Assembly: GCF_900176135.1 (NCBI RefSeq)
Contig: NZ_FWWW01000098.1
Span: 1-64,000 of the forward strand
Direction: 5' to 3'
Source: Hymenobacter roseosalivarius DSM 11622
GTDB lineage: Bacteria > Bacteroidota > Bacteroidia > Cytophagales > Hymenobacteraceae
Length of the DNA: 64,000 nucleotides
The translations under genes and the position numbers were made by a program. The notes below the pieces were generated by a model. That model saw nothing but the letters and a program-made list of their open reading frames with translations, was not told where the DNA came from and ran no database searches. Each line of letters begins with the position of its first letter. The stretch's first letter is position 1. This document shows, one piece after another, positions 1-64,000 of this stretch.

Positions 1-216
1 CTATTCAGCAACAATATGTTACTGCCAGGGTTGCGGCTGGCGCTGCATGAGCTACGGAACTGAGCAATAGCTATCCAACCAGGCAAAAGAGTATGCCGGG
101 GGGGGCTATTTTACTTGGCGAAAAGAAGACAGACTTTACGAGGTGGACAGCAAGCTCGACTTAACCCCAAACTTGCGGCGACGTACTCAGACTGTACCCT
201 CTAACCACCATGTAGC

Positions 217-570
217 ATGAGCCTTAGCCTGAATCCCACCGCTGTTGCCTTTGCCAAGCGCCTCATTAAGGAAGGCAAATACAAAAATGACCAGGGCCAT
301 TGGAGCCAGCACAACCCCAGCACCGACGAGCAAAATAAGTACCTCAGCAAGCACGAAATCGAGGAGTACGGGCAGTGGCACCTGGGCCTCGATATGAGCA
401 AGGGCGAAGACACCAAAGGCCGCTACCACTTCCCCTGCGGCGACTACAAAACCGTGCACCGCGACGGCCTACTAGCCGCCAAGGAGCGCGCCGCCCAGCA
501 GGGCTACACTGATATTGAACAGGCGGCCGATGAGCTGTTGCAGACCCTGGAAGCGAAGGCAGCCAAGTAA
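217..570 (+). CDS. Hypothetical protein, 117 aa
   Basis: I do not recognise a family. The protein is hydrophilic and probably cytoplasmic, with no signal peptide or membrane segment. It has a charged N-terminal helix (residues 8-25), a middle part rich in His, Tyr and Gly around residues 50-80, and a helical C-terminus rich in Ala and Glu. The ATG follows closely on an untranslated stretch with no obvious Shine-Dalgarno, as is normal in this phylum. Codon use is GC-rich like the neighbouring core genes, so it looks native. A motif copy (reverse orientation, 573-579) lies immediately after its stop codon. Confidence 0.6.
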   Translation: MSLSLNPTAVAFAKRLIKEGKYKNDQGHWSQHNPSTDEQNKYLSKHEIEEYGQWHLGLDMSKGEDTKGRYHFPCGDYKTVHRDGLLAAKERAAQQGYTDIEQAADELLQTLEAKAAK

Positions 571-612
571 GCGGGGGGCTTTTTCAGCGCATATTTTGCG
601 TACTTTTAGACT

Positions 613-1215
613 ATGCAGAATTTATTTGAATCCGGCAGTATTGTCTTGGGTGGCTCTTATCTGGAGCGCATGACGGACGATGAGTTCTTCGATTTCTGTC
701 AGCAGCACCCCAAGCTGCGCATTGAGCGCACGGCTAACCACGAAATCCTGATTATGTCGCCCACCGGCAGCCGCTCCGGCAAACGCAACTTTCGCCTTAA
801 CCTCCAACTCGGTAAATGGTGGGAACAGCACCAGACACTCGGCGAAGCCTTCGACTCTAACACCGGCTTCACTCTGCCCGATGGCTCCGTGCTCTCGCCG
901 GACGCTTCGTGGGTTTCGGCGGCTAAGTGGAACGCGCTGACGACGGAGCAGCAGGATAAGTTTGCACCCGTATGCCCGGAGTTTGTAGTCGAGCTGAAGT
1001 CCGCTACTGATTCTACCAAAACGCTGCAAGCCAAGATGCTGGACTGGCTCCGCAATGGGGCGTTGCTGGCCTGGCTCATCATCCCCGAAACCGAAACGGC
1101 CTATATCTACCGTCCCGGCCAGGCGGAACCAGAATTGGTGCAGGGATTCGAAAACGAGCTGTCCGGCGAAGCAGTGCTACCGGAGTTTCGGCTGCGGCTG
1201 ACGGAGCTGCGGTAA
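613..1215 (+). CDS. Uma2-family (DUF820) putative endonuclease
   Basis: The 200-residue protein has the Uma2/DUF820 layout. An N-terminal recognition part (residues 18-60, 'MTDDEFFDFC') is followed by a PD-(D/E)xK-like core: SPDAS at about residue 97 supplies the Asp, and EFVVELKS at about 125 supplies the E-x-K. A C-terminal strand/helix unit (WLRNGALLAWLI) completes it. Family members are presumed restriction-type nucleases of mostly unknown biology, common in multiple copies in Cyanobacteria and Bacteroidota. The start ATG sits only a few bases after a TACTTTTA element at 601-608, so the true transcript start may lie further upstream. Family assignment is firm; the substrate is unknown. 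Confidence 0.8.
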   Translation: MQNLFESGSIVLGGSYLERMTDDEFFDFCQQHPKLRIERTANHEILIMSPTGSRSGKRNFRLNLQLGKWWEQHQTLGEAFDSNTGFTLPDGSVLSPDASWVSAAKWNALTTEQQDKFAPVCPEFVVELKSATDSTKTLQAKMLDWLRNGALLAWLIIPETETAYIYRPGQAEPELVQGFENELSGEAVLPEFRLRLTELR

Positions 1216-1233
1216 TATATTATAAGTCTATCT

Positions 1234-1497
1234 ATGGCACAGAAACAAGCGAACTGTTGGTTGCTGTTAGAAGAAGCGAGGACCCTGGGTTTGCCTCTAC
1301 AGGACTATACAAATGCAAAAGAAATGTTCAATCATGCCGAATGGGGAGTCGGCTTTGACATAATTGTTGGGCAATTGTACGAGTTAGGTATCAAGATTAC
1401 GGAGAGCTTTTATAAGAAGGTAGAAGTAGTAGCCCTTAGCTTGAACTTGACGAGAGAAGAGTATTCTTTCTTAAATGAACTTATCTTCAGTTATTAA
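1234..1497 (+). CDS. MafI-family-like immunity protein, small AT-rich ORF
   Basis: An 87-residue, all-helical protein. Its central 'EWGVGFDIIVGQLYELG' segment resembles MafI-type immunity proteins, which neutralise polymorphic toxins. No cognate toxin lies beside it, so if the family call is right it is an orphan immunity gene. Base composition is clearly more AT-rich than the flanking genes, suggesting horizontal acquisition. It starts 18 bases after the Uma2 gene and is closed by the terminator at 1523-1556. The alternative is an unrelated small helical protein. Confidence 0.5.
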   Translation: MAQKQANCWLLLEEARTLGLPLQDYTNAKEMFNHAEWGVGFDIIVGQLYELGIKITESFYKKVEVVALSLNLTREEYSFLNELIFSY

Positions 1498-1522
1498 CTT
1501 GTTAGATATAGATTAACCCAAC

Positions 1523-1556
1523 AAAAAGCCCCCCGCTGCCGCGTCGGGGCTTTTTT
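1523..1556 (+). terminator. Rho-independent terminator after the MafI-like gene
   Basis: The stem AAAAAGCCCC pairs with GGGGCTTTTTT around a GC-rich loop and runs into a T tract. One arm contains a copy of the window-wide GCCCCCC motif (1528-1534). Confidence 0.8.
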
Positions 1557-1596
1557 CGTACCTTAGCCCCTCTTACCCCACCCCATTCCACCCGCT

Positions 1597-4500
1597 ATGC
1601 AAGTTGCTCCCGTAGCTCCCTATAAACCTCAGAATCACATCCGCATCGTGACGGCGGCAGCCCTGTTCGATGGTCACGACGCGGCTATCAACGTGATGCG
1701 CCGCATCATCCAGAGCAGCGGCGCCGAAGTTATTCACCTGGGCCACAACCGCTCCGTGCAGGAAATCGTGGACTGCGCCATTCAGGAAGATGCGCAGGCC
1801 ATTGCCATTACCTCCTATCAGGGCGGGCACAATGAGTACTTCAAGTACATGTACGACCTGCTGACGGAGCGCGGCGCGGGCCATGTGCGCATCTTCGGCG
1901 GCGGTGGCGGCGTGATTCTGCCCAGCGAGATTGCCGAGCTGCAAGCCTACGGCATCGAGCGCCTCTACTCGCCGGATGACGGCCGCGCTATGGGTCTGCA
2001 AGGCATGATCAATGACCTCTTGCAGCGCTGCGACTTCCCTACGGGCCAGAACCTGAACGGCGAGGTAAGCCATGTAAAAGAGAAAGATGCCCGCAGCATC
2101 GGTCGCCTGATTTCGGCCGCCGAAAACTTCCCCGAGGAGTTTGAGCGCGTGAAGGGCCAGCTTGTTGCGGAGTTTCAGCAACAGGAAAAAGCCCCCCAGA
2201 AGTCAGAAAGCGGTCAGAACGACCTAAGCACCAAGCACCAAGCACCAAGCACCAAACATGCCCCTATTCTTGGCATTACGGGTACGGGCGGCGCGGGCAA
2301 ATCCAGCCTGGTAGATGAGCTGGTGCGGCGCTTTCTGATGGACTTCCCCGAGAAGACCATTGCCATCATTTCAGTGGACCCCAGCAAGCGCAAAACCGGC
2401 GGGGCCCTGCTCGGCGACCGGATTCGGATGAACTCCATCAACTCGCCACGGGTGTACATGCGCAGCCTGGCCACGCGCCAAAGCAACCTGGCCCTGAGCA
2501 AGTACGTGCAGGACGCCGTGGACGTGGTAGTTGCCGCTAATTACGACCTCATCATCCTCGAAACCAGCGGCATCGGCCAGTCCGACACCGAAATCATCGA
2601 GCACTCCGACGCCAGCCTGTATGTAATGACGCCGGAGTACGGCGCGGCCACCCAGCTCGAGAAAATCGATATGCTGGACTTCGCCGATGTCATTGCCCTC
2701 AACAAATTCGACAAGCGCGGTGCCCTCGATGCCCTGCGCGACGTACGCAAGCAATACCAGCGCAACCACGGCCTCTGGGACCGCCAGCTGGATTCGCTGC
2801 CCGTGTTTGGCACTATCGCCTCGCAGTTCAACGACCCCGGCATGAATCGCCTGTACCGGGCCGTGCTGAGCATGCTGGAGCAGAAAACGGGGGCCACTTT
2901 TGCCTCCCAGCTCGAAACCACCACGGAGGATTCGGAGAAGATTTACATCATTCCGCCCCACCGCACGCGTTACTTATCTGAAATCGCTGAAACCAACCGC
3001 AACTATGATATTTGGGTACAGAAGCAAGCCGAAGTGGCCCAGCAGCTTTACGGCCTCGACCAAAGCCTCCACGCCGTCAGAAGCCTCCAGTCCGGCGGAT
3101 CTGGTGCAGGCAGCGGGAGCAGCAGCAACGGAACCGACCCTGGATCACTCGTGGCCGGTTTGGAGAGCACATTCCAGGAAATCAAGCTCCGGCTCGATGG
3201 TCAGAACTGGAAACTCCTGGAGACCTGGCCGCAGAAAGTAGCTGCCTACAAAGCCCCCGAGTTCGTCTTTAAGGTGCGTGATAAGGAAATCCGCATTCAA
3301 ACCCACACCGAAAGTTTGTCGGGTAAGCAGATTCCGAAAGTAAGCCTGCCCCGCTTCACGGCCTGGGGCGATTTGCTGCGCTGGCAGCTGCAGGAAAACG
3401 TGCCCGGTGAGTTCCCTTACACGGCCGGCGTGTTTCCGTTCAAGCGCGAGGGCGAAGATCCCACCCGCATGTTTGCCGGCGAAGGAGGCCCCGAGCGCAC
3501 CAACCGCCGCTTCCACTACGTGAGCATGGGCCTACCAGCCAAGCGCCTAAGCACGGCCTTCGACTCGGTGACGCTCTACGGCGAAGACCCCGAACACCGC
3601 CCCGACATCTACGGCAAAATCGGTAACGCCGGCGTAAGCATCTGCTGCCTCGACGACGCCAAGAAGCTGTACTCTGGCTTCAACCTGGCCAACCCCAGCA
3701 CATCGGTGTCCATGACCATCAATGGTCCGGCCGCCCACCTAGCCGCGTTTTTCATGAACGCCGCCATCGACCAGCAGTGCGAGTTCTATATAAAGGAGCA
3801 CGGACTGGAGCAGGAAGTCGAGGACAAGATCAACCAGATTTATCAGGACAAAGGTGTGGTGCGGCCTAGCTACCAGGGCGAGCTGCCCGCCGGCAACGAC
3901 GGCCTCGGCCTGATGCTGCTCGGCGTGACCGGCGACCAGGTTTTGCCCCCCGACGTGTACTCGCCTATCAAGGCGCGTACCCTGAGCCAGGTGCGCGGCA
4001 CCGTGCAGGCCGATATTTTGAAGGAAGATCAGGCTCAGAACACCTGCATCTTCAGCACCGAGTTTGCCCTCCGCCTCATGGGCGACGTGCAGGAGTACTT
4101 TATTAAGGAGAAGGTCCGGAATTTCTACTCGGTCAGTATTTCAGGCTACCACATTGCCGAGGCCGGCGCCAATCCCATCACGCAGCTGGCGCTTACCCTC
4201 AGCAACGGCTTCACCTTCGTGGAGTACTACGTGAGCCGGGGAATGGACGTGAACGACTTCGCGCCCAACCTCTCCTTCTTCTTCTCCAACGGCATCGACC
4301 CTGAGTACGCGGTGATTGGCCGGGTGGCGCGCCGCATCTGGGCCAAGGCCATGAAGCTGAAGTACAACGCCAACGCCCGGAGCCAGATGTTGAAGTATCA
4401 CATCCAGACCTCGGGCCGCAGCCTCCACGCTCAGGAAATCGACTTCAACGATATCCGCACCACGTTGCAGGCCCTTTACGCCATCTACGACAACTGCAAC

Positions 4501-5094
4501 TCCCTGCACACCAACGCCTACGATGAGGCCATCACCACGCCCACCGAGGAATCGGTGCGCCGGGCTATGGCTATTCAGCTCATTATCAACCGCGAATTGG
4601 GCCTGGCCAAAAACGAGAACCCGCTCCAAGGCTCCTTCATCATCGAGGAGCTCACCGACCTAGTGGAAGAAGCGGTGCTGCTGGAGTTTGACCGCATCAC
4701 GGAGCGCGGCGGCGTGCTGGGCGCCATGGAAACTATGTATCAGCGCGGCAAGATTCAGGAGGAAAGCCTGCACTACGAGATGCTCAAGCACACGGGCGAG
4801 TACCCCATCATCGGCGTGAACACTTTCCTCTCCTCCAAAGGCTCGCCCACGGTACTCCCCGCCGAGGTAATTCGCGCCACGGAAGAGGAAAAGCAGTACC
4901 AAATCACGATGCTCAACCACCTCCACGCCCGCAACGAAAGCACCACGGAGCAGCGCCTGAAGCAGCTTCAACAAGTAGCCGTGCAGAACGGCAACCTGTT
5001 CGAGGAGCTAATGGAAACAGTGAAGTTCTGCTCCCTCGGGCAGATTACGAATGCGCTCTTTGAGGTTGGGGGGCAATATCGGCGGAATATGTAG
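1597..5094 (+). CDS. icmF: Fused B12-dependent acyl-CoA mutase with MeaB-like GTPase (IcmF type)
   Basis: The 1165-residue protein combines three modules. Residues 15-150 form a cobalamin-binding Rossmann domain; DGHDAA around residue 25 provides the axial His. Residues about 220-420 form a G3E/MeaB-type GTPase with P-loop GTGGAGKSS and NKFD. Residues about 560-1160 form the substrate-binding (beta/alpha)8 mutase domain. This order (B12, GTPase, mutase) is that of IcmF, which interconverts isobutyryl-CoA and butyryl-CoA or similar branched acyl-CoAs while the G domain loads and guards adenosylcobalamin. The linker before the P-loop carries a copy of the GCCCCCCA motif and a short AGCACCA tandem repeat. 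A Gly/Ser-rich linker (residues about 500-515) precedes the mutase part. The substrate cannot be fixed from sequence alone. Confidence 0.93.
2222..2258 (+). repeat. AGCACCA short tandem repeat in the IcmF linker
   Basis: Three near-identical 7-bp AGCACCA units lie head to tail, in frame, inside the linker between the B12 and GTPase domains. They encode a Ser/Thr/Lys/His/Gln/Ala/Pro-rich stretch. A GCCCCCCA motif copy (2191-2198) lies 25 bp upstream. The low-complexity linker tolerates insertions and deletions, so copy number may vary between strains. Confidence 0.7.
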
Positions 5095-5127
5095 AAACCG
5101 CAGAATAAAATTCATTGCTTAACCACT

Positions 5128-5286
5128 TATAGCAGTTTCGCGAACAGTATGCCCATTTTATAGAGAGAGATGCCACTTTACGGCTCGTCGCTAGTATCGT
5201 TGAGCAATCGATTCCATTCAACGGCAGACGTGAAGGGTCACCTCTCCATAAGATAAGCTGGGCACACTGTTCGCGAAACCGCTATA
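5128..5286. mobile_element. MITE with about 29-bp terminal inverted repeats
   Basis: The ends are near-perfect inverted repeats. The left end starts TATAGCAGTTTCGCGAACAG, and the right end is its complement with only two transitions over about 28 bp. The 159-bp element has no ORF. A possible 3-bp target duplication, ACT, lies at 5125-5127 and 5287-5289. It sits 16 bp upstream of the start codon of the next gene, so it may have displaced or replaced that gene's promoter. The parent transposase is not in the window. Confidence 0.78.
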
Positions 5287-5302
5287 ACTTACAATAAACA
5301 AA

Positions 5303-6195
5303 ATGGAACAAAAGGAGAATGAAGTATTGGCAACTAATACGCCTACAGTAATTTCAAATTCTTTTTGTGGCATAATTATGCCCATCTCAGATTCAGAAGG
5401 TTATGAATCAGGACATTGGGGGCAAGTGCGTAGCATTATATCTGAGGCAGTGAGAGACGCTGATTACGAGCCGAGAATAGTGAGCGACGGGAATAATTCT
5501 TCTATTATTCATGCTCGAATTATCACTAATATATATCAGGATGATATTGTAGTGTGTGATGTAAGTAGCTTAAATTCCAATGTCATGTTGGAGTTTGGTC
5601 TTAGATTAGCTTCTAAAAAGCCAATCGTGGTAATTAAAGATAACATCACCAAATATTCGTTCGATGCGTCTCCTATAGAATACGTTCCTTACCCTGCTAA
5701 CTTAGACTACTATGGAGTAAACAACTTTAAAGAGAAACTTCTACAGCAATCATCAATGCAGTAGCTGCTCAAAAGCGTGAAGACTATAAATCTTTTTTAG
5801 ACCATTTTTCAATTACAAATTTAGAGTTGAGTACAGTTTCTAATACCCAAGTTGGCCTGAAAGAATATCTAGCCACAATGGAAAGCAGATTACTGACTGA
5901 ACTGAGGACAGGCTCAAAAGAGAATGTTATTTTATCTAATGAGCAGTTAAATCAAGCCATAAAAAGAAAGAATTTTAGTGTTGGCTTTGATACAGAAATT
6001 GAAAGGTTTTTAGATAATTATATCACTAGTTCAGGCATTAGTCCAGGCGTAGCTATTGCTGGTTTACCTAACGGTTATTTTGAGAAAATGGTGGATGCAG
6101 TTTTTGAACTGTTCCCAATTTTTGCTCAAACCCCTCGTGAGAATGCGATAAGGTATCTGGCTGGATATTGGGTAAAATATAAAGCTACCCATTAG
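5303..6195 (+). pseudogene. Frameshifted nucleoside deoxyribosyltransferase/TIR-like protein
   Basis: Two reading frames join into one product. Frame A (5303-5764) gives an N-terminal Rossmann-like domain with 'DIVVCDVSSLNSNVMLEFG' at residues about 90-108, the Asp/Asn/Glu pattern of the nucleoside 2-deoxyribosyltransferase/TIR-like superfamily. Its last true residues are near NNFKEKL. From about 5740 the next frame continues without stops to 6195 (STAIINAVAAQKRED...), giving a helical C-terminal half. A single lost base near 5738-5742 explains the break. The gene is markedly AT-rich against GC-rich surroundings and lies directly behind a MITE, which points to horizontal gain. Such domains occur in antiphage and signalling effectors, but that role is inference. 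A sequencing error is an alternative to true decay. Confidence 0.6.
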
Positions 6196-6203
6196 TGCCC
6201 CCA

Positions 6204-6310
6204 ACTGGCGCGAGCTTGTAGCTCGTGACTAGCCTTGAGGTGGAGGTTGTACCTCCACTGCCGCAGCAGCGGCAAACTGCGACCGCGCCGCTTGGGAAAT
6301 CCGGGCGGCG
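6204..6310. repeat. REP/BIME-like palindromic repeat, copy 1
   Basis: This copy matches 7711-7816 at all but about six positions. It contains three adjacent small hairpins: CGAGCT-tgt-AGCTCG, GTGGAGGT-tgt-ACCTCCAC and GCCGC-agca-GCGGC. Unlike copy 2 it lacks the right-hand inverted arm. It follows the stop codon of the broken gene and precedes the toxin-antitoxin pair. It is probably mobilised by the RAYT encoded at 7942-8490. Confidence 0.75.
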
Positions 6311-6383
6311 CTGTTGCTTTCATCGGAACCTAATCCACTTACCAAAAGTTGTCTGATCGGACTACTTTTCGTAGCTTCCCAAC

Positions 6384-6740
6384 GTGAACAAAAAGCGCGA
6401 ACTGTTTTTCTTTAAAAGCTACTTCCGGGAATTTTATGATGCACAGACGCCTAAAGTGAAGCAAAAGATTCTGTGGACGCTTAAAGTCATCGAAGAATTG
6501 GACCAGATACCGGAGACCTACTTCAAGCACCTCACCGGCACCGATGGCCTGTATGAAATTCGGGTGCAGGTCGGCAATGATATCTTCCGCATCTTCTGCT
6601 TTTTTGATAAAGGCAACCTGATTGTCATCGGTCACGGATTCACGAAGAAGACACCCAAAACACCCAAAAGCGAACTGACCCGTGCGGCCGCCATTAAAGC
6701 TGAATACTATGCAAGCCAACGAAAAGCTGACCAGTCTTAG
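6384..6740 (+). CDS. RelE/HigB-type (Gp49-like) toxin
   Basis: The 118-residue protein has the RelE/ParE-superfamily pattern. A helical N-terminus (FFKSYFREFYDAQTPKVKQ) precedes the beta-sheet 'LYEIRVQVGNDIFRIFCFF', which is typical of the Gp49-like HigB branch. These toxins cleave mRNA on the ribosome. The start codon appears to be GTG. It overlaps the downstream antitoxin gene by 32 bases, the toxin-first order typical of higBA. The last part (KKTPKTPKSELTRA) is the usual basic tail. Confidence 0.85.
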   Translation: MNKKRELFFFKSYFREFYDAQTPKVKQKILWTLKVIEELDQIPETYFKHLTGTDGLYEIRVQVGNDIFRIFCFFDKGNLIVIGHGFTKKTPKTPKSELTRAAAIKAEYYASQRKADQS

Positions 6741-7011
6741 CCAGTTTATTGAGCAGGAACACGGACCCGCCGGCAGCAAAAGTCGGGAGGAGTTTGAGGC
6801 CGGCTATGAGGTGTTTAAGCTGGGCGCTTTGCTGCAACAGGCCCGTCGCGCCAAAGGCCTCACCCAGCAGCAGCTAGCCGACCTGGCCGGCACCGACAAG
6901 TCTTACATTTCTAAGTTGGAAAAAGACTTGAAAGACGTGCGGCTTTCTACGCTTCAACGCATCATTTCGGAAGGCCTCGGTGGGCACTTGGAGCTGTCGA
7001 TCAAATTCTAG
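6709..7011 (+). CDS. HigA-type antitoxin with XRE helix-turn-helix
   Basis: I place the start at ATG 6709, inside the toxin gene, giving 100 residues. An N-terminal helix likely wraps the toxin. Residues about 45-95 form a Cro/C1-type HTH (ARRAKGLTQQQLADLAGTDK, then SYISKLE). It would neutralise the toxin encoded at 6384-6740 and repress the shared promoter. The 32-nt overlap implies translational coupling. Confidence 0.85.
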   Translation: MQANEKLTSLSQFIEQEHGPAGSKSREEFEAGYEVFKLGALLQQARRAKGLTQQQLADLAGTDKSYISKLEKDLKDVRLSTLQRIISEGLGGHLELSIKF

Positions 7012-7026
7012 GTTCATAATTAGCCC

Positions 7027-7194
7027 ATGAAAGCGAATAAATCCACCAAATCCTTCGACGCTGTGGAAATGATGCGTGCCATCCGCAGCAAAATCACTGA
7101 GGAAACTCAGAACATGAGCTTTCAGGAGTTGCAGCAGTATATTAAGCAACGCTTTGAATCAGCTGATGTAAGGTCTAACGCTCTTCCACGATAA
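7027..7194 (+). CDS. Small antitoxin-like protein, 55 aa
   Basis: This short ORF begins ATG at 7027, 15 bases after the HigA stop. It encodes a charged helical peptide with 'FDAVEMMRAIRSKITEE' and 'MSFQELQQYIKQRF'. It resembles the small putative antitoxin-like or regulatory proteins widespread in Bacteroidota and Cyanobacteria that often sit beside toxin genes, but no toxin partner overlaps it here. It may be a third gene of the higBA operon. The function is inferred only from composition and context. Confidence 0.5.
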   Translation: MKANKSTKSFDAVEMMRAIRSKITEETQNMSFQELQQYIKQRFESADVRSNALPR

Positions 7195-7197
7195 ATT

Positions 7198-7230
7198 CCC
7201 CCCAACTTGCGCGAGCTTATAGCTCGTACA
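7198..7230. repeat. Partial REP-like palindrome
   Basis: This short fragment is related to the left end of the REP/BIME repeats at 6204 and 7711. It holds the same CGAGCT-tat-AGCTCG hairpin (7212-7226) and is preceded by six C residues and AACTTG. It lies between the stop of the small ORF and the 3' end of the convergent MNT gene, so it could also help terminate both. Confidence 0.6.
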
Positions 7231-7265
7231 TGGCCTGTAAAACGTCGTACAGGTAAGCGCGAATC

Positions 7266-7568
7266 TCAGGCTGCATACACTAGCTGCTGGGTAGCTTCCA
7301 GTTGCTGCCGGAAATAAGGATTTCGCACGGCTTGCGCCTCCAGCAAGTCTACCGGGCGCTTTAGTAGCTCTTCCAGTGCAAACTTGAGGCTGAAGTAATT
7401 ATCCGCGTATTCTTCTACTGGCATGGGCTCGAACTCAGCCAGCAAATCTATATCACTATCAGGACCAAATGCCGACGTCAGCACGGAGCCGAACACGAAC
7501 AGCCGTCGCACCTGGTGCTGACGGCACAAAGCGTTGATGGCAGCTATGTGGGGGGCAAATTGTGTCAT
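7266..7568 (-). CDS. MNT-type minimal nucleotidyltransferase
   Basis: The 100-residue protein has the NTP_transf_2 signature GSVLTS...DSDIDLL around residues 27-43, where Gly-Ser and the paired Asp residues bind Mg-NTP. Later strands include 'PVDLLEA'. Stand-alone proteins of this size are the MntA side of MntA-HepT toxin-antitoxin pairs, where they AMPylate the HEPN toxin. No HEPN gene is next to it, so it may be a solitary remnant. It converges on the higBA operon across a REP fragment. Confidence 0.8.
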   Translation of the reverse strand: MTQFAPHIAAINALCRQHQVRRLFVFGSVLTSAFGPDSDIDLLAEFEPMPVEEYADNYFSLKFALEELLKRPVDLLEAQAVRNPYFRQQLEATQQLVYAA

Positions 7569-7710
7569 GCTGATCGAAGATACGAGCCTTAAAATAACTT
7601 GATGCGTTCATTGGTTTATCACCCCCAGCTACTCGTCTGTATTTTAGTCGCTACGCGCGTCTGCTTAGCGGTGAAAAAGCCCCCCAGAACTATGCAGGCG
7701 TTCCTGCCCA

Positions 7711-7893
7711 ACTGGCGCGAGCTTGCAGCTCGTGACTAGCTTTGAGGTGGAGGTTGTACCTCCACTGCCGCAGCAGCGGCAAGATGTGACCGCGCCGCTT
7801 GGGAAATCCGGGTGGCGTTTTCGTTCTGATGGGGGAGGCACAGCCTCCCGGCATGGCTGGTCACGAGTTACGCTGCGCTAAACTCGCGCCAGT
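7711..7893. repeat. REP/BIME-like element with inverted ends, copy 2
   Basis: The 183-bp element has perfect 11-bp terminal inverted repeats (ACTGGCGCGAG at 7711-7721 and its complement at 7883-7893). Inside are the same three hairpins as copy 1 plus GGGAGGC-aca-GCCTCCC. It ends about 50 bp upstream of the RAYT start codon. A GCCCCCCAG motif copy lies just outside (7679-7687). This arrangement, inverted REPs next to a RAYT gene, is the classical REP/RAYT organisation. Confidence 0.8.
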
Positions 7894-7941
7894 GAAGAGC
7901 AAGTACTATGCGTAGTTTGGATAATCCTGCATCTTGCTGGT

Positions 7942-8490
7942 ATGAGTGAGAAATACAAGATTCAGGATTTGCAGAAGCTCTACTTTGTCTCCTTTGCTAC
8001 CGTCAACTGGATTGACGTGTTCACGCGGCGGCTTTACAACGACATCTTTGTGGACAGTCTGCGTTATTGCCAGCAGCACAAAGGGCTGGAACTCTACGCT
8101 TGGTGCCTGATGACCAACCAAGCTCATCTGATCATCAGCAGCGCCGCCGATAATTTGTCGTCTATTCTTCGTGATTTGAAGCGTCATACTTCCAGGACCA
8201 TCCTGAAAGCCATTCAGGAAAACGAACAGGAAAGTCGCCGCGAGTGGATGCTATGGATGTTTGGGCGGGCTGGGCAACGCAACGCGCACAACGAGCAATA
8301 TCAGTTCTGGCAGCAAGACAACCATCCCATTGAGCTGTACTCCAATCAACTGCAACTGCAACGTCTGGGTTACTTGCACCGCAACCCAGTGGTAGCTGGT
8401 TTTGTGGACGTGCCAGAGGATTTCCTCTACAGCAGCGCGCGCAACTACGCCGATCGGCCCGGCCTGTTGGATGTACTATTGATTGGTTGA
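7942..8490 (+). CDS. REP-associated tyrosine transposase (RAYT, Y1/IS200-like)
   Basis: The 182-residue protein follows the Bacteroidota RAYT pattern. It has 'YFVSFATVNWIDVFTR' at residues 14-29, a metal-binding HUH region at 57-64, 'QFWQQDNHP' at 121-129 and 'YLHRNPVVAGFV' with the presumed catalytic Tyr144. Family members cut and rejoin single-stranded REP palindromes and spread them in the chromosome. In this copy the HUH motif reads MTNQAHLI, so the first His is replaced by Gln60 while His62 is kept. That would be expected to weaken metal binding. The cognate repeats lie upstream (7711-7893, 6204-6310). Confidence 0.88.
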   Translation: MSEKYKIQDLQKLYFVSFATVNWIDVFTRRLYNDIFVDSLRYCQQHKGLELYAWCLMTNQAHLIISSAADNLSSILRDLKRHTSRTILKAIQENEQESRREWMLWMFGRAGQRNAHNEQYQFWQQDNHPIELYSNQLQLQRLGYLHRNPVVAGFVDVPEDFLYSSARNYADRPGLLDVLLIG

Positions 8491-8520
8491 AAAAGCCCCC
8501 CAAGTTACTCCTCCCCCAAT

Positions 8521-9699
8521 ATGCCCCGAATCTTACCAGTCATTGTGCTGGCCCAGTTCTTTTGCACTTCACTCTGGTTTGCGGGCAATGCCATCGCGGC
8601 GGATTTAGCGGCCATGTTGCAGCAGCCACCCACCTTTGTGGCCGATCTGACCAGCGCGGTCCAGCTCGGGTTTATTTCCGGCACACTGGTATTTGCCTTG
8701 CTCGCCATTGCCGACCGCTTTTCTCCATCGCGGGTGTTTTGTTTCAGCGCCTTAGCAGCCGCGCTGTGCAACCTGGGCATTAATCTGGCCGAGTTGGAAG
8801 CGGGCAGCTTGCTCACCTTCCGGTTTCTGACCGGATTTTTCCTGGCGGGCATCTACCCGGTGGGGATGAAAATAGCGGCGGACTACGTGCAGGCGAGCTT
8901 GAGTAAATGGCTGGGGTTTCTCGTGGGGGCGCTGGTGCTGGGCACGGCTTTCCCACATCTGCTCAAGAGCGTTACGTCGCAGCTGCCGTGGCAGTACGTG
9001 ACGCTGGCTACCTCGGGCCTGGCGGTGCTGGGCGGCCTGGCCATGCTCCTGCTGGTACCCGACGGCCCGTACCGAAGAACAAGGCAACGTCTGCAAGTCA
9101 CGGCTTTTTTGAGTGGCTTCCGGTTGCCGCGCTTCCGTGCCGCGGCCTTCGGGTATTTCGGCCACATGTGGGAGCTGTATACTTTCTGGGCCTTTCTACC
9201 GCTGATGCTGACAACCTACAACAGCGCGCACCCCGGCGCCAATCTGCCGGTGTCGTTGTTATCGTTTCTGCTGATTGGGGCGGGCGGCCTGGCTTGCATG
9301 GGCAGCGGACTGCTCTCGCTGATAATTGCCCCCCGCACGGTGGCCACCACGGCGCTGGCTTTGTCGGGGCTGTGCTGTCTGGTTTCACCTTTGGTGCTGC
9401 GCAGCCATTCGGGGGGCTTTTTCCTGAGCTTTTTATTCTGTTGGGGACTGGTAGTCGTCGCTGATTCGCCCATGTTCTCCAGCCTGGTGGCGCAAAGCGC
9501 GCCGGATGCTTCTCGCGGCACCGCCCTGACTATCGTGAATTGTATAGGATTCGCTCTCACCGTGGTCAGCATACAGGTCACGAGCTGGCTTAGTGACTAT
9601 GTGCAGGCGCAGGACCTCTATTTACTTCTGGCAGTGGGGCCGGCGCTGGGTTTGCTGGCCCAGCTAGGCAGCAGGCGGGAAGTAGCTACGGGAGCATAG
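8521..9699 (+). CDS. Major facilitator superfamily transporter
   Basis: The 392-residue protein has about twelve hydrophobic segments in two six-helix halves, typical of MFS. The first loop carries 'ADRFSPSR', which matches the G-x-x-D-R-x-G/R-type loop 2-3 signature. A cytoplasmic basic stretch (PYRRTRQR) near residue 185 separates the halves. It resembles the CynX/NNP-like 'permease' branches, but the substrate cannot be read from the sequence. It stands alone, about 30 bp after the RAYT gene, and carries two GCCCCCC motif copies (9328 and 9411). Confidence 0.8.
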   Translation: MPRILPVIVLAQFFCTSLWFAGNAIAADLAAMLQQPPTFVADLTSAVQLGFISGTLVFALLAIADRFSPSRVFCFSALAAALCNLGINLAELEAGSLLTFRFLTGFFLAGIYPVGMKIAADYVQASLSKWLGFLVGALVLGTAFPHLLKSVTSQLPWQYVTLATSGLAVLGGLAMLLLVPDGPYRRTRQRLQVTAFLSGFRLPRFRAAAFGYFGHMWELYTFWAFLPLMLTTYNSAHPGANLPVSLLSFLLIGAGGLACMGSGLLSLIIAPRTVATTALALSGLCCLVSPLVLRSHSGGFFLSFLFCWGLVVVADSPMFSSLVAQSAPDASRGTALTIVNCIGFALTVVSIQVTSWLSDYVQAQDLYLLLAVGPALGLLAQLGSRREVATGA

Positions 9700-9868
9700 C
9701 CATCGATAAGGCAGTTTGCGAATGGCTACAAGGTAGTCCGCATTGTGAAGCAGAAGAAGGCCAGTTTACTTTCAGAAGGCGAGATCCACGACTCAAGTTG
9801 GCCCGTATCTATGACAGATGCTCGCCGTTAAATGATGACGGTTATAGGAAGATTCCTATCTTACCCGC

Positions 9869-11695
9869 ATGCGCACTGCTTTTACGATTTGGAAAACGAG
9901 TCTACTAGCAACGCTACTGCTGCTGGCCGCCTGCTCATCACCTGAAAAACAGAGCGAAGCACCGACTAAGGACCCAGAAACCAGCGAAGTGTACACTCAG
10001 CGCCGCGTAATAGTGGCCGACTCCCTCATACGGGGCCGCGTGCTCGACCGGAACGGCACAGTGCTGGTGGACACCCGCCCCCAATACCGGCTGAAGCTGC
10101 CACGCCGCCCCCCGCTCGATACGCTGGCGCTGGGCCAGCTGCTGGGCTGGGACTCAGTGACCATCCATCGGCGCATTGCCGACGCCCTGCCCTACGAAGA
10201 AGCGCCGGCCGGCTACCCAGTTCAGCTCAGTCTCACCGCAGCCGAAGCCAAACGGGTGCGCCGGGATAGCAGCGACTGGCCCAAACTGACCCTAACTGAG
10301 GGGCGCCAGCGTGCCTATACCGCCAATGCGGGCGCCCCTGTGCTGGGATATATGAGCGCTGAGGCGCAGGCCTTCTTCCGCCAGGCCAAAAGCTACCATC
10401 GCGGCCGCTTCTATAGGCTACGTAGCGGTGGGGTCGAAAGCTATTACAACGGCTTGCTCCACGGACACCGAGGCTACCTGCACCCCTTGGTGAATAAGCA
10501 GGGCCAGACGCGCGGGAGTTGGGCCACCGATACGGCCTTTCAGCAAGGTCAGGACCTGCACCTGTCCATTGACGGGAAGCTACAGGCCTACGCCGAAAAA
10601 CTAATGGGCAACCGTAAGGGCTACCTGGTAGCCCTGGACCCACGCACCGGGGAAATCCTATGCTACGTGTCGGCTCCCGTGTATAAGCCGGCTACCATCA
10701 CCGCCCCCGACCAGGCCGGTGTGCGCGCCAAGCTGCTGGAACACGAAAACATGCCGCTGCTGAACCGCCCGGCCATGCTAGCCAACCCGCCCGGCTCGGT
10801 ATTTAAGCTGGTAAATGCCGCCGTGGCCTTGCAGCTGGGCGCCATCAGCTCCACTACGTCGTTCGGCTGCGACCAGTCGCTCCTCAGCTGTGTGCACCAA
10901 CACCCGCAGGCCAACAGCCTGACCGCGGGCCTGAAGTATAGCTGCAACCCTTATTTCTACCAGGTGATGCGGAACCTTATCAGCCGCGTGCCCGACAGCC
11001 TGGCCCAAGATTCTACGGCCGCCCGCCACCTCAACCTGGCGCTCTGGCGTCGCTACGCCCGGTCGTTTGGGCTGGATTCGGTGCTGGGCGTGGACGTGTC
11101 GCGCGAATCTCCCGGCTTTCTACCCACGCCGGCTTACTATGATAAGGCACGCCGCACCTCCCGCTGGACCTACCGCTCTATTTACTCGCTCAGCATCGGG
11201 CAGGGCGAAATCAACCTTACGGGCCTGCAAATGGCCAATATGGCGGCTATCATTGCCAACCGCGGCTGGTACTACACCCCCCACCTGGTGCGCTGCATCG
11301 GGGAGGGAGGGCCGCTGCCGCGCTTCACCGAAAAGCACCACACTCTTATTGATAGCGTGCACTTCGCCGCCCTTGTGCCTGGCATGGTAGCCGTCATGCA
11401 GCGCGGTGGCACCGCCGAAACCTCCAGCCTCGCCGATGTGGGCATCACGGTAGCCGGCAAAACCGGCACCGTGGAAAACGATGAAGGCGACGACCACGCC
11501 GCGTTCGTGGGCTTTGCCCCGGCCCAGAATCCCAAGATAGCCGTGGCTGTTTACCTCGAAAATGCGGGCTTTGGGGCCACGGCCGCCGCGCCGTGCGCCG
11601 CGCTCGTGATGGAGAAGTATCTGCGCGGCAATATTGCCCCCCGCCGCAAACGGTGGGAAGCACGCATACAGCGCCGGGCCCGAAACGGGTATTAA
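9869..11695 (+). CDS. Lipoprotein penicillin-binding transpeptidase (PBP2/FtsI-like)
   Basis: The 608-residue protein is a class B-like D,D-transpeptidase. The SxxK motif is Ser310-Val-Phe-Lys313 (NPPGSVFKL). SCN near residue 355 is the SxN motif, and AGKTGT near residue 530 is the KTG motif. The N-terminal dimerisation part (residues about 40-230) contains the 'RGRVLDRNGTVL' box of MrdA/FtsI. In place of the usual uncleaved membrane anchor, the N-terminus is a lipoprotein signal with lipobox LLAAC (Cys22), so it should be lipid-anchored. It would cross-link peptidoglycan. No rodA/mreC partner is adjacent, so it is probably an accessory rather than the elongation enzyme. Confidence 0.85.
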   Translation: MRTAFTIWKTSLLATLLLLAACSSPEKQSEAPTKDPETSEVYTQRRVIVADSLIRGRVLDRNGTVLVDTRPQYRLKLPRRPPLDTLALGQLLGWDSVTIHRRIADALPYEEAPAGYPVQLSLTAAEAKRVRRDSSDWPKLTLTEGRQRAYTANAGAPVLGYMSAEAQAFFRQAKSYHRGRFYRLRSGGVESYYNGLLHGHRGYLHPLVNKQGQTRGSWATDTAFQQGQDLHLSIDGKLQAYAEKLMGNRKGYLVALDPRTGEILCYVSAPVYKPATITAPDQAGVRAKLLEHENMPLLNRPAMLANPPGSVFKLVNAAVALQLGAISSTTSFGCDQSLLSCVHQHPQANSLTAGLKYSCNPYFYQVMRNLISRVPDSLAQDSTAARHLNLALWRRYARSFGLDSVLGVDVSRESPGFLPTPAYYDKARRTSRWTYRSIYSLSIGQGEINLTGLQMANMAAIIANRGWYYTPHLVRCIGEGGPLPRFTEKHHTLIDSVHFAALVPGMVAVMQRGGTAETSSLADVGITVAGKTGTVENDEGDDHAAFVGFAPAQNPKIAVAVYLENAGFGATAAAPCAALVMEKYLRGNIAPRRKRWEARIQRRARNGY

Positions 11696-11846
11696 ACTGC
11701 CCGCTGAGCGGGTGGAGTCGTACCAGCAGGTAGGTTTGGCTACGCATTCCAAAGCAGGACACTAGTACTCTTCTACGATTCCTCCGTTATTTGCAGCCTA
11801 CGCCTCCCCGAAAGTTGGAAGGCCCGCTCCTACCCTAGCTGTAAAT

Positions 11847-12251
11847 ATGACTACTACCATGCGCTGGGGCGACGGCAGCATTTATCTCACCTTTGGGTAT
11901 GACCAAACTGACCAGTGGATTTATGCCCAGTGGTTTGGCCGCCAGACCTTGGGCAGCGTAATGGACGGCGGTCTGACTTACTTGGAAATGCTCCGCCGTG
12001 CTCCCTGCTCCAAGCTGCTCAACGACCACCGCCACCTGGTGGGCACTTTTACGGAGGCCAACGACTGGATTCAGCAGGTCTGGACGCCACTTATCATTGC
12101 TGCTGGGCTGCGTTCCTTCGCGCAAGTCGTGTCGCCGGACATATTTGGTCAATTATCCATCGAAGACCTTCAGCACCGCATCAGCGACCAGCTCGACCTT
12201 TACCTGTTCGACGATCTGGAATCGGCCCAGAACTGGCTGCGGACGCAGTAA
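11847..12251 (+). CDS. Hypothetical protein, SpoIIAA/STAS-like
   Basis: The 134-residue cytoplasmic protein lacks a signal peptide. Its layout (strand 'WIYAQWFG', helix 'LTYLEMLRR', 'KLLNDHRHLVG', C-terminal 'DLESAQNWLR') fits the SpoIIAA-like/STAS fold common in Cytophagales, in which a central 'ND' segment precedes an amphipathic helix. No catalytic residues are evident. It ends just before the M20 peptidase gene and is separated from it by a GCCCCCCAG motif (12256). Confidence 0.55.
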   Translation: MTTTMRWGDGSIYLTFGYDQTDQWIYAQWFGRQTLGSVMDGGLTYLEMLRRAPCSKLLNDHRHLVGTFTEANDWIQQVWTPLIIAAGLRSFAQVVSPDIFGQLSIEDLQHRISDQLDLYLFDDLESAQNWLRTQ

Positions 12252-12325
12252 GATTGCCCCCCAGAATTGCTTGGCGGTGTCATTTTACCTTTCGTTTTTG
12301 TCCTACACTTTTCCTACCATACACC

Positions 12326-13609
12326 ATGAAAAAACTTCTACTAGCCGCCGCCCTCCTCTGCTGCTACGCTGCGCAAGCGCAAAAGCTGACGGCCACCGAA
12401 CGTAAGATTGTCGCGTCGGTGCAGCAGAATATGCCGCAAAGCGAGAAGCTGCTGGAGCGGGTAGTAAACATCAACAGCGGCACGCTCAATCTGAAAGGCG
12501 TGCGGGAAGTGGGCACAGTATTTCAGAAGGAATTTGACGCCCTGGGCTTCAAAACCGAGTGGGTAGCCATGCCTGAAGCTATGAACCGCGCAGGTCATCT
12601 AGTGGCCCAACGCAAGGGCAAGAAGGGCGAGAAGCTGTTTCTCATCGGGCACCTCGACACGGTGTTTGAGCTGGATATGCCCTTTACGAAGTACACCCGC
12701 TTGAACGACTCTACCGCCACCGGGCAGGGCGTAAATGACATGAAGGGCGGCGACGTGGTCATTCTGGCGGCGCTGCAGGCGTTGCACACCAACGGTTTGC
12801 TGAAGAACGCCACCATCACGGCCTATTTTACTGGTGACGAAGAGCGGGGCGGCAAGGGCCCCGAAAGCCGCGCCGACTTTATTGCCAAGGCCAAAGAGGC
12901 CGATATAGCGCTGGCGTTCGAAACCGCCACTAATCTCCATACCGTAGCTACGGCTCGCCGCGGCAGCAGCACCTGGCAGCTCAAAACCTTCGGCACGGCG
13001 GCCCACTCCTCGGGCATTTTCAAACCCAATGTGGGCTATGGCGCTATCTATGAAGCGGTCCGCATTTTGAATTCGTTTCGGGAAACGCTCAGCAAGGAGC
13101 AATACCTCACCTTTAACCCCGGCCTGATGGTTGGCGGCTCGGAAGTGAACTACGACGAAGCCAAAGCTCGCGGGGAAGTGGTAGGCAAGACCAACATCAT
13201 AGCCCCTACCGCGTCTGTAGCCGGCGATTTACGCTTTCTGACCGAGGACCAGAAAGAAGCCGCCCGCACGAAGATGCGCGCCATCGTGGCTGAGAACCTA
13301 CCCCAGACCCGCGCCGAAATAACCTTCTCCGACGGCCTACCCGGTATGGCCCCCACCCCCGGCAACCAGAAGCTGGCGGCCCTCGCCGATCAGGTGAGCC
13401 GCGACTTAGGCCTCGGGGCGGTAGCTGCCGGCGACCCTGGCTCGCGCGGGGGCGGCGATATATCCTACGTGGCGCAGTACGTGGATTGCCTGGATGGCTT
13501 GGGCGTGTCGGGCAAGGGCGCGCACGCAGCCGGCGAAACCATCAACTTACAGGAGTTTCCGCTGTTGGTGGAGCGCGCCGCCCTGATGATTTACCGGCTT
13601 ACACGGTAG
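12326..13609 (+). CDS. Secreted M20 peptidase (glutamate carboxypeptidase-like)
   Basis: I start the gene at ATG 12326, which gives a clean signal peptide (MKKLLLAAALLCCYAAQAQ) and about 427 residues. M20 zinc ligands are visible: HLDTVFE (His, Asp), GVNDMKGG (bridging Asp) and TGDEERGG (catalytic Glu and ligand). 'AAHSSG' lies in the dimerisation lid and 'GKGAHAAGE' near the end supplies the last His. Family members remove C-terminal Glu or similar residues from peptides or folates in the periplasm. An upstream in-frame extension exists, but it overlaps the previous gene and would mask the signal peptide. Confidence 0.85.
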   Translation: MKKLLLAAALLCCYAAQAQKLTATERKIVASVQQNMPQSEKLLERVVNINSGTLNLKGVREVGTVFQKEFDALGFKTEWVAMPEAMNRAGHLVAQRKGKKGEKLFLIGHLDTVFELDMPFTKYTRLNDSTATGQGVNDMKGGDVVILAALQALHTNGLLKNATITAYFTGDEERGGKGPESRADFIAKAKEADIALAFETATNLHTVATARRGSSTWQLKTFGTAAHSSGIFKPNVGYGAIYEAVRILNSFRETLSKEQYLTFNPGLMVGGSEVNYDEAKARGEVVGKTNIIAPTASVAGDLRFLTEDQKEAARTKMRAIVAENLPQTRAEITFSDGLPGMAPTPGNQKLAALADQVSRDLGLGAVAAGDPGSRGGGDISYVAQYVDCLDGLGVSGKGAHAAGETINLQEFPLLVERAALMIYRLTR

Positions 13610-13721
13610 CGGAACAGTATAAATTTGCCCCCCAGACCTACACAGGCTGGCAGCTCGTGCAAAGTTTGCGGTTGAAATTTATCTCCCACGGCACCAGCGA
13701 AATCACTTATCCATTCTACTC

Positions 13722-14759
13722 ATGGAGCAACAAATTCAGCAGCAGGTCCAGAACTACTACGGCGCTCAGCTGCGCACCAACCAGGACTTAAAAACCAATG
13801 CCTGCTGCACCGACGACGTGCCGGCGGCCCACAAAAAGATTCTGGCGACGCTGGAGCCGGAGGTGCTGGAGAAATACTACGGCTGCGGCGTGTGCGTGCC
13901 CGAGGCCGTGCAGGGCTGCACTGTGCTCGACCTGGGCGCGGGCAGCGGCCGCGACGCTTTTTTACTTTCCCACCTGGTGGGCGAGCAGGGCCGCGTTATC
14001 GGGGTAGATATGACGGAGGAGCAGCTGGCGGTGGCCCGGCGGCACGTGGCTACCCACACCGCGCGCTTCGGCTACGCCCAACCCAACGTGGAGTTTCGCC
14101 ACGGCTATATCGAGGATTTGAGCACCGCCGGCCTCGCCGACAACAGCATTGATTTAGTGGTCTCCAACTGCGTGCTGAACCTGAGTACCGACAAAGCAGC
14201 CACTTACCGGGAGATATTCCGGGTGCTGAAGCCAGGCGGGGAGCTGTACATCGCCGATGTGTTTGCCGACCGCCGCATGCCGGAAGCTTTGCGCCACGAC
14301 CCGGTGCTGTACGGCGAATGCCTGAGCGGGGCACTATACATCGAAGACTTCCGCCGCCTGCTCATGCAGCTCGGTATCCGCGACTACCGCCTCACAGCTA
14401 AGCGCGTCTTGACCATTGACAACGAAGAAATTCAGCAGAGAACGGGCAATATCGTCTTCTACTCGCTTACCGTGCGGGCCTTCAAGCTCGACCTGGAAGA
14501 CCAGTGCGAGGACTACGGCCAAGTGGCTACTTACCTCGGCACGGCCGATAACCCGCACCGCTTCGTGCTCGACGACCACCACGTATTCGAAGCCGGCCGC
14601 CCCCAGCTGGTGTGCGGCAACACGGCCGACATGCTCAGCCGCACCCGCTACGGCAGCTACTTCCGCGTGGATGGCGGTAAGGACCAGCACTTCGGCTTGT
14701 TTCCGTGCGGGCCAGCCTCGGCGGCATCCGTAAGCGGCGCGGCCACCAGCTGCTGCTGA
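13722..14759 (+). CDS. arsM: Arsenite S-adenosylmethionine methyltransferase ArsM
   Basis: The 345-residue protein has the class I SAM fold with motif I 'VLDLGAGSGRDAF' at residues 69-81. The As(III)-binding cysteines of the As3MT/ArsM family are present: NACC (residues 27-28), GCGVC near 57, SNCVLNL near 143 and GECLSG near 193. The C-terminal part after residue 230 is the extra domain found in ArsM. It ends in Cys-Cys, another thiol pair. The enzyme methylates arsenite to mono-, di- and volatile tri-methylarsenic. No arsR or ars operon genes flank it, so it appears to be a stand-alone detoxification gene. Confidence 0.9.
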   Translation: MEQQIQQQVQNYYGAQLRTNQDLKTNACCTDDVPAAHKKILATLEPEVLEKYYGCGVCVPEAVQGCTVLDLGAGSGRDAFLLSHLVGEQGRVIGVDMTEEQLAVARRHVATHTARFGYAQPNVEFRHGYIEDLSTAGLADNSIDLVVSNCVLNLSTDKAATYREIFRVLKPGGELYIADVFADRRMPEALRHDPVLYGECLSGALYIEDFRRLLMQLGIRDYRLTAKRVLTIDNEEIQQRTGNIVFYSLTVRAFKLDLEDQCEDYGQVATYLGTADNPHRFVLDDHHVFEAGRPQLVCGNTADMLSRTRYGSYFRVDGGKDQHFGLFPCGPASAASVSGAATSCC

Positions 14760-15123
14760 GGTAGCAGAAGAAGCCTCCGGTTTGCATCTCCAATTCAATT
14801 AACGTCTGTTGCATTTGCCCCCCATGGCTGACCTTGCCGCGACAGCTATTGCCCTAAGCGCGGAGGACATGGCGTATCTGGGGTAGCTGGCCAAGCTACA
14901 CGGCTAGGTAGCTGCCTATAAGCAGCATAGCAAGTGTACGCTCGTAAAAAGCCCCCCAGACGATAGTGCGCGCGGCCTGCGTTTGCAATTGGTGGCTTTG
15001 AGCCAGTATACGAAAGATGGGGTAGGTGGACGTTAGAAGCAACCAGCTAACGTCCCTCACCTTCTTATAGCAGCCTCGTATCAGTGCATAGACAATGTGT
15101 TAAATCCAGGCATGTATACCAAT
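14760..15123. other. Gene-poor stretch with a decayed ORF
   Basis: The 364-base gap holds two GCCCCCCA motif copies (14817 and 14951). A reading frame from ATG 14824 is interrupted by TAG at 14884-14886 and again at about 14905, then continues open to about 15037. Its translation has some coding character (Lys- and Leu-rich). It may be a small degenerate gene, but chance cannot be excluded. No RNA gene or clear promoter was recognised. Confidence 0.35.
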
Positions 15124-16161
15124 ATGAAAATCCGCTTTTGGTGTAGCCTTTTAGCCTTTTTCCTGGCTGGGTCCGGGCAGGCCCAATCTCTGGCGGGCGA
15201 GTGGCAGGGCGTAGAAACCGACCCCTACGAGGAAGGCAACTGGCCGGCCGTGCTCCGCTTGCAGCAGAACAAGGACGCCAAGATATTCGGCGTGCTTTAC
15301 CAGGAAGTAGGTAATGAGCCGGCCATGACGGTTACGTTCGAAATGCAGGGCGCACGCACGGAAAGCGGGCTAAGCCTCGATCATGCGCGGAAGCTAAGCG
15401 AAACGGGCAAGACGCCTTTTTTCTATTGGTGCGACGGCTCCATCACGTTTACCTATGACCCGAGCCAGGAAAAGCTAACCGGCAACGCTACCTACCGCCC
15501 CATCGGCGACTGCGACGTGGGTACGTTTATATTTTACCGAATCAAGCTAAAATCGCCCTCCACGGTGCCGGCCAACACGGAAAGCACCCTGCGCGTATCC
15601 GGGCAGGATGTGCGCTGGTACGCCGACGCTGACTTGAAGCAGCGCGTAGCGACCGGCAACACCTACCGCACCAAGCTCACCAAAGCCACGACTTTCTACC
15701 TCACGCAGGGCTATTTTGCCACCAGCCAAAGCCCGGTGGTGCCTATCACCATCAACATTGAGGGTGCGGAGGCATCAAAGCCAACAGCGCCCGCACCGGT
15801 TGCCACGGCGCGTCCGGCACCCATTCTGGCTCCCACGCCGGTCGTGTTGCCGACCGTGCTATTTAAGCTCGGTACGCCCGAGCTACTACCGATAGCCATT
15901 CCGGCCCTCGACCAACTGGCCGCTGAGCTAAAAGCGCGCCCTGTGCTGAAGCTGCGCGTGTCCGGCCACACCGACAAGATTGGGGAGCCCCAGAAAAATC
16001 AAGTATTGTCGGTGCAGCGAGCCGAAGCGGTGAAGGCGTATCTGGTAAAAGCCGGTATCGCGGCAGCGCGCATCAGCACGGCCGGCTACGGCGATTCCCG
16101 CCCGATCTATCCGTCGCCCGACGCTCGCAACCGGCGTGTGGAAGTGGAAGAAGTCAAATAA
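15124..16161 (+). CDS. OmpA-family protein with C-terminal peptidoglycan-binding domain
   Basis: ATG 15124 gives a signal peptide (MKIRFWCSLLAFFLAGSGQA) and 345 residues. The N-terminal part (residues 20-145) is a beta-rich domain of unknown family. A short Ig-like stretch follows ('VRWYADADLKQ'), then a Pro/Ala/Thr linker near 215-245. The OmpA_C domain covers about 250-345 with 'VSGHTDKIGE' and 'NRRVEVE', the residues that bind diaminopimelate. It should link the outer membrane or periplasmic face to the cell wall. A longer in-frame start at 15097 would only add residues before the signal peptide. Confidence 0.82.
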   Translation: MKIRFWCSLLAFFLAGSGQAQSLAGEWQGVETDPYEEGNWPAVLRLQQNKDAKIFGVLYQEVGNEPAMTVTFEMQGARTESGLSLDHARKLSETGKTPFFYWCDGSITFTYDPSQEKLTGNATYRPIGDCDVGTFIFYRIKLKSPSTVPANTESTLRVSGQDVRWYADADLKQRVATGNTYRTKLTKATTFYLTQGYFATSQSPVVPITINIEGAEASKPTAPAPVATARPAPILAPTPVVLPTVLFKLGTPELLPIAIPALDQLAAELKARPVLKLRVSGHTDKIGEPQKNQVLSVQRAEAVKAYLVKAGIAAARISTAGYGDSRPIYPSPDARNRRVEVEEVK

Positions 16162-16314
16162 TAGAGCTTAGAAACACATAGGTATTCAGTGTTCCTGGGT
16201 CTGAATGTGCCAAAGCTATGCCCTGGTGCCCCAAGCAACGGCTGGCACTGCAAATTCAATTGCCCTAAATATGAGCCTGCTTAAACTGTTTGCGCTAACC
16301 ACCGCTTATCGCTT

Positions 16315-17097
16315 GTGAGCCAGTCGGCGGCGATAACCCAATCTACCAGCACCTGGAATAACAAGCAATGCGCCGTAGTGCTGACGTATGACGATGCCAT
16401 CGACGTGGACCTGGACAACGCCATACCAGCCCTCGATTCCTTGAAGCTGCGGGGAACATTTTACCTGATTGGCTCCTCGCCGGTAGTGGGTCGGCGCCTC
16501 CCCGAGTGGCGGCAAGCGGCCAGGCGCGGGCACGAACTGGGTAACCATGCCCTGATGCATCCCTGCGACGGCAGCCTGCCCGACCGCGGCTTCGTGACAC
16601 CCGATAACGACCTAAGCAAGTACACCCTCAGTCGGGCGGTAAGTGAAGTGCTGACGATGAACACCTTGCTAACGGCCATCGATGGCAAAACCGCCCGCAC
16701 CTTTGCCTATCCCTGCGGCGACCTGCAAATCGGCGGCGTAAAATTCTATGACCAGCTAAAAAACGATTTCGTGGCCGCGCGCGGCGTTACGAGTATCCTG
16801 CAAACGGCCGCGCAGGTAGATTTGACCAACATTGACAGCTACATGATTAATGGCCAATCGGGCGAGTACCTTATTGACCTGGTTAAGAAAGCGCAGCAGT
16901 CGCGGACGGTGCTGGTGATTCTATTTCATGGTGTGGGCGGCGGTCACAGCCTGAACGTGGATCTGAAAGCGCACCGTCAGCTACTACGCTATCTGAAGGC
17001 CAACGAAAAGGATATTTGGGTGGCCCCAATGGTGGAGGTAGCGGAGAAGATTAAAGCCAGCCAGCAGGGCGAAGCAGCTAAGAAGCCGCGCGGATGA
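16315..17097 (+). CDS. Polysaccharide deacetylase (NodB-like), signal peptide out of frame
   Basis: The 260-residue frame contains the NodB homology core. 'AVVLTYDDAID' supplies the metal-binding Asp pair, 'HELGNHALMHPC' the zinc-binding His-x(3,4)-His, 'FAYPCGD' the motif 3 Arg/Pro region, and 'LFHGVGG' the C-terminal His. Such enzymes remove acetyl groups from chitin, peptidoglycan or xylan. The only in-frame start is GTG 16315. An ATG at 16271 in another frame encodes a signal-peptide-like start (MSLLKLFALTTA) that ends in TGA at 16316-16318. A one-base loss between them would explain both. Confidence 0.72.
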   Translation: MSQSAAITQSTSTWNNKQCAVVLTYDDAIDVDLDNAIPALDSLKLRGTFYLIGSSPVVGRRLPEWRQAARRGHELGNHALMHPCDGSLPDRGFVTPDNDLSKYTLSRAVSEVLTMNTLLTAIDGKTARTFAYPCGDLQIGGVKFYDQLKNDFVAARGVTSILQTAAQVDLTNIDSYMINGQSGEYLIDLVKKAQQSRTVLVILFHGVGGGHSLNVDLKAHRQLLRYLKANEKDIWVAPMVEVAEKIKASQQGEAAKKPRG

Positions 17098-17191
17098 AGA
17101 GATGCAAATGACTTAAGCTACAGATGAGTTTGGGTTTATGATGGCAACAAATTAGTTATGCTTGCATAACATTTTTATAACCTTTACGTAT

Positions 17192-17199
17192 TACCTTTG
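17192..17199 (+). promoter_or_regulatory. Bacteroidota -7 promoter element TACCTTTG
   Basis: This exact TAnnTTTG match lies about 40 bp upstream of the ATG of the small membrane protein gene. The -33 TTTG is poor: only a T run at 17172-17176 sits near the right spacing, and TTG at 17162 is too far away. The expected start of transcription is near 17206, giving a leader of about 34 nt. Confidence 0.5.
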
Positions 17200-17239
17200 T
17201 AGCCAACAAACTGATAGAGTACCACATACACACATTGAC

Positions 17240-17377
17240 ATGAAAAAGAGCACTGCCACCGTTTCGTCGCTTTTACTGCTGGGGGGCCTGGGTTCACTAA
17301 GCTATCTGGCCGCGCAGGTATGGGAGTTCAACCTGTTTTTCGACCTGCGGGACGAAGAAGAGTGCTATTACTGCTAA
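17240..17377 (+). CDS. Small membrane or precursor peptide, 45 aa, ending CYYC
   Basis: ATG 17240 (in frame with a longer open stretch from 17162) gives a peptide with Lys-Lys at residues 2-3, a hydrophobic segment with a Gly-Gly (SSLLLLGGLGSLSYL) and a polar C-terminus DLRDEEECYYC. It has its own -7 element and a strong terminator (17419-17455), so it is very likely expressed. It could be a single-pass membrane peptide with an exposed Cys pair, or a secreted or modified peptide precursor. I know no family. Confidence 0.55.
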   Translation: MKKSTATVSSLLLLGGLGSLSYLAAQVWEFNLFFDLRDEEECYYC

Positions 17378-17418
17378 GCTTCCGAGCCGCGTATTACGGC
17401 GACGTTTTTTTATTAATT

Positions 17419-17455
17419 GAAACGGGTCCCGCTATGCTGCGGGACCCGTTTTGTT
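17419..17455 (+). terminator. Rho-independent terminator of the small peptide gene
   Basis: A 13-bp perfect stem AAACGGGTCCCGC with loop TATGCT and a T-rich 3' arm. It is one of the few terminators in the window not built from the GCCCCCC motif. Confidence 0.85.
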
Positions 17456-17657
17456 TGATCTTGTTCAGAAAGCGCCTGTCAAAATCAGGGAGTTAGTAGT
17501 GAAGAATAAAAAAACCACATCCATTCGAGCAGGTTTTCGGTACTTCACTGTAGCAACGGCCGCCGCCGGGTCGTTCGTTTCCCCTCCACCGCTGCGTTGG
17601 CATTTCATTTCACGTTGAAATCCGTGAAATCTGCTCAATCAGCAAAATCCGCGATTT

Positions 17658-18311
17658 ATGAATTTAGAGAGTCTCAAAGAGCAAATCAGCTACATCATCG
17701 GGCGCGATTTGGCTCGCAACTTCGCCCAGCAAGGTCTTGACCTGGATATCGATGTACTGGCGGGCAGCCTCAAGGAAGGCCTGAGCGGTGAGCCCAGCCG
17801 CCTGACTCAGGACCAGATGCGCACTGCTATGGAGCAGCTGCAGCACCAAATGCAAGACCAGGACGATCAAGATGACCAAGAAGGTGACGGCAACGGCACC
17901 GTAAACGACCCTACTGCCATGAACAACAAACAAGCCGGCGAAGATTTCCTCGCCGAAAACAAGAATAAGCCCGGCGTAACCACCCTACCCAGCGGCCTAC
18001 AGTACGAAGTGCTGACGGAAGGCTCGGGCCCCAAGCCCTCGCTGACCAGCAACGTCACCACGCACTACCACGGCACGCTCACCAACGGCACCGTATTCGA
18101 CAGCAGCTACCAGCGCAGCCAGCCCGCCTCCTTCCCCGTAAACGGTGTAATTGCGGGCTGGACAGAGGCTCTTCAGCTTATGCCCGAAGGCTCGAAGTGG
18201 CGTCTCTACATCCCATCGGACTTAGCCTACGGTAAGCGTGGTGCCGGCCGCGACATCGGCCCCGACTCAGCGCTGATTTTCGATGTGGAGCTGCTGAAGG
18301 TGAATAAATAA
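17658..18311 (+). CDS. FKBP-type peptidyl-prolyl isomerase (FklB/Mip-like)
   Basis: The 217-residue protein has an N-terminal helical dimerisation domain (residues 1-75, 'SYIIGRDLARNF'), an acidic Asp/Gln-rich linker (DQDDQDDQEGDG) and a C-terminal FKBP domain (residues about 105-215). The FKBP residues Tyr and Asp in 'THYHGTLTNGTVFDSS', then 'GWTEALQLMPEGSKW' and 'IPSDLAYGKRG', mark the active pocket. No signal peptide is visible, so it is probably cytoplasmic, although FklB/Mip relatives are often exported. It assists protein folding by cis-trans isomerisation of Xaa-Pro bonds. Confidence 0.9.
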   Translation: MNLESLKEQISYIIGRDLARNFAQQGLDLDIDVLAGSLKEGLSGEPSRLTQDQMRTAMEQLQHQMQDQDDQDDQEGDGNGTVNDPTAMNNKQAGEDFLAENKNKPGVTTLPSGLQYEVLTEGSGPKPSLTSNVTTHYHGTLTNGTVFDSSYQRSQPASFPVNGVIAGWTEALQLMPEGSKWRLYIPSDLAYGKRGAGRDIGPDSALIFDVELLKVNK

Positions 18312-18325
18312 GTGTAGCCCCACTT

Positions 18326-18371
18326 GAAATTGCCCCCCAACTTGCTTGTTAAGGCTGCTGGGGGGCAATTT
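18326..18371 (+). terminator. Terminator formed by two inverted GCCCCCCA motifs
   Basis: AAATTGCCCCCCAAC pairs with the complementary TGGGGGGCAATTTT across a loop of about 15 nt, 15 bases after the FKBP stop. Both arms are the WWWGCCCCCCA motif. Confidence 0.8.
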
Positions 18372-18391
18372 TGTACCTATTCTTACGAAGC

Positions 18392-18511
18392 ATCAGAACT
18401 GGGTAGAGACGCGTATTCGCGTCTAATCGTTGCTGATGTTGTTTAGGTGAGCGGTGCAGTGCAAGTCGTTCAACGACGCGACGCGAATACGGGTCGCTAC
18501 ATGGTTCTGAT
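18392..18511. repeat. MITE-like inverted repeat, GTAGAGACGCGTATTCGCGTC family, copy 1
   Basis: The two ends (18392-18424 and about 18478-18511) are imperfect inverted copies of ATCAGAAC followed by GTAGAGACGCGTATTCGCGT. The 120-bp element has no ORF. A related sequence occurs at 53432-53633. It lies just upstream of the membrane protein gene at 18552. Confidence 0.65.
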
Positions 18512-18551
18512 AGCTCAGAGCTTACTTTTCAAATCGATTTCATTAAACCCC

Positions 18552-19064
18552 ATGCTCCCTTCTGACGAACCCACGCTGCGCGGCCCCAACGGCCGCCTGG
18601 TTCTGACGGCCGACGCGCTGGAAGTAGACGGGCAGCGCTTTGCCCTGCTGGAGCTGGACGCTGTGGAGCTCCAGCCGATTCGGTGGCTGCTGTGGTATCT
18701 GCTGGGGGGCATTATTCTGGCTGGCTTTGCCTTAGCTTTCTTACAAAACTGGCTGCGCACCGTGCCAGCGGCCTTGGGCCTGACGGCGGGGGCGTTGCTG
18801 CTGGCTTACGGCAGCCGGGGAACCAATCGGCTGCGCTTGTATAGGGCCGGCCGGGAGGCGCTGCACTTTGCTTTGGCCGGCGACCCACTGCCCTGGCAGA
18901 AGCTGGCGGCCGAGACTAACCGCCGCATCCGGCGGCGCCACGAAGAAGCGGCCGCTGCTGCCGTGGCTGCCTGGGCCCTTGATTTGCCCCCCACAGAAAC
19001 CGACACGAACTCTTGGTCGGGGCCGCCTGCTGCCCCGCCCGATACGACAGAGCTTACGAGTTGA
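18552..19064 (+). CDS. Hypothetical membrane protein with two TM segments
   Basis: ATG 18552 gives 170 residues. The N-terminal 45 residues look like a PH-like or signalling beta domain ('LTADALEVDGQRFALLELD'). Two transmembrane helices follow ('WLLWYLLGGIILAGFALAF' and 'AALGLTAGALLLAYG'), then an Arg/Ala-rich cytoplasmic tail. The longer frame upstream starts inside the MITE-like repeat and is unlikely. The function is unknown. It is upstream of kup with a 60-base gap. Confidence 0.65.
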   Translation: MLPSDEPTLRGPNGRLVLTADALEVDGQRFALLELDAVELQPIRWLLWYLLGGIILAGFALAFLQNWLRTVPAALGLTAGALLLAYGSRGTNRLRLYRAGREALHFALAGDPLPWQKLAAETNRRIRRRHEEAAAAAVAAWALDLPPTETDTNSWSGPPAAPPDTTELTS

Positions 19065-19124
19065 TTTGCCTTACATTTGGGCGTTTTTTGCCTGGCATTA
19101 GCTGTTCCTTTTCCCCTCACTTTC

Positions 19125-21065
19125 ATGGACGCCAAAAACTCGTACTCGCACACCGCCATTTCTACCGGTGGCTTGCTCATCGCGCTCGGTATCATTTATG
19201 GCGACATTGGCACCTCGCCGCTTTATGTAATGAAGGCCATCGTGCCGGGCAATATCGACCCGCGCCTCGTGTACGGCGGCATCTCCTGCGTCTTCTGGAC
19301 CCTCACCCTCCAAACCTCCATCAAGTACGTGTTGCTGACTCTCAACGCGGATAATAACGGCGAGGGGGGCATTTTTTCGCTCTTCGCCCTGGTGCGGCGA
19401 CGCGCGGCCTGGCTTACGGTGCCGGCCATCATCGGCGGCGCGGCCCTGCTCGCCGATGGTATTATAACGCCGCCTATTTCCGTCTCGTCGGCCATCGAAG
19501 GGCTGGAAGCGGTGTATCCGGGCATCCCGACAGTGCCCATCGTCATCGCGATTCTGGCGGCGTTGTTTTTGATGCAAAGCTTTGGTACCCAGATTGTAGG
19601 CAGGGCCTTTGGGCCAATTATGTTCGTGTGGTTCAGTATGCTGGCCGTGCTGGGCATCCTCTGGATTACCCAACATCCTGGTATTCTGCGCGCCGTTAAC
19701 CCGGCCTACGCCTACGATTTGCTGGTGCGCTTTCCGGGCGGTTTCTGGCTGCTGGGGGCCGTTTTTCTGTGTACTACGGGGGCCGAGGCCCTGTACTCCG
19801 ACCTGGGACACTGCGGCAAGGGCAACATTCGCATCAGCTGGATTTTTGTCAAGTCCTGCCTTCTACTCAACTATTTTGGGCAAGGCGCCTGGCTTCTCGA
19901 GCACCAAGGCCAACTGCTTGAGGGCCGCAACCCGTTTTATGAGCTGATGCCCGAGTGGTTTTTGCTGATTGGTGTTGGTATTGCTACGCTGGCAGCTATT
20001 ATTGCGTCGCAGGCTCTTATCACGGGCTCATTTACGCTGGTGGCCGAGGCTATTCGCCTTAATATGTGGCCCAAGGTGCGCCTCAACTATCCCACCGATA
20101 TGAAGGGCCAACTGTACGTGCCCAGTATGAACCGGCTGCTGCTGCTGGGCTGTATTGGCGTGGTGCTGTACTTCCGGCGTTCCGAAAATATGGAAGCCGC
20201 CTACGGACTGGCCATCACGCTCACTATGCTTATGACCACCACGCTGCTGGTGGTATGGCTCCGCTCGCGCCGGGTGGCTATGCCTATCGTGGTGCTGTTT
20301 GCGCTGGTGTACGGAATTATTGAGGGAGCCTTTCTGGTTGCTAACCTCATCAAGTTTCCGCATGGCGGCTGGGTGTCGCTGGCTATCGGGCTGGCGCTGA
20401 TCGGGGTGATGTACGTGTGGCTGAAAGCGTTTTATATCAAGCGCCGCCTCACCGAGTTTGTGAAGATAGAGCCATATATGCAGGGGCTGAAAGACCTCAG
20501 CGACGACGAGTCCATTCCCAAATACTCTACTCACTTAGTGTTTATGACTTCGGCGGAACGCACGACCGAAATCGAGTCCAAAATCATTTACTCCATCTTT
20601 CAGAAGCGTCCCAAACGAGCTGACATCTACTGGTTTGTGCACGTAGATACCACCGACGAGCCGTACACGATGCAATACAAAGTGGTAGAGTTGGCGCCCG
20701 ATGACGCCTTTCGCATCACGTTCCGCTTAGGGTTCCGGGTTGAGCAACGGATCAACCTTTACTTCCGCCAAGTGATAGAAGATTTGGTACGCAATAAAGA
20801 AGTGGATATTACGTCTCGCTACGAGTCGTTGAGCAAGCAAAACGTGACCGGCGACTTCCGCTTTATCGTGCTGGAAAAGTATTTATCAGTCGAGAATGAT
20901 TTCCCGCTAGTGGAAAGGCTGGTGATGCAGACCTATTTCTATATCAAGCAGTTCATTGCGTCCGAAGAAAAGTATTTCGGTTTGGAAACCAGTTCCATTA
21001 AAGTAGAGAAAGTACCGCTGGTTATTGCGCCCGTTCGCAAGGTAGAACTAGAGCGCATCCGTTAA
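19125..21065 (+). CDS. kup: Kup-type low-affinity potassium transporter
   Basis: I take ATG 19125 as the start (646 residues). The protein begins with the Kup signature 'LGIIYGDIGTSPLYV' in TM1, which forms part of the K+ path, followed by 'NADNNGEGGIFSLFAL' and 'GAALLADGIITPPISV'. About twelve transmembrane helices occupy residues 15-450, and a cytoplasmic alpha/beta domain occupies about 480-646. Family members move K+ with H+ across the inner membrane. It ends at the terminator 21088-21124. Confidence 0.94.
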   Translation: MDAKNSYSHTAISTGGLLIALGIIYGDIGTSPLYVMKAIVPGNIDPRLVYGGISCVFWTLTLQTSIKYVLLTLNADNNGEGGIFSLFALVRRRAAWLTVPAIIGGAALLADGIITPPISVSSAIEGLEAVYPGIPTVPIVIAILAALFLMQSFGTQIVGRAFGPIMFVWFSMLAVLGILWITQHPGILRAVNPAYAYDLLVRFPGGFWLLGAVFLCTTGAEALYSDLGHCGKGNIRISWIFVKSCLLLNYFGQGAWLLEHQGQLLEGRNPFYELMPEWFLLIGVGIATLAAIIASQALITGSFTLVAEAIRLNMWPKVRLNYPTDMKGQLYVPSMNRLLLLGCIGVVLYFRRSENMEAAYGLAITLTMLMTTTLLVVWLRSRRVAMPIVVLFALVYGIIEGAFLVANLIKFPHGGWVSLAIGLALIGVMYVWLKAFYIKRRLTEFVKIEPYMQGLKDLSDDESIPKYSTHLVFMTSAERTTEIESKIIYSIFQKRPKRADIYWFVHVDTTDEPYTMQYKVVELAPDDAFRITFRLGFRVEQRINLYFRQVIEDLVRNKEVDITSRYESLSKQNVTGDFRFIVLEKYLSVENDFPLVERLVMQTYFYIKQFIASEEKYFGLETSSIKVEKVPLVIAPVRKVELERIR

Positions 21066-21087
21066 GGACAACTGTCGGATTCTTCAT

Positions 21088-21124
21088 TAAAAAAGCCCCC
21101 CAACTGTAGTTGGGGGGCTTTTTT
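21088..21124. terminator. Bidirectional terminator between kup and the M61 peptidase
   Basis: AAAAAGCCCCCCAACT pairs with AGTTGGGGGGCTTTTTT around GT. It sits between two convergent genes and has T tracts on both strands, so it should end both transcripts. Both arms are the window-wide motif. Confidence 0.9.
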
Positions 21125-21147
21125 ATTACTAATAAACTGCTAAACAC

Positions 21148-22956
21148 CTACTGGGCCGCGCGCAGCCACTTAGCCAGCACCGTCTGCTGCTCCGCGCTCG
21201 GCGTTGGCAGCTTCTCTACGCGGTAGCGGCGTCCGGTTGAGGCCAGAAGCGGAAAAGTAAGCTCCTTCATTTGGCCGTCGCGGGCTACCAGCAGCTTTAC
21301 TTCGGTGCCGGCAGCGCGACCCATCAGAGCTTTGTTGGGGTCGTCGGCAAGGCGGTTGCCGTCGAGGGCCAGGATTTCGTCATTCACGTTCAGGCCCCCT
21401 TGCCAGGCGCTGCCATCGCGCAGCACGCTGGCAACCGTTAATTTGCCCCCCGCAGTGCTCACATTGGCTCCCAGCGCGCCCGTGGTTGCGGCGGGCTCGG
21501 TGGCCAGCGTCAGGCCGGCATAGCCGAGAGCGGTGGCGTAGTCGAGGGTTTGGGTATCGTACACGCGGGTGCGGAAAAACTCATCGTAGCGGCGACCCGC
21601 TACTTTCTCCACGGCATCCTGAAACTCCTCATCGGTGAAGCCGCGCTTCTGCTGCTCATAGTAGCGCTGGTAGAGGAAGCGCATGACGTCGTCGAGGCTT
21701 TTCTTGCCCTTGGTTTCGTTGATGATCATCAGGTCCAGCACGGTGCAGATCAGCTCGCCTTTGTCGTAGTAGCTGATGGTGGAGTTGGCTGAATTCTCGT
21801 TGGGCCGATAGCCTTTAATCCAGGCATCGAAGCTCGATTCGCTGGCCGATTGCAGCTTAGTGCCCGGCTGGTTCTCTACGCGGGTAATGCTATTGCTCAG
21901 GCTCGCCAGATACTCGTTGGGCGTCACGAAGCCGGCCCGCTGCACAATGATGTCGCCGAAGTAGCTGGTGCCGCCTTCGCTCAACCAGAGCATACGCGTG
22001 TAGTTTTCGTGGTCGTAGTCGAACGGCCCCAGCGCCACGGGCCGGATACGCTTCACATTCCACAGGTGGAAGTACTCATGCGCTACCAGCCCCAGAAAGC
22101 CCTTGTAGCCGGCCTCGGTGCTGTACGCATTGCGCGACACGGATAAGGTGGTCGAGAACAGGTGCTCCAGGCCGCCGGTTCCGCGCTCAATGTTGTGAAT
22201 AATGAACACGTAGCGGTCCAGCGGGTTCTGCCCTACCACCCGCTGCGCTTCCTCGCACACACGCTTCATATCGGCGAGCAGTTTGGCTTCGTCGTACTGG
22301 GCATTGCCAAACATGGCCACCGTGTGGGGCGTGCCGCTGGCTTCAAACGACAGTACCTTATGGGTGCCTATCTCGATGGGCGAGTCGGCCAGCTCGTCGT
22401 AGTTGCTGGAGCGGAAGGTGAACGGCGTGCCGCCAGCCACGGGCTTCAGGCTGGTCGTCACCTGGTTCCAGCCAGCGGCGGGCTGCACGGTGATGGTGCT
22501 GGCCAGGCCCTTGCCTTCGGCCGGATACATGAACACGCTGGTGCCATTGAGGTAGCCGTGGGCGGCATTCAGAAAGCTGGTGCGCACGCTCAGCTCGTAG
22601 GCATACACGCGGTAGCGAACGGTGAAGTCCTTACTGCGCGGATGATATACGCGCCAGGTGTTTTTATCGATTTTCTCGGCGCGCAGCTTGCTTGCGCCGG
22701 CCATGGCCTCGAAGCCCTCTACGTGCTTGGCAAACTCGCGCACCAAGTAAGAGCCGGGCGCCCACACGGGCATTTTAACATCGGTATACTGCTTACCGAA
22801 GCCGCCCAGCACCATTTCAACTTCGTAAAAATGGGTTTGCGGGGCCGGCATGGCCAGGGTATAGCGCAGGGTGGGCGCCGCCAAAACCGAACTGAATTGA
22901 CAAAAAAACAGCAGCAGTGCCGCGACCAGCACCAAACGAAAGCGAAAATGAGGCAT
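21148..22956 (-). CDS. M61 glycyl-aminopeptidase-like metalloprotease with PDZ
   Basis: With the start at 22956 the protein is 602 residues with a signal peptide (MPHFRFRLVLVAALLLFF). The N-terminal beta domain of M61 ends near residue 190. The zinc motif HEYFH sits near residue 290, followed by 'WNVKRIRP' and the distal Glu in 'LSEGGTSYFGD'. A PDZ domain lies near residues 490-580 ('SAWQGGLNVNDEILALDG'). It is a periplasmic or surface peptidase. A longer frame adds 21 residues before the signal peptide and is less likely. Confidence 0.9.
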   Translation of the reverse strand: MPHFRFRLVLVAALLLFFCQFSSVLAAPTLRYTLAMPAPQTHFYEVEMVLGGFGKQYTDVKMPVWAPGSYLVREFAKHVEGFEAMAGASKLRAEKIDKNTWRVYHPRSKDFTVRYRVYAYELSVRTSFLNAAHGYLNGTSVFMYPAEGKGLASTITVQPAAGWNQVTTSLKPVAGGTPFTFRSSNYDELADSPIEIGTHKVLSFEASGTPHTVAMFGNAQYDEAKLLADMKRVCEEAQRVVGQNPLDRYVFIIHNIERGTGGLEHLFSTTLSVSRNAYSTEAGYKGFLGLVAHEYFHLWNVKRIRPVALGPFDYDHENYTRMLWLSEGGTSYFGDIIVQRAGFVTPNEYLASLSNSITRVENQPGTKLQSASESSFDAWIKGYRPNENSANSTISYYDKGELICTVLDLMIINETKGKKSLDDVMRFLYQRYYEQQKRGFTDEEFQDAVEKVAGRRYDEFFRTRVYDTQTLDYATALGYAGLTLATEPAATTGALGANVSTAGGKLTVASVLRDGSAWQGGLNVNDEILALDGNRLADDPNKALMGRAAGTEVKLLVARDGQMKELTFPLLASTGRRYRVEKLPTPSAEQQTVLAKWLRAAQ

Positions 22957-23159
22957 GAAGTAAGGGGGTGTGAGTGAACGAAGCAGTACCTGGATGGCTA
23001 GACTCGGGAAAGCCTCCAAGGTTGCAAAGTAACGCCGAAATTTGCCCCCAGCTTACCCTTTTGCGCGCTGCGCTGCCCGGCTCCCCGGAACCCACACCCA
23101 ACTTGCGCCGTTAAGGCGCACAGGCAGGCTGTTCACCCCACGGCTTGCCTTACTTTATT

Positions 23160-23741
23160 ATGCGCTACGTCTGGATCACCTTTATCGGCTTAGCTGCGCT
23201 GATGCTCAGCTTGTTGGTTTGGCAGCGCCAGCCTTCTAAAGCTCCTGTTGAGGCAGCTTCGGCCGTCCCCACCGCTACGCCGGTCACCCAAACTCGGGCC
23301 CGCGCCGCCGTGTGGGTTAGCAATAAGCCTGTGCCGCGCGCCGATAGCGTGGTGCGCTTCGCCATGGAGCAGCTGGGCACTCCCTATGTTTATGCAGGTG
23401 CCACGCCCACCGGCGGCTTCGACTGCTCGGGCTTTGTGATGTACGTCTATGGCCGCTTTGGCATTGAGGTGCCGCATTCCACGGCCATGCTTATCAATTC
23501 CGGCCGCCCCATTGCGCGCAGTCAGGCCCGCCCCGGCGACCTGGTCATATTTACGGGCACCGCGGAGACATCTACCGAGCCTGGCCACGCCGGCATTATC
23601 ATCTCCAAGCCCGGCGAGCCCATCCGCTTCATTCACTCCTCCTCGGCCCGCCGGGAGTCGGGGGTAAAAATAAGCGCCGTGGAAGAAACCGGCTACGCGC
23701 GCCGCTTCATGGGGGTGCGCCGCGTGCTGGATGCTGAATAA
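23160..23741 (+). CDS. NlpC/P60 (C40) cell-wall endopeptidase
   Basis: ATG 23160 gives 193 residues with an N-terminal membrane anchor or signal (WITFIGLAALMLSLLVW) and a Pro/Ala/Thr linker. The C40 domain starts near residue 60 with 'QLGTPYVYAG'. The catalytic Cys is in 'GFDCSGFV' and the His in 'PGHAGII'. A third polar residue is in 'RFIHSSS'. Such enzymes cut D-Glu-mDAP bonds in peptidoglycan stem peptides. A TTG start at 23145 is possible but less likely. Confidence 0.88.
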   Translation: MRYVWITFIGLAALMLSLLVWQRQPSKAPVEAASAVPTATPVTQTRARAAVWVSNKPVPRADSVVRFAMEQLGTPYVYAGATPTGGFDCSGFVMYVYGRFGIEVPHSTAMLINSGRPIARSQARPGDLVIFTGTAETSTEPGHAGIIISKPGEPIRFIHSSSARRESGVKISAVEETGYARRFMGVRRVLDAE

Positions 23742-23765
23742 ACTGTTTTCTATTTAACCCAAAGC

Positions 23766-23803
23766 AAAAAAGCCCCCCAGAAATGTTTCTGGGGAGCTTT
23801 TTT
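23766..23803 (+). terminator. Rho-independent terminator after the C40 peptidase
   Basis: AAAAAAGCCCCCCAGAAA pairs with TTTCTGGGGAGCTTTTTT (one mismatch) across a short loop. The left arm is a GCCCCCCAG motif copy (23772). Confidence 0.88.
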
Positions 23804-23856
23804 GTAAAAGGTAGTCATCGACGCAATGCAAAGGAAAGTGCCAAATCGTACTAAAA

Positions 23857-23915
23857 AACGATGCCCGGTCGCCTGTGCAGAACCTACTAAAAGGCTGCTG
23901 GGCGAACCGGGCATC
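23857..23915 (-). terminator. Minus-strand terminator of the small RNA/sORF unit
   Basis: On the minus strand GATGCCCGGTTCGCC pairs with GGCGACCGGGCATC across an internal loop of about 27 nt and is followed by GTTTTTTAG. It closes a transcription unit that starts near 24224. The other strand lacks a T run, so the polarity is clear. Confidence 0.65.
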
Positions 23916-24036
23916 TAATCCTTCAAATCTTACCAAGCGACGAGTCTGGGGTTCAGCCCCGTCATCCTCTGTGTAAGACCTTGCCAGAATGCGGGAAAAA
24001 GCCCTGTTGAGGCATAATTCCGCGCGAAAGCTGTTG
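23916..24036 (-). ncRNA. Putative structured 3' region of the sORF transcript
   Basis: Downstream of the 23-residue ORF the minus strand carries a GC-rich hairpin (GGGG-ctga-CCCC flanked by GACG/CGTC) near 23945-23970 before the terminator. Two further tiny frames occur here, one ending at TGA overlapping an ATG (ATGA), but without independent support. I found no match to tmRNA, RNase P RNA or 6S RNA ends. The function is unknown. Confidence 0.35.
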
Positions 24037-24108
24037 TTAAGCGCGTCCGGCGGTGAAGCGGACTACATTCGACAGGCTTGGCAGGACTTGGTTGGGACTA
24101 CTAGACAT
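24037..24108 (-). CDS. 23-residue small ORF with a strong Shine-Dalgarno
   Basis: The minus-strand ATG at 24106-24108 is preceded, five bases away, by AGAAAGGAGGT (24114-24124), an 11-nt match to the anti-Shine-Dalgarno end of 16S rRNA. Bacteroidota genes almost never have such a site; a known exception is rpsU (bS21). The peptide starts MSSSPNQVLPSLS and ends in a basic RFTAGRA. A promoter lies at 24231-24259 and a terminator at 23857-23915. It could be a leader peptide or an RNA whose SD senses free anti-SD. An in-frame extension upstream without its own start signal looks spurious. Confidence 0.55.
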   Translation of the reverse strand: MSSSPNQVLPSLSNVVRFTAGRA

Positions 24109-24230
24109 TTTGTACCTCCTTTCTTTAGATCCGACATCCCTCAATCGCGTTTCCCAGCACCTTAGGGACCCTTGAAAGAGGTCGTAGCACTCACTACTGG
24201 TCGGTAAAGTTAAAAGACCCTCGGATGGTT

Positions 24231-24259
24231 CAAAATTAAAAAGCCTTTTTTTAGCCAAA
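24231..24259 (-). promoter_or_regulatory. Minus-strand Bacteroidota promoter for the sORF unit
   Basis: Read on the minus strand, TTTG (complement of 24256-24259) is followed after 17 bases by TAATTTTG (complement of 24231-24238), matching the TTTG-N(17-23)-TAnnTTTG promoter. Transcription would start near 24224, giving a leader of about 115 nt before the sORF ATG. Confidence 0.65.
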
Positions 24260-24456
24260 TAGTCAATAATAATTGGCAGGTAGTTGAGGATCAGGCAGTT
24301 TTTAGTACAAAAAGATTTGGGCACTCAGGGGCAGTTTGAGCAAAATTAGGGCTGGCCTCAAAGTTGCAGCGGCCAAGAGTAGCAGAACCTCTTGGGTGAT
24401 TACCATAATTCAGGAGTTTTCTTCTATCTTTTCCCACAAATCCTACCCTTTACCTC

Positions 24457-24900
24457 ATGAGAAAAACTTTGTTCCTCTGTCTGACCCTACTGTTGGGTTA
24501 CTCTGGATTGGCTTCGGCCCAGTCGCTTTCGCCCCTGGGCACATGGACCAACTCTGAAAAGAAGGCCACATTTGAAATCTACAAATGCAACGGTGACAAG
24601 CTGTGCGGCAAAATCGTGTCGCTGACTACGCCCAACGATCCGGCCACGGGCAAGCCCAAAACCGATTCGATGAATCCCGACCCAAAAATGCGCTCCAAGC
24701 CCCGCCTGGGCCTCGTGTTCATGCAGGGCTTTGAGTACGATGAAGGCAACAAGTGGGACGACGGCAAAATCTACGATCCGGAGACGGGCAAAACCTACTC
24801 CTGCTACATGAAGATGCAAAACGCCAACACGATGGAGGTGAAAGGCTACATCGGCTTCTCCATGATTGGCCGCTCCCAGACCTGGACCCGCGTGAAGTAA
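24457..24900 (+). CDS. DUF2147 secreted protein, paralog 1
   Basis: The 147-residue protein has a signal peptide (MRKTLFLCLTLLLGYSGLASA) followed by the DUF2147 lipocalin-like beta-barrel. Hallmarks are 'LGTWTNSEKKATFEIY', the Cys pair CNGDKLCGK, 'WDDGKIYDPETGKTYSC' and 'VKGYIGFSMIGRSQTW'. The fold suggests binding of a small ligand, but the role is unknown. A paralog follows at 25028. The terminator at 24926-24960 separates them. Confidence 0.88.
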   Translation: MRKTLFLCLTLLLGYSGLASAQSLSPLGTWTNSEKKATFEIYKCNGDKLCGKIVSLTTPNDPATGKPKTDSMNPDPKMRSKPRLGLVFMQGFEYDEGNKWDDGKIYDPETGKTYSCYMKMQNANTMEVKGYIGFSMIGRSQTWTRVK

Positions 24901-24925
24901 ACCACACCTGCTCTCAGCACGTACA

Positions 24926-24960
24926 AGCGACGCTCCTAACTAGGGGCGTCGCTCTTTTTT
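24926..24960 (+). terminator. Rho-independent terminator after DUF2147 paralog 1
   Basis: AGCGACGCTCCTA and AGGGGCGTCGCT form a stem of about 12 bp followed by a run of six T. It separates the two DUF2147 genes into different transcripts. Confidence 0.85.
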
Positions 24961-25027
24961 GTACCTTACTGCTCTCTAAAGTCAGGTTTGACGTGCGGGC
25001 TGGCTTCTTCATATCAACTCTTCTTTC

Positions 25028-25474
25028 TTGAAACACCTCTTCTTTACGTTGTTGCTGTGCTTAGCAATCATAGCGGGCGCAGCCGCCCAAACTCACTCTC
25101 CGCTGGGGGTGTGGAAAGACGATGCGGGCGAAACTCACGTAGAGATATATCGGTGCGGCAACTCGAAGCAGCTGTGCGGGCGGTTGGTGTGGCTGAGCGA
25201 GCCGCAGGATTCGACGACGAATTTGCCCAAAACCGACCGCCGCAACCCCGAGCCAGTAAAGCGCAATCAGCCCCTGCTCAATCTCGTGGTGATACAAGAT
25301 CTTAGCTATGACCCCGATGATGAGCGCTGGGAAGATGGCCGGATCTATGACCCTATGAATGGACGCACCTATTCCTGCTACCTCAACATGGTTAGTAAGG
25401 ACCGCATGGAAGTGAAAGGCTACATCGGCTTTTCCTTCATTGGGCGCTCCCACTATTGGTCGCGGGTGAAGTGA
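25028..25474 (+). CDS. DUF2147 secreted protein, paralog 2 (TTG start)
   Basis: The 148-residue protein has the same DUF2147 layout as the neighbour at 24457: signal peptide (KHLFFTLLLCLAIIAGAAA), 'LGVWKDDAGETHVEIY', 'QLCGRLVWL', 'WEDGRIYDPMNGRTYSC' and 'VKGYIGFSFIGRSHYW'. The only start that keeps the signal peptide is TTG at 25028. The two copies have diverged considerably, so the duplication is old. A long inverted repeat follows. Confidence 0.85.
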   Translation: MKHLFFTLLLCLAIIAGAAAQTHSPLGVWKDDAGETHVEIYRCGNSKQLCGRLVWLSEPQDSTTNLPKTDRRNPEPVKRNQPLLNLVVIQDLSYDPDDERWEDGRIYDPMNGRTYSCYLNMVSKDRMEVKGYIGFSFIGRSHYWSRVK

Positions 25475-25478
25475 AATG

Positions 25479-25587
25479 GTGAGGGGTGAGCTAGTGAAGT
25501 GGTGAGTTTGACGTTCTAGCGGCGCATCCTGCGTTAATGATGCAGACAGAACGTCAAACTCACCATCTCACCACTCACTATCTCACC
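25479..25587. repeat. Long inverted repeat between convergent genes
   Basis: Arms of about 40 bp (left GGTGAGGGGTGAGCTAGTG... with GTGAGTTTGACGTTCT, right its complement) enclose a short spacer. The right arm runs into the stop codon of the GreA-like gene. It resembles a MITE remnant and could serve as a bidirectional terminator for both convergent genes, although it lacks T tracts. Confidence 0.7.
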
Positions 25588-26060
25588 TAATACACGGCCT
25601 GCACCCGGTAAGATTTGCCCCGGAAGGAGAAAGCGTCGCCGGGACGGGTAGTGGTCATGGCCTGATAAATGGGTGAGAAGGCGGATATAACAAAATACGG
25701 CTGCCCTTCCACCTTTATCTCCCCCAGGCTGAGGGCGATAAAAAACGTTTGGCTATCGGTGACTACCACGGAGCCAAGGCCCGGCTGATTGAGGGAAGGG
25801 CGCACGTCTGAAACGCGCTGTAGCACCTGCAGGCCGGAAAGGGCCTCATCCAGCTGGCGGGCAAACAGGTCGCGCTGAATCTGGCAGGCCTCCCGAAACG
25901 ACTCGAACTTATCTTCGATGGCGCCCTGGGTTTCGTTGGCGCTTTCCTGCACCAATAGCATGGCTTCGCGGGCAGTATCCGCTTTTTGCTGCTGAGCCCG
26001 CCGGCATTCGGCCAAGAGTTGCTGACGCAGCGCAGTACGTTGTTTGGCAGTCATTTGCAT
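25587..26060 (-). CDS. GreA-like coiled-coil protein
   Basis: The 157-residue protein has an N-terminal coiled coil (residues 5-75, rich in Gln, Ala and Glu) and a C-terminal beta domain 'GSVVVTDSQTFFIALSLG', 'YFVISAFSPIYQAM', 'PGDAFSFRGKSYRVQ'. This is the layout of GreA/GreB-type RNA polymerase secondary-channel factors. Closely similar Bacteroidota proteins are often mislabelled 3-oxoacyl-ACP synthase. The acidic tip residues expected of GreA are not obvious, so it may modulate RNA polymerase without stimulating cleavage. Confidence 0.65.
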   Translation of the reverse strand: MQMTAKQRTALRQQLLAECRRAQQQKADTAREAMLLVQESANETQGAIEDKFESFREACQIQRDLFARQLDEALSGLQVLQRVSDVRPSLNQPGLGSVVVTDSQTFFIALSLGEIKVEGQPYFVISAFSPIYQAMTTTRPGDAFSFRGKSYRVQAVY

Positions 26061-26177
26061 AGAATAGCTGTAGAAATAGAAAGAGAAAAGATGCCGATTT
26101 TGGGCCGTGCGTTGCAGGCATCCTAAAAACTATTTCTGACAGGTAATGTTGCTCCCTGTAATCTCTCGCTACTGCTC

Positions 26178-26813
26178 TTGTTTACTTTTTTAAAACAGCT
26201 TTTAAGTCACAACTCAGCTCCTACCCGGACCGACTGGCAACCGGCCGTGCGTACGTTGGCTCAGGTAAAACGACATGAGCAGTGGCTCGCTGAGTGCGTT
26301 TACTTGAACTGGGCTGGTCCGTATTTTAAAGCCTATCACTTTCGCAAAGCGGGTGTAAACAGCAGTCAGGGCCTGCGGGTGCAGCTACTTACGGACAACG
26401 GCCGGCAGGGGGCTATTTTTTTCTTCGACCCCAGCATTGGGCCGGGCAACTTTCGCCACTTCTTCGACTTTACCCGCGGCCGGGTGCTGCAACTCGGCTA
26501 CAACCTTTCTACCTCCGACCAGCGCACCCTGGAACACCCGAGCTACACTGAAACCATTGACAAGCATTTTCTGAAGCCTCAGCCCAATGACTGCTCGGAA
26601 ACGGGCCGGTGCAACCAGCGCTTCGGCAGCATCACCATCGACCTGATCAGTATTAATGGGCAGCCCGGTTTCATCCGGTTCTTCGCCAATCCCTATCACG
26701 ACGACATTTTTACCCCGGCACGCTCGTTTGACGAACTGATGGCTGCCGTGTATCAGCTGCCGCCGGCTGATGCGCACGTACAAGCCCGAATCGCGGAGTA
26801 CGCCCGTGAATAG
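26178..26813 (+). CDS. Hypothetical protein, 211 aa, TTG start
   Basis: I do not recognise a family. The protein is cytoplasmic by composition (no signal peptide), with a beta-rich centre ('QGAIFFFDPSIGPGNFRHFFDF') and a Cys pair 'CSETGRC' near residue 140 that could bind metal. The C-terminus is helical. The only available start codon in frame is TTG 26178. It ends at the motif-built terminator 26835-26873. Confidence 0.65.
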   Translation: MFTFLKQLLSHNSAPTRTDWQPAVRTLAQVKRHEQWLAECVYLNWAGPYFKAYHFRKAGVNSSQGLRVQLLTDNGRQGAIFFFDPSIGPGNFRHFFDFTRGRVLQLGYNLSTSDQRTLEHPSYTETIDKHFLKPQPNDCSETGRCNQRFGSITIDLISINGQPGFIRFFANPYHDDIFTPARSFDELMAAVYQLPPADAHVQARIAEYARE

Positions 26814-26834
26814 GTTGTTTGTCAAAGCAGCAAG

Positions 26835-26873
26835 AAAAAAGCCCCCCAGTCAACTATTGGGGGCTTTTTTCTT
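26835..26873. terminator. Bidirectional terminator between convergent genes
   Basis: AAAAAAGCCCCCCAGT pairs with ATTGGGGGCTTTTTT around a short loop. It lies between the 26178 gene and the convergent M1 peptidase gene. The left arm is the GCCCCCCAG motif; the right has one G fewer. Confidence 0.88.
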
Positions 26874-26898
26874 GCTTAAACAGAATGCTTACTGACTG

Positions 26899-28938
26899 TT
26901 ATTCACGCACGAAGCGCAGGCGCTTTTGCTCACCTGTAGCGCTGATGAGCAGCAAATGATACAGGCCACTGGCTAACGGGCGCGTGTTCAGCTGATTGGC
27001 AGCAGGGCTCAGGTTTTGACGCAGCACCTGCCGGCCCACGGCATCCATCACCAACGCTTCCACTGGTCCCGGCAGATCGGCCAGGGCCAGAAAGTCGCGG
27101 CAGGGATTGGGGAAAGCGCTTACGTTGGCCAGCGTACGGCTCTCGCTGCCGATATCGACCAAAGCGGCGTTGCGCGTAATCGGGCCGGTGGCGTTCAGCA
27201 CCCATTGATCAGGATCAAGCTCGATACCGGTGACCGTGCCCGCGACTGGCACGCCAAAGGCAGTAACCAGCTGACTCTGGCGCAGCCGCACCACCTGGCT
27301 GCTGCCCGTGTCAAAAGTGATTTTATAATCCAGCTCGGTTTCAAAAAAGGGCGTCACGCTGGGCATGGAAGTGGTTTCGGTGGTTTGCAGCAGCAAATTG
27401 CCCCCCACCTGATTCCAGCGGACGCTAAAGGTGGGGTAGCCTTCGCCCGCGTACCACTGCTCAAAAAAGCCAGCCAGCGAGCGGCCCGCTTCCGCCTCAA
27501 ACACGCGCTGTAAATCAGTGGTGCGGGCCGTGCGGCCGGAATAGGTAGTTTGAAACGTGCGCAGCGCCCGGAAGAATTTGATATCGTCGTGGAGCAGGTA
27601 GCGGAGCATGTGCACCACGGCCGCGCCTTTCTTGTAGCTCAGGCGCTGATCGAATATGCGGCCTACGCTGGTAGTATCGGGCACGCGCACGCTGCCGCCG
27701 GGCGTCTCAATGCGGTTGCCATTGACTCGATCAATCCGAAACTGCACCTGCTCATGGGCCTGATCCAGCCATTGGCGGGCGGCTTCGGGCGAGGCCAGCG
27801 CCCGCAGCGAGAGGTATTCGCCGTAGGAAGCAAAGCCTTCATTCAGCCAGATATCTTCCCACGAGGCGCAGGTCACATTGTCGCCAAACCACTGGTGAAA
27901 CAGCTCGTGGGCGGTAAGGGTAAAGTTGAAGCCATCCTGCGTGGTCATGGTTTGATGCTCCATACCGCCACCGATGGGCGCCATGCTATGCCCGTATTTC
28001 TCATTGGCAAATGGATACGGTCCTACCAGCGCCGAGTAATTCTCCAGAAAAGCCGGCGTCCGGTCTATTTCCGTCCGAAAATCATTGAGCGCGGCCTGAT
28101 TATAAACGTAGTTGACAATAGGCACCCGCACGCCGCCGGGCAGATTAGCGAAGTTTACATACTCCAGATACGGCGCCACGGCCACCGAAACGAGGTAGTA
28201 GGCAATGGGATGGCGCGACCGCCACTGGTAGCGGCTGCGGTTATCGGGTAAGGGCACCACGCGCGCCAACACGCCATTGGAGCCCACTTTATTCGGGTTT
28301 CTGGTCGTAATCCAGACGTCGGTGGAGTCGGCTTTGTCGGTGAGCACCTGCTTGCAGGGCCACCACTCGTAGGCGTGAAAAGGCTCGCTCAGGCTCCAGG
28401 TCACGTTCAGGTCGTAGCGGGGCACATAGCGCGTATCGAGGGCATTGCCGATGGCGGCCGAGCTGCCGTTGGGAGCCGTGCCGTGGTAATAAATAACCGC
28501 TTCAAACAACGCATTGGCGGCTACCGCCTGCGGCAGCGGCACGCTCACGTCGCCGGATTCGCGGCGCGGCGCGGGGGTGCGGCGGCCGTTTACCAGCACC
28601 GAGTCGAGCAGCAGCGCCGGGTGCAGCTCGAAGGCCAGCACATCCAGCATTTGCCCCCCAGCGCGCGCCAGCAGCCGCACGGAGCCGCCCACGGTGCGGG
28701 CATTATTTTCCAAAGCCAGGTCCAGCTTGTAGTACTTCACATCGTAGCGGTCCATGAGGCGGCGGTGGACCGGCGTGGTCAGCTCCTGCCGGGCGCTGGT
28801 ACGCAGGCGTGTTTCGGCGCAGCCCTGGGCGGCCGAGCCGTTTACATCGGCCGCCACGGGGCGGTAGGCAGAGCGTTGGGCCTGGGCCTTGTGCCCGATT
28901 ATTAGTAGGCAAACCCAGAAAAGCAGAAAGCGCGTCAT
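26899..28938 (-). CDS. M1 aminopeptidase with T9SS type A sorting domain
   Basis: The 679-residue protein has a signal peptide (MTRFLLFWVCLLIIGHKAQA), an M1 N-terminal beta domain, and the gluzincin core. The zinc motif HELFHQW lies near residue 345 with the third ligand Glu in 'WLNEGFASYGE'. 'GGGMEHQTM' upstream is the M1 GxMEN-like substrate motif (here GMEH). The last 80 residues form a T9SS type A sorting domain ('FPNPCRDFL', 'GRQVLRQ', 'LASGLYHLLL'). It is secreted by the type 9 system and probably surface-attached, releasing N-terminal residues from peptides. Confidence 0.92.
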   Translation of the reverse strand: MTRFLLFWVCLLIIGHKAQAQRSAYRPVAADVNGSAAQGCAETRLRTSARQELTTPVHRRLMDRYDVKYYKLDLALENNARTVGGSVRLLARAGGQMLDVLAFELHPALLLDSVLVNGRRTPAPRRESGDVSVPLPQAVAANALFEAVIYYHGTAPNGSSAAIGNALDTRYVPRYDLNVTWSLSEPFHAYEWWPCKQVLTDKADSTDVWITTRNPNKVGSNGVLARVVPLPDNRSRYQWRSRHPIAYYLVSVAVAPYLEYVNFANLPGGVRVPIVNYVYNQAALNDFRTEIDRTPAFLENYSALVGPYPFANEKYGHSMAPIGGGMEHQTMTTQDGFNFTLTAHELFHQWFGDNVTCASWEDIWLNEGFASYGEYLSLRALASPEAARQWLDQAHEQVQFRIDRVNGNRIETPGGSVRVPDTTSVGRIFDQRLSYKKGAAVVHMLRYLLHDDIKFFRALRTFQTTYSGRTARTTDLQRVFEAEAGRSLAGFFEQWYAGEGYPTFSVRWNQVGGNLLLQTTETTSMPSVTPFFETELDYKITFDTGSSQVVRLRQSQLVTAFGVPVAGTVTGIELDPDQWVLNATGPITRNAALVDIGSESRTLANVSAFPNPCRDFLALADLPGPVEALVMDAVGRQVLRQNLSPAANQLNTRPLASGLYHLLLISATGEQKRLRFVRE

Positions 28939-29099
28939 GGAGAAAAATTAAGGACAAAGGGCACCTGAAGCCGGGACTCTTCCCGGCAGTCAAGGTAGTG
29001 GCGGGTATCCTGAAAACTATGGGCTGCTAAAGCGGGTTCCAGGGTCGCAAGTTGTATATTTAGAAACAACTCCGCCCTGATTCCCAAGCTATTCGACTA

Positions 29100-31343
29100 A
29101 TGCTTACACTTCTACGCTTTCCCGTAGCTCACAACCGACTGCATTTTCTGCTGCTTTTGGTTTGCGGCTTCTTTGCCCGCCAGGCCGCTGCCACCCATAT
29201 CGTAGGCGGCGAGCTGGATTTGCAGTACCAGACTGGCAGCACGTATCGTATCACACTGAACTTGTACTTCGATGCGCTGAACGGTAATCCGGGCGCGCTG
29301 GACCAGGATCTGACGGTCAGCATTTTTGAAAAAGCCACGAACCGCCGCCTGCAAAATGTGGTGCTACTGCTCTCCACCAACACGTTTGTAGCCTACACTA
29401 ACCCGGCCTGTACCCAGCTTTCGCTGAGCACCCGCAGTCTGGTGTATAGCCGCGTGGTGGAGCTACCGGCCAACATCTACAACAGCGCCGGCGGCTACTA
29501 CGCCGCCGTGGAGCGCTGCTGCCGCAACAATGGCATCAACAATATCGTGCTGCCTGGCAACGCGGGTCAAACCTTCTATCTGGAGTTTCCGGCCGTGGTG
29601 CGGAATGGGCAGCCGTTCGTCAATTCTACGCCCCGCATCTTTCCGCCGCTGAGCGACTACGCCTGCCGCGGCGACCTGTTTTACTACAACTTCAGCGGGC
29701 AGGATGCCGACAAGGACTCCTTGGTGTATGAGTTGGTGACGCCCTTCAACGGCAGCTCTAACCCTGCGGAGCCGAAGCCAGCCGTAGCCGCCCCGGCTCC
29801 GTATTCTTTGGTAAACTGGAACGCTGGCCTCGGTACCCAAAACCAGATTCCCGGCAACCCGACGCTTAGTATCGGGCGTTTTACGGGCCGGCTGGAAGTG
29901 CAGCCTACCCAAATCGGGTTGTTTGTGTTTGGCATCAAGTGCTCCGAGTATCGCAAGGGCGAGAAGATTGGGGAAGTGCGCCGCGATTTTCAGCTTAAAG
30001 TGCTCAACTGCCCCAGCAATACGCCCCCGGAAATGGTGGTGCTGCTGCCCAATAACCCGCGCGCCTACCAACCCGGTCGCGATACCCTGCGCTTACAACC
30101 CAACGCCGACCGCTGCGTCCGCCTGCGCTTCACCGACCCCAACCCCAACTCCCGCCTGAGTTTATCGTTAAACCCGGTGAATTTCGCGGGGCCCATCCCC
30201 ACCTTCACAAGCATTACCCAAGGCACCGTTCGCACCCCCGGCTCCCCCGATACGCTGGTGTCGCAGCTGTGCTTTCCAGCCTGCCTGGACTCGAAGGGCA
30301 AGGTATTTTTCGTCGATGTCATTGTGGCTGATGATGGCTGTGCCCTCCCCAAGCGCGACACGGTTCGGGTGGCGTTTACTTCCGTGCCGGTGCCGAATGG
30401 CGCGCCGCGCATCACGACCACGGCCAGCCCGCTCCCTCTGCGCGCCAGCCCCGGCGACCTAGTGACGTTTGATATAGCCGTTACCGACCCCGAAAACGAT
30501 CCTATTACCCTCACGCTGGCGGGGCGCGGCTTTCAAGCAACGGCTGTGGGTGCCCAGCTCACGCAGGGGCTAAGCGGCAATCAGGTGCAGGGCCGCTTTA
30601 GCTGGCGCGTGCCCTGCCCTACTTCTACGCAGCGGCTTTTCGAGTTTGAGCTGAACGCAACCGGCTCGCCCTGCGCTGAGCGCCAGAAGACTACCGTAGT
30701 CATACCCGTGCAGGTGGAGTATAACAACCGCCCCCCGACGCTTACTTCCAATCTGCCGGCGGCCCTCAACGCGGAGCCCATCGTTATTCGCCGAGGACTG
30801 GGGGGCATTTTTGAGGCAAGATTAGAAGGTCTGGATGCTGATTTAGACCAACTCACCCTCACCGCCGCGGGCAATAATTTTGATCTGGCCGCGGCGGGTA
30901 TGAGCTTCGTGCCGACTAACGGGCCGGGCCGGGCCACGGGCCTATTCCGCTGGGAGCCCAACTGCGACCAGGTCGCGCTGGCGACTCCTTTGGAAGTAAC
31001 GTTTCAGCTGCGGGAAGCCACCTGCTCGCCCGTGGGGCAGCAGCGAACCGTGCGCTTCGAGGTGGTAAGCGCGGATACGCTGACCTTTTTGCCCCCCAAT
31101 ATCTTCACTCCCAATGCCGACGGCACCAATGACTACTTCGAGCTGCGCGATTTGCCCCCCAACTTCTGCAATGCTGAATTCGCCGATATCAGGATATACA
31201 ACCGCTGGGGCAAGCAGGTGTACGCCTCCACCAACCGCGACTTTCGCTGGGATGGCGGCGCTATGCCCGCCGGCGTTTACTATTACCTGATAGAATATAC
31301 CGACAAGCGGCGCTACAAAGGCAACGTTACGATTGCGCGCTAG
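29100..31343 (+). CDS. Large secreted protein with CHU_C / gliding-type C-terminus
   Basis: The 747-residue protein has a signal peptide and then 'ATHIVGGELDLQYQTG', the conserved start of a large family of Bacteroidota surface proteins. The middle consists of beta-sandwich (Ig/cadherin-like) repeats with 'DPENDPITLTL' and 'LDADLDQLTL' calcium-type loops. The C-terminal 90 residues (LPPNIFTPNADGTND, YNRWGKQVYAS, GVYYYLIEYTD) are the CHU_C/gliding-motility domain, a T9SS type B signal. It is most likely a T9SS-secreted adhesin-like surface protein. It contains four GCCCCCC copies. Confidence 0.88.
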   Translation: MLTLLRFPVAHNRLHFLLLLVCGFFARQAAATHIVGGELDLQYQTGSTYRITLNLYFDALNGNPGALDQDLTVSIFEKATNRRLQNVVLLLSTNTFVAYTNPACTQLSLSTRSLVYSRVVELPANIYNSAGGYYAAVERCCRNNGINNIVLPGNAGQTFYLEFPAVVRNGQPFVNSTPRIFPPLSDYACRGDLFYYNFSGQDADKDSLVYELVTPFNGSSNPAEPKPAVAAPAPYSLVNWNAGLGTQNQIPGNPTLSIGRFTGRLEVQPTQIGLFVFGIKCSEYRKGEKIGEVRRDFQLKVLNCPSNTPPEMVVLLPNNPRAYQPGRDTLRLQPNADRCVRLRFTDPNPNSRLSLSLNPVNFAGPIPTFTSITQGTVRTPGSPDTLVSQLCFPACLDSKGKVFFVDVIVADDGCALPKRDTVRVAFTSVPVPNGAPRITTTASPLPLRASPGDLVTFDIAVTDPENDPITLTLAGRGFQATAVGAQLTQGLSGNQVQGRFSWRVPCPTSTQRLFEFELNATGSPCAERQKTTVVIPVQVEYNNRPPTLTSNLPAALNAEPIVIRRGLGGIFEARLEGLDADLDQLTLTAAGNNFDLAAAGMSFVPTNGPGRATGLFRWEPNCDQVALATPLEVTFQLREATCSPVGQQRTVRFEVVSADTLTFLPPNIFTPNADGTNDYFELRDLPPNFCNAEFADIRIYNRWGKQVYASTNRDFRWDGGAMPAGVYYYLIEYTDKRRYKGNVTIAR

Positions 31344-31389
31344 CCACACCAGAGACGGGTGGCAGATAGGGTTGGCATCACTCTAGCAT

Positions 31390-31397
31390 TACTTTTG
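31390..31397 (+). promoter_or_regulatory. TAnnTTTG -7 element upstream of the TonB-C gene
   Basis: TACTTTTG matches the Bacteroidota -7 consensus, 34 bp upstream of ATG 31431. A TTGG sits at 31372, closer than the normal spacing, so support for a -33 element is weak. Confidence 0.4.
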
Positions 31398-31430
31398 CAC
31401 GCTGCCACCCATCTTCCTTTTCGCTTCGAT

Positions 31431-31841
31431 ATGATTTTTACCAAGAACTCCGGCTTTCTGCTGGCCTTGCTTTTGGCCGCTACGGTTCCCGCTTTGGCCC
31501 AATCCAATGCGAAAGCCGCGCCAGCCCAGGCCACGGCATCCGCCCGCAAGGCTACGCCGTTTGATGGTCTGCGAAAATATATGGCCGAGAATACCCGCTA
31601 CCCGGAGCAGGCGCGCGCCAAAGGCATTGCGGGCACGGTACACGTACGGTTTGAGCGCGACGATGCCGGCCGGATTATCAATCCCAGCATCGCCAAATCA
31701 TTGGAGCCGAGCTGCGACGCGGAGGCCATTCGCGTGATTAAAACCATGCCGCTGCACCTGCTCAACGTGTTTCCGCCTGGTATGAGCATGTTGCTGCCGG
31801 TAGTATTTCCGGCGCCTAGCACCGAAGCTACAAAGCAATAA
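31431..31841 (+). CDS. Secreted TonB C-terminal domain protein
   Basis: ATG 31431 gives 136 residues with a signal peptide (MIFTKNSGFLLALLLAA, then ATVPALA) and an Ala-rich segment. The TonB_C domain follows (residues 55-125), 'ENTRYPEQARAKGIAGTVHV', 'IINPSIAKSLEPSCDAEAIRVIK'. It lacks the membrane anchor and Pro-rich spanner of an energising TonB, so it is a periplasmic or secreted stand-alone domain, a type common in Bacteroidota. An in-frame upstream extension is unlikely. Confidence 0.82.
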   Translation: MIFTKNSGFLLALLLAATVPALAQSNAKAAPAQATASARKATPFDGLRKYMAENTRYPEQARAKGIAGTVHVRFERDDAGRIINPSIAKSLEPSCDAEAIRVIKTMPLHLLNVFPPGMSMLLPVVFPAPSTEATKQ

Positions 31842-31923
31842 CCGACTTTTATCAGGCTTCGCTAAAGCAATAGGCTTTGCGGGAACTGGTACGACGGACG
31901 TAGTATCTGGCAAATACCAGTTC

Positions 31924-31962
31924 GTAAAAAAGCCCCCCAGAGGTTGTCTGGGGGGCTTTTTT
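31924..31962. terminator. Bidirectional terminator (motif pair)
   Basis: AAAAAAGCCCCCCAGA pairs with TCTGGGGGGCTTTTTT. It lies between the TonB-C gene and the convergent oxidase gene, with T runs on both strands. Confidence 0.9.
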
Positions 31963-31976
31963 GGTGGAATCCGAGA

Positions 31977-32621
31977 CTAATATAAAAACAGAAACAGCGC
32001 AAACAGCGCTACCCACAAGCCATCCAGAAAGTGCCAATACATGCCCAGCATCTGAATCTGACGGCGGCGGTATGGGTTGCGGATGAAGACCAGCGTGCGC
32101 ACCCCGTCGCGGGCGGCGTGGGCGGTGCGCAAAAACAGAATCATCAGGAACAAAACGCCCCCCAGCAGGTGCAGAATGTGCAGCGCCGACAGCAGATACA
32201 CGTAGGTGCCGCTGGCCTCGCCATTAAAAAAAACACCCTGCGCGATCAGCTCGCGCCATCCCAGACCCTGCATCCCTACAAAAACGGCCGCCAGCAGCAG
32301 CGTAGCGCCCAGGCAGCGGGTGAGCATAGCCACATCATCCTGCTGGTAGAGCCGGCGGGCCTGACTGATGGTATAGCTGCTGACCAGCAACACAATAGTG
32401 CTGATGGAGAAGTAGCGCGGAAAGGGGTGCAGGCCCTGTGGCATGGCGCTATGGAAGCGCGTTTGGGCATAGGCCGTGGCCAATATTACAAACAGCACCG
32501 TGCTGGCTATCATGCTCAGATACAGCAGCATTTGCATGGGTGGTATCCGCTCCATGCGGGCAAACGTGGATGCTGGCCGGCCCGCGCCTACTTTATTTCT
32601 AGGGTCTTTGTCAGAATTCAT
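31977..32621 (-). CDS. Heme-copper oxidase subunit III (CoxC/CyoC-like)
   Basis: With the start at 32621 the protein has 214 residues and five transmembrane helices. Hallmarks are 'RIPPMQMLLYLSMIASTVLF', 'FPRYFSISTIVLLVSSYT' and 'LSALHILHLLGGVLFL' with the conserved His, and the closing 'YWHFLDGLWVALFALF'. Subunit III stabilises the proton-pumping core of cytochrome c or quinol oxidases. Subunits I and II are not in the window, so it is an isolated copy. The frame extends upstream without a plausible start context. Confidence 0.85.
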   Translation of the reverse strand: MNSDKDPRNKVGAGRPASTFARMERIPPMQMLLYLSMIASTVLFVILATAYAQTRFHSAMPQGLHPFPRYFSISTIVLLVSSYTISQARRLYQQDDVAMLTRCLGATLLLAAVFVGMQGLGWRELIAQGVFFNGEASGTYVYLLSALHILHLLGGVLFLMILFLRTAHAARDGVRTLVFIRNPYRRRQIQMLGMYWHFLDGLWVALFALFLFLY

Positions 32622-32852
32622 TAGCTGGAGGTAGCAGCGTGTGCTTGGGCAAACCAATCCGGCGGCCTTTAGTTCCGGGAGGGAGGGCCAGAAACCACGG
32701 GTTGGGGTATCCAAGATACGCAAATCAGCCACCGCTGACCAGGCTTTTTTAGTGCGATTTTTTGGGAAGGCATCCTCGTCAACAGGTAGTTGCGCCTTAC
32801 CGAATGGTGGCGCAGCCCCTCCCCCAACATCCTTACGCCTTGCCGGAGCCTC

Positions 32853-33377
32853 TTACCCGAATAACAGAGCGTGCCAGGCCATCGGGATATCGGCCTCATA
32901 CTGCCCTGGCATGACGGAAACGCGGCCCAATAAACGTCCTTCCTGCCGAAAGCCAAGCTTTTCGTAGAGCGTAATCGCGCGGTGATTGCTTTCGCGCACC
33001 AACAATTCTACGCGGCGAGTGTGGGGAGAACGCTGCTGCACACATATTAATAAAGCGCTGAATAGTCGGTGCCCGAGCTGCTGGCCCTGAAACTGTGGGT
33101 GCACGGCCACCGTTAGCTCGCCCATAACGTGCGCGAAGATCTGTAAGCCACTGGAGTAAGTATGGATTTCACCGGCCAGCCCCGCACCCTCCGGCCGCTC
33201 GACTACCAGCGCAATACCGGTAGCCAGGCTGCGCGTCAGAAAAGTCTGCACGTACTCAGCCGTTATTTCGGCCGGCTGCCGCGCCAGGCCGCCACCCTGC
33301 TCCGCTACCGTGCGGTAGAGAACCTGAATGGCGGCCGCATCAGCGGCAGTAGCAGAGCGAACCGATAGTTCCGCCAT
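32853..33377 (-). CDS. GNAT-family N-acetyltransferase
   Basis: The start at 33377 gives 174 residues. The GNAT fold is shown by 'VRSATAADAAAIQVLYRTV' (beta1-alpha1), 'GELTVAVHPQFQGQQLGHRL' (beta4 and the acetyl-CoA pyrophosphate loop Q-x-x-G-x-G/H) and 'VRESNHRAITLYEKLGF' (alpha4-beta6). The acceptor is unknown. The open frame continues upstream, but only as the shadow of the next gene. Confidence 0.85.
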   Translation of the reverse strand: MAELSVRSATAADAAAIQVLYRTVAEQGGGLARQPAEITAEYVQTFLTRSLATGIALVVERPEGAGLAGEIHTYSSGLQIFAHVMGELTVAVHPQFQGQQLGHRLFSALLICVQQRSPHTRRVELLVRESNHRAITLYEKLGFRQEGRLLGRVSVMPGQYEADIPMAWHALLFG

Positions 33378-33441
33378 AAAAGGTCTTTGCTGGCAGTTGT
33401 CTGCAACTATTTTTTTATACCGACTAGAGAAAAGCTCCAAG

Positions 33442-34018
33442 TTAGCTCCCCCGGAAGAAGGACCCGATTTTGCCGAGCACCGCGTTGAAGCTGATTTTGG
33501 GAGCACCGCCAATGCCAAACGTGACGTGGGTTTTGCCCGCCACCCGGAGCTCCAGCACCAAACCCAGCGTGCGCGCCAGATCGTGGAGCTGCTGCAAGGG
33601 GTCAAAACCGGGCGGCTTAGGCTTCTTGGGACCGGGCGGGCCGCTGGTAGCCGCGTCGAGCACGCGCTGACTGGGAAAATTGACGATGAGGTAGTTGCCC
33701 GTTCCCGCCACCTGCACATGGTCGTCATTATAGGAGATGACCAGGCGTGCGTCTATTTCCAGGCCCTTAACCAAGAGTAGAAGGATTGCTGGGGGGCAAT
33801 TGTTGGTCGCTGGCTGGGTTTTCACCGCGGGTACGAATGCGCAAAGAGCCATTCAGACGCCAGGTAGCGGCCGGTGCCGCCGGATTCTGCGCGTTGGGCA
33901 CCTGCAATTCTATCTGGTCGAATGCGCAAGAAAGCTCCACGCCTCCCGAGAGTTTGGAGAGCAACGAAGCAGCCGTATCAGCCCAGTTGGGGGCACTTTG
34001 TGAGGAAGAATCAGCCAT
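33442..34018 (-). pseudogene. Hypothetical beta-rich protein, probably frameshifted
   Basis: Two overlapping minus-strand frames look like one gene. The frame from 34018 (MADSSSQSAPNWADTA...) ends at 33767 with 'SLRIRTRGE' just before. The frame ending at 33442 reads 'LLVKGLEIDARLVISYNDD' from about 33790 and has a GKIGSFFRGS tail. A one-base indel near 33767-33795, around a GGGGGGC motif copy (33791), would fuse them. Each half alone would be an odd fragment. The family is unknown. The alternative is two overlapping coupled genes. Confidence 0.45.
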
Positions 34019-34227
34019 AAGAAAAAGGAATAAAAGTGAGAAATAAAGCCCGGCAAGCGGGGCTAGTTGCTAAACGTGCGAGTTGAGGCACGGTTTTGAT
34101 TGGGGTCGAAAGCTACCACCTGCGGGGGGCAAACGCAATCTTGTGCTTTTGGCTAGCATCTACTATATTCAGTATAGCGTATGAAAGCTCAGCTGTAGCC
34201 GCCTAGGTTACCTAAAACCTCACTCTC

Positions 34228-35013
34228 ATGCCCTATTCCTATTACACTCTGCTTAGCTCCTGCGCCCTGGTTCTGTTGAGTTTCACAACCCAGGCGCAGG
34301 AGTCGCTCCCCGCTCCTGCTGTCTCCACACCCCTCGACTGCACCCATCCGTTCGGCCTCAACAGCTACATGGAGCTGGTTTACTCCATTACCGATGAGCG
34401 GGGCAAGCCCGCAGGCACTATTCGGCAGCGCGTGGTGAGCCTGGGAGCTCAGACCAACAAAAAGAAAACCGTCACGACCAATACCGCCCTGGTAAAAAGC
34501 GGCTTGTACGATGTTAAAAACCGCCTGATCCGCCTGCAGGATCTTACTTACGGCTGCCGCCAGGATACTACCTTCACCGACGGCATGAGTGAGATAGAAT
34601 TTAAAAATCTGTCATCCTTCCGCGACCGTCGCCTTGCGTATACCCCCGTCGGGCTGGCCTGGCCTAATGAGCCTACCGTAGGCACTATGTTGCCGGGCGG
34701 CGGGGTATCGGTGCAGGTGAGCAGTACAGCGGTGAATATCGCGCAAGTAAATACCACTGTTCGGCGGCGCCGTATCGTCAGTGGGCCAGCCCCGTTGGTT
34801 ACTCCAGCCGGCACCTTCCAATGTTACAAGGTGGAGTGCGAGCGCGAGGCAAGTACAGCGCCCCGCGAGGATATGGTGATGCGTACCCGCACCCGCGTGA
34901 TTGATTATTACTCTCCGGCTGTGGGCATCGTCAAAACAGAGGTCTACAATAAGAACGGCAAGCTGGCCGAGACCCGACTTCTCACGGCCCGCAATGCCGG
35001 TAATCAGCCGTAA
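34228..35013 (+). CDS. TapB-like secreted protein
   Basis: The 261-residue protein has a signal peptide (MPYSYYTLLSSCALVLLSF) and mature segments 'PFGLNSYMELVYSITDERGK' and 'TPAGTFQCYKVECERE', then 'RVIDYYSPAVGIVKTEVYNK'. This layout occurs in the TapB-like/DUF3108-like beta-barrel proteins of Bacteroidota. They are predicted periplasmic or outer-membrane-associated proteins with no known enzymatic activity. It precedes a DUF4920 lipoprotein gene by 45 bases. Confidence 0.62.
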   Translation: MPYSYYTLLSSCALVLLSFTTQAQESLPAPAVSTPLDCTHPFGLNSYMELVYSITDERGKPAGTIRQRVVSLGAQTNKKKTVTTNTALVKSGLYDVKNRLIRLQDLTYGCRQDTTFTDGMSEIEFKNLSSFRDRRLAYTPVGLAWPNEPTVGTMLPGGGVSVQVSSTAVNIAQVNTTVRRRRIVSGPAPLVTPAGTFQCYKVECEREASTAPREDMVMRTRTRVIDYYSPAVGIVKTEVYNKNGKLAETRLLTARNAGNQP

Positions 35014-35058
35014 GCACTATCTTGGGGAACTGTTCCTGACATTTTACCCAACACTAGT

Positions 35059-35592
35059 ATGTATAAGTCTTTTTTGCTAATAGCCAGCCTAGTAGTGGTC
35101 GCTTGCCAGTCCTCGCCTACTTCCGACGGCAAAATCGCTGCTTCAACCCCGGATGCTACCCAGAAAATGCCCCCCAGCGGCGCGGGGGCCGAGGGCAAAA
35201 CGTACGGGGCACCTATCACGGCTGCTAATGCCGTGCCCGTGGCGCAGCTCAATCAAGTGCTGGGTACGAAGGACTCGGCGCAGGTGAAGCTGGTAGGTAA
35301 GGCTACTGAGGTGTGTCAGGCGAAGGGCTGCTGGATGACCATAGCTACTGCCGACGGCCAGCAAATGCGCGTCCGCTTTAAAGACTATGGGTTTTTTATT
35401 CCAAAAGATATCAGCGGCAAAACGGTCGTCATCAATGGTTGGGCCCACCGCGAAACCGTTCCCATCAGCGATTTGCGCCACTACGCCACCGACGCCGGCA
35501 AATCAGAAAAGGAAGTAGCCGCTATTACCAAGCCCGAGCAACAGCTTACTTTTGAGGCCGATGGCGTATTGGTTATGGAAAAAAGCCTTTAG
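35059..35592 (+). CDS. DUF4920 lipoprotein
   Basis: The 177-residue protein has a lipobox (LVVVAC, Cys16) followed by the DUF4920 domain, with 'GKATEVCQAKGCWMTI' (a Cys-x4-Cys pair) and 'RVRFKDYGFFIPKDISGKTV'. The C-terminus contains a conserved 'ISDLRHYATDAGK' segment. Lipid anchoring to the outer membrane is likely. The conserved Cys pair suggests metal or thiol chemistry, which is inference. The terminator at 35608-35653 follows. Confidence 0.82.
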   Translation: MYKSFLLIASLVVVACQSSPTSDGKIAASTPDATQKMPPSGAGAEGKTYGAPITAANAVPVAQLNQVLGTKDSAQVKLVGKATEVCQAKGCWMTIATADGQQMRVRFKDYGFFIPKDISGKTVVINGWAHRETVPISDLRHYATDAGKSEKEVAAITKPEQQLTFEADGVLVMEKSL

Positions 35593-35607
35593 TTTTTTGA
35601 AGTAAAG

Positions 35608-35653
35608 ACAAAGAGGCCCCAAGTCGTATGGTTACGACTTGGGGCCTCTTTTT
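35608..35653 (+). terminator. Rho-independent terminator after the DUF4920 gene
   Basis: AAAGAGGCCCCAAGTCGT pairs with ACGACTTGGGGCCTCTTTTT around a short loop, a stem of about 17 bp. It is not built from the GCCCCCC motif. Confidence 0.92.
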
Positions 35654-35691
35654 GCGTTCAATTGCTGACCTCTATAGGAGCCAAACGGTAG

Positions 35692-37917
<2,226 letters not shown>

Positions 37918-37945
37918 CGCTTGCGCTGACCTACCCAGCCGGCTC

Positions 37946-38038
37946 CCGGGCCGCCTTGTACTACTGTGGGTCGCATCGGCCTTCCACCCGGGGCCGGGAC
38001 CTTCCCACCCTGAGCCACAGTAGTACAAGGCGGCCCGG
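37946..38038. repeat. Perfect 24-bp inverted repeat downstream of ligA
   Basis: Arms CCGGGCCGCCTTGTACTACT (continuing GTGG) and its exact complement flank a 45-bp spacer. The arms are too long for an ordinary terminator and there is no T tract. It resembles a REP/MITE-type palindrome. No other copy was seen in the window. Confidence 0.75.
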
Positions 38039-38091
38039 TCGAGCTGGAGTGAGCCACTGGCCACTTTCTCTTTCCTTTTTGACTTCTTATT

Positions 38092-38502
38092 ATGAAAATT
38101 CTTTCCCGGGTCTTTGGCCTACTTTACGCTATTGTCATCCTAGTCCCATGTGCTTCGGCCCAAAAAGCCCCCCAGCAGGTTTCTAAACCAGTATCAGGAG
38201 CAGTGGATGCGGCTACCGCAGCCAAGCTTATCAAGCAGCCCAATGTTGTGATTTTGGATGTTCGCACCCCCGCTGAGTACGCTACTGGCCATGTACGGGG
38301 CGCTAAAAACCTTGATTTTCGGGCCCCTAATTTTGCTCAGCAAATAGCCCATCTTGACCCCATCAAGACGTATCTGCTGTACTGCGCCTCGGGCAACCGG
38401 AGCGGTCAGGCCACCAAGCTAATGCAGACAGAAGGTTTTCCTAAAGTGGTGGATGCAGGCGCGTTTAAGACCTTGCAGGCAGGGGGCTTGAAAATCGAAT
38501 AA
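38092..38502 (+). CDS. Secreted rhodanese-like sulfurtransferase
   Basis: The 136-residue protein has a signal peptide (MKILSRVFGLLYAIVILV, cleaved near CASA-Q) and one rhodanese domain: 'VVILDVRTPAEYATGHV' and the active-site loop 'YCASGNRSG' with Cys near residue 102. It would act in the periplasm on thiosulfate or as a thiol carrier. A GCCCCCCAG motif copy encodes KAPQ at the start of the mature chain, the same peptide that a motif copy encodes in IcmF. Confidence 0.88.
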   Translation: MKILSRVFGLLYAIVILVPCASAQKAPQQVSKPVSGAVDAATAAKLIKQPNVVILDVRTPAEYATGHVRGAKNLDFRAPNFAQQIAHLDPIKTYLLYCASGNRSGQATKLMQTEGFPKVVDAGAFKTLQAGGLKIE

Positions 38503-38587
38503 CCTTGCTTTGAGGTAGTAACAAAAATTTCAGGGATGACTGTCAGACAACCGCGAAACCTCCAGCGCTTAATTTCTTAAAAAACTC

Positions 38588-39981
38588 CTAGTGCACTCCA
38601 GGGGCTTTTTTCTTGAAATTACCCTGCGTAATATTTTCCAGATCGGCCGCTGTAAGCACACCTACATAAAAAGGATAACTGTGCGTAGCCACGCTGCCCT
38701 GGCCATCATTGGCAGTCACCAGCAATCGATAAGCGCCTTTTTTGACAGGCGCTTTTACTAGGGCTCGCGAACCCTGGGCCTGTATAATAGCAGCTGGCAA
38801 AGCTTCGCGCGCCGTACGATGCTGGGGGAGGATAAAATTTTCGTTGACGTCGGGCACAACTTCCCACTGTATAGCCAGCGAGTCGCCTTCGGGGTCGGAG
38901 GCCACCACGGTCGCCTCATATGTGCCGCCCGGCCGTAGGAAAGTACTTCTTAGGGGCGTCTTGCCCGCCAGCCGCAATGATCTCAGGCGCGGGGCCTTGT
39001 TCGGCATCGATTTGCCCGTCCACAAATAGTGAATCATGTCCACTACAGCGGTTTTTTCGCCGCTCGGCGTGAATAAGCTAAACCACATGGATGTCTGCTC
39101 AAACCGCTGCCCCCAGTACAAGACGTAACCGCCCAGACAGTAGTCCTTGTCGCCTATCATCGTCTTTTCGTATCGGGTTCGGATGTACTCTGCCTTGGTA
39201 TCGCTGCTTTGGTCCAGCGGCGCTCGCCATTTGGTTTTAGGTGCTTCACCTACCCACCAGCCCCGCGCACCATACTCCCCCACGATGTAAGGCCCTGACC
39301 AGCCGCTCCCGACCAGGTGGGCTCGGATGCGCCCCAGCTGGCTAAACACGTTAACCGTCAGCACATCCAGATCGGGGCAGAACCGCTCCACCGCCGATAC
39401 CATATGCAGACTACTGGTCATCGTAGTCGTGACGGGATGATAAGGATCCAGTTCATGGATCATCTTTACTACATCGTTCAGAATCTGAAATGCTCGCGGG
39501 TTATTGGTATGGTTATCCAGCTCATTACCCACATTCCACATGAGTAGCGCCGGGTGGTTGCGAAACCGGAGAACTTGTCGGCGAATCTCTTCGTTCTGCA
39601 ACGCTACTGCTTTGCGGTCATAATAGTCAAAGTCCTCATACTCAGGCTTCATCCACAACCCCAGCATTACCGTCAGGCTCTGTTCATGAGCCTTATCCAT
39701 AATAGCATCCGCATAATTAGTCGTGTAGAGGCGAAGAGAATTGCCCCCCAGTTCCTTTACCCGGTCCAATTGTTGCAGTCCGGCTACTCCTTTGATAAAG
39801 TAGGGTTTGCCGCCCCGCAGAAGTTGATAACCCGTTTCCGTTTTTTTATTTGGACAGGTATTACACCTTTTGGTGCATTGGCTAAAGCATCGCTTTTTTT
39901 TGCGTTCGACTGACAATTAAAAAGTACAATACACAGGCTGCTTAGCCAAAAGATAGAGTAAAAACGGGAGGTAAATAACAT
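38588..39981 (-). pseudogene. GH2-like glycosidase lipoprotein, frameshifted at a homopolymer
   Basis: The main frame (38588-39916) encodes a TIM-barrel glycosidase with 'LMWNVGNELDNH' (general acid Glu) and 'IVGEYGARGWW' (likely nucleophile Glu), then an Ig-like domain ('YEATVVASDPEGDSL'). Its own N-terminus is implausible. Another frame from 39981 supplies a lipoprotein start (MLFTSRFYSIFW..., lipobox VLFNC) and reaches the same T7 run at 39841-39847. One extra base there restores 'VIPVQIKKTETGYQLL'. So either a base is missing, or the tract is phase-variable, or it is a read error. It is divergent from the GT2 gene, suggesting one polysaccharide function. Confidence 0.7.
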
Positions 39982-40167
39982 AGGGCAGAAAACTATCGTA
40001 AGGGCACGCCGGAGAGCATTGAATAAATAAAAGTAAAAAATTGGCGAGTAATAATTCAATTTGTATTACTTCACAATAGTACGATACGCTTAGGTTTATA
40101 CTATTAAGGTTGAGCTTAAATAATGCATGCGCTCGTAAGAATACCTTTACCAAAGAGTTAATTTTCA

Positions 40168-42672
40168 ATGAGCCTAGATACTGCCCGTTCGGATCCTAAA
40201 CCTGCCAAGGCGACTATGCCAAAGCCTAGGCCTGCTCCAGTTGAACACAAAGTTAACTACGGCTTTGAGGAAGGGGTGCGGCAAATGCGCCTTTTAGTTT
40301 TGGTGGGCGTGATCCTGACAGGTCATTTCCTGTGGTGGTTCGCTGACTCCGATCATATTGGCTACCCACTGCTGTTCTGGCTGCTAACCGTTTCCTTAGG
40401 CTTCAAGCTGCTGCGCATGCTGCACGAGTGGTACCACTACGTGCAGGTAAGCAAGCCGGTTCTGCCAGCTGGCATGAGTCGCCAGTACACCGTTGATGTT
40501 CTCACTACGGCGTGTCCCGGCGAGCCGCTGGATATGATTGAGCGTACGCTGCGGGCCATGCGAGCTATCCGCTACCCCCACACCAGCTACCTCTGCGATG
40601 AGGGCAACGACCCCTATTTGCGCGACCTCTGCCAGGACTTGGGCATTGTGCACGTTACCCGAACGAAAAAAATCAACGCCAAAGCCGGCAATATCAATAA
40701 CGCGCTCCGCCAGGCCAAGGGGGAGCTGTGCGTCGTGCTCGACCCCGACCACGAGCCCACGCCTGACTTTCTGGATAAAGTGGTGGCCTACTTTGCCGAC
40801 CCCACGGTGGGCTATGTGCAGGTAGTGCAGGCCTATGGCAACCAGCAGGAAAGCCTGATTGCCCGCGGCGCGGCCGAGCAGACTTATCACTTTTATGGCC
40901 CGCTGATGATGGGCATGAACGCCTACAACACGGCCCAGGCCATTGGGGCCAACTGCACGTTTCGGCGGGCGGCCCTGGACAGCATCGGCGGCCACGCGGC
41001 CGGCCTGACGGAGGATATGCATACGGCCATGCGCCTGCACGCGCAGGGCTGGAAGTCGGTATACGCGCCCGTGATTGTGAGCCGCGGGTTGGTGCCGGCC
41101 TCCCTGGCTGCCTACTACGCCCAGCAGCTGAAGTGGGCCCGAGGCAGCTTTGAGCTGCTTTTCCGGGTTTATCCGACGCTCTTCTCCCGCTTTACCTGGC
41201 GGCAGCGCCTGCACTACCTCACCCTGCCCCTGTATTTCTTCTCTGGCGTTGTGGCCCTTATTGATCTGCTGGTTCCTATTCTGGCTCTGTCACTTGCCGA
41301 GTTTCCCTGGCATTTGTCGCTCCCGCAGTTTGTGCTGCACATGACGCCCATCGTAGCCATTTCCATGCTGATCCGCTACAATGCGCAACGGTGGCTTCGG
41401 GAACCTCATGAGGCCGGACTACATCTGACGGGGGGCTTTTTGCGCATAGGCACCTGGTGGATTTATTGCCTGGGCCTGATTTATACGCTACTCCGGATAC
41501 GCGTACCATACATCCCTACCCCCAAAGATGGCCACGCCGGTAATGAGTGGCTGCTGAGCCTTCCCAACCTGCTGATGGCAGTTGTATGCGTAGCGGCTGC
41601 CCGCTATGGGCATTACCTTATGCAAACGCCTTATGCCTTGCTAATGATGGCGTTGGCCATGAGTAACGCCGCCATTCTGGGAGTTTCGGTGCTCATGGCG
41701 CAGCATAATCTCCTGAAGGGTATGATGCGCTTTGCGAACACATTTAGTCCCGTTCGTTGGCTGGTGACTAAAAGCGAACAGCTACTTACTGGGCAGAATA
41801 ATGAGCTTTTTCCCCGCTTACGAACAGCCGCCGTCTACTTTGCCTTCTTCCTGTTTACGGCCCACACCTTCATCAGCCTGGGAGTAAACTTTTGGCTGGA
41901 TCGTACTGCTCCTTCCCCCGACCTTATCTGGACGCGTACGGGTGTGGGCAAAGTACGGATGGGTTATGCCGCTACTTCCTCAGCAACCATGTGGCTAGCT
42001 TCCACCTCCTTGCCCTCCCGTACCGGAGCCGATGTAGCTTCACCAATTAAGGAAATACGCCTGACCCCGGCACTAGGTCCGCAGATATCAGCAGAGGCCC
42101 TTAAGAAAGCGGATGCGCAGGGTAGTATTCCGCTACTGAGTTGGGAGGTAAAAAATGGCTCTTTCAATGACGCTGCCTGGAAGCAATCAGTTGCCGTTAT
42201 TCGGGACCATAATCAGCCCGTGATGCTTCGGCCCCTCATCAAAGCCCGTAACCCGGCGGCGTACCGTCGTACCTGGCAACGCCTGGTAACCCGCTTTAGA
42301 GCCTCCGGCGACACCAGTGCCGTCTGGGTCTGGACGCCTCCTGCGCCCGACTCCGTTGCCGCGTATTTTCCCGGTGCCACTTACCTCGACTGGGTTGCCG
42401 CTGACTGTATGACCTCGGGGCCGGATGCAGCAACCAAATCTTTGCGGAAGTACCGCTCCCTGCGCTTACAGCTTGCTCAACGGGCCGAATTAAACAGCAT
42501 GCCTGTCCTGCTGCTGACGCCCTTGAAGCCGGGTCAGACCGTGCAGGCGCAGTCTCGGCGCTTAACCAGTATGTACCCGGAAATCAAAGGGCTCCTTTTC
42601 GGTTCGTTGCCTTCCAACGACAAGTCAACGGCCTTGAACCTTAGCGCCTCCGTTCCTCCGGATAAGGAATAA
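40168..42672 (+). CDS. Cellulose-synthase-like GT2 fused to a degenerate GH26-like domain
   Basis: The 834-residue protein has two N-terminal TM helices and then a processive GT2 catalytic domain. DEGND lies near 143, the metal site DPDHE near 191, the acceptor motif TEDMHTA near 281 and QQLKW (a QxxRW variant) near 319. A membrane channel of about six helices runs to residue about 595. The C-terminal 220 residues resemble GH26 beta-mannanases ('PVMLRPLIKARNPAAYRRTW', 'AVWVWTP', 'YFPGATYLDWV'), but the catalytic Glu expected in 'RPxxE' is absent (Lys/Ala here). It probably makes an exopolysaccharide with a non-catalytic binding or guiding tail. Low-GC upstream DNA separates it from the divergent GH2-like gene. 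Confidence 0.85.
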   Translation: MSLDTARSDPKPAKATMPKPRPAPVEHKVNYGFEEGVRQMRLLVLVGVILTGHFLWWFADSDHIGYPLLFWLLTVSLGFKLLRMLHEWYHYVQVSKPVLPAGMSRQYTVDVLTTACPGEPLDMIERTLRAMRAIRYPHTSYLCDEGNDPYLRDLCQDLGIVHVTRTKKINAKAGNINNALRQAKGELCVVLDPDHEPTPDFLDKVVAYFADPTVGYVQVVQAYGNQQESLIARGAAEQTYHFYGPLMMGMNAYNTAQAIGANCTFRRAALDSIGGHAAGLTEDMHTAMRLHAQGWKSVYAPVIVSRGLVPASLAAYYAQQLKWARGSFELLFRVYPTLFSRFTWRQRLHYLTLPLYFFSGVVALIDLLVPILALSLAEFPWHLSLPQFVLHMTPIVAISMLIRYNAQRWLREPHEAGLHLTGGFLRIGTWWIYCLGLIYTLLRIRVPYIPTPKDGHAGNEWLLSLPNLLMAVVCVAAARYGHYLMQTPYALLMMALAMSNAAILGVSVLMAQHNLLKGMMRFANTFSPVRWLVTKSEQLLTGQNNELFPRLRTAAVYFAFFLFTAHTFISLGVNFWLDRTAPSPDLIWTRTGVGKVRMGYAATSSATMWLASTSLPSRTGADVASPIKEIRLTPALGPQISAEALKKADAQGSIPLLSWEVKNGSFNDAAWKQSVAVIRDHNQPVMLRPLIKARNPAAYRRTWQRLVTRFRASGDTSAVWVWTPPAPDSVAAYFPGATYLDWVAADCMTSGPDAATKSLRKYRSLRLQLAQRAELNSMPVLLLTPLKPGQTVQAQSRRLTSMYPEIKGLLFGSLPSNDKSTALNLSASVPPDKE

Positions 42673-42734
42673 GCGATAATCTTTGCCTCCTTATGAGAGG
42701 CTGATTTGAAGACAACAAAGCTTCGTGTTAGACC

Positions 42735-42778
42735 ACATAAAAAGCCCCCCGGAAAGTATCCGGGGGACTTTTTTTATA
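42735..42778. terminator. Bidirectional terminator (motif-related stem)
   Basis: AAAAAGCCCCCCGGA pairs with TCCGGGGGACTTTTTTTA between the GT2 gene and the convergent deacetylase. One arm is a GCCCCCCG variant of the motif. Confidence 0.85.
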
Positions 42779-42790
42779 GGCTTCCAGCTT

Positions 42791-43699
42791 CTAGAAGCTG
42801 TTCTTCATGCTGTTATTCAGCGTACGGGGCGACCAGTAGCCGCTGGCAATAATGCGGCGAATGGTAAACAACGGATCCTGCTGGTCGCGCTTTTCGGCCA
42901 GCACGAAGGCGCCAACAAAGCCCCTTTTCTTCAACTCCGGAATAGCCTCAGGGTTCCACAGGCCAAAGGGGTAAGCGAAGTAATTAATCTTCTTGCCCGT
43001 GATTTCTTCCAGGGTCTTGGTGGGTTTTTCAATCTGCGTTACCCAATCCTCACCTTGATACTTCTTCACGTTGTGGTGGTCCCAGGTGTGCGAGCCGATT
43101 ACGTGGCCTTGGTCAGACAGCTCCTTTACCTGCGCCTTGCTCATGTAGCGGGGCCGGCCCAATGACACGGTCATGATAAAGAAAACGCCCTTGAAGCCGT
43201 ACTTGTCCAGCTCCGGCTTAGCCACCGTAAATTGGTCCAGGTCAGTATCGTCAAAGGTGAGCATGACGGGCTTGGAAGGCAGTGGGGCACCCGTAGCCAG
43301 ATAAGCGTACAGCTGATCGGGCAGGATGGTATGGTAGCCGCTATCGGCCAGCATCTTGATCTGGTCGCGAAACTGAGCCACTGGCACTATATAATCCTTC
43401 GCCCCCTTGGAGTCTTTCGGCTTCCAGTCACGCACCTGGTGATAGCAGAGAATAGGCACCTGGGGACGAGCGAGAATCTCGGCGGCGGTGGCTATTTTAG
43501 CCGCCGGAATGGTCGCTGGATCGGGTGCCGGCGCGTTTGGATTGGCTGGTACAGTGGCCGCTGGTGCAGTCGTAATACTCTCGACAGTAGCTAGTTCTTT
43601 CGACTCCGAAGCGGCAGCCGATTTGGTTTCGCAGCCAGACAGAACAAGCGTGGTAGCTAAAATGCTGGCAACAAAAAGTGGGGTACGGGTAAGCTTCAT
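42791..43699 (-). CDS. Polysaccharide deacetylase lipoprotein (PgaB/IcaB-like)
   Basis: With the start at 43699 the protein has 302 residues with lipobox LVLSGC (Cys21) and a long Ala/Pro/Thr linker. The NodB-type core shows 'PILCYHQVRDW', 'MLTFDDTDLDQ' (Asp pair), 'GSHTWDHH' (zinc His pair) and 'FAYPFGLWN'. Such enzymes de-N-acetylate exopolysaccharide or peptidoglycan at the cell surface. It lies downstream of and convergent with the GT2 gene, fitting an exopolysaccharide-processing role, although a cell-wall role is possible. The upstream extension of the frame is unlikely. Confidence 0.88.
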   Translation of the reverse strand: MKLTRTPLFVASILATTLVLSGCETKSAAASESKELATVESITTAPAATVPANPNAPAPDPATIPAAKIATAAEILARPQVPILCYHQVRDWKPKDSKGAKDYIVPVAQFRDQIKMLADSGYHTILPDQLYAYLATGAPLPSKPVMLTFDDTDLDQFTVAKPELDKYGFKGVFFIMTVSLGRPRYMSKAQVKELSDQGHVIGSHTWDHHNVKKYQGEDWVTQIEKPTKTLEEITGKKINYFAYPFGLWNPEAIPELKKRGFVGAFVLAEKRDQQDPLFTIRRIIASGYWSPRTLNNSMKNSF

Positions 43700-43824
43700 G
43701 CGGGGAGAAAGCAGGAAAAAGAGTCGATATTTTAAACGAAAGGAAAGGCCAGAATAAAGCTTTTGGCGGTAGTCGCTTACCTTCACACAACCATTCCCTT
43801 TACAAAACAACGGCTAATTCCCGC

Positions 43825-44715
43825 ATGGACCAACAAGATTCTCACCTTTCTGCCTTGCGTGGCACCGGGGTTGCTTTAATTACTCCTTTTACCTCCGCTC
43901 CCGACCATGCCGTGGATGTTGAGGCCCTGCGTCGCTTGGTCGATTTTATGGTAGATGGCGGCGTTGAATACCTGGTTATCAACGGCACAACAGCCGAGTC
44001 GCCGACCGTAACGGCCGCTGAGCGCGCTGAGATTCTGCGCGTTGTGCGCGAGCAGGCAACTGGTCGGGTGCCCCTCGTGTATGGCATTGGCGGCAACGAT
44101 ACAGCGGGTGTTGAAAACCTGCTGCGCACCATCGACCTGACCGGCGTTATGGCCATTCTCTCGGCCAGCCCCGCTTATAATAAGCCTTCCCAGGCCGGCA
44201 TCGTTGCCCATTATGAGCGCCTGGCCGATGCTTCTCCCCTGCCCATTATCCTCTACAACGTGCCCGGCCGGACCAGCTCAAACATGACGGCCGCCACGAC
44301 CCTGACCCTGGCTCAGCACCGCAATATCATTGGCATCAAAGAAGCCAGCGGCAACTTGGAGCAGTGCATGGCCATCGCGGCCGGTCGGCCCGCCGGCTTC
44401 CTGCTCATCAGTGGCGACGATATGCTGACCGTGCCTATGATTTCCTTCGGCGCGGAGGGCGTAATCAGCGTACTGGGCAATGCTTTTCCCAACCGCATGA
44501 GCCGCATGACGCGCGCCGCGCTGGGGGGCAATTTTGCCGAAGCCAGTGAGTTGTTGTTTGGGTTTTTGGGCCTGAACCCATTGATGTATGAGGAAAGTAA
44601 CCCGGTAGGCGTGAAAGCCGCCCTGGCGGCGCTAGGCATTTGCTCCGATGCAGTGCGGCTGCCGCTCGTCGCTGCTTCGGAGAGCCTGACGGAACGGGTG
44701 CGGCAATTGGTTTGA
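43825..44715 (+). CDS. dapA: 4-hydroxy-tetrahydrodipicolinate synthase
   Basis: The 296-residue TIM barrel has 'INGTTAESPTV' (substrate Thr pair), 'ILYNVPGRTSSNM' (Tyr for proton relay, Arg) and 'IGIKEASGN' (Schiff-base Lys near residue 172). It condenses pyruvate with aspartate semialdehyde in lysine and diaminopimelate synthesis. The length is normal. A motif copy (44523) lies in its C-terminal third, and terminator 44736-44772 follows. Confidence 0.94.
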   Translation: MDQQDSHLSALRGTGVALITPFTSAPDHAVDVEALRRLVDFMVDGGVEYLVINGTTAESPTVTAAERAEILRVVREQATGRVPLVYGIGGNDTAGVENLLRTIDLTGVMAILSASPAYNKPSQAGIVAHYERLADASPLPIILYNVPGRTSSNMTAATTLTLAQHRNIIGIKEASGNLEQCMAIAAGRPAGFLLISGDDMLTVPMISFGAEGVISVLGNAFPNRMSRMTRAALGGNFAEASELLFGFLGLNPLMYEESNPVGVKAALAALGICSDAVRLPLVAASESLTERVRQLV

Positions 44716-44735
44716 TGAACAACCACTATAGTAAA

Positions 44736-44772
44736 TAAAAAGCCCCCGGATAATCTCTGGGGGGCTTTTTTC
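44736..44772. terminator. Bidirectional terminator between dapA and the Fe-S protein gene
   Basis: AAAAAGCCCCCGGATAATC and CTCTGGGGGGCTTTTTT pair with one bulge. Convergent genes share it. Confidence 0.85.
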
Positions 44773-44794
44773 TTAAAATCAAGTGCAGGAGGAT

Positions 44795-45529
44795 CTACCA
44801 GCCGCTTGCCAGCACATCGGCTACATGCAGCGTTTTGATGGGCTTTTTCTCCCGCCGAATGTAGGCATCCAGGTGCATGAGGCAGCTCGTGTCGGTGCTG
44901 ACGATGTAGCGGGCACCGGTAGCTAGGGCGTTTTCAACCTTTTGCTCGGCCATAGCCACCGAAATGGCTTCAAACTTCACGGCAAACGTGCCGCCGAAGC
45001 CGCAGCAGGTTTCGCTTTCGTCCATTTCCAGGCGCTCCAGGCCCTGCACGGCATCGAGCAGTAAGCGTGGCGCGGCTTTGATGCCGCATTCTCGCAAGGC
45101 AGAGCAGGAATCGTGGTAGGTATATTGGCCGGCTAGCCTGGCGCCCGGAATGGCGGTGATGCCCAGCACATCCACCAAAAACTCCGTCATTTCAAAAATG
45201 CGCCGCTGCACTCCCTGGTAGCGGGCCTGGTCGGCGGAGCCTTCAAACAGCTCCGCATACGCGTTGCGCACCATACCCACGCACGACGCCGACGGACTCA
45301 CGATATACCGATTTTGCCCCCCAGCCGGAAAATCGTCCAGAAACTTGGTGGCCACCTCGCAGCTTTCGGCTTTGTAACCAGCGTTATAAGCGGGTTGTCC
45401 GCAGCAGGTTTGATTGGTATTGTAATGCACCTCGCAGCCTACGGCCTCCAGCACCTTCACCATATTCATGGCGGTCTGGGGGAAAAGCTGGTCTACGAAG
45501 CAGGGAATAAATAAATCGACGATGGGCAT
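44795..45529 (-). CDS. lutA: CCG-domain Fe-S oxidoreductase (LutA/YkgE-like)
   Basis: With the start at 45529 the protein has 244 residues and two CCG-type cysteine blocks: 'NQTCCGQPAYNAGY' and 'SETCCGFGGTFAV', together with 'HDSCSALRE'. These bind a cubane cluster, as in LutA of the LutABC L-lactate oxidase and in heterodisulfide-reductase-like subunits. LutB and LutC are absent here. It may instead pair with another dehydrogenase, so the gene name is provisional. Just upstream lies the HMG-CoA lyase gene in the same direction. Confidence 0.8.
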   Translation of the reverse strand: MPIVDLFIPCFVDQLFPQTAMNMVKVLEAVGCEVHYNTNQTCCGQPAYNAGYKAESCEVATKFLDDFPAGGQNRYIVSPSASCVGMVRNAYAELFEGSADQARYQGVQRRIFEMTEFLVDVLGITAIPGARLAGQYTYHDSCSALRECGIKAAPRLLLDAVQGLERLEMDESETCCGFGGTFAVKFEAISVAMAEQKVENALATGARYIVSTDTSCLMHLDAYIRREKKPIKTLHVADVLASGW

Positions 45530-45666
45530 AGCGAAGGATGAAGCGCAGATCGAAGGGAAAGCCAAACGGGCGCTTCGCTCAGTGAGCTGACAGGGCGCTG
45601 GGGGACTTTTTACAAAGCCCAACCGCCAGATGAAGCAGGCTTTGACCGCCAAACCCTCCGTTAGAG

Positions 45667-46524
45667 TTACTTTTTACCAAAACCAAAGACTTCCCCGGCG
45701 GCTGTCTGAGCAATCCGGAAGGCGTCCCGGTTAAGGCCCAAATCTACGCCAGTCTCGTCAAAGTAGGCCACCAGCTTTTCGGTGGGCATGTTGCCGGTGA
45801 GCTTGTCGGTAGCCATCGGGCAGCCACCCACGCCGCCAATGGCCCCATCGAAGCGGCGGCAGCCAGCTTGGTAGGCAGCGTCTACTTTCTCGCGCCAATA
45901 CACCGGGGCCGTGTGCAGGTGCGCGCCAAACTCTATTTGGGGGAAGGCCGGAATCAGCTCACTAAATAGGGGCGTAATGGTAGCGGGCGTGGAGGCGCCG
46001 ATGGTATCGGAAAGGGCCACGATTCGCACGCCCATATCGGCCAGCTTTTGGGTGAATTCGGCCACTACTTCCGGGCTCCAGGGGTCGCCATACGGATTGC
46101 CAAAGCCCATCGAGAGGTAAGTCACCAGCGTTTTACTAGCCTTTTCGCACACGTTCTGCATCTCGGCTAGCTCAGCCAGGGCCTCCGCGATGGTTTTGTT
46201 GGTATTACGCCGCTGAAAGGTTTCGGATACCGATAAGGGGAAGCCGATGTAGTGAATCTGAGGATGCGCGGCCGCCGTTTCGGAGCCCCGCAGGTTGGCT
46301 ACAATGGCCAGGAGCTTGGTGCGGGTGTTGCTCACATCGAGACCGGCCAGCACTGCTTCCGTATCCCGGAGCTGGGGAATGGCTTTCGCCGACACAAAAC
46401 TTCCAAAATCAAGGGTATCGAAACCGACGCGGAGCAGGGTATTGAGATAAGCGATTTTGGCGGAGGTAGAAATAAACTCTGGCAAGCCCTGCATAGCATC
46501 ACGCGGGCATTCAATAAGCTTCAT
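45667..46524 (-). CDS. mvaB: Hydroxymethylglutaryl-CoA lyase
   Basis: With the start at 46524 the 285-residue TIM barrel shows 'LIECPRDAMQGL' (N-terminal catalytic Arg/Asp), 'SMGFGNPYGDPW', 'FGAHLHTAPVYW' (metal His pair) and 'DGAIGGVGGCPMATDKLTGN' with the catalytic Cys. It splits HMG-CoA to acetoacetate and acetyl-CoA in leucine degradation, which also fits with IcmF in branched acyl-CoA use, although the two are far apart. A G9 run (46558-46566) sits about 35 bp upstream of the start. Confidence 0.9.
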   Translation of the reverse strand: MKLIECPRDAMQGLPEFISTSAKIAYLNTLLRVGFDTLDFGSFVSAKAIPQLRDTEAVLAGLDVSNTRTKLLAIVANLRGSETAAAHPQIHYIGFPLSVSETFQRRNTNKTIAEALAELAEMQNVCEKASKTLVTYLSMGFGNPYGDPWSPEVVAEFTQKLADMGVRIVALSDTIGASTPATITPLFSELIPAFPQIEFGAHLHTAPVYWREKVDAAYQAGCRRFDGAIGGVGGCPMATDKLTGNMPTEKLVAYFDETGVDLGLNRDAFRIAQTAAGEVFGFGKK

Positions 46525-46557
46525 AAAGAAAAACACAGAAGTGGGTGGGTGACCTGC

Positions 46558-46566
46558 GGGGGGGGG
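46558..46566. repeat. Homopolymer G9 tract upstream of mvaB
   Basis: Nine consecutive G lie in the leader between mvaB (start 46524) and the divergent M23 gene. Tracts of this length slip easily in replication and can vary promoter spacing or leader length. They are also a known cause of read errors. Confidence 0.6.
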
Positions 46567-46779
46567 AAACAAAAGTAGGAGGAAATCGGTGGGATTGGCG
46601 CGAAAAATCCAGTCTTATGCTTTAGCTGATAAGACGAGCCAAAGCGAATTAGTTGCCAACCTGAACGCAAAACGCCGCCGCGCCAAGCTGCTCGCTAAGC
46701 CGTAGCCCAATTCAGTCCTGCCGAACCTCTCGGCTGACGCCGGGGTTATGTATACAACTTGCGAACCTAACCCAATCTG

Positions 46780-48129
46780 ATGCCTTTACGCTCCGTGCGC
46801 ACACCGCTTTATTGCTTATGCTTTTTACTGTTGCTTTCTGCCTGCGGCAAGCAACAGACGCTTCAGGCCATCTTTCAGAAAACTACTCCTCACGAGACTT
46901 ACGCTCGCCGCCTGCGCCAGAGTGGCCTCGATCAAACGGCGCTGGGTCGGGACTGGCTCGCCGCCGCCGACCGTGCCCTGCGCGACTCGCTGGTCGTGAC
47001 GCTGCCCTTTCAGGAAACCGGCTTTTTTCGCGCCGATCAGGCCCGGGCGGCCGCGTACCGCTACGCCGTGCGCGAGGGCGAGACTGTCCGCATCAGCCTG
47101 ACGCTGGATGCCGGTGCTGATGTGCGGGTTTTTCTCGATGCCTTCGAGCTCAGCCCCGATAACGCCCCTCCCCGCTTCATCTCTTCTGCCGATACAGCCG
47201 CAGCCACTTTTAGCTACGTGGCTGAAGACGACCGCCAGCATTTGTTGCGCGTGCAGCCCGAGCTGTTGCGCACGGGTCGCTATACGCTGAGCATTCAGCG
47301 CGAGCCGTCGCTGGCTTTCCCGGTGCAGGGCAAAAACGACGTGGCCGTGGGTAGCTTCTGGGGCGTAGACCGCGACGCGGGTACCCGTCGCCACGAGGGC
47401 ATCGATATTTTTGCCAAGCGCGGCACGCCCGTGGTCGCCGTTGCACCGGGCCTCATTACGCGGGTAAACGACACGCCCAGAGGGGGCAAAGTGGTCTGGC
47501 TGGCCGATACCGAACACGGCCAGCACCTCTACTACGCCCACCTCGACCAGCAGCTCGTGCAGGCCGGTCAGACGGTGCAGATCGGTGATACGCTGGGGCT
47601 GGTGGGCAATACCGGCAACGCCCGCACGACCCCACCGCATCTGCATTTCGGCATTTACCGGGGCGGCCGCGGAGCCGTTGATCCTTTTCCCTTCGTGCGC
47701 CGTGCCGATGAGATGCCCGCAGCCCCTCGTACTAGCGCCGAGCGCCTCGGCCAATGGGTACGCGTGCGGGAGAAGCGCGCCGACCTGCGTTTAAGTCCGG
47801 CCGCGAAGGGCACTGCTACCCTCGCGAGCCTGGTGCGTAACACTCCGCTGCTGGTAGTAGGCAGCCAGACCGATTATTACCGCGTGGAGCATCCTGGGGG
47901 GCAAATTGGCTACATCGCCGCCCGGTCGGTGGTATCGGCCGCGGCCGAGCCTCTGCGCCGGGAGCTGCTAGCCGCCGCCACCAATCTGATAAAACTGCCC
48001 CAAGCCGGCATCCCCCCCTTCGATACCCTGCCGGCCCGCACTAATGTTGTCATCTTAGGCGAAGTAGCTGGTTTTCAGCTTATAAGCAGCGCAGCGGGCG
48101 TAGTAGGCTGGGCAGCAAAGGCGGGTTAA
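46780..48129 (+). CDS. M23 peptidase lipoprotein with C-terminal SH3-like domain
   Basis: The 449-residue protein has a lipobox (LLLSAC, Cys22), an N-terminal beta domain, and an M23 lysostaphin-type core. Its zinc ligands are His and Asp in 'RRHEGIDIFAKRG' (near 205) and His in 'PHLHFGIYRG' (near 288). A bacterial SH3-like domain follows (residues 330-400, 'VREKRADLRLSPAAKG'). It cleaves peptidoglycan cross-links in the periplasm from an outer-membrane anchor. Terminator 48273-48312 lies downstream. Confidence 0.9.
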   Translation: MPLRSVRTPLYCLCFLLLLSACGKQQTLQAIFQKTTPHETYARRLRQSGLDQTALGRDWLAAADRALRDSLVVTLPFQETGFFRADQARAAAYRYAVREGETVRISLTLDAGADVRVFLDAFELSPDNAPPRFISSADTAAATFSYVAEDDRQHLLRVQPELLRTGRYTLSIQREPSLAFPVQGKNDVAVGSFWGVDRDAGTRRHEGIDIFAKRGTPVVAVAPGLITRVNDTPRGGKVVWLADTEHGQHLYYAHLDQQLVQAGQTVQIGDTLGLVGNTGNARTTPPHLHFGIYRGGRGAVDPFPFVRRADEMPAAPRTSAERLGQWVRVREKRADLRLSPAAKGTATLASLVRNTPLLVVGSQTDYYRVEHPGGQIGYIAARSVVSAAAEPLRRELLAAATNLIKLPQAGIPPFDTLPARTNVVILGEVAGFQLISSAAGVVGWAAKAG

Positions 48130-48272
48130 ACATTTGAGCAGCTTCTGATGGAAATGCTCGAAAAAAGCAGAACCCATTCCAGAGTGTGTGAACAGATAAA
48201 AGCATGACCGCCTCACGGGGTTGACTGTCCACACACCCTAAGTAACACTTAGCATAACCCACTCATCAAAAC

Positions 48273-48312
48273 ATCAAAAAGCCCCCCAGAAAATATCTGG
48301 GGGGCTTTTTTG
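48273..48312. terminator. Bidirectional terminator (motif pair)
   Basis: CAAAAAGCCCCCCAGAAAAT pairs with ATCTGGGGGGCTTTTTTG. It serves the convergent M23 and hypothetical lipoprotein genes. Both arms are the motif. Confidence 0.9.
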
Positions 48313-48335
48313 ATGTTTATATTCTATTTGAAAGC

Positions 48336-48935
48336 CTACTGGGCTATTACTACTGCTCGCTGCAATTCCTTGGCATACGCGATACGCCGCTCCCGACCGC
48401 CTGTACCAATGTAGTCGAAGCCCACGGCTTTGCTGTCGCCCTGGATGGCAGCCCAGACTTGCGGCTCTACATCTTCGGGCTGGTCAGCGGTGCGCGAAAT
48501 GGCGGGCTGCGTGAACCGGTCGCTGCTAAAAAAGGCATTCATAGCCTTCAGAATAGCTATCTCCTTATCACGTACGGTGGCCGCGCTGGGGTTTTCCAGA
48601 TCCCGGTCGCTGAGCAGGGCCGTGGCGGGCATTACCTCGTTTCGGATGGTGTCGCCGGTAGCGTCGATGATGATAAAGCGAGCCTGCGCGTTCAGGATCT
48701 TAGGCCCCTGCAACAAGAGCACAAAATTGTCCTTCTGCTTATTGCTGGTAAAATTATGGCTGGACCGCACCGTATTCAGAATGCTCCGCTCGGTGAGGCG
48801 GGCACGCTGATTGGGAGGCATCGGCATAAAGACCTTTCCGTCGTTTTTAGCAGTAGCTGTTTCGCGTTCAGTCGTGATACACGACACTTGAAACAACAAG
48901 GTGGCCACAGCGGCAGAGAGAAGAAGTTTTTTCAT
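48336..48935 (-). CDS. Hypothetical lipoprotein
   Basis: With the start at 48935 the protein has 199 residues and a lipoprotein signal (MKKLLLSAAVATLLFQVSC, Cys19). The mature part has 'QRARLTERSILNTVRSSHNF' and 'AQARFIIIDATGDTIRNEVM'. No enzyme motif is visible. A longer frame upstream adds residues without a signal and is rejected. The function is unknown. The upstream DNA (48936-49086) is AT-rich. Confidence 0.65.
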   Translation of the reverse strand: MKKLLLSAAVATLLFQVSCITTERETATAKNDGKVFMPMPPNQRARLTERSILNTVRSSHNFTSNKQKDNFVLLLQGPKILNAQARFIIIDATGDTIRNEVMPATALLSDRDLENPSAATVRDKEIAILKAMNAFFSSDRFTQPAISRTADQPEDVEPQVWAAIQGDSKAVGFDYIGTGGRERRIAYAKELQRAVVIAQ

Positions 48936-49086
48936 TATATAGGCTAAACAAGCATCCAAAGTTAATTCGACGACACTATAAATTGAATCATATAGTGACC
49001 AGCTTTCATAGCTAAATTTGTACCAAAGCAAGCATTTCAGGATATTTAAAACATAAAAAAAGCTGGGTTTATCTTAGAATATTCTA

Positions 49087-49818
49087 TTAGAACAACCCTA
49101 GCTCTCCTCCTATTACCAGACGCGGAAACTCGGGGTAGCGGGGCGCATCACCCAAATCTTTGAAGCTATCAGTGAGCCGGTAGCGGGCCACCAGCGCGTA
49201 GCGCCCCGAGCCCAGCCGCGCCCCTACTCCGTACGACCAACGGTTTATATAATTCAGCTTACGCTCCGTTACTTCTACCCGCCCAGCGCCGTTGGGGCCA
49301 GGTTTGTCGACGTAGTGATGCGCCGAGCTGATAATCCAGCCACCCCAGCCGGTCAGGTCGAGGTAGCGGCCCACCACATTGCCGCGCCGCCCTAGGTTCA
49401 GGCGCCCATACACTTCGGCCTGAGCCTGAGGCAGCGCGAAAGACTCGCTTTGGTGCTGATCAGGGGTCGGCAGGATTTTCTGGTCATTCTGAACCAGATG
49501 ATACACCAAACGCGCATAGCGCAGATCGAGGCCTATGGCAGCGGTCTGCGACAGACGATATTTCTGCCGCATTCCCGCAAACACCTCCCCCGACCGACCA
49601 TAGCGCAACGTAGCGCCCGGCCCGTCAAACTTGCCTGCCACGGCCGCGTAGCCCAGATAGAAATGGCTAAAGAAAGCCCGGTTCGGGCCCGTGGCCGGGC
49701 GTAGCGTATCGGCGGCCACGTTGGCACGGAGCAGCACCCCCTGGGCTTGAGCCGCAGGCACCCCAAGGAGCCACAGGGCCGCACAGGCCCCGACCGTTAG
49801 CAAGCGCAAAAGCTTCAT
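49087..49818 (-). CDS. Predicted outer-membrane beta-barrel protein
   Basis: The 243-residue protein has a signal peptide (MKLLRLLTVGACAALWLL) and repeating amphipathic strands ('RYGRSGEVFAGMRQKYRLSQ', 'YALVARYRLTDSFKDL'), ending in Phe as most barrel proteins do. It resembles the PorT/DUF6089-like barrels of this phylum, but no specific family is clear. Its ATG overlaps the stop of the subtilase gene by four bases (ATGA), so the two are translationally coupled. Confidence 0.65.
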   Translation of the reverse strand: MKLLRLLTVGACAALWLLGVPAAQAQGVLLRANVAADTLRPATGPNRAFFSHFYLGYAAVAGKFDGPGATLRYGRSGEVFAGMRQKYRLSQTAAIGLDLRYARLVYHLVQNDQKILPTPDQHQSESFALPQAQAEVYGRLNLGRRGNVVGRYLDLTGWGGWIISSAHHYVDKPGPNGAGRVEVTERKLNYINRWSYGVGARLGSGRYALVARYRLTDSFKDLGDAPRYPEFPRLVIGGELGLF

Positions 49819-51689
49819 TGGGCTGAATAAGTAGAAGTGAACCCCCGATAATGCACCTGCACCGTGTCGCCGGCTTGCAGGCTGCGCAGGGGTATTTGCA
49901 ACACGGCCCGCTGTTTCACTTCCAATACCTCATAAGTACGCAACACCCCGCGCCGGTCGGATACGTGCCAGTAGAGGTAGCTGGGAGGGTCAGGCAAGGT
50001 AGGTGTGGCACCGGCCGGCGGGCGTTTTTCGGCACTGTCGGATACGGGTGGGGCCAACTCTTCGCGGCCCACGGCCGGCACGGCGGCCAGTTTTTCCTTG
50101 CTCGGGGGCATTACAGCCACCGAATCAGAGTACAGCGGCAACGGCCGCGCGGCCACCTGCCCGATACCCGGCCGGATAATAATGGCCAGCATACTATCAG
50201 ACTGGGCTACAAAATCGAATGTAGCGGCGGCGGGCTTTTTTTGGGCGCTACCCGTAAACCAGGAAGCGCGGGGTACTCCGTACCCGTGGGCGTAGTCGTA
50301 GTAGGGATACAAGCTGGCCGCCGCCTGGAGTTGCGCAAAGAGCTGCATGGCCGTCAGGTTGCGGTTTTGCTGCCAGGCGCAGGCCGCGAAGCCCGCCAGC
50401 AGCGGACTAGCAAACGACGTTCCCTGGGTGCGCACATAGCCGCCCGGCGCGGCCGCCAGCACCGTTCCGTAGGCGGTTACATTGGGCTTCAGGCGCCGAT
50501 CAGCCGTCGGGCCGTAGCTGCTGAAGCCAATATGCAGGAAGTTATCAGGGTCAATGCCACCCACGGCCAGCACGGAGTCGCCATCGGCGGGGGTGCCAAT
50601 GGTGCGCCACTCCGGGTCGAGGCCGTCGTTGCCGGCCGCATTTACTACCAGAATGCCTTTGCGCACAGCCATTGCCGCCGCGCGGGCTACGAGGCTATTG
50701 CGGCCATTCATCTGCTCGGGAAAATAGCGGCGGCTGGTGTAGCCCAACGAGGAGTTGATAATATCCACGCCCTGCTGGTCGGCCCACTCGGCGGCAGCCA
50801 GCCAGGCCTCTTCCTCAGCAAACCGCTCGCGGTGCATCTGCTCGGTGCGGGCCAGCAGGAATTCGGCTTCGGGGGCTAGCCCTAGCGCCGTGCCGTCGGG
50901 CAACAGGCCTGCTATACACGAGAGTACCTCCGTGCCGTGGCTGCCGCCAGCGTACACATAAGGCTTCTTTTTAAGAAAATCGTAGGTCGCCAGAATGCGC
51001 TTGCCCGCCCGTAAATGCTGAAACGCCGCGTGCTGATCGGCCCCGGAAAAGCCCACATCGAAGATAGCGATGCGCAGGCCCCGGCCGTCGAGCTTGGCCC
51101 GGCGGAAGTCGGCCGCTCCGAGGCTGGCAGTTTGGCTAAACGCCAGCTGATGATCAGCGGCGGATACTTCCGGCGTACCGCGCTCCGGCGCGCCGGGCTG
51201 GGTGGCGGGCAGCATCGGTAGTCCATCGGGCCGGCTCTCTACGCTGCGCACTCCCGGCAAGCGACATAACGCGGCAGCCTGCGCCGGTGTTGCGCGGCAG
51301 GAAACCGCATTAAACCAGCGACTTACAAACGTGACCGAATCGACCACCGCCCGCACCTGACGCAGGTAGTCGGGGCGTACCGGGAAATCGGTGCTGTCGG
51401 TGAGGGGCAGCTGCTGGCGCTGGCGGCGGGCCAGGGCCTGGGGGGCAAAATAGGTAGCCGGGTTAAAGCGGACGCCAGCTTTATCGCGCAGCACCACCCA
51501 ATAGCGGGCCGTAGACGGTGTGGCGGCGTGCACAGTATGGGTTATCCCACTCAGCCCCAGACCAAGAAGCAGAAAAAAAGCCCGCACGAATAAACAATGA
51601 ATACGCAAGTGATGCGGCAGTAATATAGTAAGCTGAAGCAACCACGAAGATACGATAGTAGCGCAAGGTGCGTGCTGTCTGGGGGGCAT
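49815..51689 (-). CDS. Subtilisin-like S8 peptidase
   Basis: The 624-residue protein has the S8 triad: Asp in 'RIAIFDVGFSG', His in 'YAGGSHGTEVLSC' and Ser in 'TQGTSFASPLLAG', with the oxyanion Asn in 'VVNAAGNDG'. The N-terminal region shows a propeptide-like segment ('WVVLRDKAGVRF'). The C-terminal 130 residues have no T9SS motif but carry Pro/Ala-rich linkers and a beta segment. The first 30-45 residues are ambiguous. A signal peptide is plausible at 'LFVRAFFLLLGLGLSG', so an internal start may be the real one. It forms an operon with the barrel gene. Confidence 0.85.
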   Translation of the reverse strand: MPPRQHAPCATIVSSWLLQLTILLPHHLRIHCLFVRAFFLLLGLGLSGITHTVHAATPSTARYWVVLRDKAGVRFNPATYFAPQALARRQRQQLPLTDSTDFPVRPDYLRQVRAVVDSVTFVSRWFNAVSCRATPAQAAALCRLPGVRSVESRPDGLPMLPATQPGAPERGTPEVSAADHQLAFSQTASLGAADFRRAKLDGRGLRIAIFDVGFSGADQHAAFQHLRAGKRILATYDFLKKKPYVYAGGSHGTEVLSCIAGLLPDGTALGLAPEAEFLLARTEQMHRERFAEEEAWLAAAEWADQQGVDIINSSLGYTSRRYFPEQMNGRNSLVARAAAMAVRKGILVVNAAGNDGLDPEWRTIGTPADGDSVLAVGGIDPDNFLHIGFSSYGPTADRRLKPNVTAYGTVLAAAPGGYVRTQGTSFASPLLAGFAACAWQQNRNLTAMQLFAQLQAAASLYPYYDYAHGYGVPRASWFTGSAQKKPAAATFDFVAQSDSMLAIIIRPGIGQVAARPLPLYSDSVAVMPPSKEKLAAVPAVGREELAPPVSDSAEKRPPAGATPTLPDPPSYLYWHVSDRRGVLRTYEVLEVKQRAVLQIPLRSLQAGDTVQVHYRGFTSTYSAQ

Positions 51690-51839
51690 TTTTACTTCTC
51701 CAAACGAAACCGATACAACGCTATGTGTTGAAGGTAGCGCGAAAAGGATTTCCCACTACCTTCAACCCCACAAGCTCAAGGGTTGCTGTGGCCCGTCGGA
51801 GCTTATGCTGGTCTTAGTTCTCTCCTTAATCCCTTTTTT

Positions 51840-52646
51840 ATGAACTCTACTTTTTCTCGAACCGCGCTGGTGGCCTTATGGAGCACGGGCAGCGTGCTGC
51901 TTGGTGGCTGCAATGCCAAAGAAATAGCCGCCTTACAGCAGCAAAACTCAGAGCTGCTCAGCTCCCGCGACCAGCTGCAAGCCCAAAAATCGGCTTTGGA
52001 GCAGGAGAAAGCCCAAACGGAGGAATCTCTGCGCTCCAACCTGTTGAGCAAAAACCAGGAAGTTAACCAGTTGAACGAAAACCTGGGCACCACCAAAGAG
52101 CAGCTGCAGGACCGTGAGCAGCGCATCGCTGAGTTGCAGCGCGTGCTCGATCAGAAGGAAGCCGCCGTAAAGGCTCTGCGCCAAAAAGTGGGCGACGCCC
52201 TACTGGGCTTCAATGCCAACGATCTGACGGTGAACGTGAAGAACGGCAAAGTGTACGTATCGCTCTCCGAGCAGCTCCTGTTCAAGTCCGGCTCCACGGT
52301 CGTTGATCCGAAGGGCCAGGAGGCACTGAAAAAGCTTGCCGCGGCCCTCAAAGGCAACCAGGATGTGAATGTGCTGGTGGAAGGCCACACCGACAATGTG
52401 CCCATCAGCCGTGGCACGGCTGGCATGAAAGACAACTGGGATTTGAGCGTGCTGCGTGCTACCGAAATAACTCGCATCCTGACCACAACCGGCCTCACTC
52501 CGGCCCAGGTCACGCCCTCGGGCCGGGCCCAATATCTCCCCATCACAGCCAATGCCACCCCCGCCGAGAAGGCCCAAAACCGTCGCACCGAGATCATCCT
52601 GACGCCCAAGCTCGACGAGCTTTTCCAGATTCTGGAAGCCAACTAA
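51840..52646 (+). CDS. OmpA-family lipoprotein with coiled-coil spacer
   Basis: ATG 51840 gives 268 residues. The lipobox is VLLGGC (Cys24), followed by a long coiled coil (residues 30-115) of Gln/Glu/Leu heptads. The OmpA_C domain covers residues 130-255 with 'LLFKSGSTVVDPKG', 'VLVEGHTDNVPIS', and 'NRRTEIILTP'. It would span the periplasm and bind peptidoglycan, stabilising the outer membrane. It is followed by the bidirectional terminator 52689-52752. Confidence 0.9.
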   Translation: MNSTFSRTALVALWSTGSVLLGGCNAKEIAALQQQNSELLSSRDQLQAQKSALEQEKAQTEESLRSNLLSKNQEVNQLNENLGTTKEQLQDREQRIAELQRVLDQKEAAVKALRQKVGDALLGFNANDLTVNVKNGKVYVSLSEQLLFKSGSTVVDPKGQEALKKLAAALKGNQDVNVLVEGHTDNVPISRGTAGMKDNWDLSVLRATEITRILTTTGLTPAQVTPSGRAQYLPITANATPAEKAQNRRTEIILTPKLDELFQILEAN

Positions 52647-52688
52647 ATCAGCTGATTTAATCGAGCTTATCACGGTTAAATATTACCA

Positions 52689-52752
52689 CAACTAGCCTGA
52701 AAAGAAACGACCGCCTCATTTGGGGCGGCCGTTTCTTTTCAGGCTAGTTGTG
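52689..52752. terminator. Long bidirectional terminator
   Basis: ACAACTAGCCTGAAAAGAAA and its complement form a near-perfect stem of about 28 bp with a short loop. It lies between the OmpA gene and the convergent 2H phosphoesterase gene. It is not motif-built. Confidence 0.9.
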
Positions 52753-52849
52753 GTTTCATCTAGACAAGTGAGCACAGCACAAAAGTGAATTATTTACACT
52801 TTACAACTTGCTATAAAACATTCACTATGAAATGATTTTGATGCATCAT

Positions 52850-53395
52850 TTAAATCTGTAGTTTCAAGGGAAAATCCTCCACTGGCAGCCAGTGCTGACC
52901 ATCGTGGCGAAAGAGTTGCAGGCTAGTGGCGAGGAAGGAAGCAGTGTAGAAACGATCCTGAAAAAGCTGGCGCAACGCCGGTACCTGGCTGGGGGGCAAA
53001 TCGCGGGTGGCCAGGGTCATGTGCGGGGTAAAAGGCCGCCTTTCTAAGGGCATATCGGTCAGACGCGACGCACACCATCCAATTAGATCTGCGTGGAAGG
53101 CCTGCAGGGCCGCAGCCTCCGTCACGCGCACAAATAAGGTGCGATTACCAAACCAATCGAAGTCCTTTAAGCCTACGCCAAACCCCTCCTCAAGGGCAGC
53201 AAAATCCCGGAGCTCCGCGCGCAATACCGCCTCCGATTCAGGCGATTGCCGCCACGGCGGAATGAGCGTAATGTGCGCCGGCAAACGCACCGCATTGCGG
53301 CTGCCCGTGAGCGTGTGCACCTCCTGCTTCATCGCCCAGACCTCCGATGAAATCGGCTCGGGAGGCAAAATGGCAACAAGGTAAAGTGGGTCCAT
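52850..53395 (-). CDS. 2'-5' RNA ligase-like 2H phosphoesterase
   Basis: The 181-residue protein has the two HxT/S motifs of the 2H superfamily: 'PAHITLIPPW' near residue 40 and 'FTPHMTLATRDL' near residue 124. It therefore hydrolyses or joins 2',5' or cyclic phosphodiesters of RNA or small nucleotides. The actual substrate is not known. The start ATG is the only good candidate. Confidence 0.88.
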   Translation of the reverse strand: MDPLYLVAILPPEPISSEVWAMKQEVHTLTGSRNAVRLPAHITLIPPWRQSPESEAVLRAELRDFAALEEGFGVGLKDFDWFGNRTLFVRVTEAAALQAFHADLIGWCASRLTDMPLERRPFTPHMTLATRDLPPSQVPALRQLFQDRFYTASFLATSLQLFRHDGQHWLPVEDFPLKLQI

Positions 53396-53431
53396 ATTTA
53401 CCCTACGTATGTGGCCATACTACCGATCGAG

Positions 53432-53633
53432 GTAGAGACGCTGATTCGCTTCTAATCGGAGAATGATAGTTGTCTGCTACCGCTCATCTGTCATCCTGAG
53501 GTACGAAGGACCTTCTGCCAATGGAACAAGTCGTTCTTCTGATAGAAGGTCCTTCGTACCTCAGGATGACAGATGGGTGGATAATAGGATACACAATGAC
53601 TGCGACGATTGAGACGCGAATACGCGTCTCTAC
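53432..53633. repeat. Nested palindromic repeat (GTAGAGACGC family, copy 2)
   Basis: The outer arms (53432-53458 and 53606-53633) are inverted GTAGAGACGC...CGCGTCT copies related to 18392-18511. Inside lies a second, perfect 32-bp inverted repeat (53485-53516 and 53544-53575) beginning CATCTGTCATCCTGAGG, which resembles widespread Bacteroidota dispersed repeats. The outer right arm supplies the stop codon of the M28 peptidase gene. Confidence 0.75.
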
Positions 53634-55028
53634 AAGCCGTATTTGCTTAGCAGATACACCAGCGCGGCCATGCTGGCCCCGCCCAGCTCCAGCTCGCGGC
53701 GGTTTACTTTGTCGAAGGTATCGGCGGCGGTGTGGTGAATATCGAAGTAGCGCTGGGAGTCGCAGTCGTAGCCGATGAGCACTTTCGCCTGGTCTTTCAG
53801 GGGGCCGATATCGGTGCCGCCGTGGCCGGCCACGAAGTCGCCGCTGCCGTAGGGGGCAAATAATGAGCGCCACTGCTGCATACGGGCCACGGTGGCCGGG
53901 TTAGTCGTTTCGAGGGCAAAGCCGCGAGGCGTGAAGCCACCACCGTCCGATTCCATAGCGGCTAAGTGCTTCTCATTGGCGGCCTTAGCTAGTTCCGCGT
54001 ACTTCAACCCGCCCCGGTTGCCGTTTTCTTCATTCATAAACATGACGGCGCGCACGGTGCGCTCGGACTTCAGACCAGTAGCCTTGAGCAGGCGCAGGAC
54101 TTCCATGCTCTGCACGCAGCCCGTGCCATCATCGTGGGCGCCCTGGCCCAGGTCCCAGGAATCAAGGTGGCCGCCGACGGTGATAATCTCGTCGGGATAT
54201 TTGGAGCCCTTTATTTCGCCGATTACGTTGTACGATTTTACGTCGGGCAGAGTCTGACAAGCCATTTCCAGCTCGAAGGTCAGGTTTTTTGTCGGCTTTC
54301 AGCAGCTGGCTAAGACGGTCGGCGCCGTTGGTGCTAAGGGCAGCGGCGGGTACTTGGGCCACATTGTCCTCGTAGCGCATGGTGCCCGTGTGCGGGAAGT
54401 CGTCGTGGGCGAGGCTGAGTGAACGTACCAAGGCGCCCACGGCCCCGCGCCTGGCGGCGGCCGAGGCCCCGGCCCGGCGCTGGTCGCCGGCTTCCCCGTA
54501 GGCCTGGCCGGTTTCGATGTAGGTGGGGTTCATGGGGCGATTGAAGAACACGAATTTGCCCTTTACTTTCTCCTCCGGCAGGGCCGCCAGCTCCGCCAGA
54601 CTCTGCACCTCTACTACCTGGGCGCGCAGCTTGCCGCCCGTGCCCACCGAACCACCCAGCGCGCACACCGGCACGTCTACGCCTTTGCCCTTGGCGGCCC
54701 GGATCTGGCCTTTCTCCTGGGCCCCGCGCACCCAGTGCGGCACCATCACTTCCTGCAAATACACGCGGTCGAGGCCCAGCTTTTCCATCGTCACTTTAGT
54801 CCAGTCTACGGCCTGCTGGGCCTGGGGCGAGCCGGCCAAGCGCCCGCCAATCTGGCCGGTGAGGTGGCGCAGGTTTTCGTAGCTCTGCCCGCGCAGCAGG
54901 GCTTCATCATAGATGCGGCGAATGTTCAGCGAATCGGTCTGGGGGGCATTTTGGGCCAGCGTGGGCGTGGTTAGCAATAGAGAAGCAACGCCCGCCAGCA
55001 GCGGGTAGCGAGAAAGGAAAGAAGACAT
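53630..55028 (-). pseudogene. M28 peptidase, frameshifted at a homopolymer
   Basis: Two minus-strand frames form one M28 aminopeptidase-like gene. The 5' frame from 55028 has a signal peptide (MSSFLSRYPLLAGVASLLLT) and M28 N-terminal 'LTGQIGGRLAGSPQAQ'. The 3' frame (53630-54265 and upstream) has 'VGGHLDSWDLGQGAHDDGTG' (zinc His/Asp), 'FMNEENGNRG' (catalytic Glu), 'AMESDGGGF' and 'YFDIHHTAADTFDKV'. They meet at a T6 run (54285-54290); removing one base restores 'KADKNLTFELEMAC'. As sequenced the protein is truncated. A read error is plausible. Confidence 0.75.
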
Positions 55029-55113
55029 AAAAAGCAAAAATGAGGAGGCAAAAGCAGTCTGAGAAGCTAAAGTACTAGGAAAGCCTAAACAGGTTGCAAC
55101 AACAAATCTAGTC

Positions 55114-55159
55114 TGACCCCAACAACGCCTAGCCATCGGTCTGGGCGTTGTTGGGGTCA
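55114..55159 (-). terminator. Putative terminator of the histidine phosphatase gene
   Basis: TGACCCCAACAACGCC pairs perfectly with GGGCGTTGTTGGGGTCA across a 14-nt loop. It lies downstream (in minus-strand terms) of the gene at 55225. The T run is weak, so it may act partly as an RNA-stabilising hairpin. Confidence 0.65.
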
Positions 55160-55224
55160 ACTTCTAAAAAGCCTGAAGCTGTTGCTTGTAGAAATTCTTT
55201 TCACAAGAAAGCCGTGAGATATAC

Positions 55225-55782
55225 TTACTGCTCTGCCCCAAACCGATGGGTTACCACCGTGGCGGCACCCGAGGGGGGCACTTTCACCTCGAATAAATAA
55301 TCATACTCGCCATCCTCAACCGTGGTAATCTCCGATGTAGCCCCCAACGCCGAAACCAAGGGCAGCAGCGTATTGGAGTGGCCCACGACCAGCACTGTTT
55401 TGCCCTTCTGCTCCCGCAGGATGCGGGCGGCCAGGTCGGCGGGCTTATCGTAGACCTGTGGGGTGCGTTGCAGAGCCGTAGCTAAAGGGGCAGCGGTAGC
55501 GCGGCTACGCACGGTATTCGTCACGTACAGCGCTTCGATATTGCGGCTGCCCAGGGTGTCGCGCAGCGTAAGTGCCCGCTGCTCACCGGCCGGCGTCAGG
55601 GGCGGGTCGGTGAGGGCCGGACTGGTTTCTTTTTCGGCGTGGCGCACCACATAAATTGTGGTCACGGCCGCGCCGGGGAGCTTTTCAGCCGTAGAGCCAG
55701 ACGCCGCCGGGCGCTCCGAGGAGCAACCAACGACCGCACTCAAAAGCAAACCCAGGGAGGGAATCAGGGGTAGAAAGCGCAT
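55225..55782 (-). CDS. Histidine phosphatase family lipoprotein
   Basis: The 185-residue protein has a lipobox (LSAVVGC, Cys20) and the phosphoglycerate-mutase-like core. The catalytic RHAEK box is near residue 48 ('YVVRHAEKETS'), 'NTVRSRATAAPLA' supplies the second Arg, and 'LVVGHSNTL' the second His. It should be a periplasm-facing phosphatase. Broad substrates are usual in this family, and SixA-like protein phosphatases share the size. Confidence 0.88.
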   Translation of the reverse strand: MRFLPLIPSLGLLLSAVVGCSSERPAASGSTAEKLPGAAVTTIYVVRHAEKETSPALTDPPLTPAGEQRALTLRDTLGSRNIEALYVTNTVRSRATAAPLATALQRTPQVYDKPADLAARILREQKGKTVLVVGHSNTLLPLVSALGATSEITTVEDGEYDYLFEVKVPPSGAATVVTHRFGAEQ

Positions 55783-55834
55783 AGAGAAGGAGAAAAGTGT
55801 GAGGCAAGTACGCCGGGAGGAGCGGCGGGTTGCA

Positions 55835-56830
55835 CTATTTGAGCGCCATAATCTGCTTTAGCTCGGCCTCTGTCACCGTGAGCAGACCTACTTTGGGCAG
55901 GCGGGCGGTGAGCGTGCGCCAGTCGGGCTCCTGCTTAAAAATGGGCTGGAGCAGCTTCAGCGCGGCGGGCACTTGCTTGTTATTAGCCAGCGTAATGGCG
56001 TGCCAGTAGCGCATCTCCAGATTTTCCGGAAACATCTGCTCAGCCGTCTGGTACTCGCGCATGGCGCCGGGCATATCGTTTTTCTCCACGGCTAAGTCGC
56101 CGGCGTTCATGTGCTTGTAGGCGCGGTGCAGGCGGAGCAGGCGGTCCAACTCTTTCAGCGGGGCCGGGTTGTCATCGACTCGCAAATCAATCAGCCGGTC
56201 TTCCCAGGGAGCATTCGTGGCCTGGCCACGCACCACCAATAGGGCTGCCGACTGCTTGCCGCGGATGTCGCCGCCCACGGCTTGGGCGGCATTCAGCGCC
56301 GCCATCACCCGCTCGGCCAGGGGCAGACTCGCACTTTGCTCAAAGGCCTTGGCCATGGCGGGCCACACTTTTTCGCTGAGCATCATGTTGGCCTGCACCG
56401 AAAACTCCTTGCCGGTGATGTGGCCCGCGTAGTCCACGCATTTCTGGCCGGTGTGGGCGGCTACGTTGCCTTTGGCGTCCAGAATAGCCACCTGGCGCAC
56501 CGCTTTGCCTTCATCCGTGCTGAGCAGCTCGTCGAGAGCTTGCTGGGCAGTTTTGCCGCTTTTCAGCAAAGCCAGACCCCGCATTCCGAAGGACTTGTTG
56601 GTAAATGACTGGGTAGCGACCACGCCCACGCCGGCCTCGCCCCAGCTCACCGACGTGCCTACCGAAAACCAATGGCTTTGCACGGCCACGGCCATCTCGC
56701 CCGTTTTGGGGTCGCGGGCCACGATGGAAAATGTATGAGCTAATGGCTCGGTGGCGGAGTACACCTGCGCGGTAGCTGATGTCAGCAGGCTGCTTAGCAA
56801 AAGCAGCAGAATAGTAGTTTTGAGAAGCAT
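55835..56830 (-). CDS. DUF1028 (Ntn-hydrolase-like) secreted protein with TPR tail
   Basis: With the start at 56830 the protein has 331 residues and a signal peptide (MLLKTTILLLLLSSLL). The DUF1028 domain covers residues 20-250: 'HTFSIVARDPKTGEMAVAVQ' and 'GVVATQSFTNKSFGMRGLAL', ending 'VDDNPAPLKELDRLLRLHRA'. A TPR-like repeat pair follows ('AGDLAVEKNDMPGAMREYQT', 'WHAITLANNKQVPAALKLL'). Family members are presumed autoprocessing hydrolases; activity here is inferred. The fusion to a TPR tail is a known variant. Confidence 0.82.
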   Translation of the reverse strand: MLLKTTILLLLLSSLLTSATAQVYSATEPLAHTFSIVARDPKTGEMAVAVQSHWFSVGTSVSWGEAGVGVVATQSFTNKSFGMRGLALLKSGKTAQQALDELLSTDEGKAVRQVAILDAKGNVAAHTGQKCVDYAGHITGKEFSVQANMMLSEKVWPAMAKAFEQSASLPLAERVMAALNAAQAVGGDIRGKQSAALLVVRGQATNAPWEDRLIDLRVDDNPAPLKELDRLLRLHRAYKHMNAGDLAVEKNDMPGAMREYQTAEQMFPENLEMRYWHAITLANNKQVPAALKLLQPIFKQEPDWRTLTARLPKVGLLTVTEAELKQIMALK

Positions 56831-57038
56831 GAAAAAGTAGTTTCGGGTGATTAGTGGTTCAATATACTGCGGATGTAGCGCGAAGCGGTGCTTTGCTCGT
56901 TGAACGACTGACACTGGGGCATTTTTCAGTTACTTGTTCAACTAAACAACGATGCGCCATGCTACACTTTGCGGTACGCGCAACGATTCCCACGCAGGGC
57001 GAAGCGCCGCTTCGCGTTACCTTCTTACGCCTCTTCCT

Positions 57039-58130
57039 TTGAGCATCGCCCCTGCCCCACCCGTTATCCGCGTCCGCGACCTGAGCAAGCACTACCCCGG
57101 CCATATGGCGGTGCAGGACGTGTCGTTTGAGTTGGCGGCGGGCGAAACGCTGGTGTTGTTGGGGCCGAGTGGTTGCGGCAAAACCACGCTGCTCAAAATG
57201 CTCAACCGCCTTATTGAGCCTACCACGGGCACGGTGGAAATCAATGGGGTGGCGGTAGGTCAGCAGCGGCCGGAAGTGCTGCGCCGCGGTATCGGCTACG
57301 TGATTCAGCAGGTGGGTTTGCTGCCGCATTACACCGTGGCTGAAAACGTGGGGGTGGTGCCGCGCCTGCTGGGCCACACGGCCGCGGCTATCGCGGAGCG
57401 CACCAGCGCGTTGCTCACGCGCCTGCATTTGCCCCCCGTGCGCTTTGCTGACCAGTATCCGCACCAGCTTAGCGGCGGCCAGCAGCAACGCGTGGGCTTG
57501 GCCCGCGCCCTGGCCGCCGACCCGCCCATTATGCTCCTCGACGAACCCTTCGGCGCCCTCGACCCCGTGACGCGGGCCGGCATCCGCCGCGAGTTTCGGG
57601 AGCTGGAAGAATTGCGCGCGAAAACGATGGTGCTGGTGACCCACGATGTGACCGAAGCCTTCGAACTGGCCGACCGCATTGCCCTGCTTAGCGGGGGGCA
57701 AATCCAGCAAATAGGTACGCCGCACGAGCTGCTCTTTCGGCCCGCCAATGACTTCGTCCGCGACTTCTTCGCCGCCGAGCGGCTGGCTCTACAGCTACGC
57801 ACGCTGCGCCTACGCGACCTGCTGCCGTTTTTGCCCCCCAGCACGAAAACGGCTTTATCAAAAAGCTTGTTTTTGGGAGAAATAAATATCTCGTTATCAA
57901 TAGATGAACCTGTATCACCTAATTATTCAGTTCAGGAGGCCTTAGAGATACTGACAGCGCCCGAAGCCTCTGACGCGGCAGCGGCTCAGCAGGTAGCAGA
58001 TGCCTCAGCACGCTACCTTATCATCGTAGAATCAGACGAAAATGCCCCCCGGTACCGCGTCGCTTTGCCGGAGCTGATGGCCGCTTTTGCCCACGCTATT
58101 CACCACGCCGAAACCGTATGGAAGTCCTGA
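57039..58130 (+). CDS. OpuC/ProV-like ABC transporter ATPase with C-terminal extension
   Basis: I prefer the TTG at 57039 to the ATG at 56952, because 57039 begins just before 'VIRVRDLSKHYPG'. The ATPase shows Walker A 'LLGPSGCGKTT', Q-loop 'IQQVGLLPHYTVAENV', signature 'LSGGQQQR', Walker B 'PIMLLDEPFGAL' and switch 'VTHDV'. Residues about 255-363 are a regulatory extension (usually CBS-like in OpuCA) with several GCCCCCC copies. The type is that of osmoprotectant (glycine betaine/choline) importers. It is translationally coupled with the permease gene (13-bp overlap). Confidence 0.85.
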   Translation: MSIAPAPPVIRVRDLSKHYPGHMAVQDVSFELAAGETLVLLGPSGCGKTTLLKMLNRLIEPTTGTVEINGVAVGQQRPEVLRRGIGYVIQQVGLLPHYTVAENVGVVPRLLGHTAAAIAERTSALLTRLHLPPVRFADQYPHQLSGGQQQRVGLARALAADPPIMLLDEPFGALDPVTRAGIRREFRELEELRAKTMVLVTHDVTEAFELADRIALLSGGQIQQIGTPHELLFRPANDFVRDFFAAERLALQLRTLRLRDLLPFLPPSTKTALSKSLFLGEINISLSIDEPVSPNYSVQEALEILTAPEASDAAAAQQVADASARYLIIVESDENAPRYRVALPELMAAFAHAIHHAETVWKS

Positions 58131-59683
58131 CCGAGCTGCTGGCTTTCTGGCAGGCCCAGGCCGGGAAGCTCGGCCACCAAACCCTGCAACACATCGGGCT
58201 TACTGCTGCTTCCCTGCTGCTGGCGGTGCTGGTGGGTGTGCCGCTGGGATTGCTGCTCACGCGTCGGCCGCGCCTGGCCCCAGTGGTGCTGGGCTTCACG
58301 GGCGTGCTCCAAACCATTCCCAGCATTGCCCTGCTCGGCTTCCTGATTCCGGTGCTCGGCATCGGGCCGGAGCCGGCCATCTTCGCGCTGTTCCTGTACG
58401 GGTTGCTGCCCATCGTGCGCAATACGCTGGCGGGCGTACAGGGCGTGAGCCCGGCCGTGGTGGAGGCCGCCCGTGGCCTGGGCCTTACCGATGGGCAGGT
58501 GCTGCGCCGGGTGGAGCTGCCGCTGGCGCTACCGGTGCTGTTCGCGGGCATTCGCACGGCGACGGTAATCAATGTGGGCGTGGCGACTTTGGCGGCTTAT
58601 ATCGCGGCGGGTGGCTTGGGCGAGTTCATTTTTGGCGGCATTGCCCTGAATAATCCGGCCATGATTCTGGCCGGTGCCATTCCGGCCGCCGCGCTGGCGC
58701 TGGCTTTCGATGCGGCGCTGGCCGGGCTTCAACGCCTCAGCGCCCGCCGCCTGACCCGCGTGGGGGGCTTTCTGCTAATACTGCTGCCTTTGCTGGCGGG
58801 GCTGTATGTGTTGCCCCGCGCCACGAGCAAGTTGCTGGCCGGCTTCAGTCCTGAGTTTGTGGGACGGGCCGATGGGCTGCCGGGTTTGCAAACCAAGTAT
58901 GGGCTAGCCAAGCTGCCCAGCGTCATTCTGGCCCCGGCCCTGGTGTATGAAGCCGCCCGCCACCACGACGTGGACGTGATTGATGGCTACTCCACCGATG
59001 GCCGCATTAAGGCCTATGACCTGCGGGTGCTGCGCGACGACCGGGGGGCTTTTCCGCCCTATTTCGCCGCGCCCGTGGTGCGTCAGGCGGTGCTGGCAGC
59101 TCACCCGGAGCTGCGTCCCGTGCTGGAAAAGCTGGCCGGCCGCATCAACGACTCGGTGATGACGGAGCTGAACTACCGCGTGGACTACCGCCACGAAACG
59201 CCCCGCGCCGTGGCCCACGATTTTCTGCGCCGCCGGGGTCTGTGGCGGGTGCCGCAACCTATCACTGGCGCGACTATCCGACTGGGCTCCAAGATTTTTG
59301 CCGAGCAGTACATTCTGGCGGAGCTCTACGCGGCCCTCATTCGGGGCTACACCAACCTGGATGTCGTGACCAAAACCGGCCTGGGCGGCACTAGTATCTG
59401 CTTTGAGGCCCTGCGCACCGGTGCCATCGACCTCTACCCGGAGTACACCGGCACGGGTCTGTTAGTGCTGCTTCAGCCCTCGCCCGCCACCGTCGATTCG
59501 CTGGGGGGCAATCCGCAGGCAGTGTTCGACTATGTGCAGGTAGGTTTTCGGCAGCGCTATGGCCTGGAGTGGCTGAGCCCGCTAGGCTTCAACAATACCT
59601 ACGCCCTACTTATGCGTCAGCAGCAGGCAGAGCAGCTGCAAATCGCCTCTGTATCGGAGCTCGGAGCTTACCTGCGTCAATGA
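58118..59683 (+). CDS. Osmoprotectant ABC permease fused to a circularly permuted binding domain
   Basis: Residues 1-240 form the permease with about six TM helices and the EAA loop 'EAARGLGLTDGQVLRRVELP'. The rest is an OsmF/OpuC-type binding domain, but the halves are swapped. The normal C-terminal half (PEFVGRADGLPGL...YSTDGRIKAYDL...FPPYFAAPVVR) comes first, at residues 245-375. The normal N-terminal half (GSKIFAEQYILAELY...DLYPEYTGTG...FNNTYAL) follows at 389-521. The two parts together cover the whole domain. It is expected to bind a quaternary-amine osmolyte on the periplasmic side. The order differs from OpuABC-type permease/binding-protein fusions that I know. Confidence 0.88.
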   Translation: MEVLTELLAFWQAQAGKLGHQTLQHIGLTAASLLLAVLVGVPLGLLLTRRPRLAPVVLGFTGVLQTIPSIALLGFLIPVLGIGPEPAIFALFLYGLLPIVRNTLAGVQGVSPAVVEAARGLGLTDGQVLRRVELPLALPVLFAGIRTATVINVGVATLAAYIAAGGLGEFIFGGIALNNPAMILAGAIPAAALALAFDAALAGLQRLSARRLTRVGGFLLILLPLLAGLYVLPRATSKLLAGFSPEFVGRADGLPGLQTKYGLAKLPSVILAPALVYEAARHHDVDVIDGYSTDGRIKAYDLRVLRDDRGAFPPYFAAPVVRQAVLAAHPELRPVLEKLAGRINDSVMTELNYRVDYRHETPRAVAHDFLRRRGLWRVPQPITGATIRLGSKIFAEQYILAELYAALIRGYTNLDVVTKTGLGGTSICFEALRTGAIDLYPEYTGTGLLVLLQPSPATVDSLGGNPQAVFDYVQVGFRQRYGLEWLSPLGFNNTYALLMRQQQAEQLQIASVSELGAYLRQ

Positions 59684-59871
59684 TGCGTTGCCAAGCCACG
59701 AGGTAACTAGGTGTACGACTTAAGTTCGATGCAGCAGATAAGCTGTGTGCTTTTGTTAAGCTAAGATTAATAAAATCAATTATCGAAATAGGCAAATCTC
59801 AAGAGGATATTAGCACATATAACAACCCATATTACTACATTTTCTTTCTTCCATCCTATTATCTTGGTTGT

Positions 59872-61539
59872 ATGCAAAAACCCTCTTCCCTCGCCAAATG
59901 GGGCGCGGCTGTCTTGCTCTTGTCTTCGCTGAGTAGCTGCGAGGATATTTTAGAGCAGTACTTCCCCAAGCCCACTCCTCCTCCGCCCACCATTCCTACC
60001 TTTCCCAATCTGGGGTTAGACATTCCTTTCTATGCCTTGTCGGGCGGCACCAAGCTCGATGCTTACTCGACTAAGGACCCCGCTACGCGAACTAATTCGG
60101 TCAGCGTCACGGGCCTGGGCAGTGGCGAAACTTTGTTGGCGATTGACTTCCGCCCCGCCACGGGCCAACTCTACGGGGTGAGCAGCGCCAGCCGCCTGTA
60201 TGTCATCAACCAGAACACGGGCGCGGCTCGGGCCGTTGGCACCGGGGCCTTTACCCCCGCTGTCGCCGGCAACCTGGTGGGCTTCGACTTCAACCCGACC
60301 GTGGACCGCATCCGCCTGGTCACTAGCACGGGCCAGAACCTGCGCCTGAATCCCGAAACGGGCACCGTCGCGGCTACCGATGGCGCGATCAATGGCGCGG
60401 CTAATGCAGCCCTGACCGGCGCGGCTTATACGAATAACACGAATGGGGTAACGACGACGGCCCTCTATGCCATTAACTCGCAGAACCAGCAGCTCTACCT
60501 GGTCAATCCACCCAACGACGGCACGCTCGTGCCCGTGGGCAGCCTGAACCTGAACGTGAGTGGGGATGGCGGCTTCGACATTGATGCGAAGACGGGTACG
60601 GCTCTCGGCTTGTATCCGGTCAATGGCAAGCCCACGCTGTTCGCCGTGGACCTAACTACGGGGGCGGCCCGTTCGCTGGCCCAGTACGCCGCTAACCTGA
60701 ACTATAGCGGCATCGCCATTCCCACTCAGCCTGTGGCCTATTCAGCTGCTAGTTTTAGTGGTCCTACCTATACGCTGTACAGCTTTGATCCGACAAACCC
60801 GACCACTATCCTGGCGAAGCCCATCATAGGGTTGCAAGGATCTGTTGAACGAGATGGGGGTACGGAATTTATACTAGAGCTAGACTTTCGGCCAGCTACG
60901 GGCCAACTGTATGCCTTGGTTCGGCTATCCTCCCCTATTGTCAGTTCTCTCCGAGAATTTAGACTCTATACCATTAACCCAGCTACCGGCGCGGCCACGT
61001 TTGTTGGGTACCTCAATGGTCCACGAGTTGGTGAGGGTCCAATTCCACGCTTCACCAATTTGCCTTCATCTGAGTTTGGCATTGACTTCGATCCGGTGAC
61101 CGACCAGCTTCGCTTGGTGGGTACTCACCCTGGCGTGAATGTGGTCGTAAATCCGAATACCGGCCTCTATACGCAAGACCGTAACCTGAATCCTGGTCAG
61201 CCAGGACTGACAGCCGCCGCCTACAGCAATAATTTTGCGGGTGCTACCTCGACTAACTTCTATGTCATTGACACCAATACGAATAAGCTTAACCTGCAGA
61301 ATCCGGCCAGCGCGGGCACGCAGGTAGCGATTGGTGATTTGGGCATTAACGCCAATTTCTATACCTCTTTTGATATCAGCGGCATCACCAATACCGGCTA
61401 TGTGGCCACTTCAACGGGAAGTGGACGCGAGCCTATTAGCCGACGACTCTACACGATCAATCTGGCCACCGGCGCGACGACAAAAGTTAGCGACACGGAA
61501 ATTCCCGGCGTTGGGTTAGCGGTTGGGCTTGGGTTTTAA
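59872..61539 (+). CDS. DUF4394 lipoprotein with internal duplication
   Basis: The 555-residue protein has a lipobox (LSSLSSC, Cys23) and two DUF4394 beta-propeller-like domains, each about 240 residues. Copy 1 has 'LLAIDFRPATGQLYGVSSAS' and 'GNLVGFDFNPTVDRIRLVT'; copy 2 has 'ILELDFRPATGQLYALVR' and 'EFGIDFDPVTDQLRLVG'. Further shared segments are 'AYTNNTNG'/'AYSNNFAG'. The function is unknown. The middle (near 60720-61060) has a lower GC content and a different codon style than the ends. Confidence 0.85.
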   Translation: MQKPSSLAKWGAAVLLLSSLSSCEDILEQYFPKPTPPPPTIPTFPNLGLDIPFYALSGGTKLDAYSTKDPATRTNSVSVTGLGSGETLLAIDFRPATGQLYGVSSASRLYVINQNTGAARAVGTGAFTPAVAGNLVGFDFNPTVDRIRLVTSTGQNLRLNPETGTVAATDGAINGAANAALTGAAYTNNTNGVTTTALYAINSQNQQLYLVNPPNDGTLVPVGSLNLNVSGDGGFDIDAKTGTALGLYPVNGKPTLFAVDLTTGAARSLAQYAANLNYSGIAIPTQPVAYSAASFSGPTYTLYSFDPTNPTTILAKPIIGLQGSVERDGGTEFILELDFRPATGQLYALVRLSSPIVSSLREFRLYTINPATGAATFVGYLNGPRVGEGPIPRFTNLPSSEFGIDFDPVTDQLRLVGTHPGVNVVVNPNTGLYTQDRNLNPGQPGLTAAAYSNNFAGATSTNFYVIDTNTNKLNLQNPASAGTQVAIGDLGINANFYTSFDISGITNTGYVATSTGSGREPISRRLYTINLATGATTKVSDTEIPGVGLAVGLGF

Positions 61540-61580
61540 GTTTAGATTTCGTTAGTTGAGATTAGCTACACCACACGCAA

Positions 61581-61618
61581 AAAAGCTCCCCCCAGACAAC
61601 CTCTGGGGGGCTTTTTTT
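61581..61618. terminator. Bidirectional terminator between the DUF4394 gene and surE
   Basis: AAAAAAGCTCCCCCCAGA pairs with TCTGGGGGGCTTTTTTT with one mismatch. Both strands have T runs and the genes converge. Confidence 0.88.
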
Positions 61619-61637
61619 ATGTATGATTCCTTCAACC

Positions 61638-62501
61638 TTACGGATTTACCACGCCATAATCCTCTGACTCTATCGGGTGAGCGGCCGGGATGCTGGTAGG
61701 CTCGGGCTGGCCGGGCAGCTGTAGTTCCCAGCCCTGCTGCATCTGCGCGAGGCCGGCGCGGGCGGTCAGGTCGAACTGGCAGGGCACGATGGACACAAAG
61801 TTGTGCGCCAACGCCCACTCGTCGGTGTCGGCACCTTCGTCGAGGTTCACGAAGCTGCCGATCAGCCAGTAGTACGGGCGCTTGTGCGGATCATGGCGCA
61901 GGTCGAACTCCTCCTGCCACTTGGCGCGCGCCTGCCGGCATAATTTGGCCCCCAGAATAGGCGTATCCGACTTTTTGGGAATGTTCACGTTCAGGGCCGT
62001 GCCGGCCGGAATACCGTGCTCCAGGGCCTGGCGCGTGACGTGCTCTACCCACTCTTCGGTGTGCGAGAAGTCGGCCGAGTGACCGTAGTCGCACAGGGAA
62101 AAGCCGATAGCCGGCAGACCTTCAATAGCCGCCTCAATAGCCGCCGACATGGTGCCCGAGTACAGCACGTTTACCGACGAATTAGAGCCGTGGTTAATCC
62201 CCGACACTACTAAATCAGGCTGGCGGTCCTTGAGTACATGGTGCTTGGCCAGCTTCACGCAGTCGGCGGGCGTGCCGGAGCATTCGTAGGCTTCGATACC
62301 CTCGAAAATAGTGCTGGCATCGAGGCGCAACGGGTGGCCGATGGTAATAGCATGGCCCATGCCCGACTGGGGCGAGTTGGGAGCCACCACCACTACTTCG
62401 CCCAGGCGGCTCATAACGCGCACCAGCGTGGCGATGCCGGGGGCCGTGATGCCGTCGTCGTTGGAAATCAGAATCAGGGGTTTGGAAGGGGTAGCAGCCA
62501 C
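61638..62501 (-). CDS. surE: 5'/3'-nucleotidase SurE
   Basis: The 287-residue protein has the SurE fold with the metal site 'ISNDDGITAPG', plus 'PADCVKLA' and the nucleotide pocket 'VSGINHGSNSSVNVLYSGT'. It hydrolyses nucleoside monophosphates in the cytoplasm. A Pro/Glu-rich extension of about 30 residues exists at the C-terminus. It is somewhat longer than the usual 250 residues. Confidence 0.93.
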   Translation of the reverse strand: MAATPSKPLILISNDDGITAPGIATLVRVMSRLGEVVVVAPNSPQSGMGHAITIGHPLRLDASTIFEGIEAYECSGTPADCVKLAKHHVLKDRQPDLVVSGINHGSNSSVNVLYSGTMSAAIEAAIEGLPAIGFSLCDYGHSADFSHTEEWVEHVTRQALEHGIPAGTALNVNIPKKSDTPILGAKLCRQARAKWQEEFDLRHDPHKRPYYWLIGSFVNLDEGADTDEWALAHNFVSIVPCQFDLTARAGLAQMQQGWELQLPGQPEPTSIPAAHPIESEDYGVVNP

Positions 62502-62631
62502 GAGAAACGGAATTTAAAGTGAGAACCGAGCTGCAAAGGTAGGCAAGGCCGACGGCTTGTGCCGTAAGAGCCTGGCTTCAACCGCTCTTAGCCCAACGAG
62601 CAGCGCACCGCTACCGTATGCCATCGGTACT

Positions 62632-63312
62632 ATGTTCTACTTCTCTGCTTCCGTCCGGGCTACGGCTCTGCTCCTGACCCTGACAGCCATTGGCGCCTGC
62701 GACTCCTCCCCGACCCAAGTCCCCGCAGCCTCGGGCAGCAACCAGCCATTTATTTCCTCACCCTCTGCCACTGTGCCCCCACCGCCGGGCACCCCCGAGG
62801 AGCCCGCATCGGCGGCCAACCCCACTACCCCCGACTCCCTGCACCTGCTCAGCTCCGACCGTGTGGGACGCCTGCGCCTGAATACCAGCGAGAAAGCCTT
62901 TTTGCGTCTGATTCCGGAAAGTCGCCGTCGCAAATCGACGCGCACCGCCGAGGGCATTACGTATCCGGTATATGAAGTAACCGATGCGCAGCAGCCTACC
63001 GCGCCGCCTATCTTACTGGAAATGGCGGGCGATGAGCAGGAAGGCTTCCGCATCTGGCGCATCCGCGTTATGGACCCCCAGTACCGCACCGCCGATGGTA
63101 TCGGGGTAGGCTCGCCCTATGGTGCCGCCCGGCAGCAATACGGCATCACGACCATCGAGAAAACCGACGCCGGCCTGGTAGCCGTGTCCGATGCGGTAAA
63201 TATGTCGTGGGTCTTGGATGAGCAATCTTTGCCCCCCAAGCGCCCCAGCCAAATGCGACCCACCGACGTGCCCACGGCCACGCGTATTATTGGGGTATTG
63301 GTGTCGCGGTAG
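62632..63312 (+). CDS. Hypothetical lipoprotein
   Basis: I take ATG 62632 as the start, giving 226 residues with a lipobox (TAIGAC, Cys24) and a Pro/Ser-rich linker. The mature domain has 'LLSSDRVGRLRLNTSEKAFL' and 'MDPQYRTADGIGVGSPYGAA', in which a conserved 'IGVGSPY' turn resembles the DUF3828/IgA-FN3-like secreted modules. No function is visible. The GTG start upstream (62557) would misplace the signal. Confidence 0.68.
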   Translation: MFYFSASVRATALLLTLTAIGACDSSPTQVPAASGSNQPFISSPSATVPPPPGTPEEPASAANPTTPDSLHLLSSDRVGRLRLNTSEKAFLRLIPESRRRKSTRTAEGITYPVYEVTDAQQPTAPPILLEMAGDEQEGFRIWRIRVMDPQYRTADGIGVGSPYGAARQQYGITTIEKTDAGLVAVSDAVNMSWVLDEQSLPPKRPSQMRPTDVPTATRIIGVLVSR

Positions 63313-63426
63313 CTCCCAAAGCCAGTAATTAGAGTACGCTATATTTCCTGTACTTTGGCAATGTTGAGTTACCCGTCAGTGTAGCCGCCCGTATTCACCC
63401 ACGATTCCGTCATCTGTCAAGTGCCT

Positions 63427-63867
63427 ATGCTTCTGTTCGAAAACAACTATCATCGTACGCGTGATTTTGGGTTGTTGATACTGCGCGTTGGGCTGGGTAT
63501 GATGTTCACCATCCACGGCTACCCCAAGCTCATGGGTGGCCAGGCCGCCTGGACCGAAGTTGGAAGCGTCATGAAGCTGGTTGGACTCGATTTTGCGCCC
63601 ACGGCCTGGGGCTTGCTGGCCGCGGTGGCGGAGGCCGTTGGGGGGCAATTGTTAGCCATAGGGTTGTTCTTTCGCATTACATGCGTTGCCCTATTCATCA
63701 CCATGATCATGGCCGCCATCATGCACATCAGCAAAGGCGACAATTTTGGGAGCTATTCCCACGCCGTCGAGTCAGCCTTCGTGTTTTTAGGCTTATTGTT
63801 CATCGGGCCCGGCCGGTATAGCCTGGACAAACTATTGTTTCCAAGTCCGCGCCGGTTATATCAATAA
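63427..63867 (+). CDS. DoxX-family membrane protein
   Basis: The 146-residue protein has four hydrophobic helices with the DoxX signature 'RVGLGMMFTIHGYPKL', 'WGLLAAVAEAVGGQLLAIGL', and 'SHAVESAFVFLGLLFIGPG'. Members are often linked to thiosulfate oxidation or redox balance, but this is unproven. ATG 63427 is preferred over GTG 63421. It ends before terminator 63892-63924. Confidence 0.85.
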   Translation: MLLFENNYHRTRDFGLLILRVGLGMMFTIHGYPKLMGGQAAWTEVGSVMKLVGLDFAPTAWGLLAAVAEAVGGQLLAIGLFFRITCVALFITMIMAAIMHISKGDNFGSYSHAVESAFVFLGLLFIGPGRYSLDKLLFPSPRRLYQ

Positions 63868-63891
63868 ACGGCTGCGGTGCAGCTTAACTCT

Positions 63892-63924
63892 AAAACCCCC
63901 TGGCTCAGAAGCCAAGGGGTTTTC
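63892..63924 (+). terminator. Rho-independent terminator after doxX
   Basis: AAAACCCCCTGGC pairs with GCCAAGGGGTTTT (one mismatch) across a short loop, followed by T-rich sequence. Confidence 0.85.
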
Positions 63925-64000
63925 TTTTACCTAAAGTATCCGTTGAGGCTTGATAAAGTACTTAGCGGGTGAGTGAGTATCAGAGTTATGCACGATAATT

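Follow-up and report, generated by a model that had tools for sequence, protein, structure and literature searches.

The minus strand of the window, the whole 64,000-nt stretch of Hymenobacter roseosalivarius DSM 11622 analysed here, carries an RNA unit (23853..24230) that is real and conserved and that none of the sources we searched describes. Its main feature, missed by the initial annotation, is a long-range helix between a short open reading frame (ORF) and the 3' tail of the same RNA; this helix is a new finding and is maintained by compensatory change across families. We read the unit, with a probability of about 40%, as a stand-alone gene for a structured RNA that contains a short, translated ORF and acts as a riboregulator, gated by translation, for ribosomes whose anti-Shine-Dalgarno sequence is free. 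The parts of this reading that comparison shows are the Shine-Dalgarno (SD) sequence, the short ORF kept open and the pairing of the ORF strand with the 3' element, and we infer that the RNA is gated by bS21 status and that its output acts in trans.

The promoter, leader, SD, ORF and terminator of the initial annotation were each found at the positions given there, and its view of the locus as a complete unit agrees with the conservation of the whole across relatives (37 of 37 same-genus genomes; alignment of 59 sequences); the unit also extends further than described. All of its parts lie on the minus strand. Transcription is predicted to start at about 24226, downstream of a Bacteroidota-type promoter, TTTG-N17-TAATTTTG (24231..24259), that consists of TTTG at 24259-24256, a 17-nt spacer and TAATTTTG at 24238-24231, with the TTTGAAC block kept in relatives. 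The leader between promoter and SD, about 115 nt long, contains a 5' hairpin, GUAGUGAGUGCUAC (24184..24197), that is paired in 100% of the alignment cells, with two pairs changed on both sides; its counterpart in family f5 is GGUGACGGUCGUCACC. Then follow the extended SD AGAAAGGAGGT (11 nt, 24114..24124), invariant in the 59-sequence alignment, the ORF of 23 codons plus stop (MSSSPNQVLPSLSNVVRFTAGRA, 24037..24108), the 3' element GCUUGGUAAGAUUUGAAGGAUUA (23916..23938) and an intrinsic terminator (23853..23915), the covarying stem of which pairs GATGCCCGG (23915-23907) with CCGGGCATC (23868-23860) ahead of a T-run. The unit is flanked by a convergent NlpC/P60 gene (23145-23741) on one side and by a divergent DUF2147 gene on the other. 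The latter is one of two tandem DUF2147 genes (24457-24900 and 25028-25474), and several further Hymenobacteraceae loci (L033, L106, L131 and L143) likewise have a DUF2147 gene upstream of the RNA. A second, nearly symmetric terminator-like hairpin occupies positions 23767-23808, between the RNA and the NlpC/P60 gene.

The transcript sequence folds better than all 100 shuffled versions (z -2.6). The RNAalifold structure of the 59 sequences consists of the 5' hairpin, a hairpin internal to the ORF, the terminator and the long-range helix, in which ORF codons 3-11 pair with GCUUGGUAAGAUUUGAAGGAUUA directly ahead of the terminator. On the ORF side, the helix is formed by UAGUCC (24095..24100; partner GGAUUA, 23921-23916) and by GUCCUGCCAAGC in codons 8-11 (24076..24087; partner GCUUGGUAAGAU, 23938-23927). 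The alignment fold, covariation and duplex energies identify the 3' element as the partner of the ORF. On this structure, 97.3% of the cells pair, and covariation reaches 0.203, compared with 0.108 in shuffled alignments and at most 0.062 when the partners are slid. Because the long helix is nearly invariant within the family, comparison across lineages is the stronger test, and here both strands change together: AAAUUUUGUCA with UGACAAAAUUU, AAGUUUUAUCA with UGGUAAAAUUU, and UAUCUGGUA with UAUCAGAUA. Among 36 representatives, the ORF-3' duplex of each RNA (mean -16.7 kcal/mol) was in every case stronger than the mean of the duplexes with partners swapped from other lineages, with a median z of -3.3 against shuffles; a second duplex test yielded a mean z of -3.7, with z below -2 in 32 of the 36. 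Three other proposals were rejected. A switch in which the 5' leader segment AACUUUACC would capture the 3' element has a mean z of -0.18 and fails in genus g25; the leader segment CCUCUUUC, considered as a built-in anti-SD, has this form in the present species only and is a plain stem arm elsewhere; and GGAUUAGAUGCCC, which resembles the 790 loop of 16S rRNA, is lost outside the genus group and was taken as a coincidence.

The initial annotation had staked its reading on conservation of the ORF and SD in relatives, and both are kept throughout the genus and family genomes compared. BLAST detected one copy per genome in 37 of 37 same-genus genomes; a single genome from another family matched at the SD-plus-start block only. 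With pattern and model searches, the unit was found once in each of 45 sampled genomes of its own family, in 7 of 8 genomes of family f5, and in families f17 and f20. A scan of named genomes gave about 41 Cytophagales members, among them Pontibacter, Adhaeribacter, Botryobacter, Chryseolinea, Ohtaekwangia, Chryseosolibacter, Dawidia, Nafulsella and Xanthocytophaga, and five genomes from two further families (f75 and f101) emerged from a model search of the whole class. Matches in genomes G220, G070 and G136 were rejected as members on inspection. Searches of the window and 13 homologous loci against the 4227 Rfam families, which include tmRNA, 6S and RNase P, gave no match at gathering score, and around the unit there was no credible match at E<10; a match to AaHKsRNA41 (E 0.00045) was discarded because it scores 26.8, where the gathering score is 97, and its alignment rests on two terminators. 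ARAGORN detected no tmRNA. No description of this RNA was found in the literature searched, which comprised mostly non-subscription articles and no preprints.

In a phylum otherwise with few SD sequences, rpsU is the known exception. The initial annotation had made both points, and the rarity of the SD agrees with our results, but rpsU is no exception in this genome: it has no SD, its upstream sequence ending in cccccttaacagaaagttttcaactccactgcatat-ATG. The whole genome (4.95 Mb) has only two occurrences of the pattern AAAGGAGGTN{2,10}ATG (against 4+4 of the reversed control pattern), and the second site looks accidental. Given the SD-less rpsU, the RNA is effectively the sole extended-SD site of the genome. 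In the 100 distinct copies of the RNA, the pairing energy between SD and anti-SD ranges from -17.5 to -20.3 kcal/mol, compared with a median of -4.3 and a best value of -15.4 kcal/mol upstream of 317 ATG starts of ORFs of at least 100 aa in the window. The 16S tail GGATCACCTCCTTTCT was identified in two other members of the family, the tail pattern having no match in the draft of the H. roseosalivarius genome itself; with this tail, the SD is complementary to the entire ACCUCCUUUCU sequence. These energies fall within the range of -14 to -21 kcal/mol that is distinctive of rpsU, the extended SD of which forms 9-13 bp with the whole 16S tail and is usually the one outstanding SD of a genome (PMC9976891). 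The predicted folds do not discriminate between an open and a closed SD, and neither special masking nor special exposure finds support in them.

An SD of this strength, which spans the whole tail and is the most constant block of the unit, could also act as a decoy for the anti-SD, as the initial annotation suggested; under this scenario, it would bind 30S subunits whose 16S tail is free and park them, and translation would be incidental. A pure decoy is, however, improbable because the reading frame is under selection, as are ORF length and the start codon, and a decoy has no need for the ORF-3' helix. The frame stays open over 18 codons in 100 of 100 distinct copies, compared with 21 and 0 for the shifted frames, the length remains within 18-23 codons, and the start codon, where altered, is GTG (four genomes of one genus and two of f5). 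The comparative evidence thus says that the ORF is probably translated.

Whether it is the peptide that matters is a separate question. The product that matters might be a functional micropeptide (18-23 aa), with the unit as its structured mRNA and the SD and hairpin just setting the rate of synthesis and stability. In keeping with this possibility, the frame, start codon and N-terminus MS[SN]PxxxL are kept in Cytophagales, serine at codon 13 is retained through AGT as well as TCG and TCC, and pN/pS of the ORF is 0.35 within Hymenobacter. Nevertheless, we regard this explanation as rather unlikely. In the hairpin internal to the ORF (24045..24063), where GUCC pairs with GGAC, position 3 of codon 16 and position 2 of codon 21 form a Watson-Crick pair in 31 of 31 distinct ORFs, which forces codon 21 to vary among Gly, Val and Glu; moreover, the C-terminus shifts frame in some lineages, and the peptides of f75 and f101 (19-22 aa) are different while the layout is the same. 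The peptide sequence appears to be secondary because it differs between families and gives way to RNA pairing.

A long-range lock on a small ORF is also the arrangement of type I toxin mRNAs, in which 5'-3' pairing performs this role, and the unit could be such an mRNA or one similarly locked. This we consider very improbable: the RNA is single-copy in every genome of a family, the peptides are, by inspection, not the hydrophobic, membrane-spanning kind, no antisense RNA gene was recognised, and the helix holds the coding region rather than the SD. It is equally improbable that the unit controls a downstream gene in cis, as an attenuator or leader peptide. A small ORF, structure and a terminator are indeed the attenuator layout, and a leader peptide had been among the first suggestions, but the classical form finds no support because no downstream gene is conserved (over 29 loci it varies and is often on the opposite strand) and the NlpC/P60 gene of the window is convergent. 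More generally, neighbouring genes are not conserved between families, which makes a role in cis unlikely and points to action in trans. With its own promoter and terminator and no synteny, the unit is predicted to be a stand-alone transcript of the kind expected of a dual-function small RNA.

The preferred reading, the translation-gated riboregulator, draws on what is known of Bacteroidia ribosomes, in which the 16S tail is buried in a pocket of bS21, bS18 and bS6, and on the finding that, in Flavobacterium johnsoniae, ribosomes lacking bS21 translate the extended-SD rpsU better (PMC9976891). Under this model, most ribosomes of the phylum would be blocked from the SD and the RNA would stay locked because bS21, bS18 and bS6 hold the 16S tail. 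Ribosomes that lack bS21, or otherwise have a free tail, would initiate at the SD, move through about 20 codons and open the ORF-3' helix, which would free the 3' element or alter the stability of the RNA; the output would then act in trans on a putative target. This reading is favoured by an SD that equals in strength those of rpsU mRNAs known to be translated by ribosomes without bS21 and is nearly unique in a genome with an SD-less rpsU, by the selected frame and start codon, by RNA pairing that overrides amino acids, by a helix kept across families, and by the lack of conserved synteny.

Two comparisons with rpsU also speak for this reading. SD-less rpsU was found in 33 of 33 RNA-bearing genomes examined, whereas 7 of 33 RNA-lacking Cytophagales have an SD-led rpsU; this contrast is suggestive and, because it follows clades, is not an independent test. 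In Nafulsella turpanensis (NZ_ANNU01000025.1, L109:3369-4782), the RNA and a bVLRF1 release-factor gene (PF18826) are divergently oriented, and the latter is followed by an SD-less second rpsU, encoding a bS21 paralogue; the other rpsU of this genome has an extended SD. Against this reading stand the SD that is not specially exposed, the clade structure of the rpsU contrast, a pN/pS value also expected of a functional peptide, and the pairing of the 3' element with rpsU, which does not exceed chance. Antisense action on rpsU would be the obvious output, and a match of 11 of 12 positions between the 3' element and rpsU in this genome initially seemed striking, but with a mean z of 0 across 33 genomes the idea is not supported. 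We also entertain, more tentatively, a broader version, in which such RNAs are class-wide sensors of ribosome state: they would be translated only by ribosomes with an exposed 16S tail, and what switches the RNA would be passage of the ribosome through the ORF rather than the peptide made. If so, where a lineage has no rpsU SD, the RNA would substitute for it, and control by specialised ribosomes would reach beyond bS21 autoregulation.

Given its sequence features, the RNA is best read as resembling an SD-gated dual-function RNA rather than as a member of the rpsU system. Dual-function small RNAs with a small ORF include SgrS and RNAIII, which share with the present unit a stand-alone structured RNA, a translated small ORF and a terminator; here, in contrast, the 3' element pairs with the ORF itself, and the likeness is one of layout. 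The rpsU mRNA of F. johnsoniae has a similarly outstanding SD matching the whole 16S tail (PMC9976891), but our RNA encodes a peptide of about 20 aa (23 aa in H. roseosalivarius) unlike bS21, with the rpsU gene elsewhere, is stand-alone with a terminator, has an ORF locked by its 3' tail, and occurs where rpsU is without an SD. Within the phylum, Rfp18 of Flavobacterium psychrophilum, which affects protease mRNAs, is likewise a conserved structured small RNA; it is compared here by description, and the account consulted mentions no SD or small ORF (PMC9723704). Throughout a large bacterial order, annotation of larger ORFs overlooks this gene, which is conserved, structured and probably translated. 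Among the mRNAs favoured by bS21-lacking ribosomes, rpsU is the best described, and the presence, in genomes with an SD-less rpsU, of a single-copy RNA that is conserved and has an SD of rpsU strength makes other clients of such ribosomes directly testable.

A survey of 395 Bacteroidia genomes for a 13-nt SD followed by ATG returned 35 sites, of which 8 belong to this RNA class, 2 to rpsU and 2 to Hsp20-like genes; most of the remainder look gene-internal or accidental. The Hsp20-like gene is preceded by AAAGAAAGGAGGTGCCTATG in two genomes of family f111 (L301 and L302) and represents another Bacteroidia class of extended-SD genes. A strong SD, AAAGGAGGTAACTATG, lies ahead of a gene for an RNA polymerase sigma-factor-like protein in two genomes of family f92 (L271 and L272), and AAAGAAAGGAGGTGC...ATG occurs five times in genome G976 (L286; contigs C5, C31, C64, C91 and C114), as if on a repeated element.
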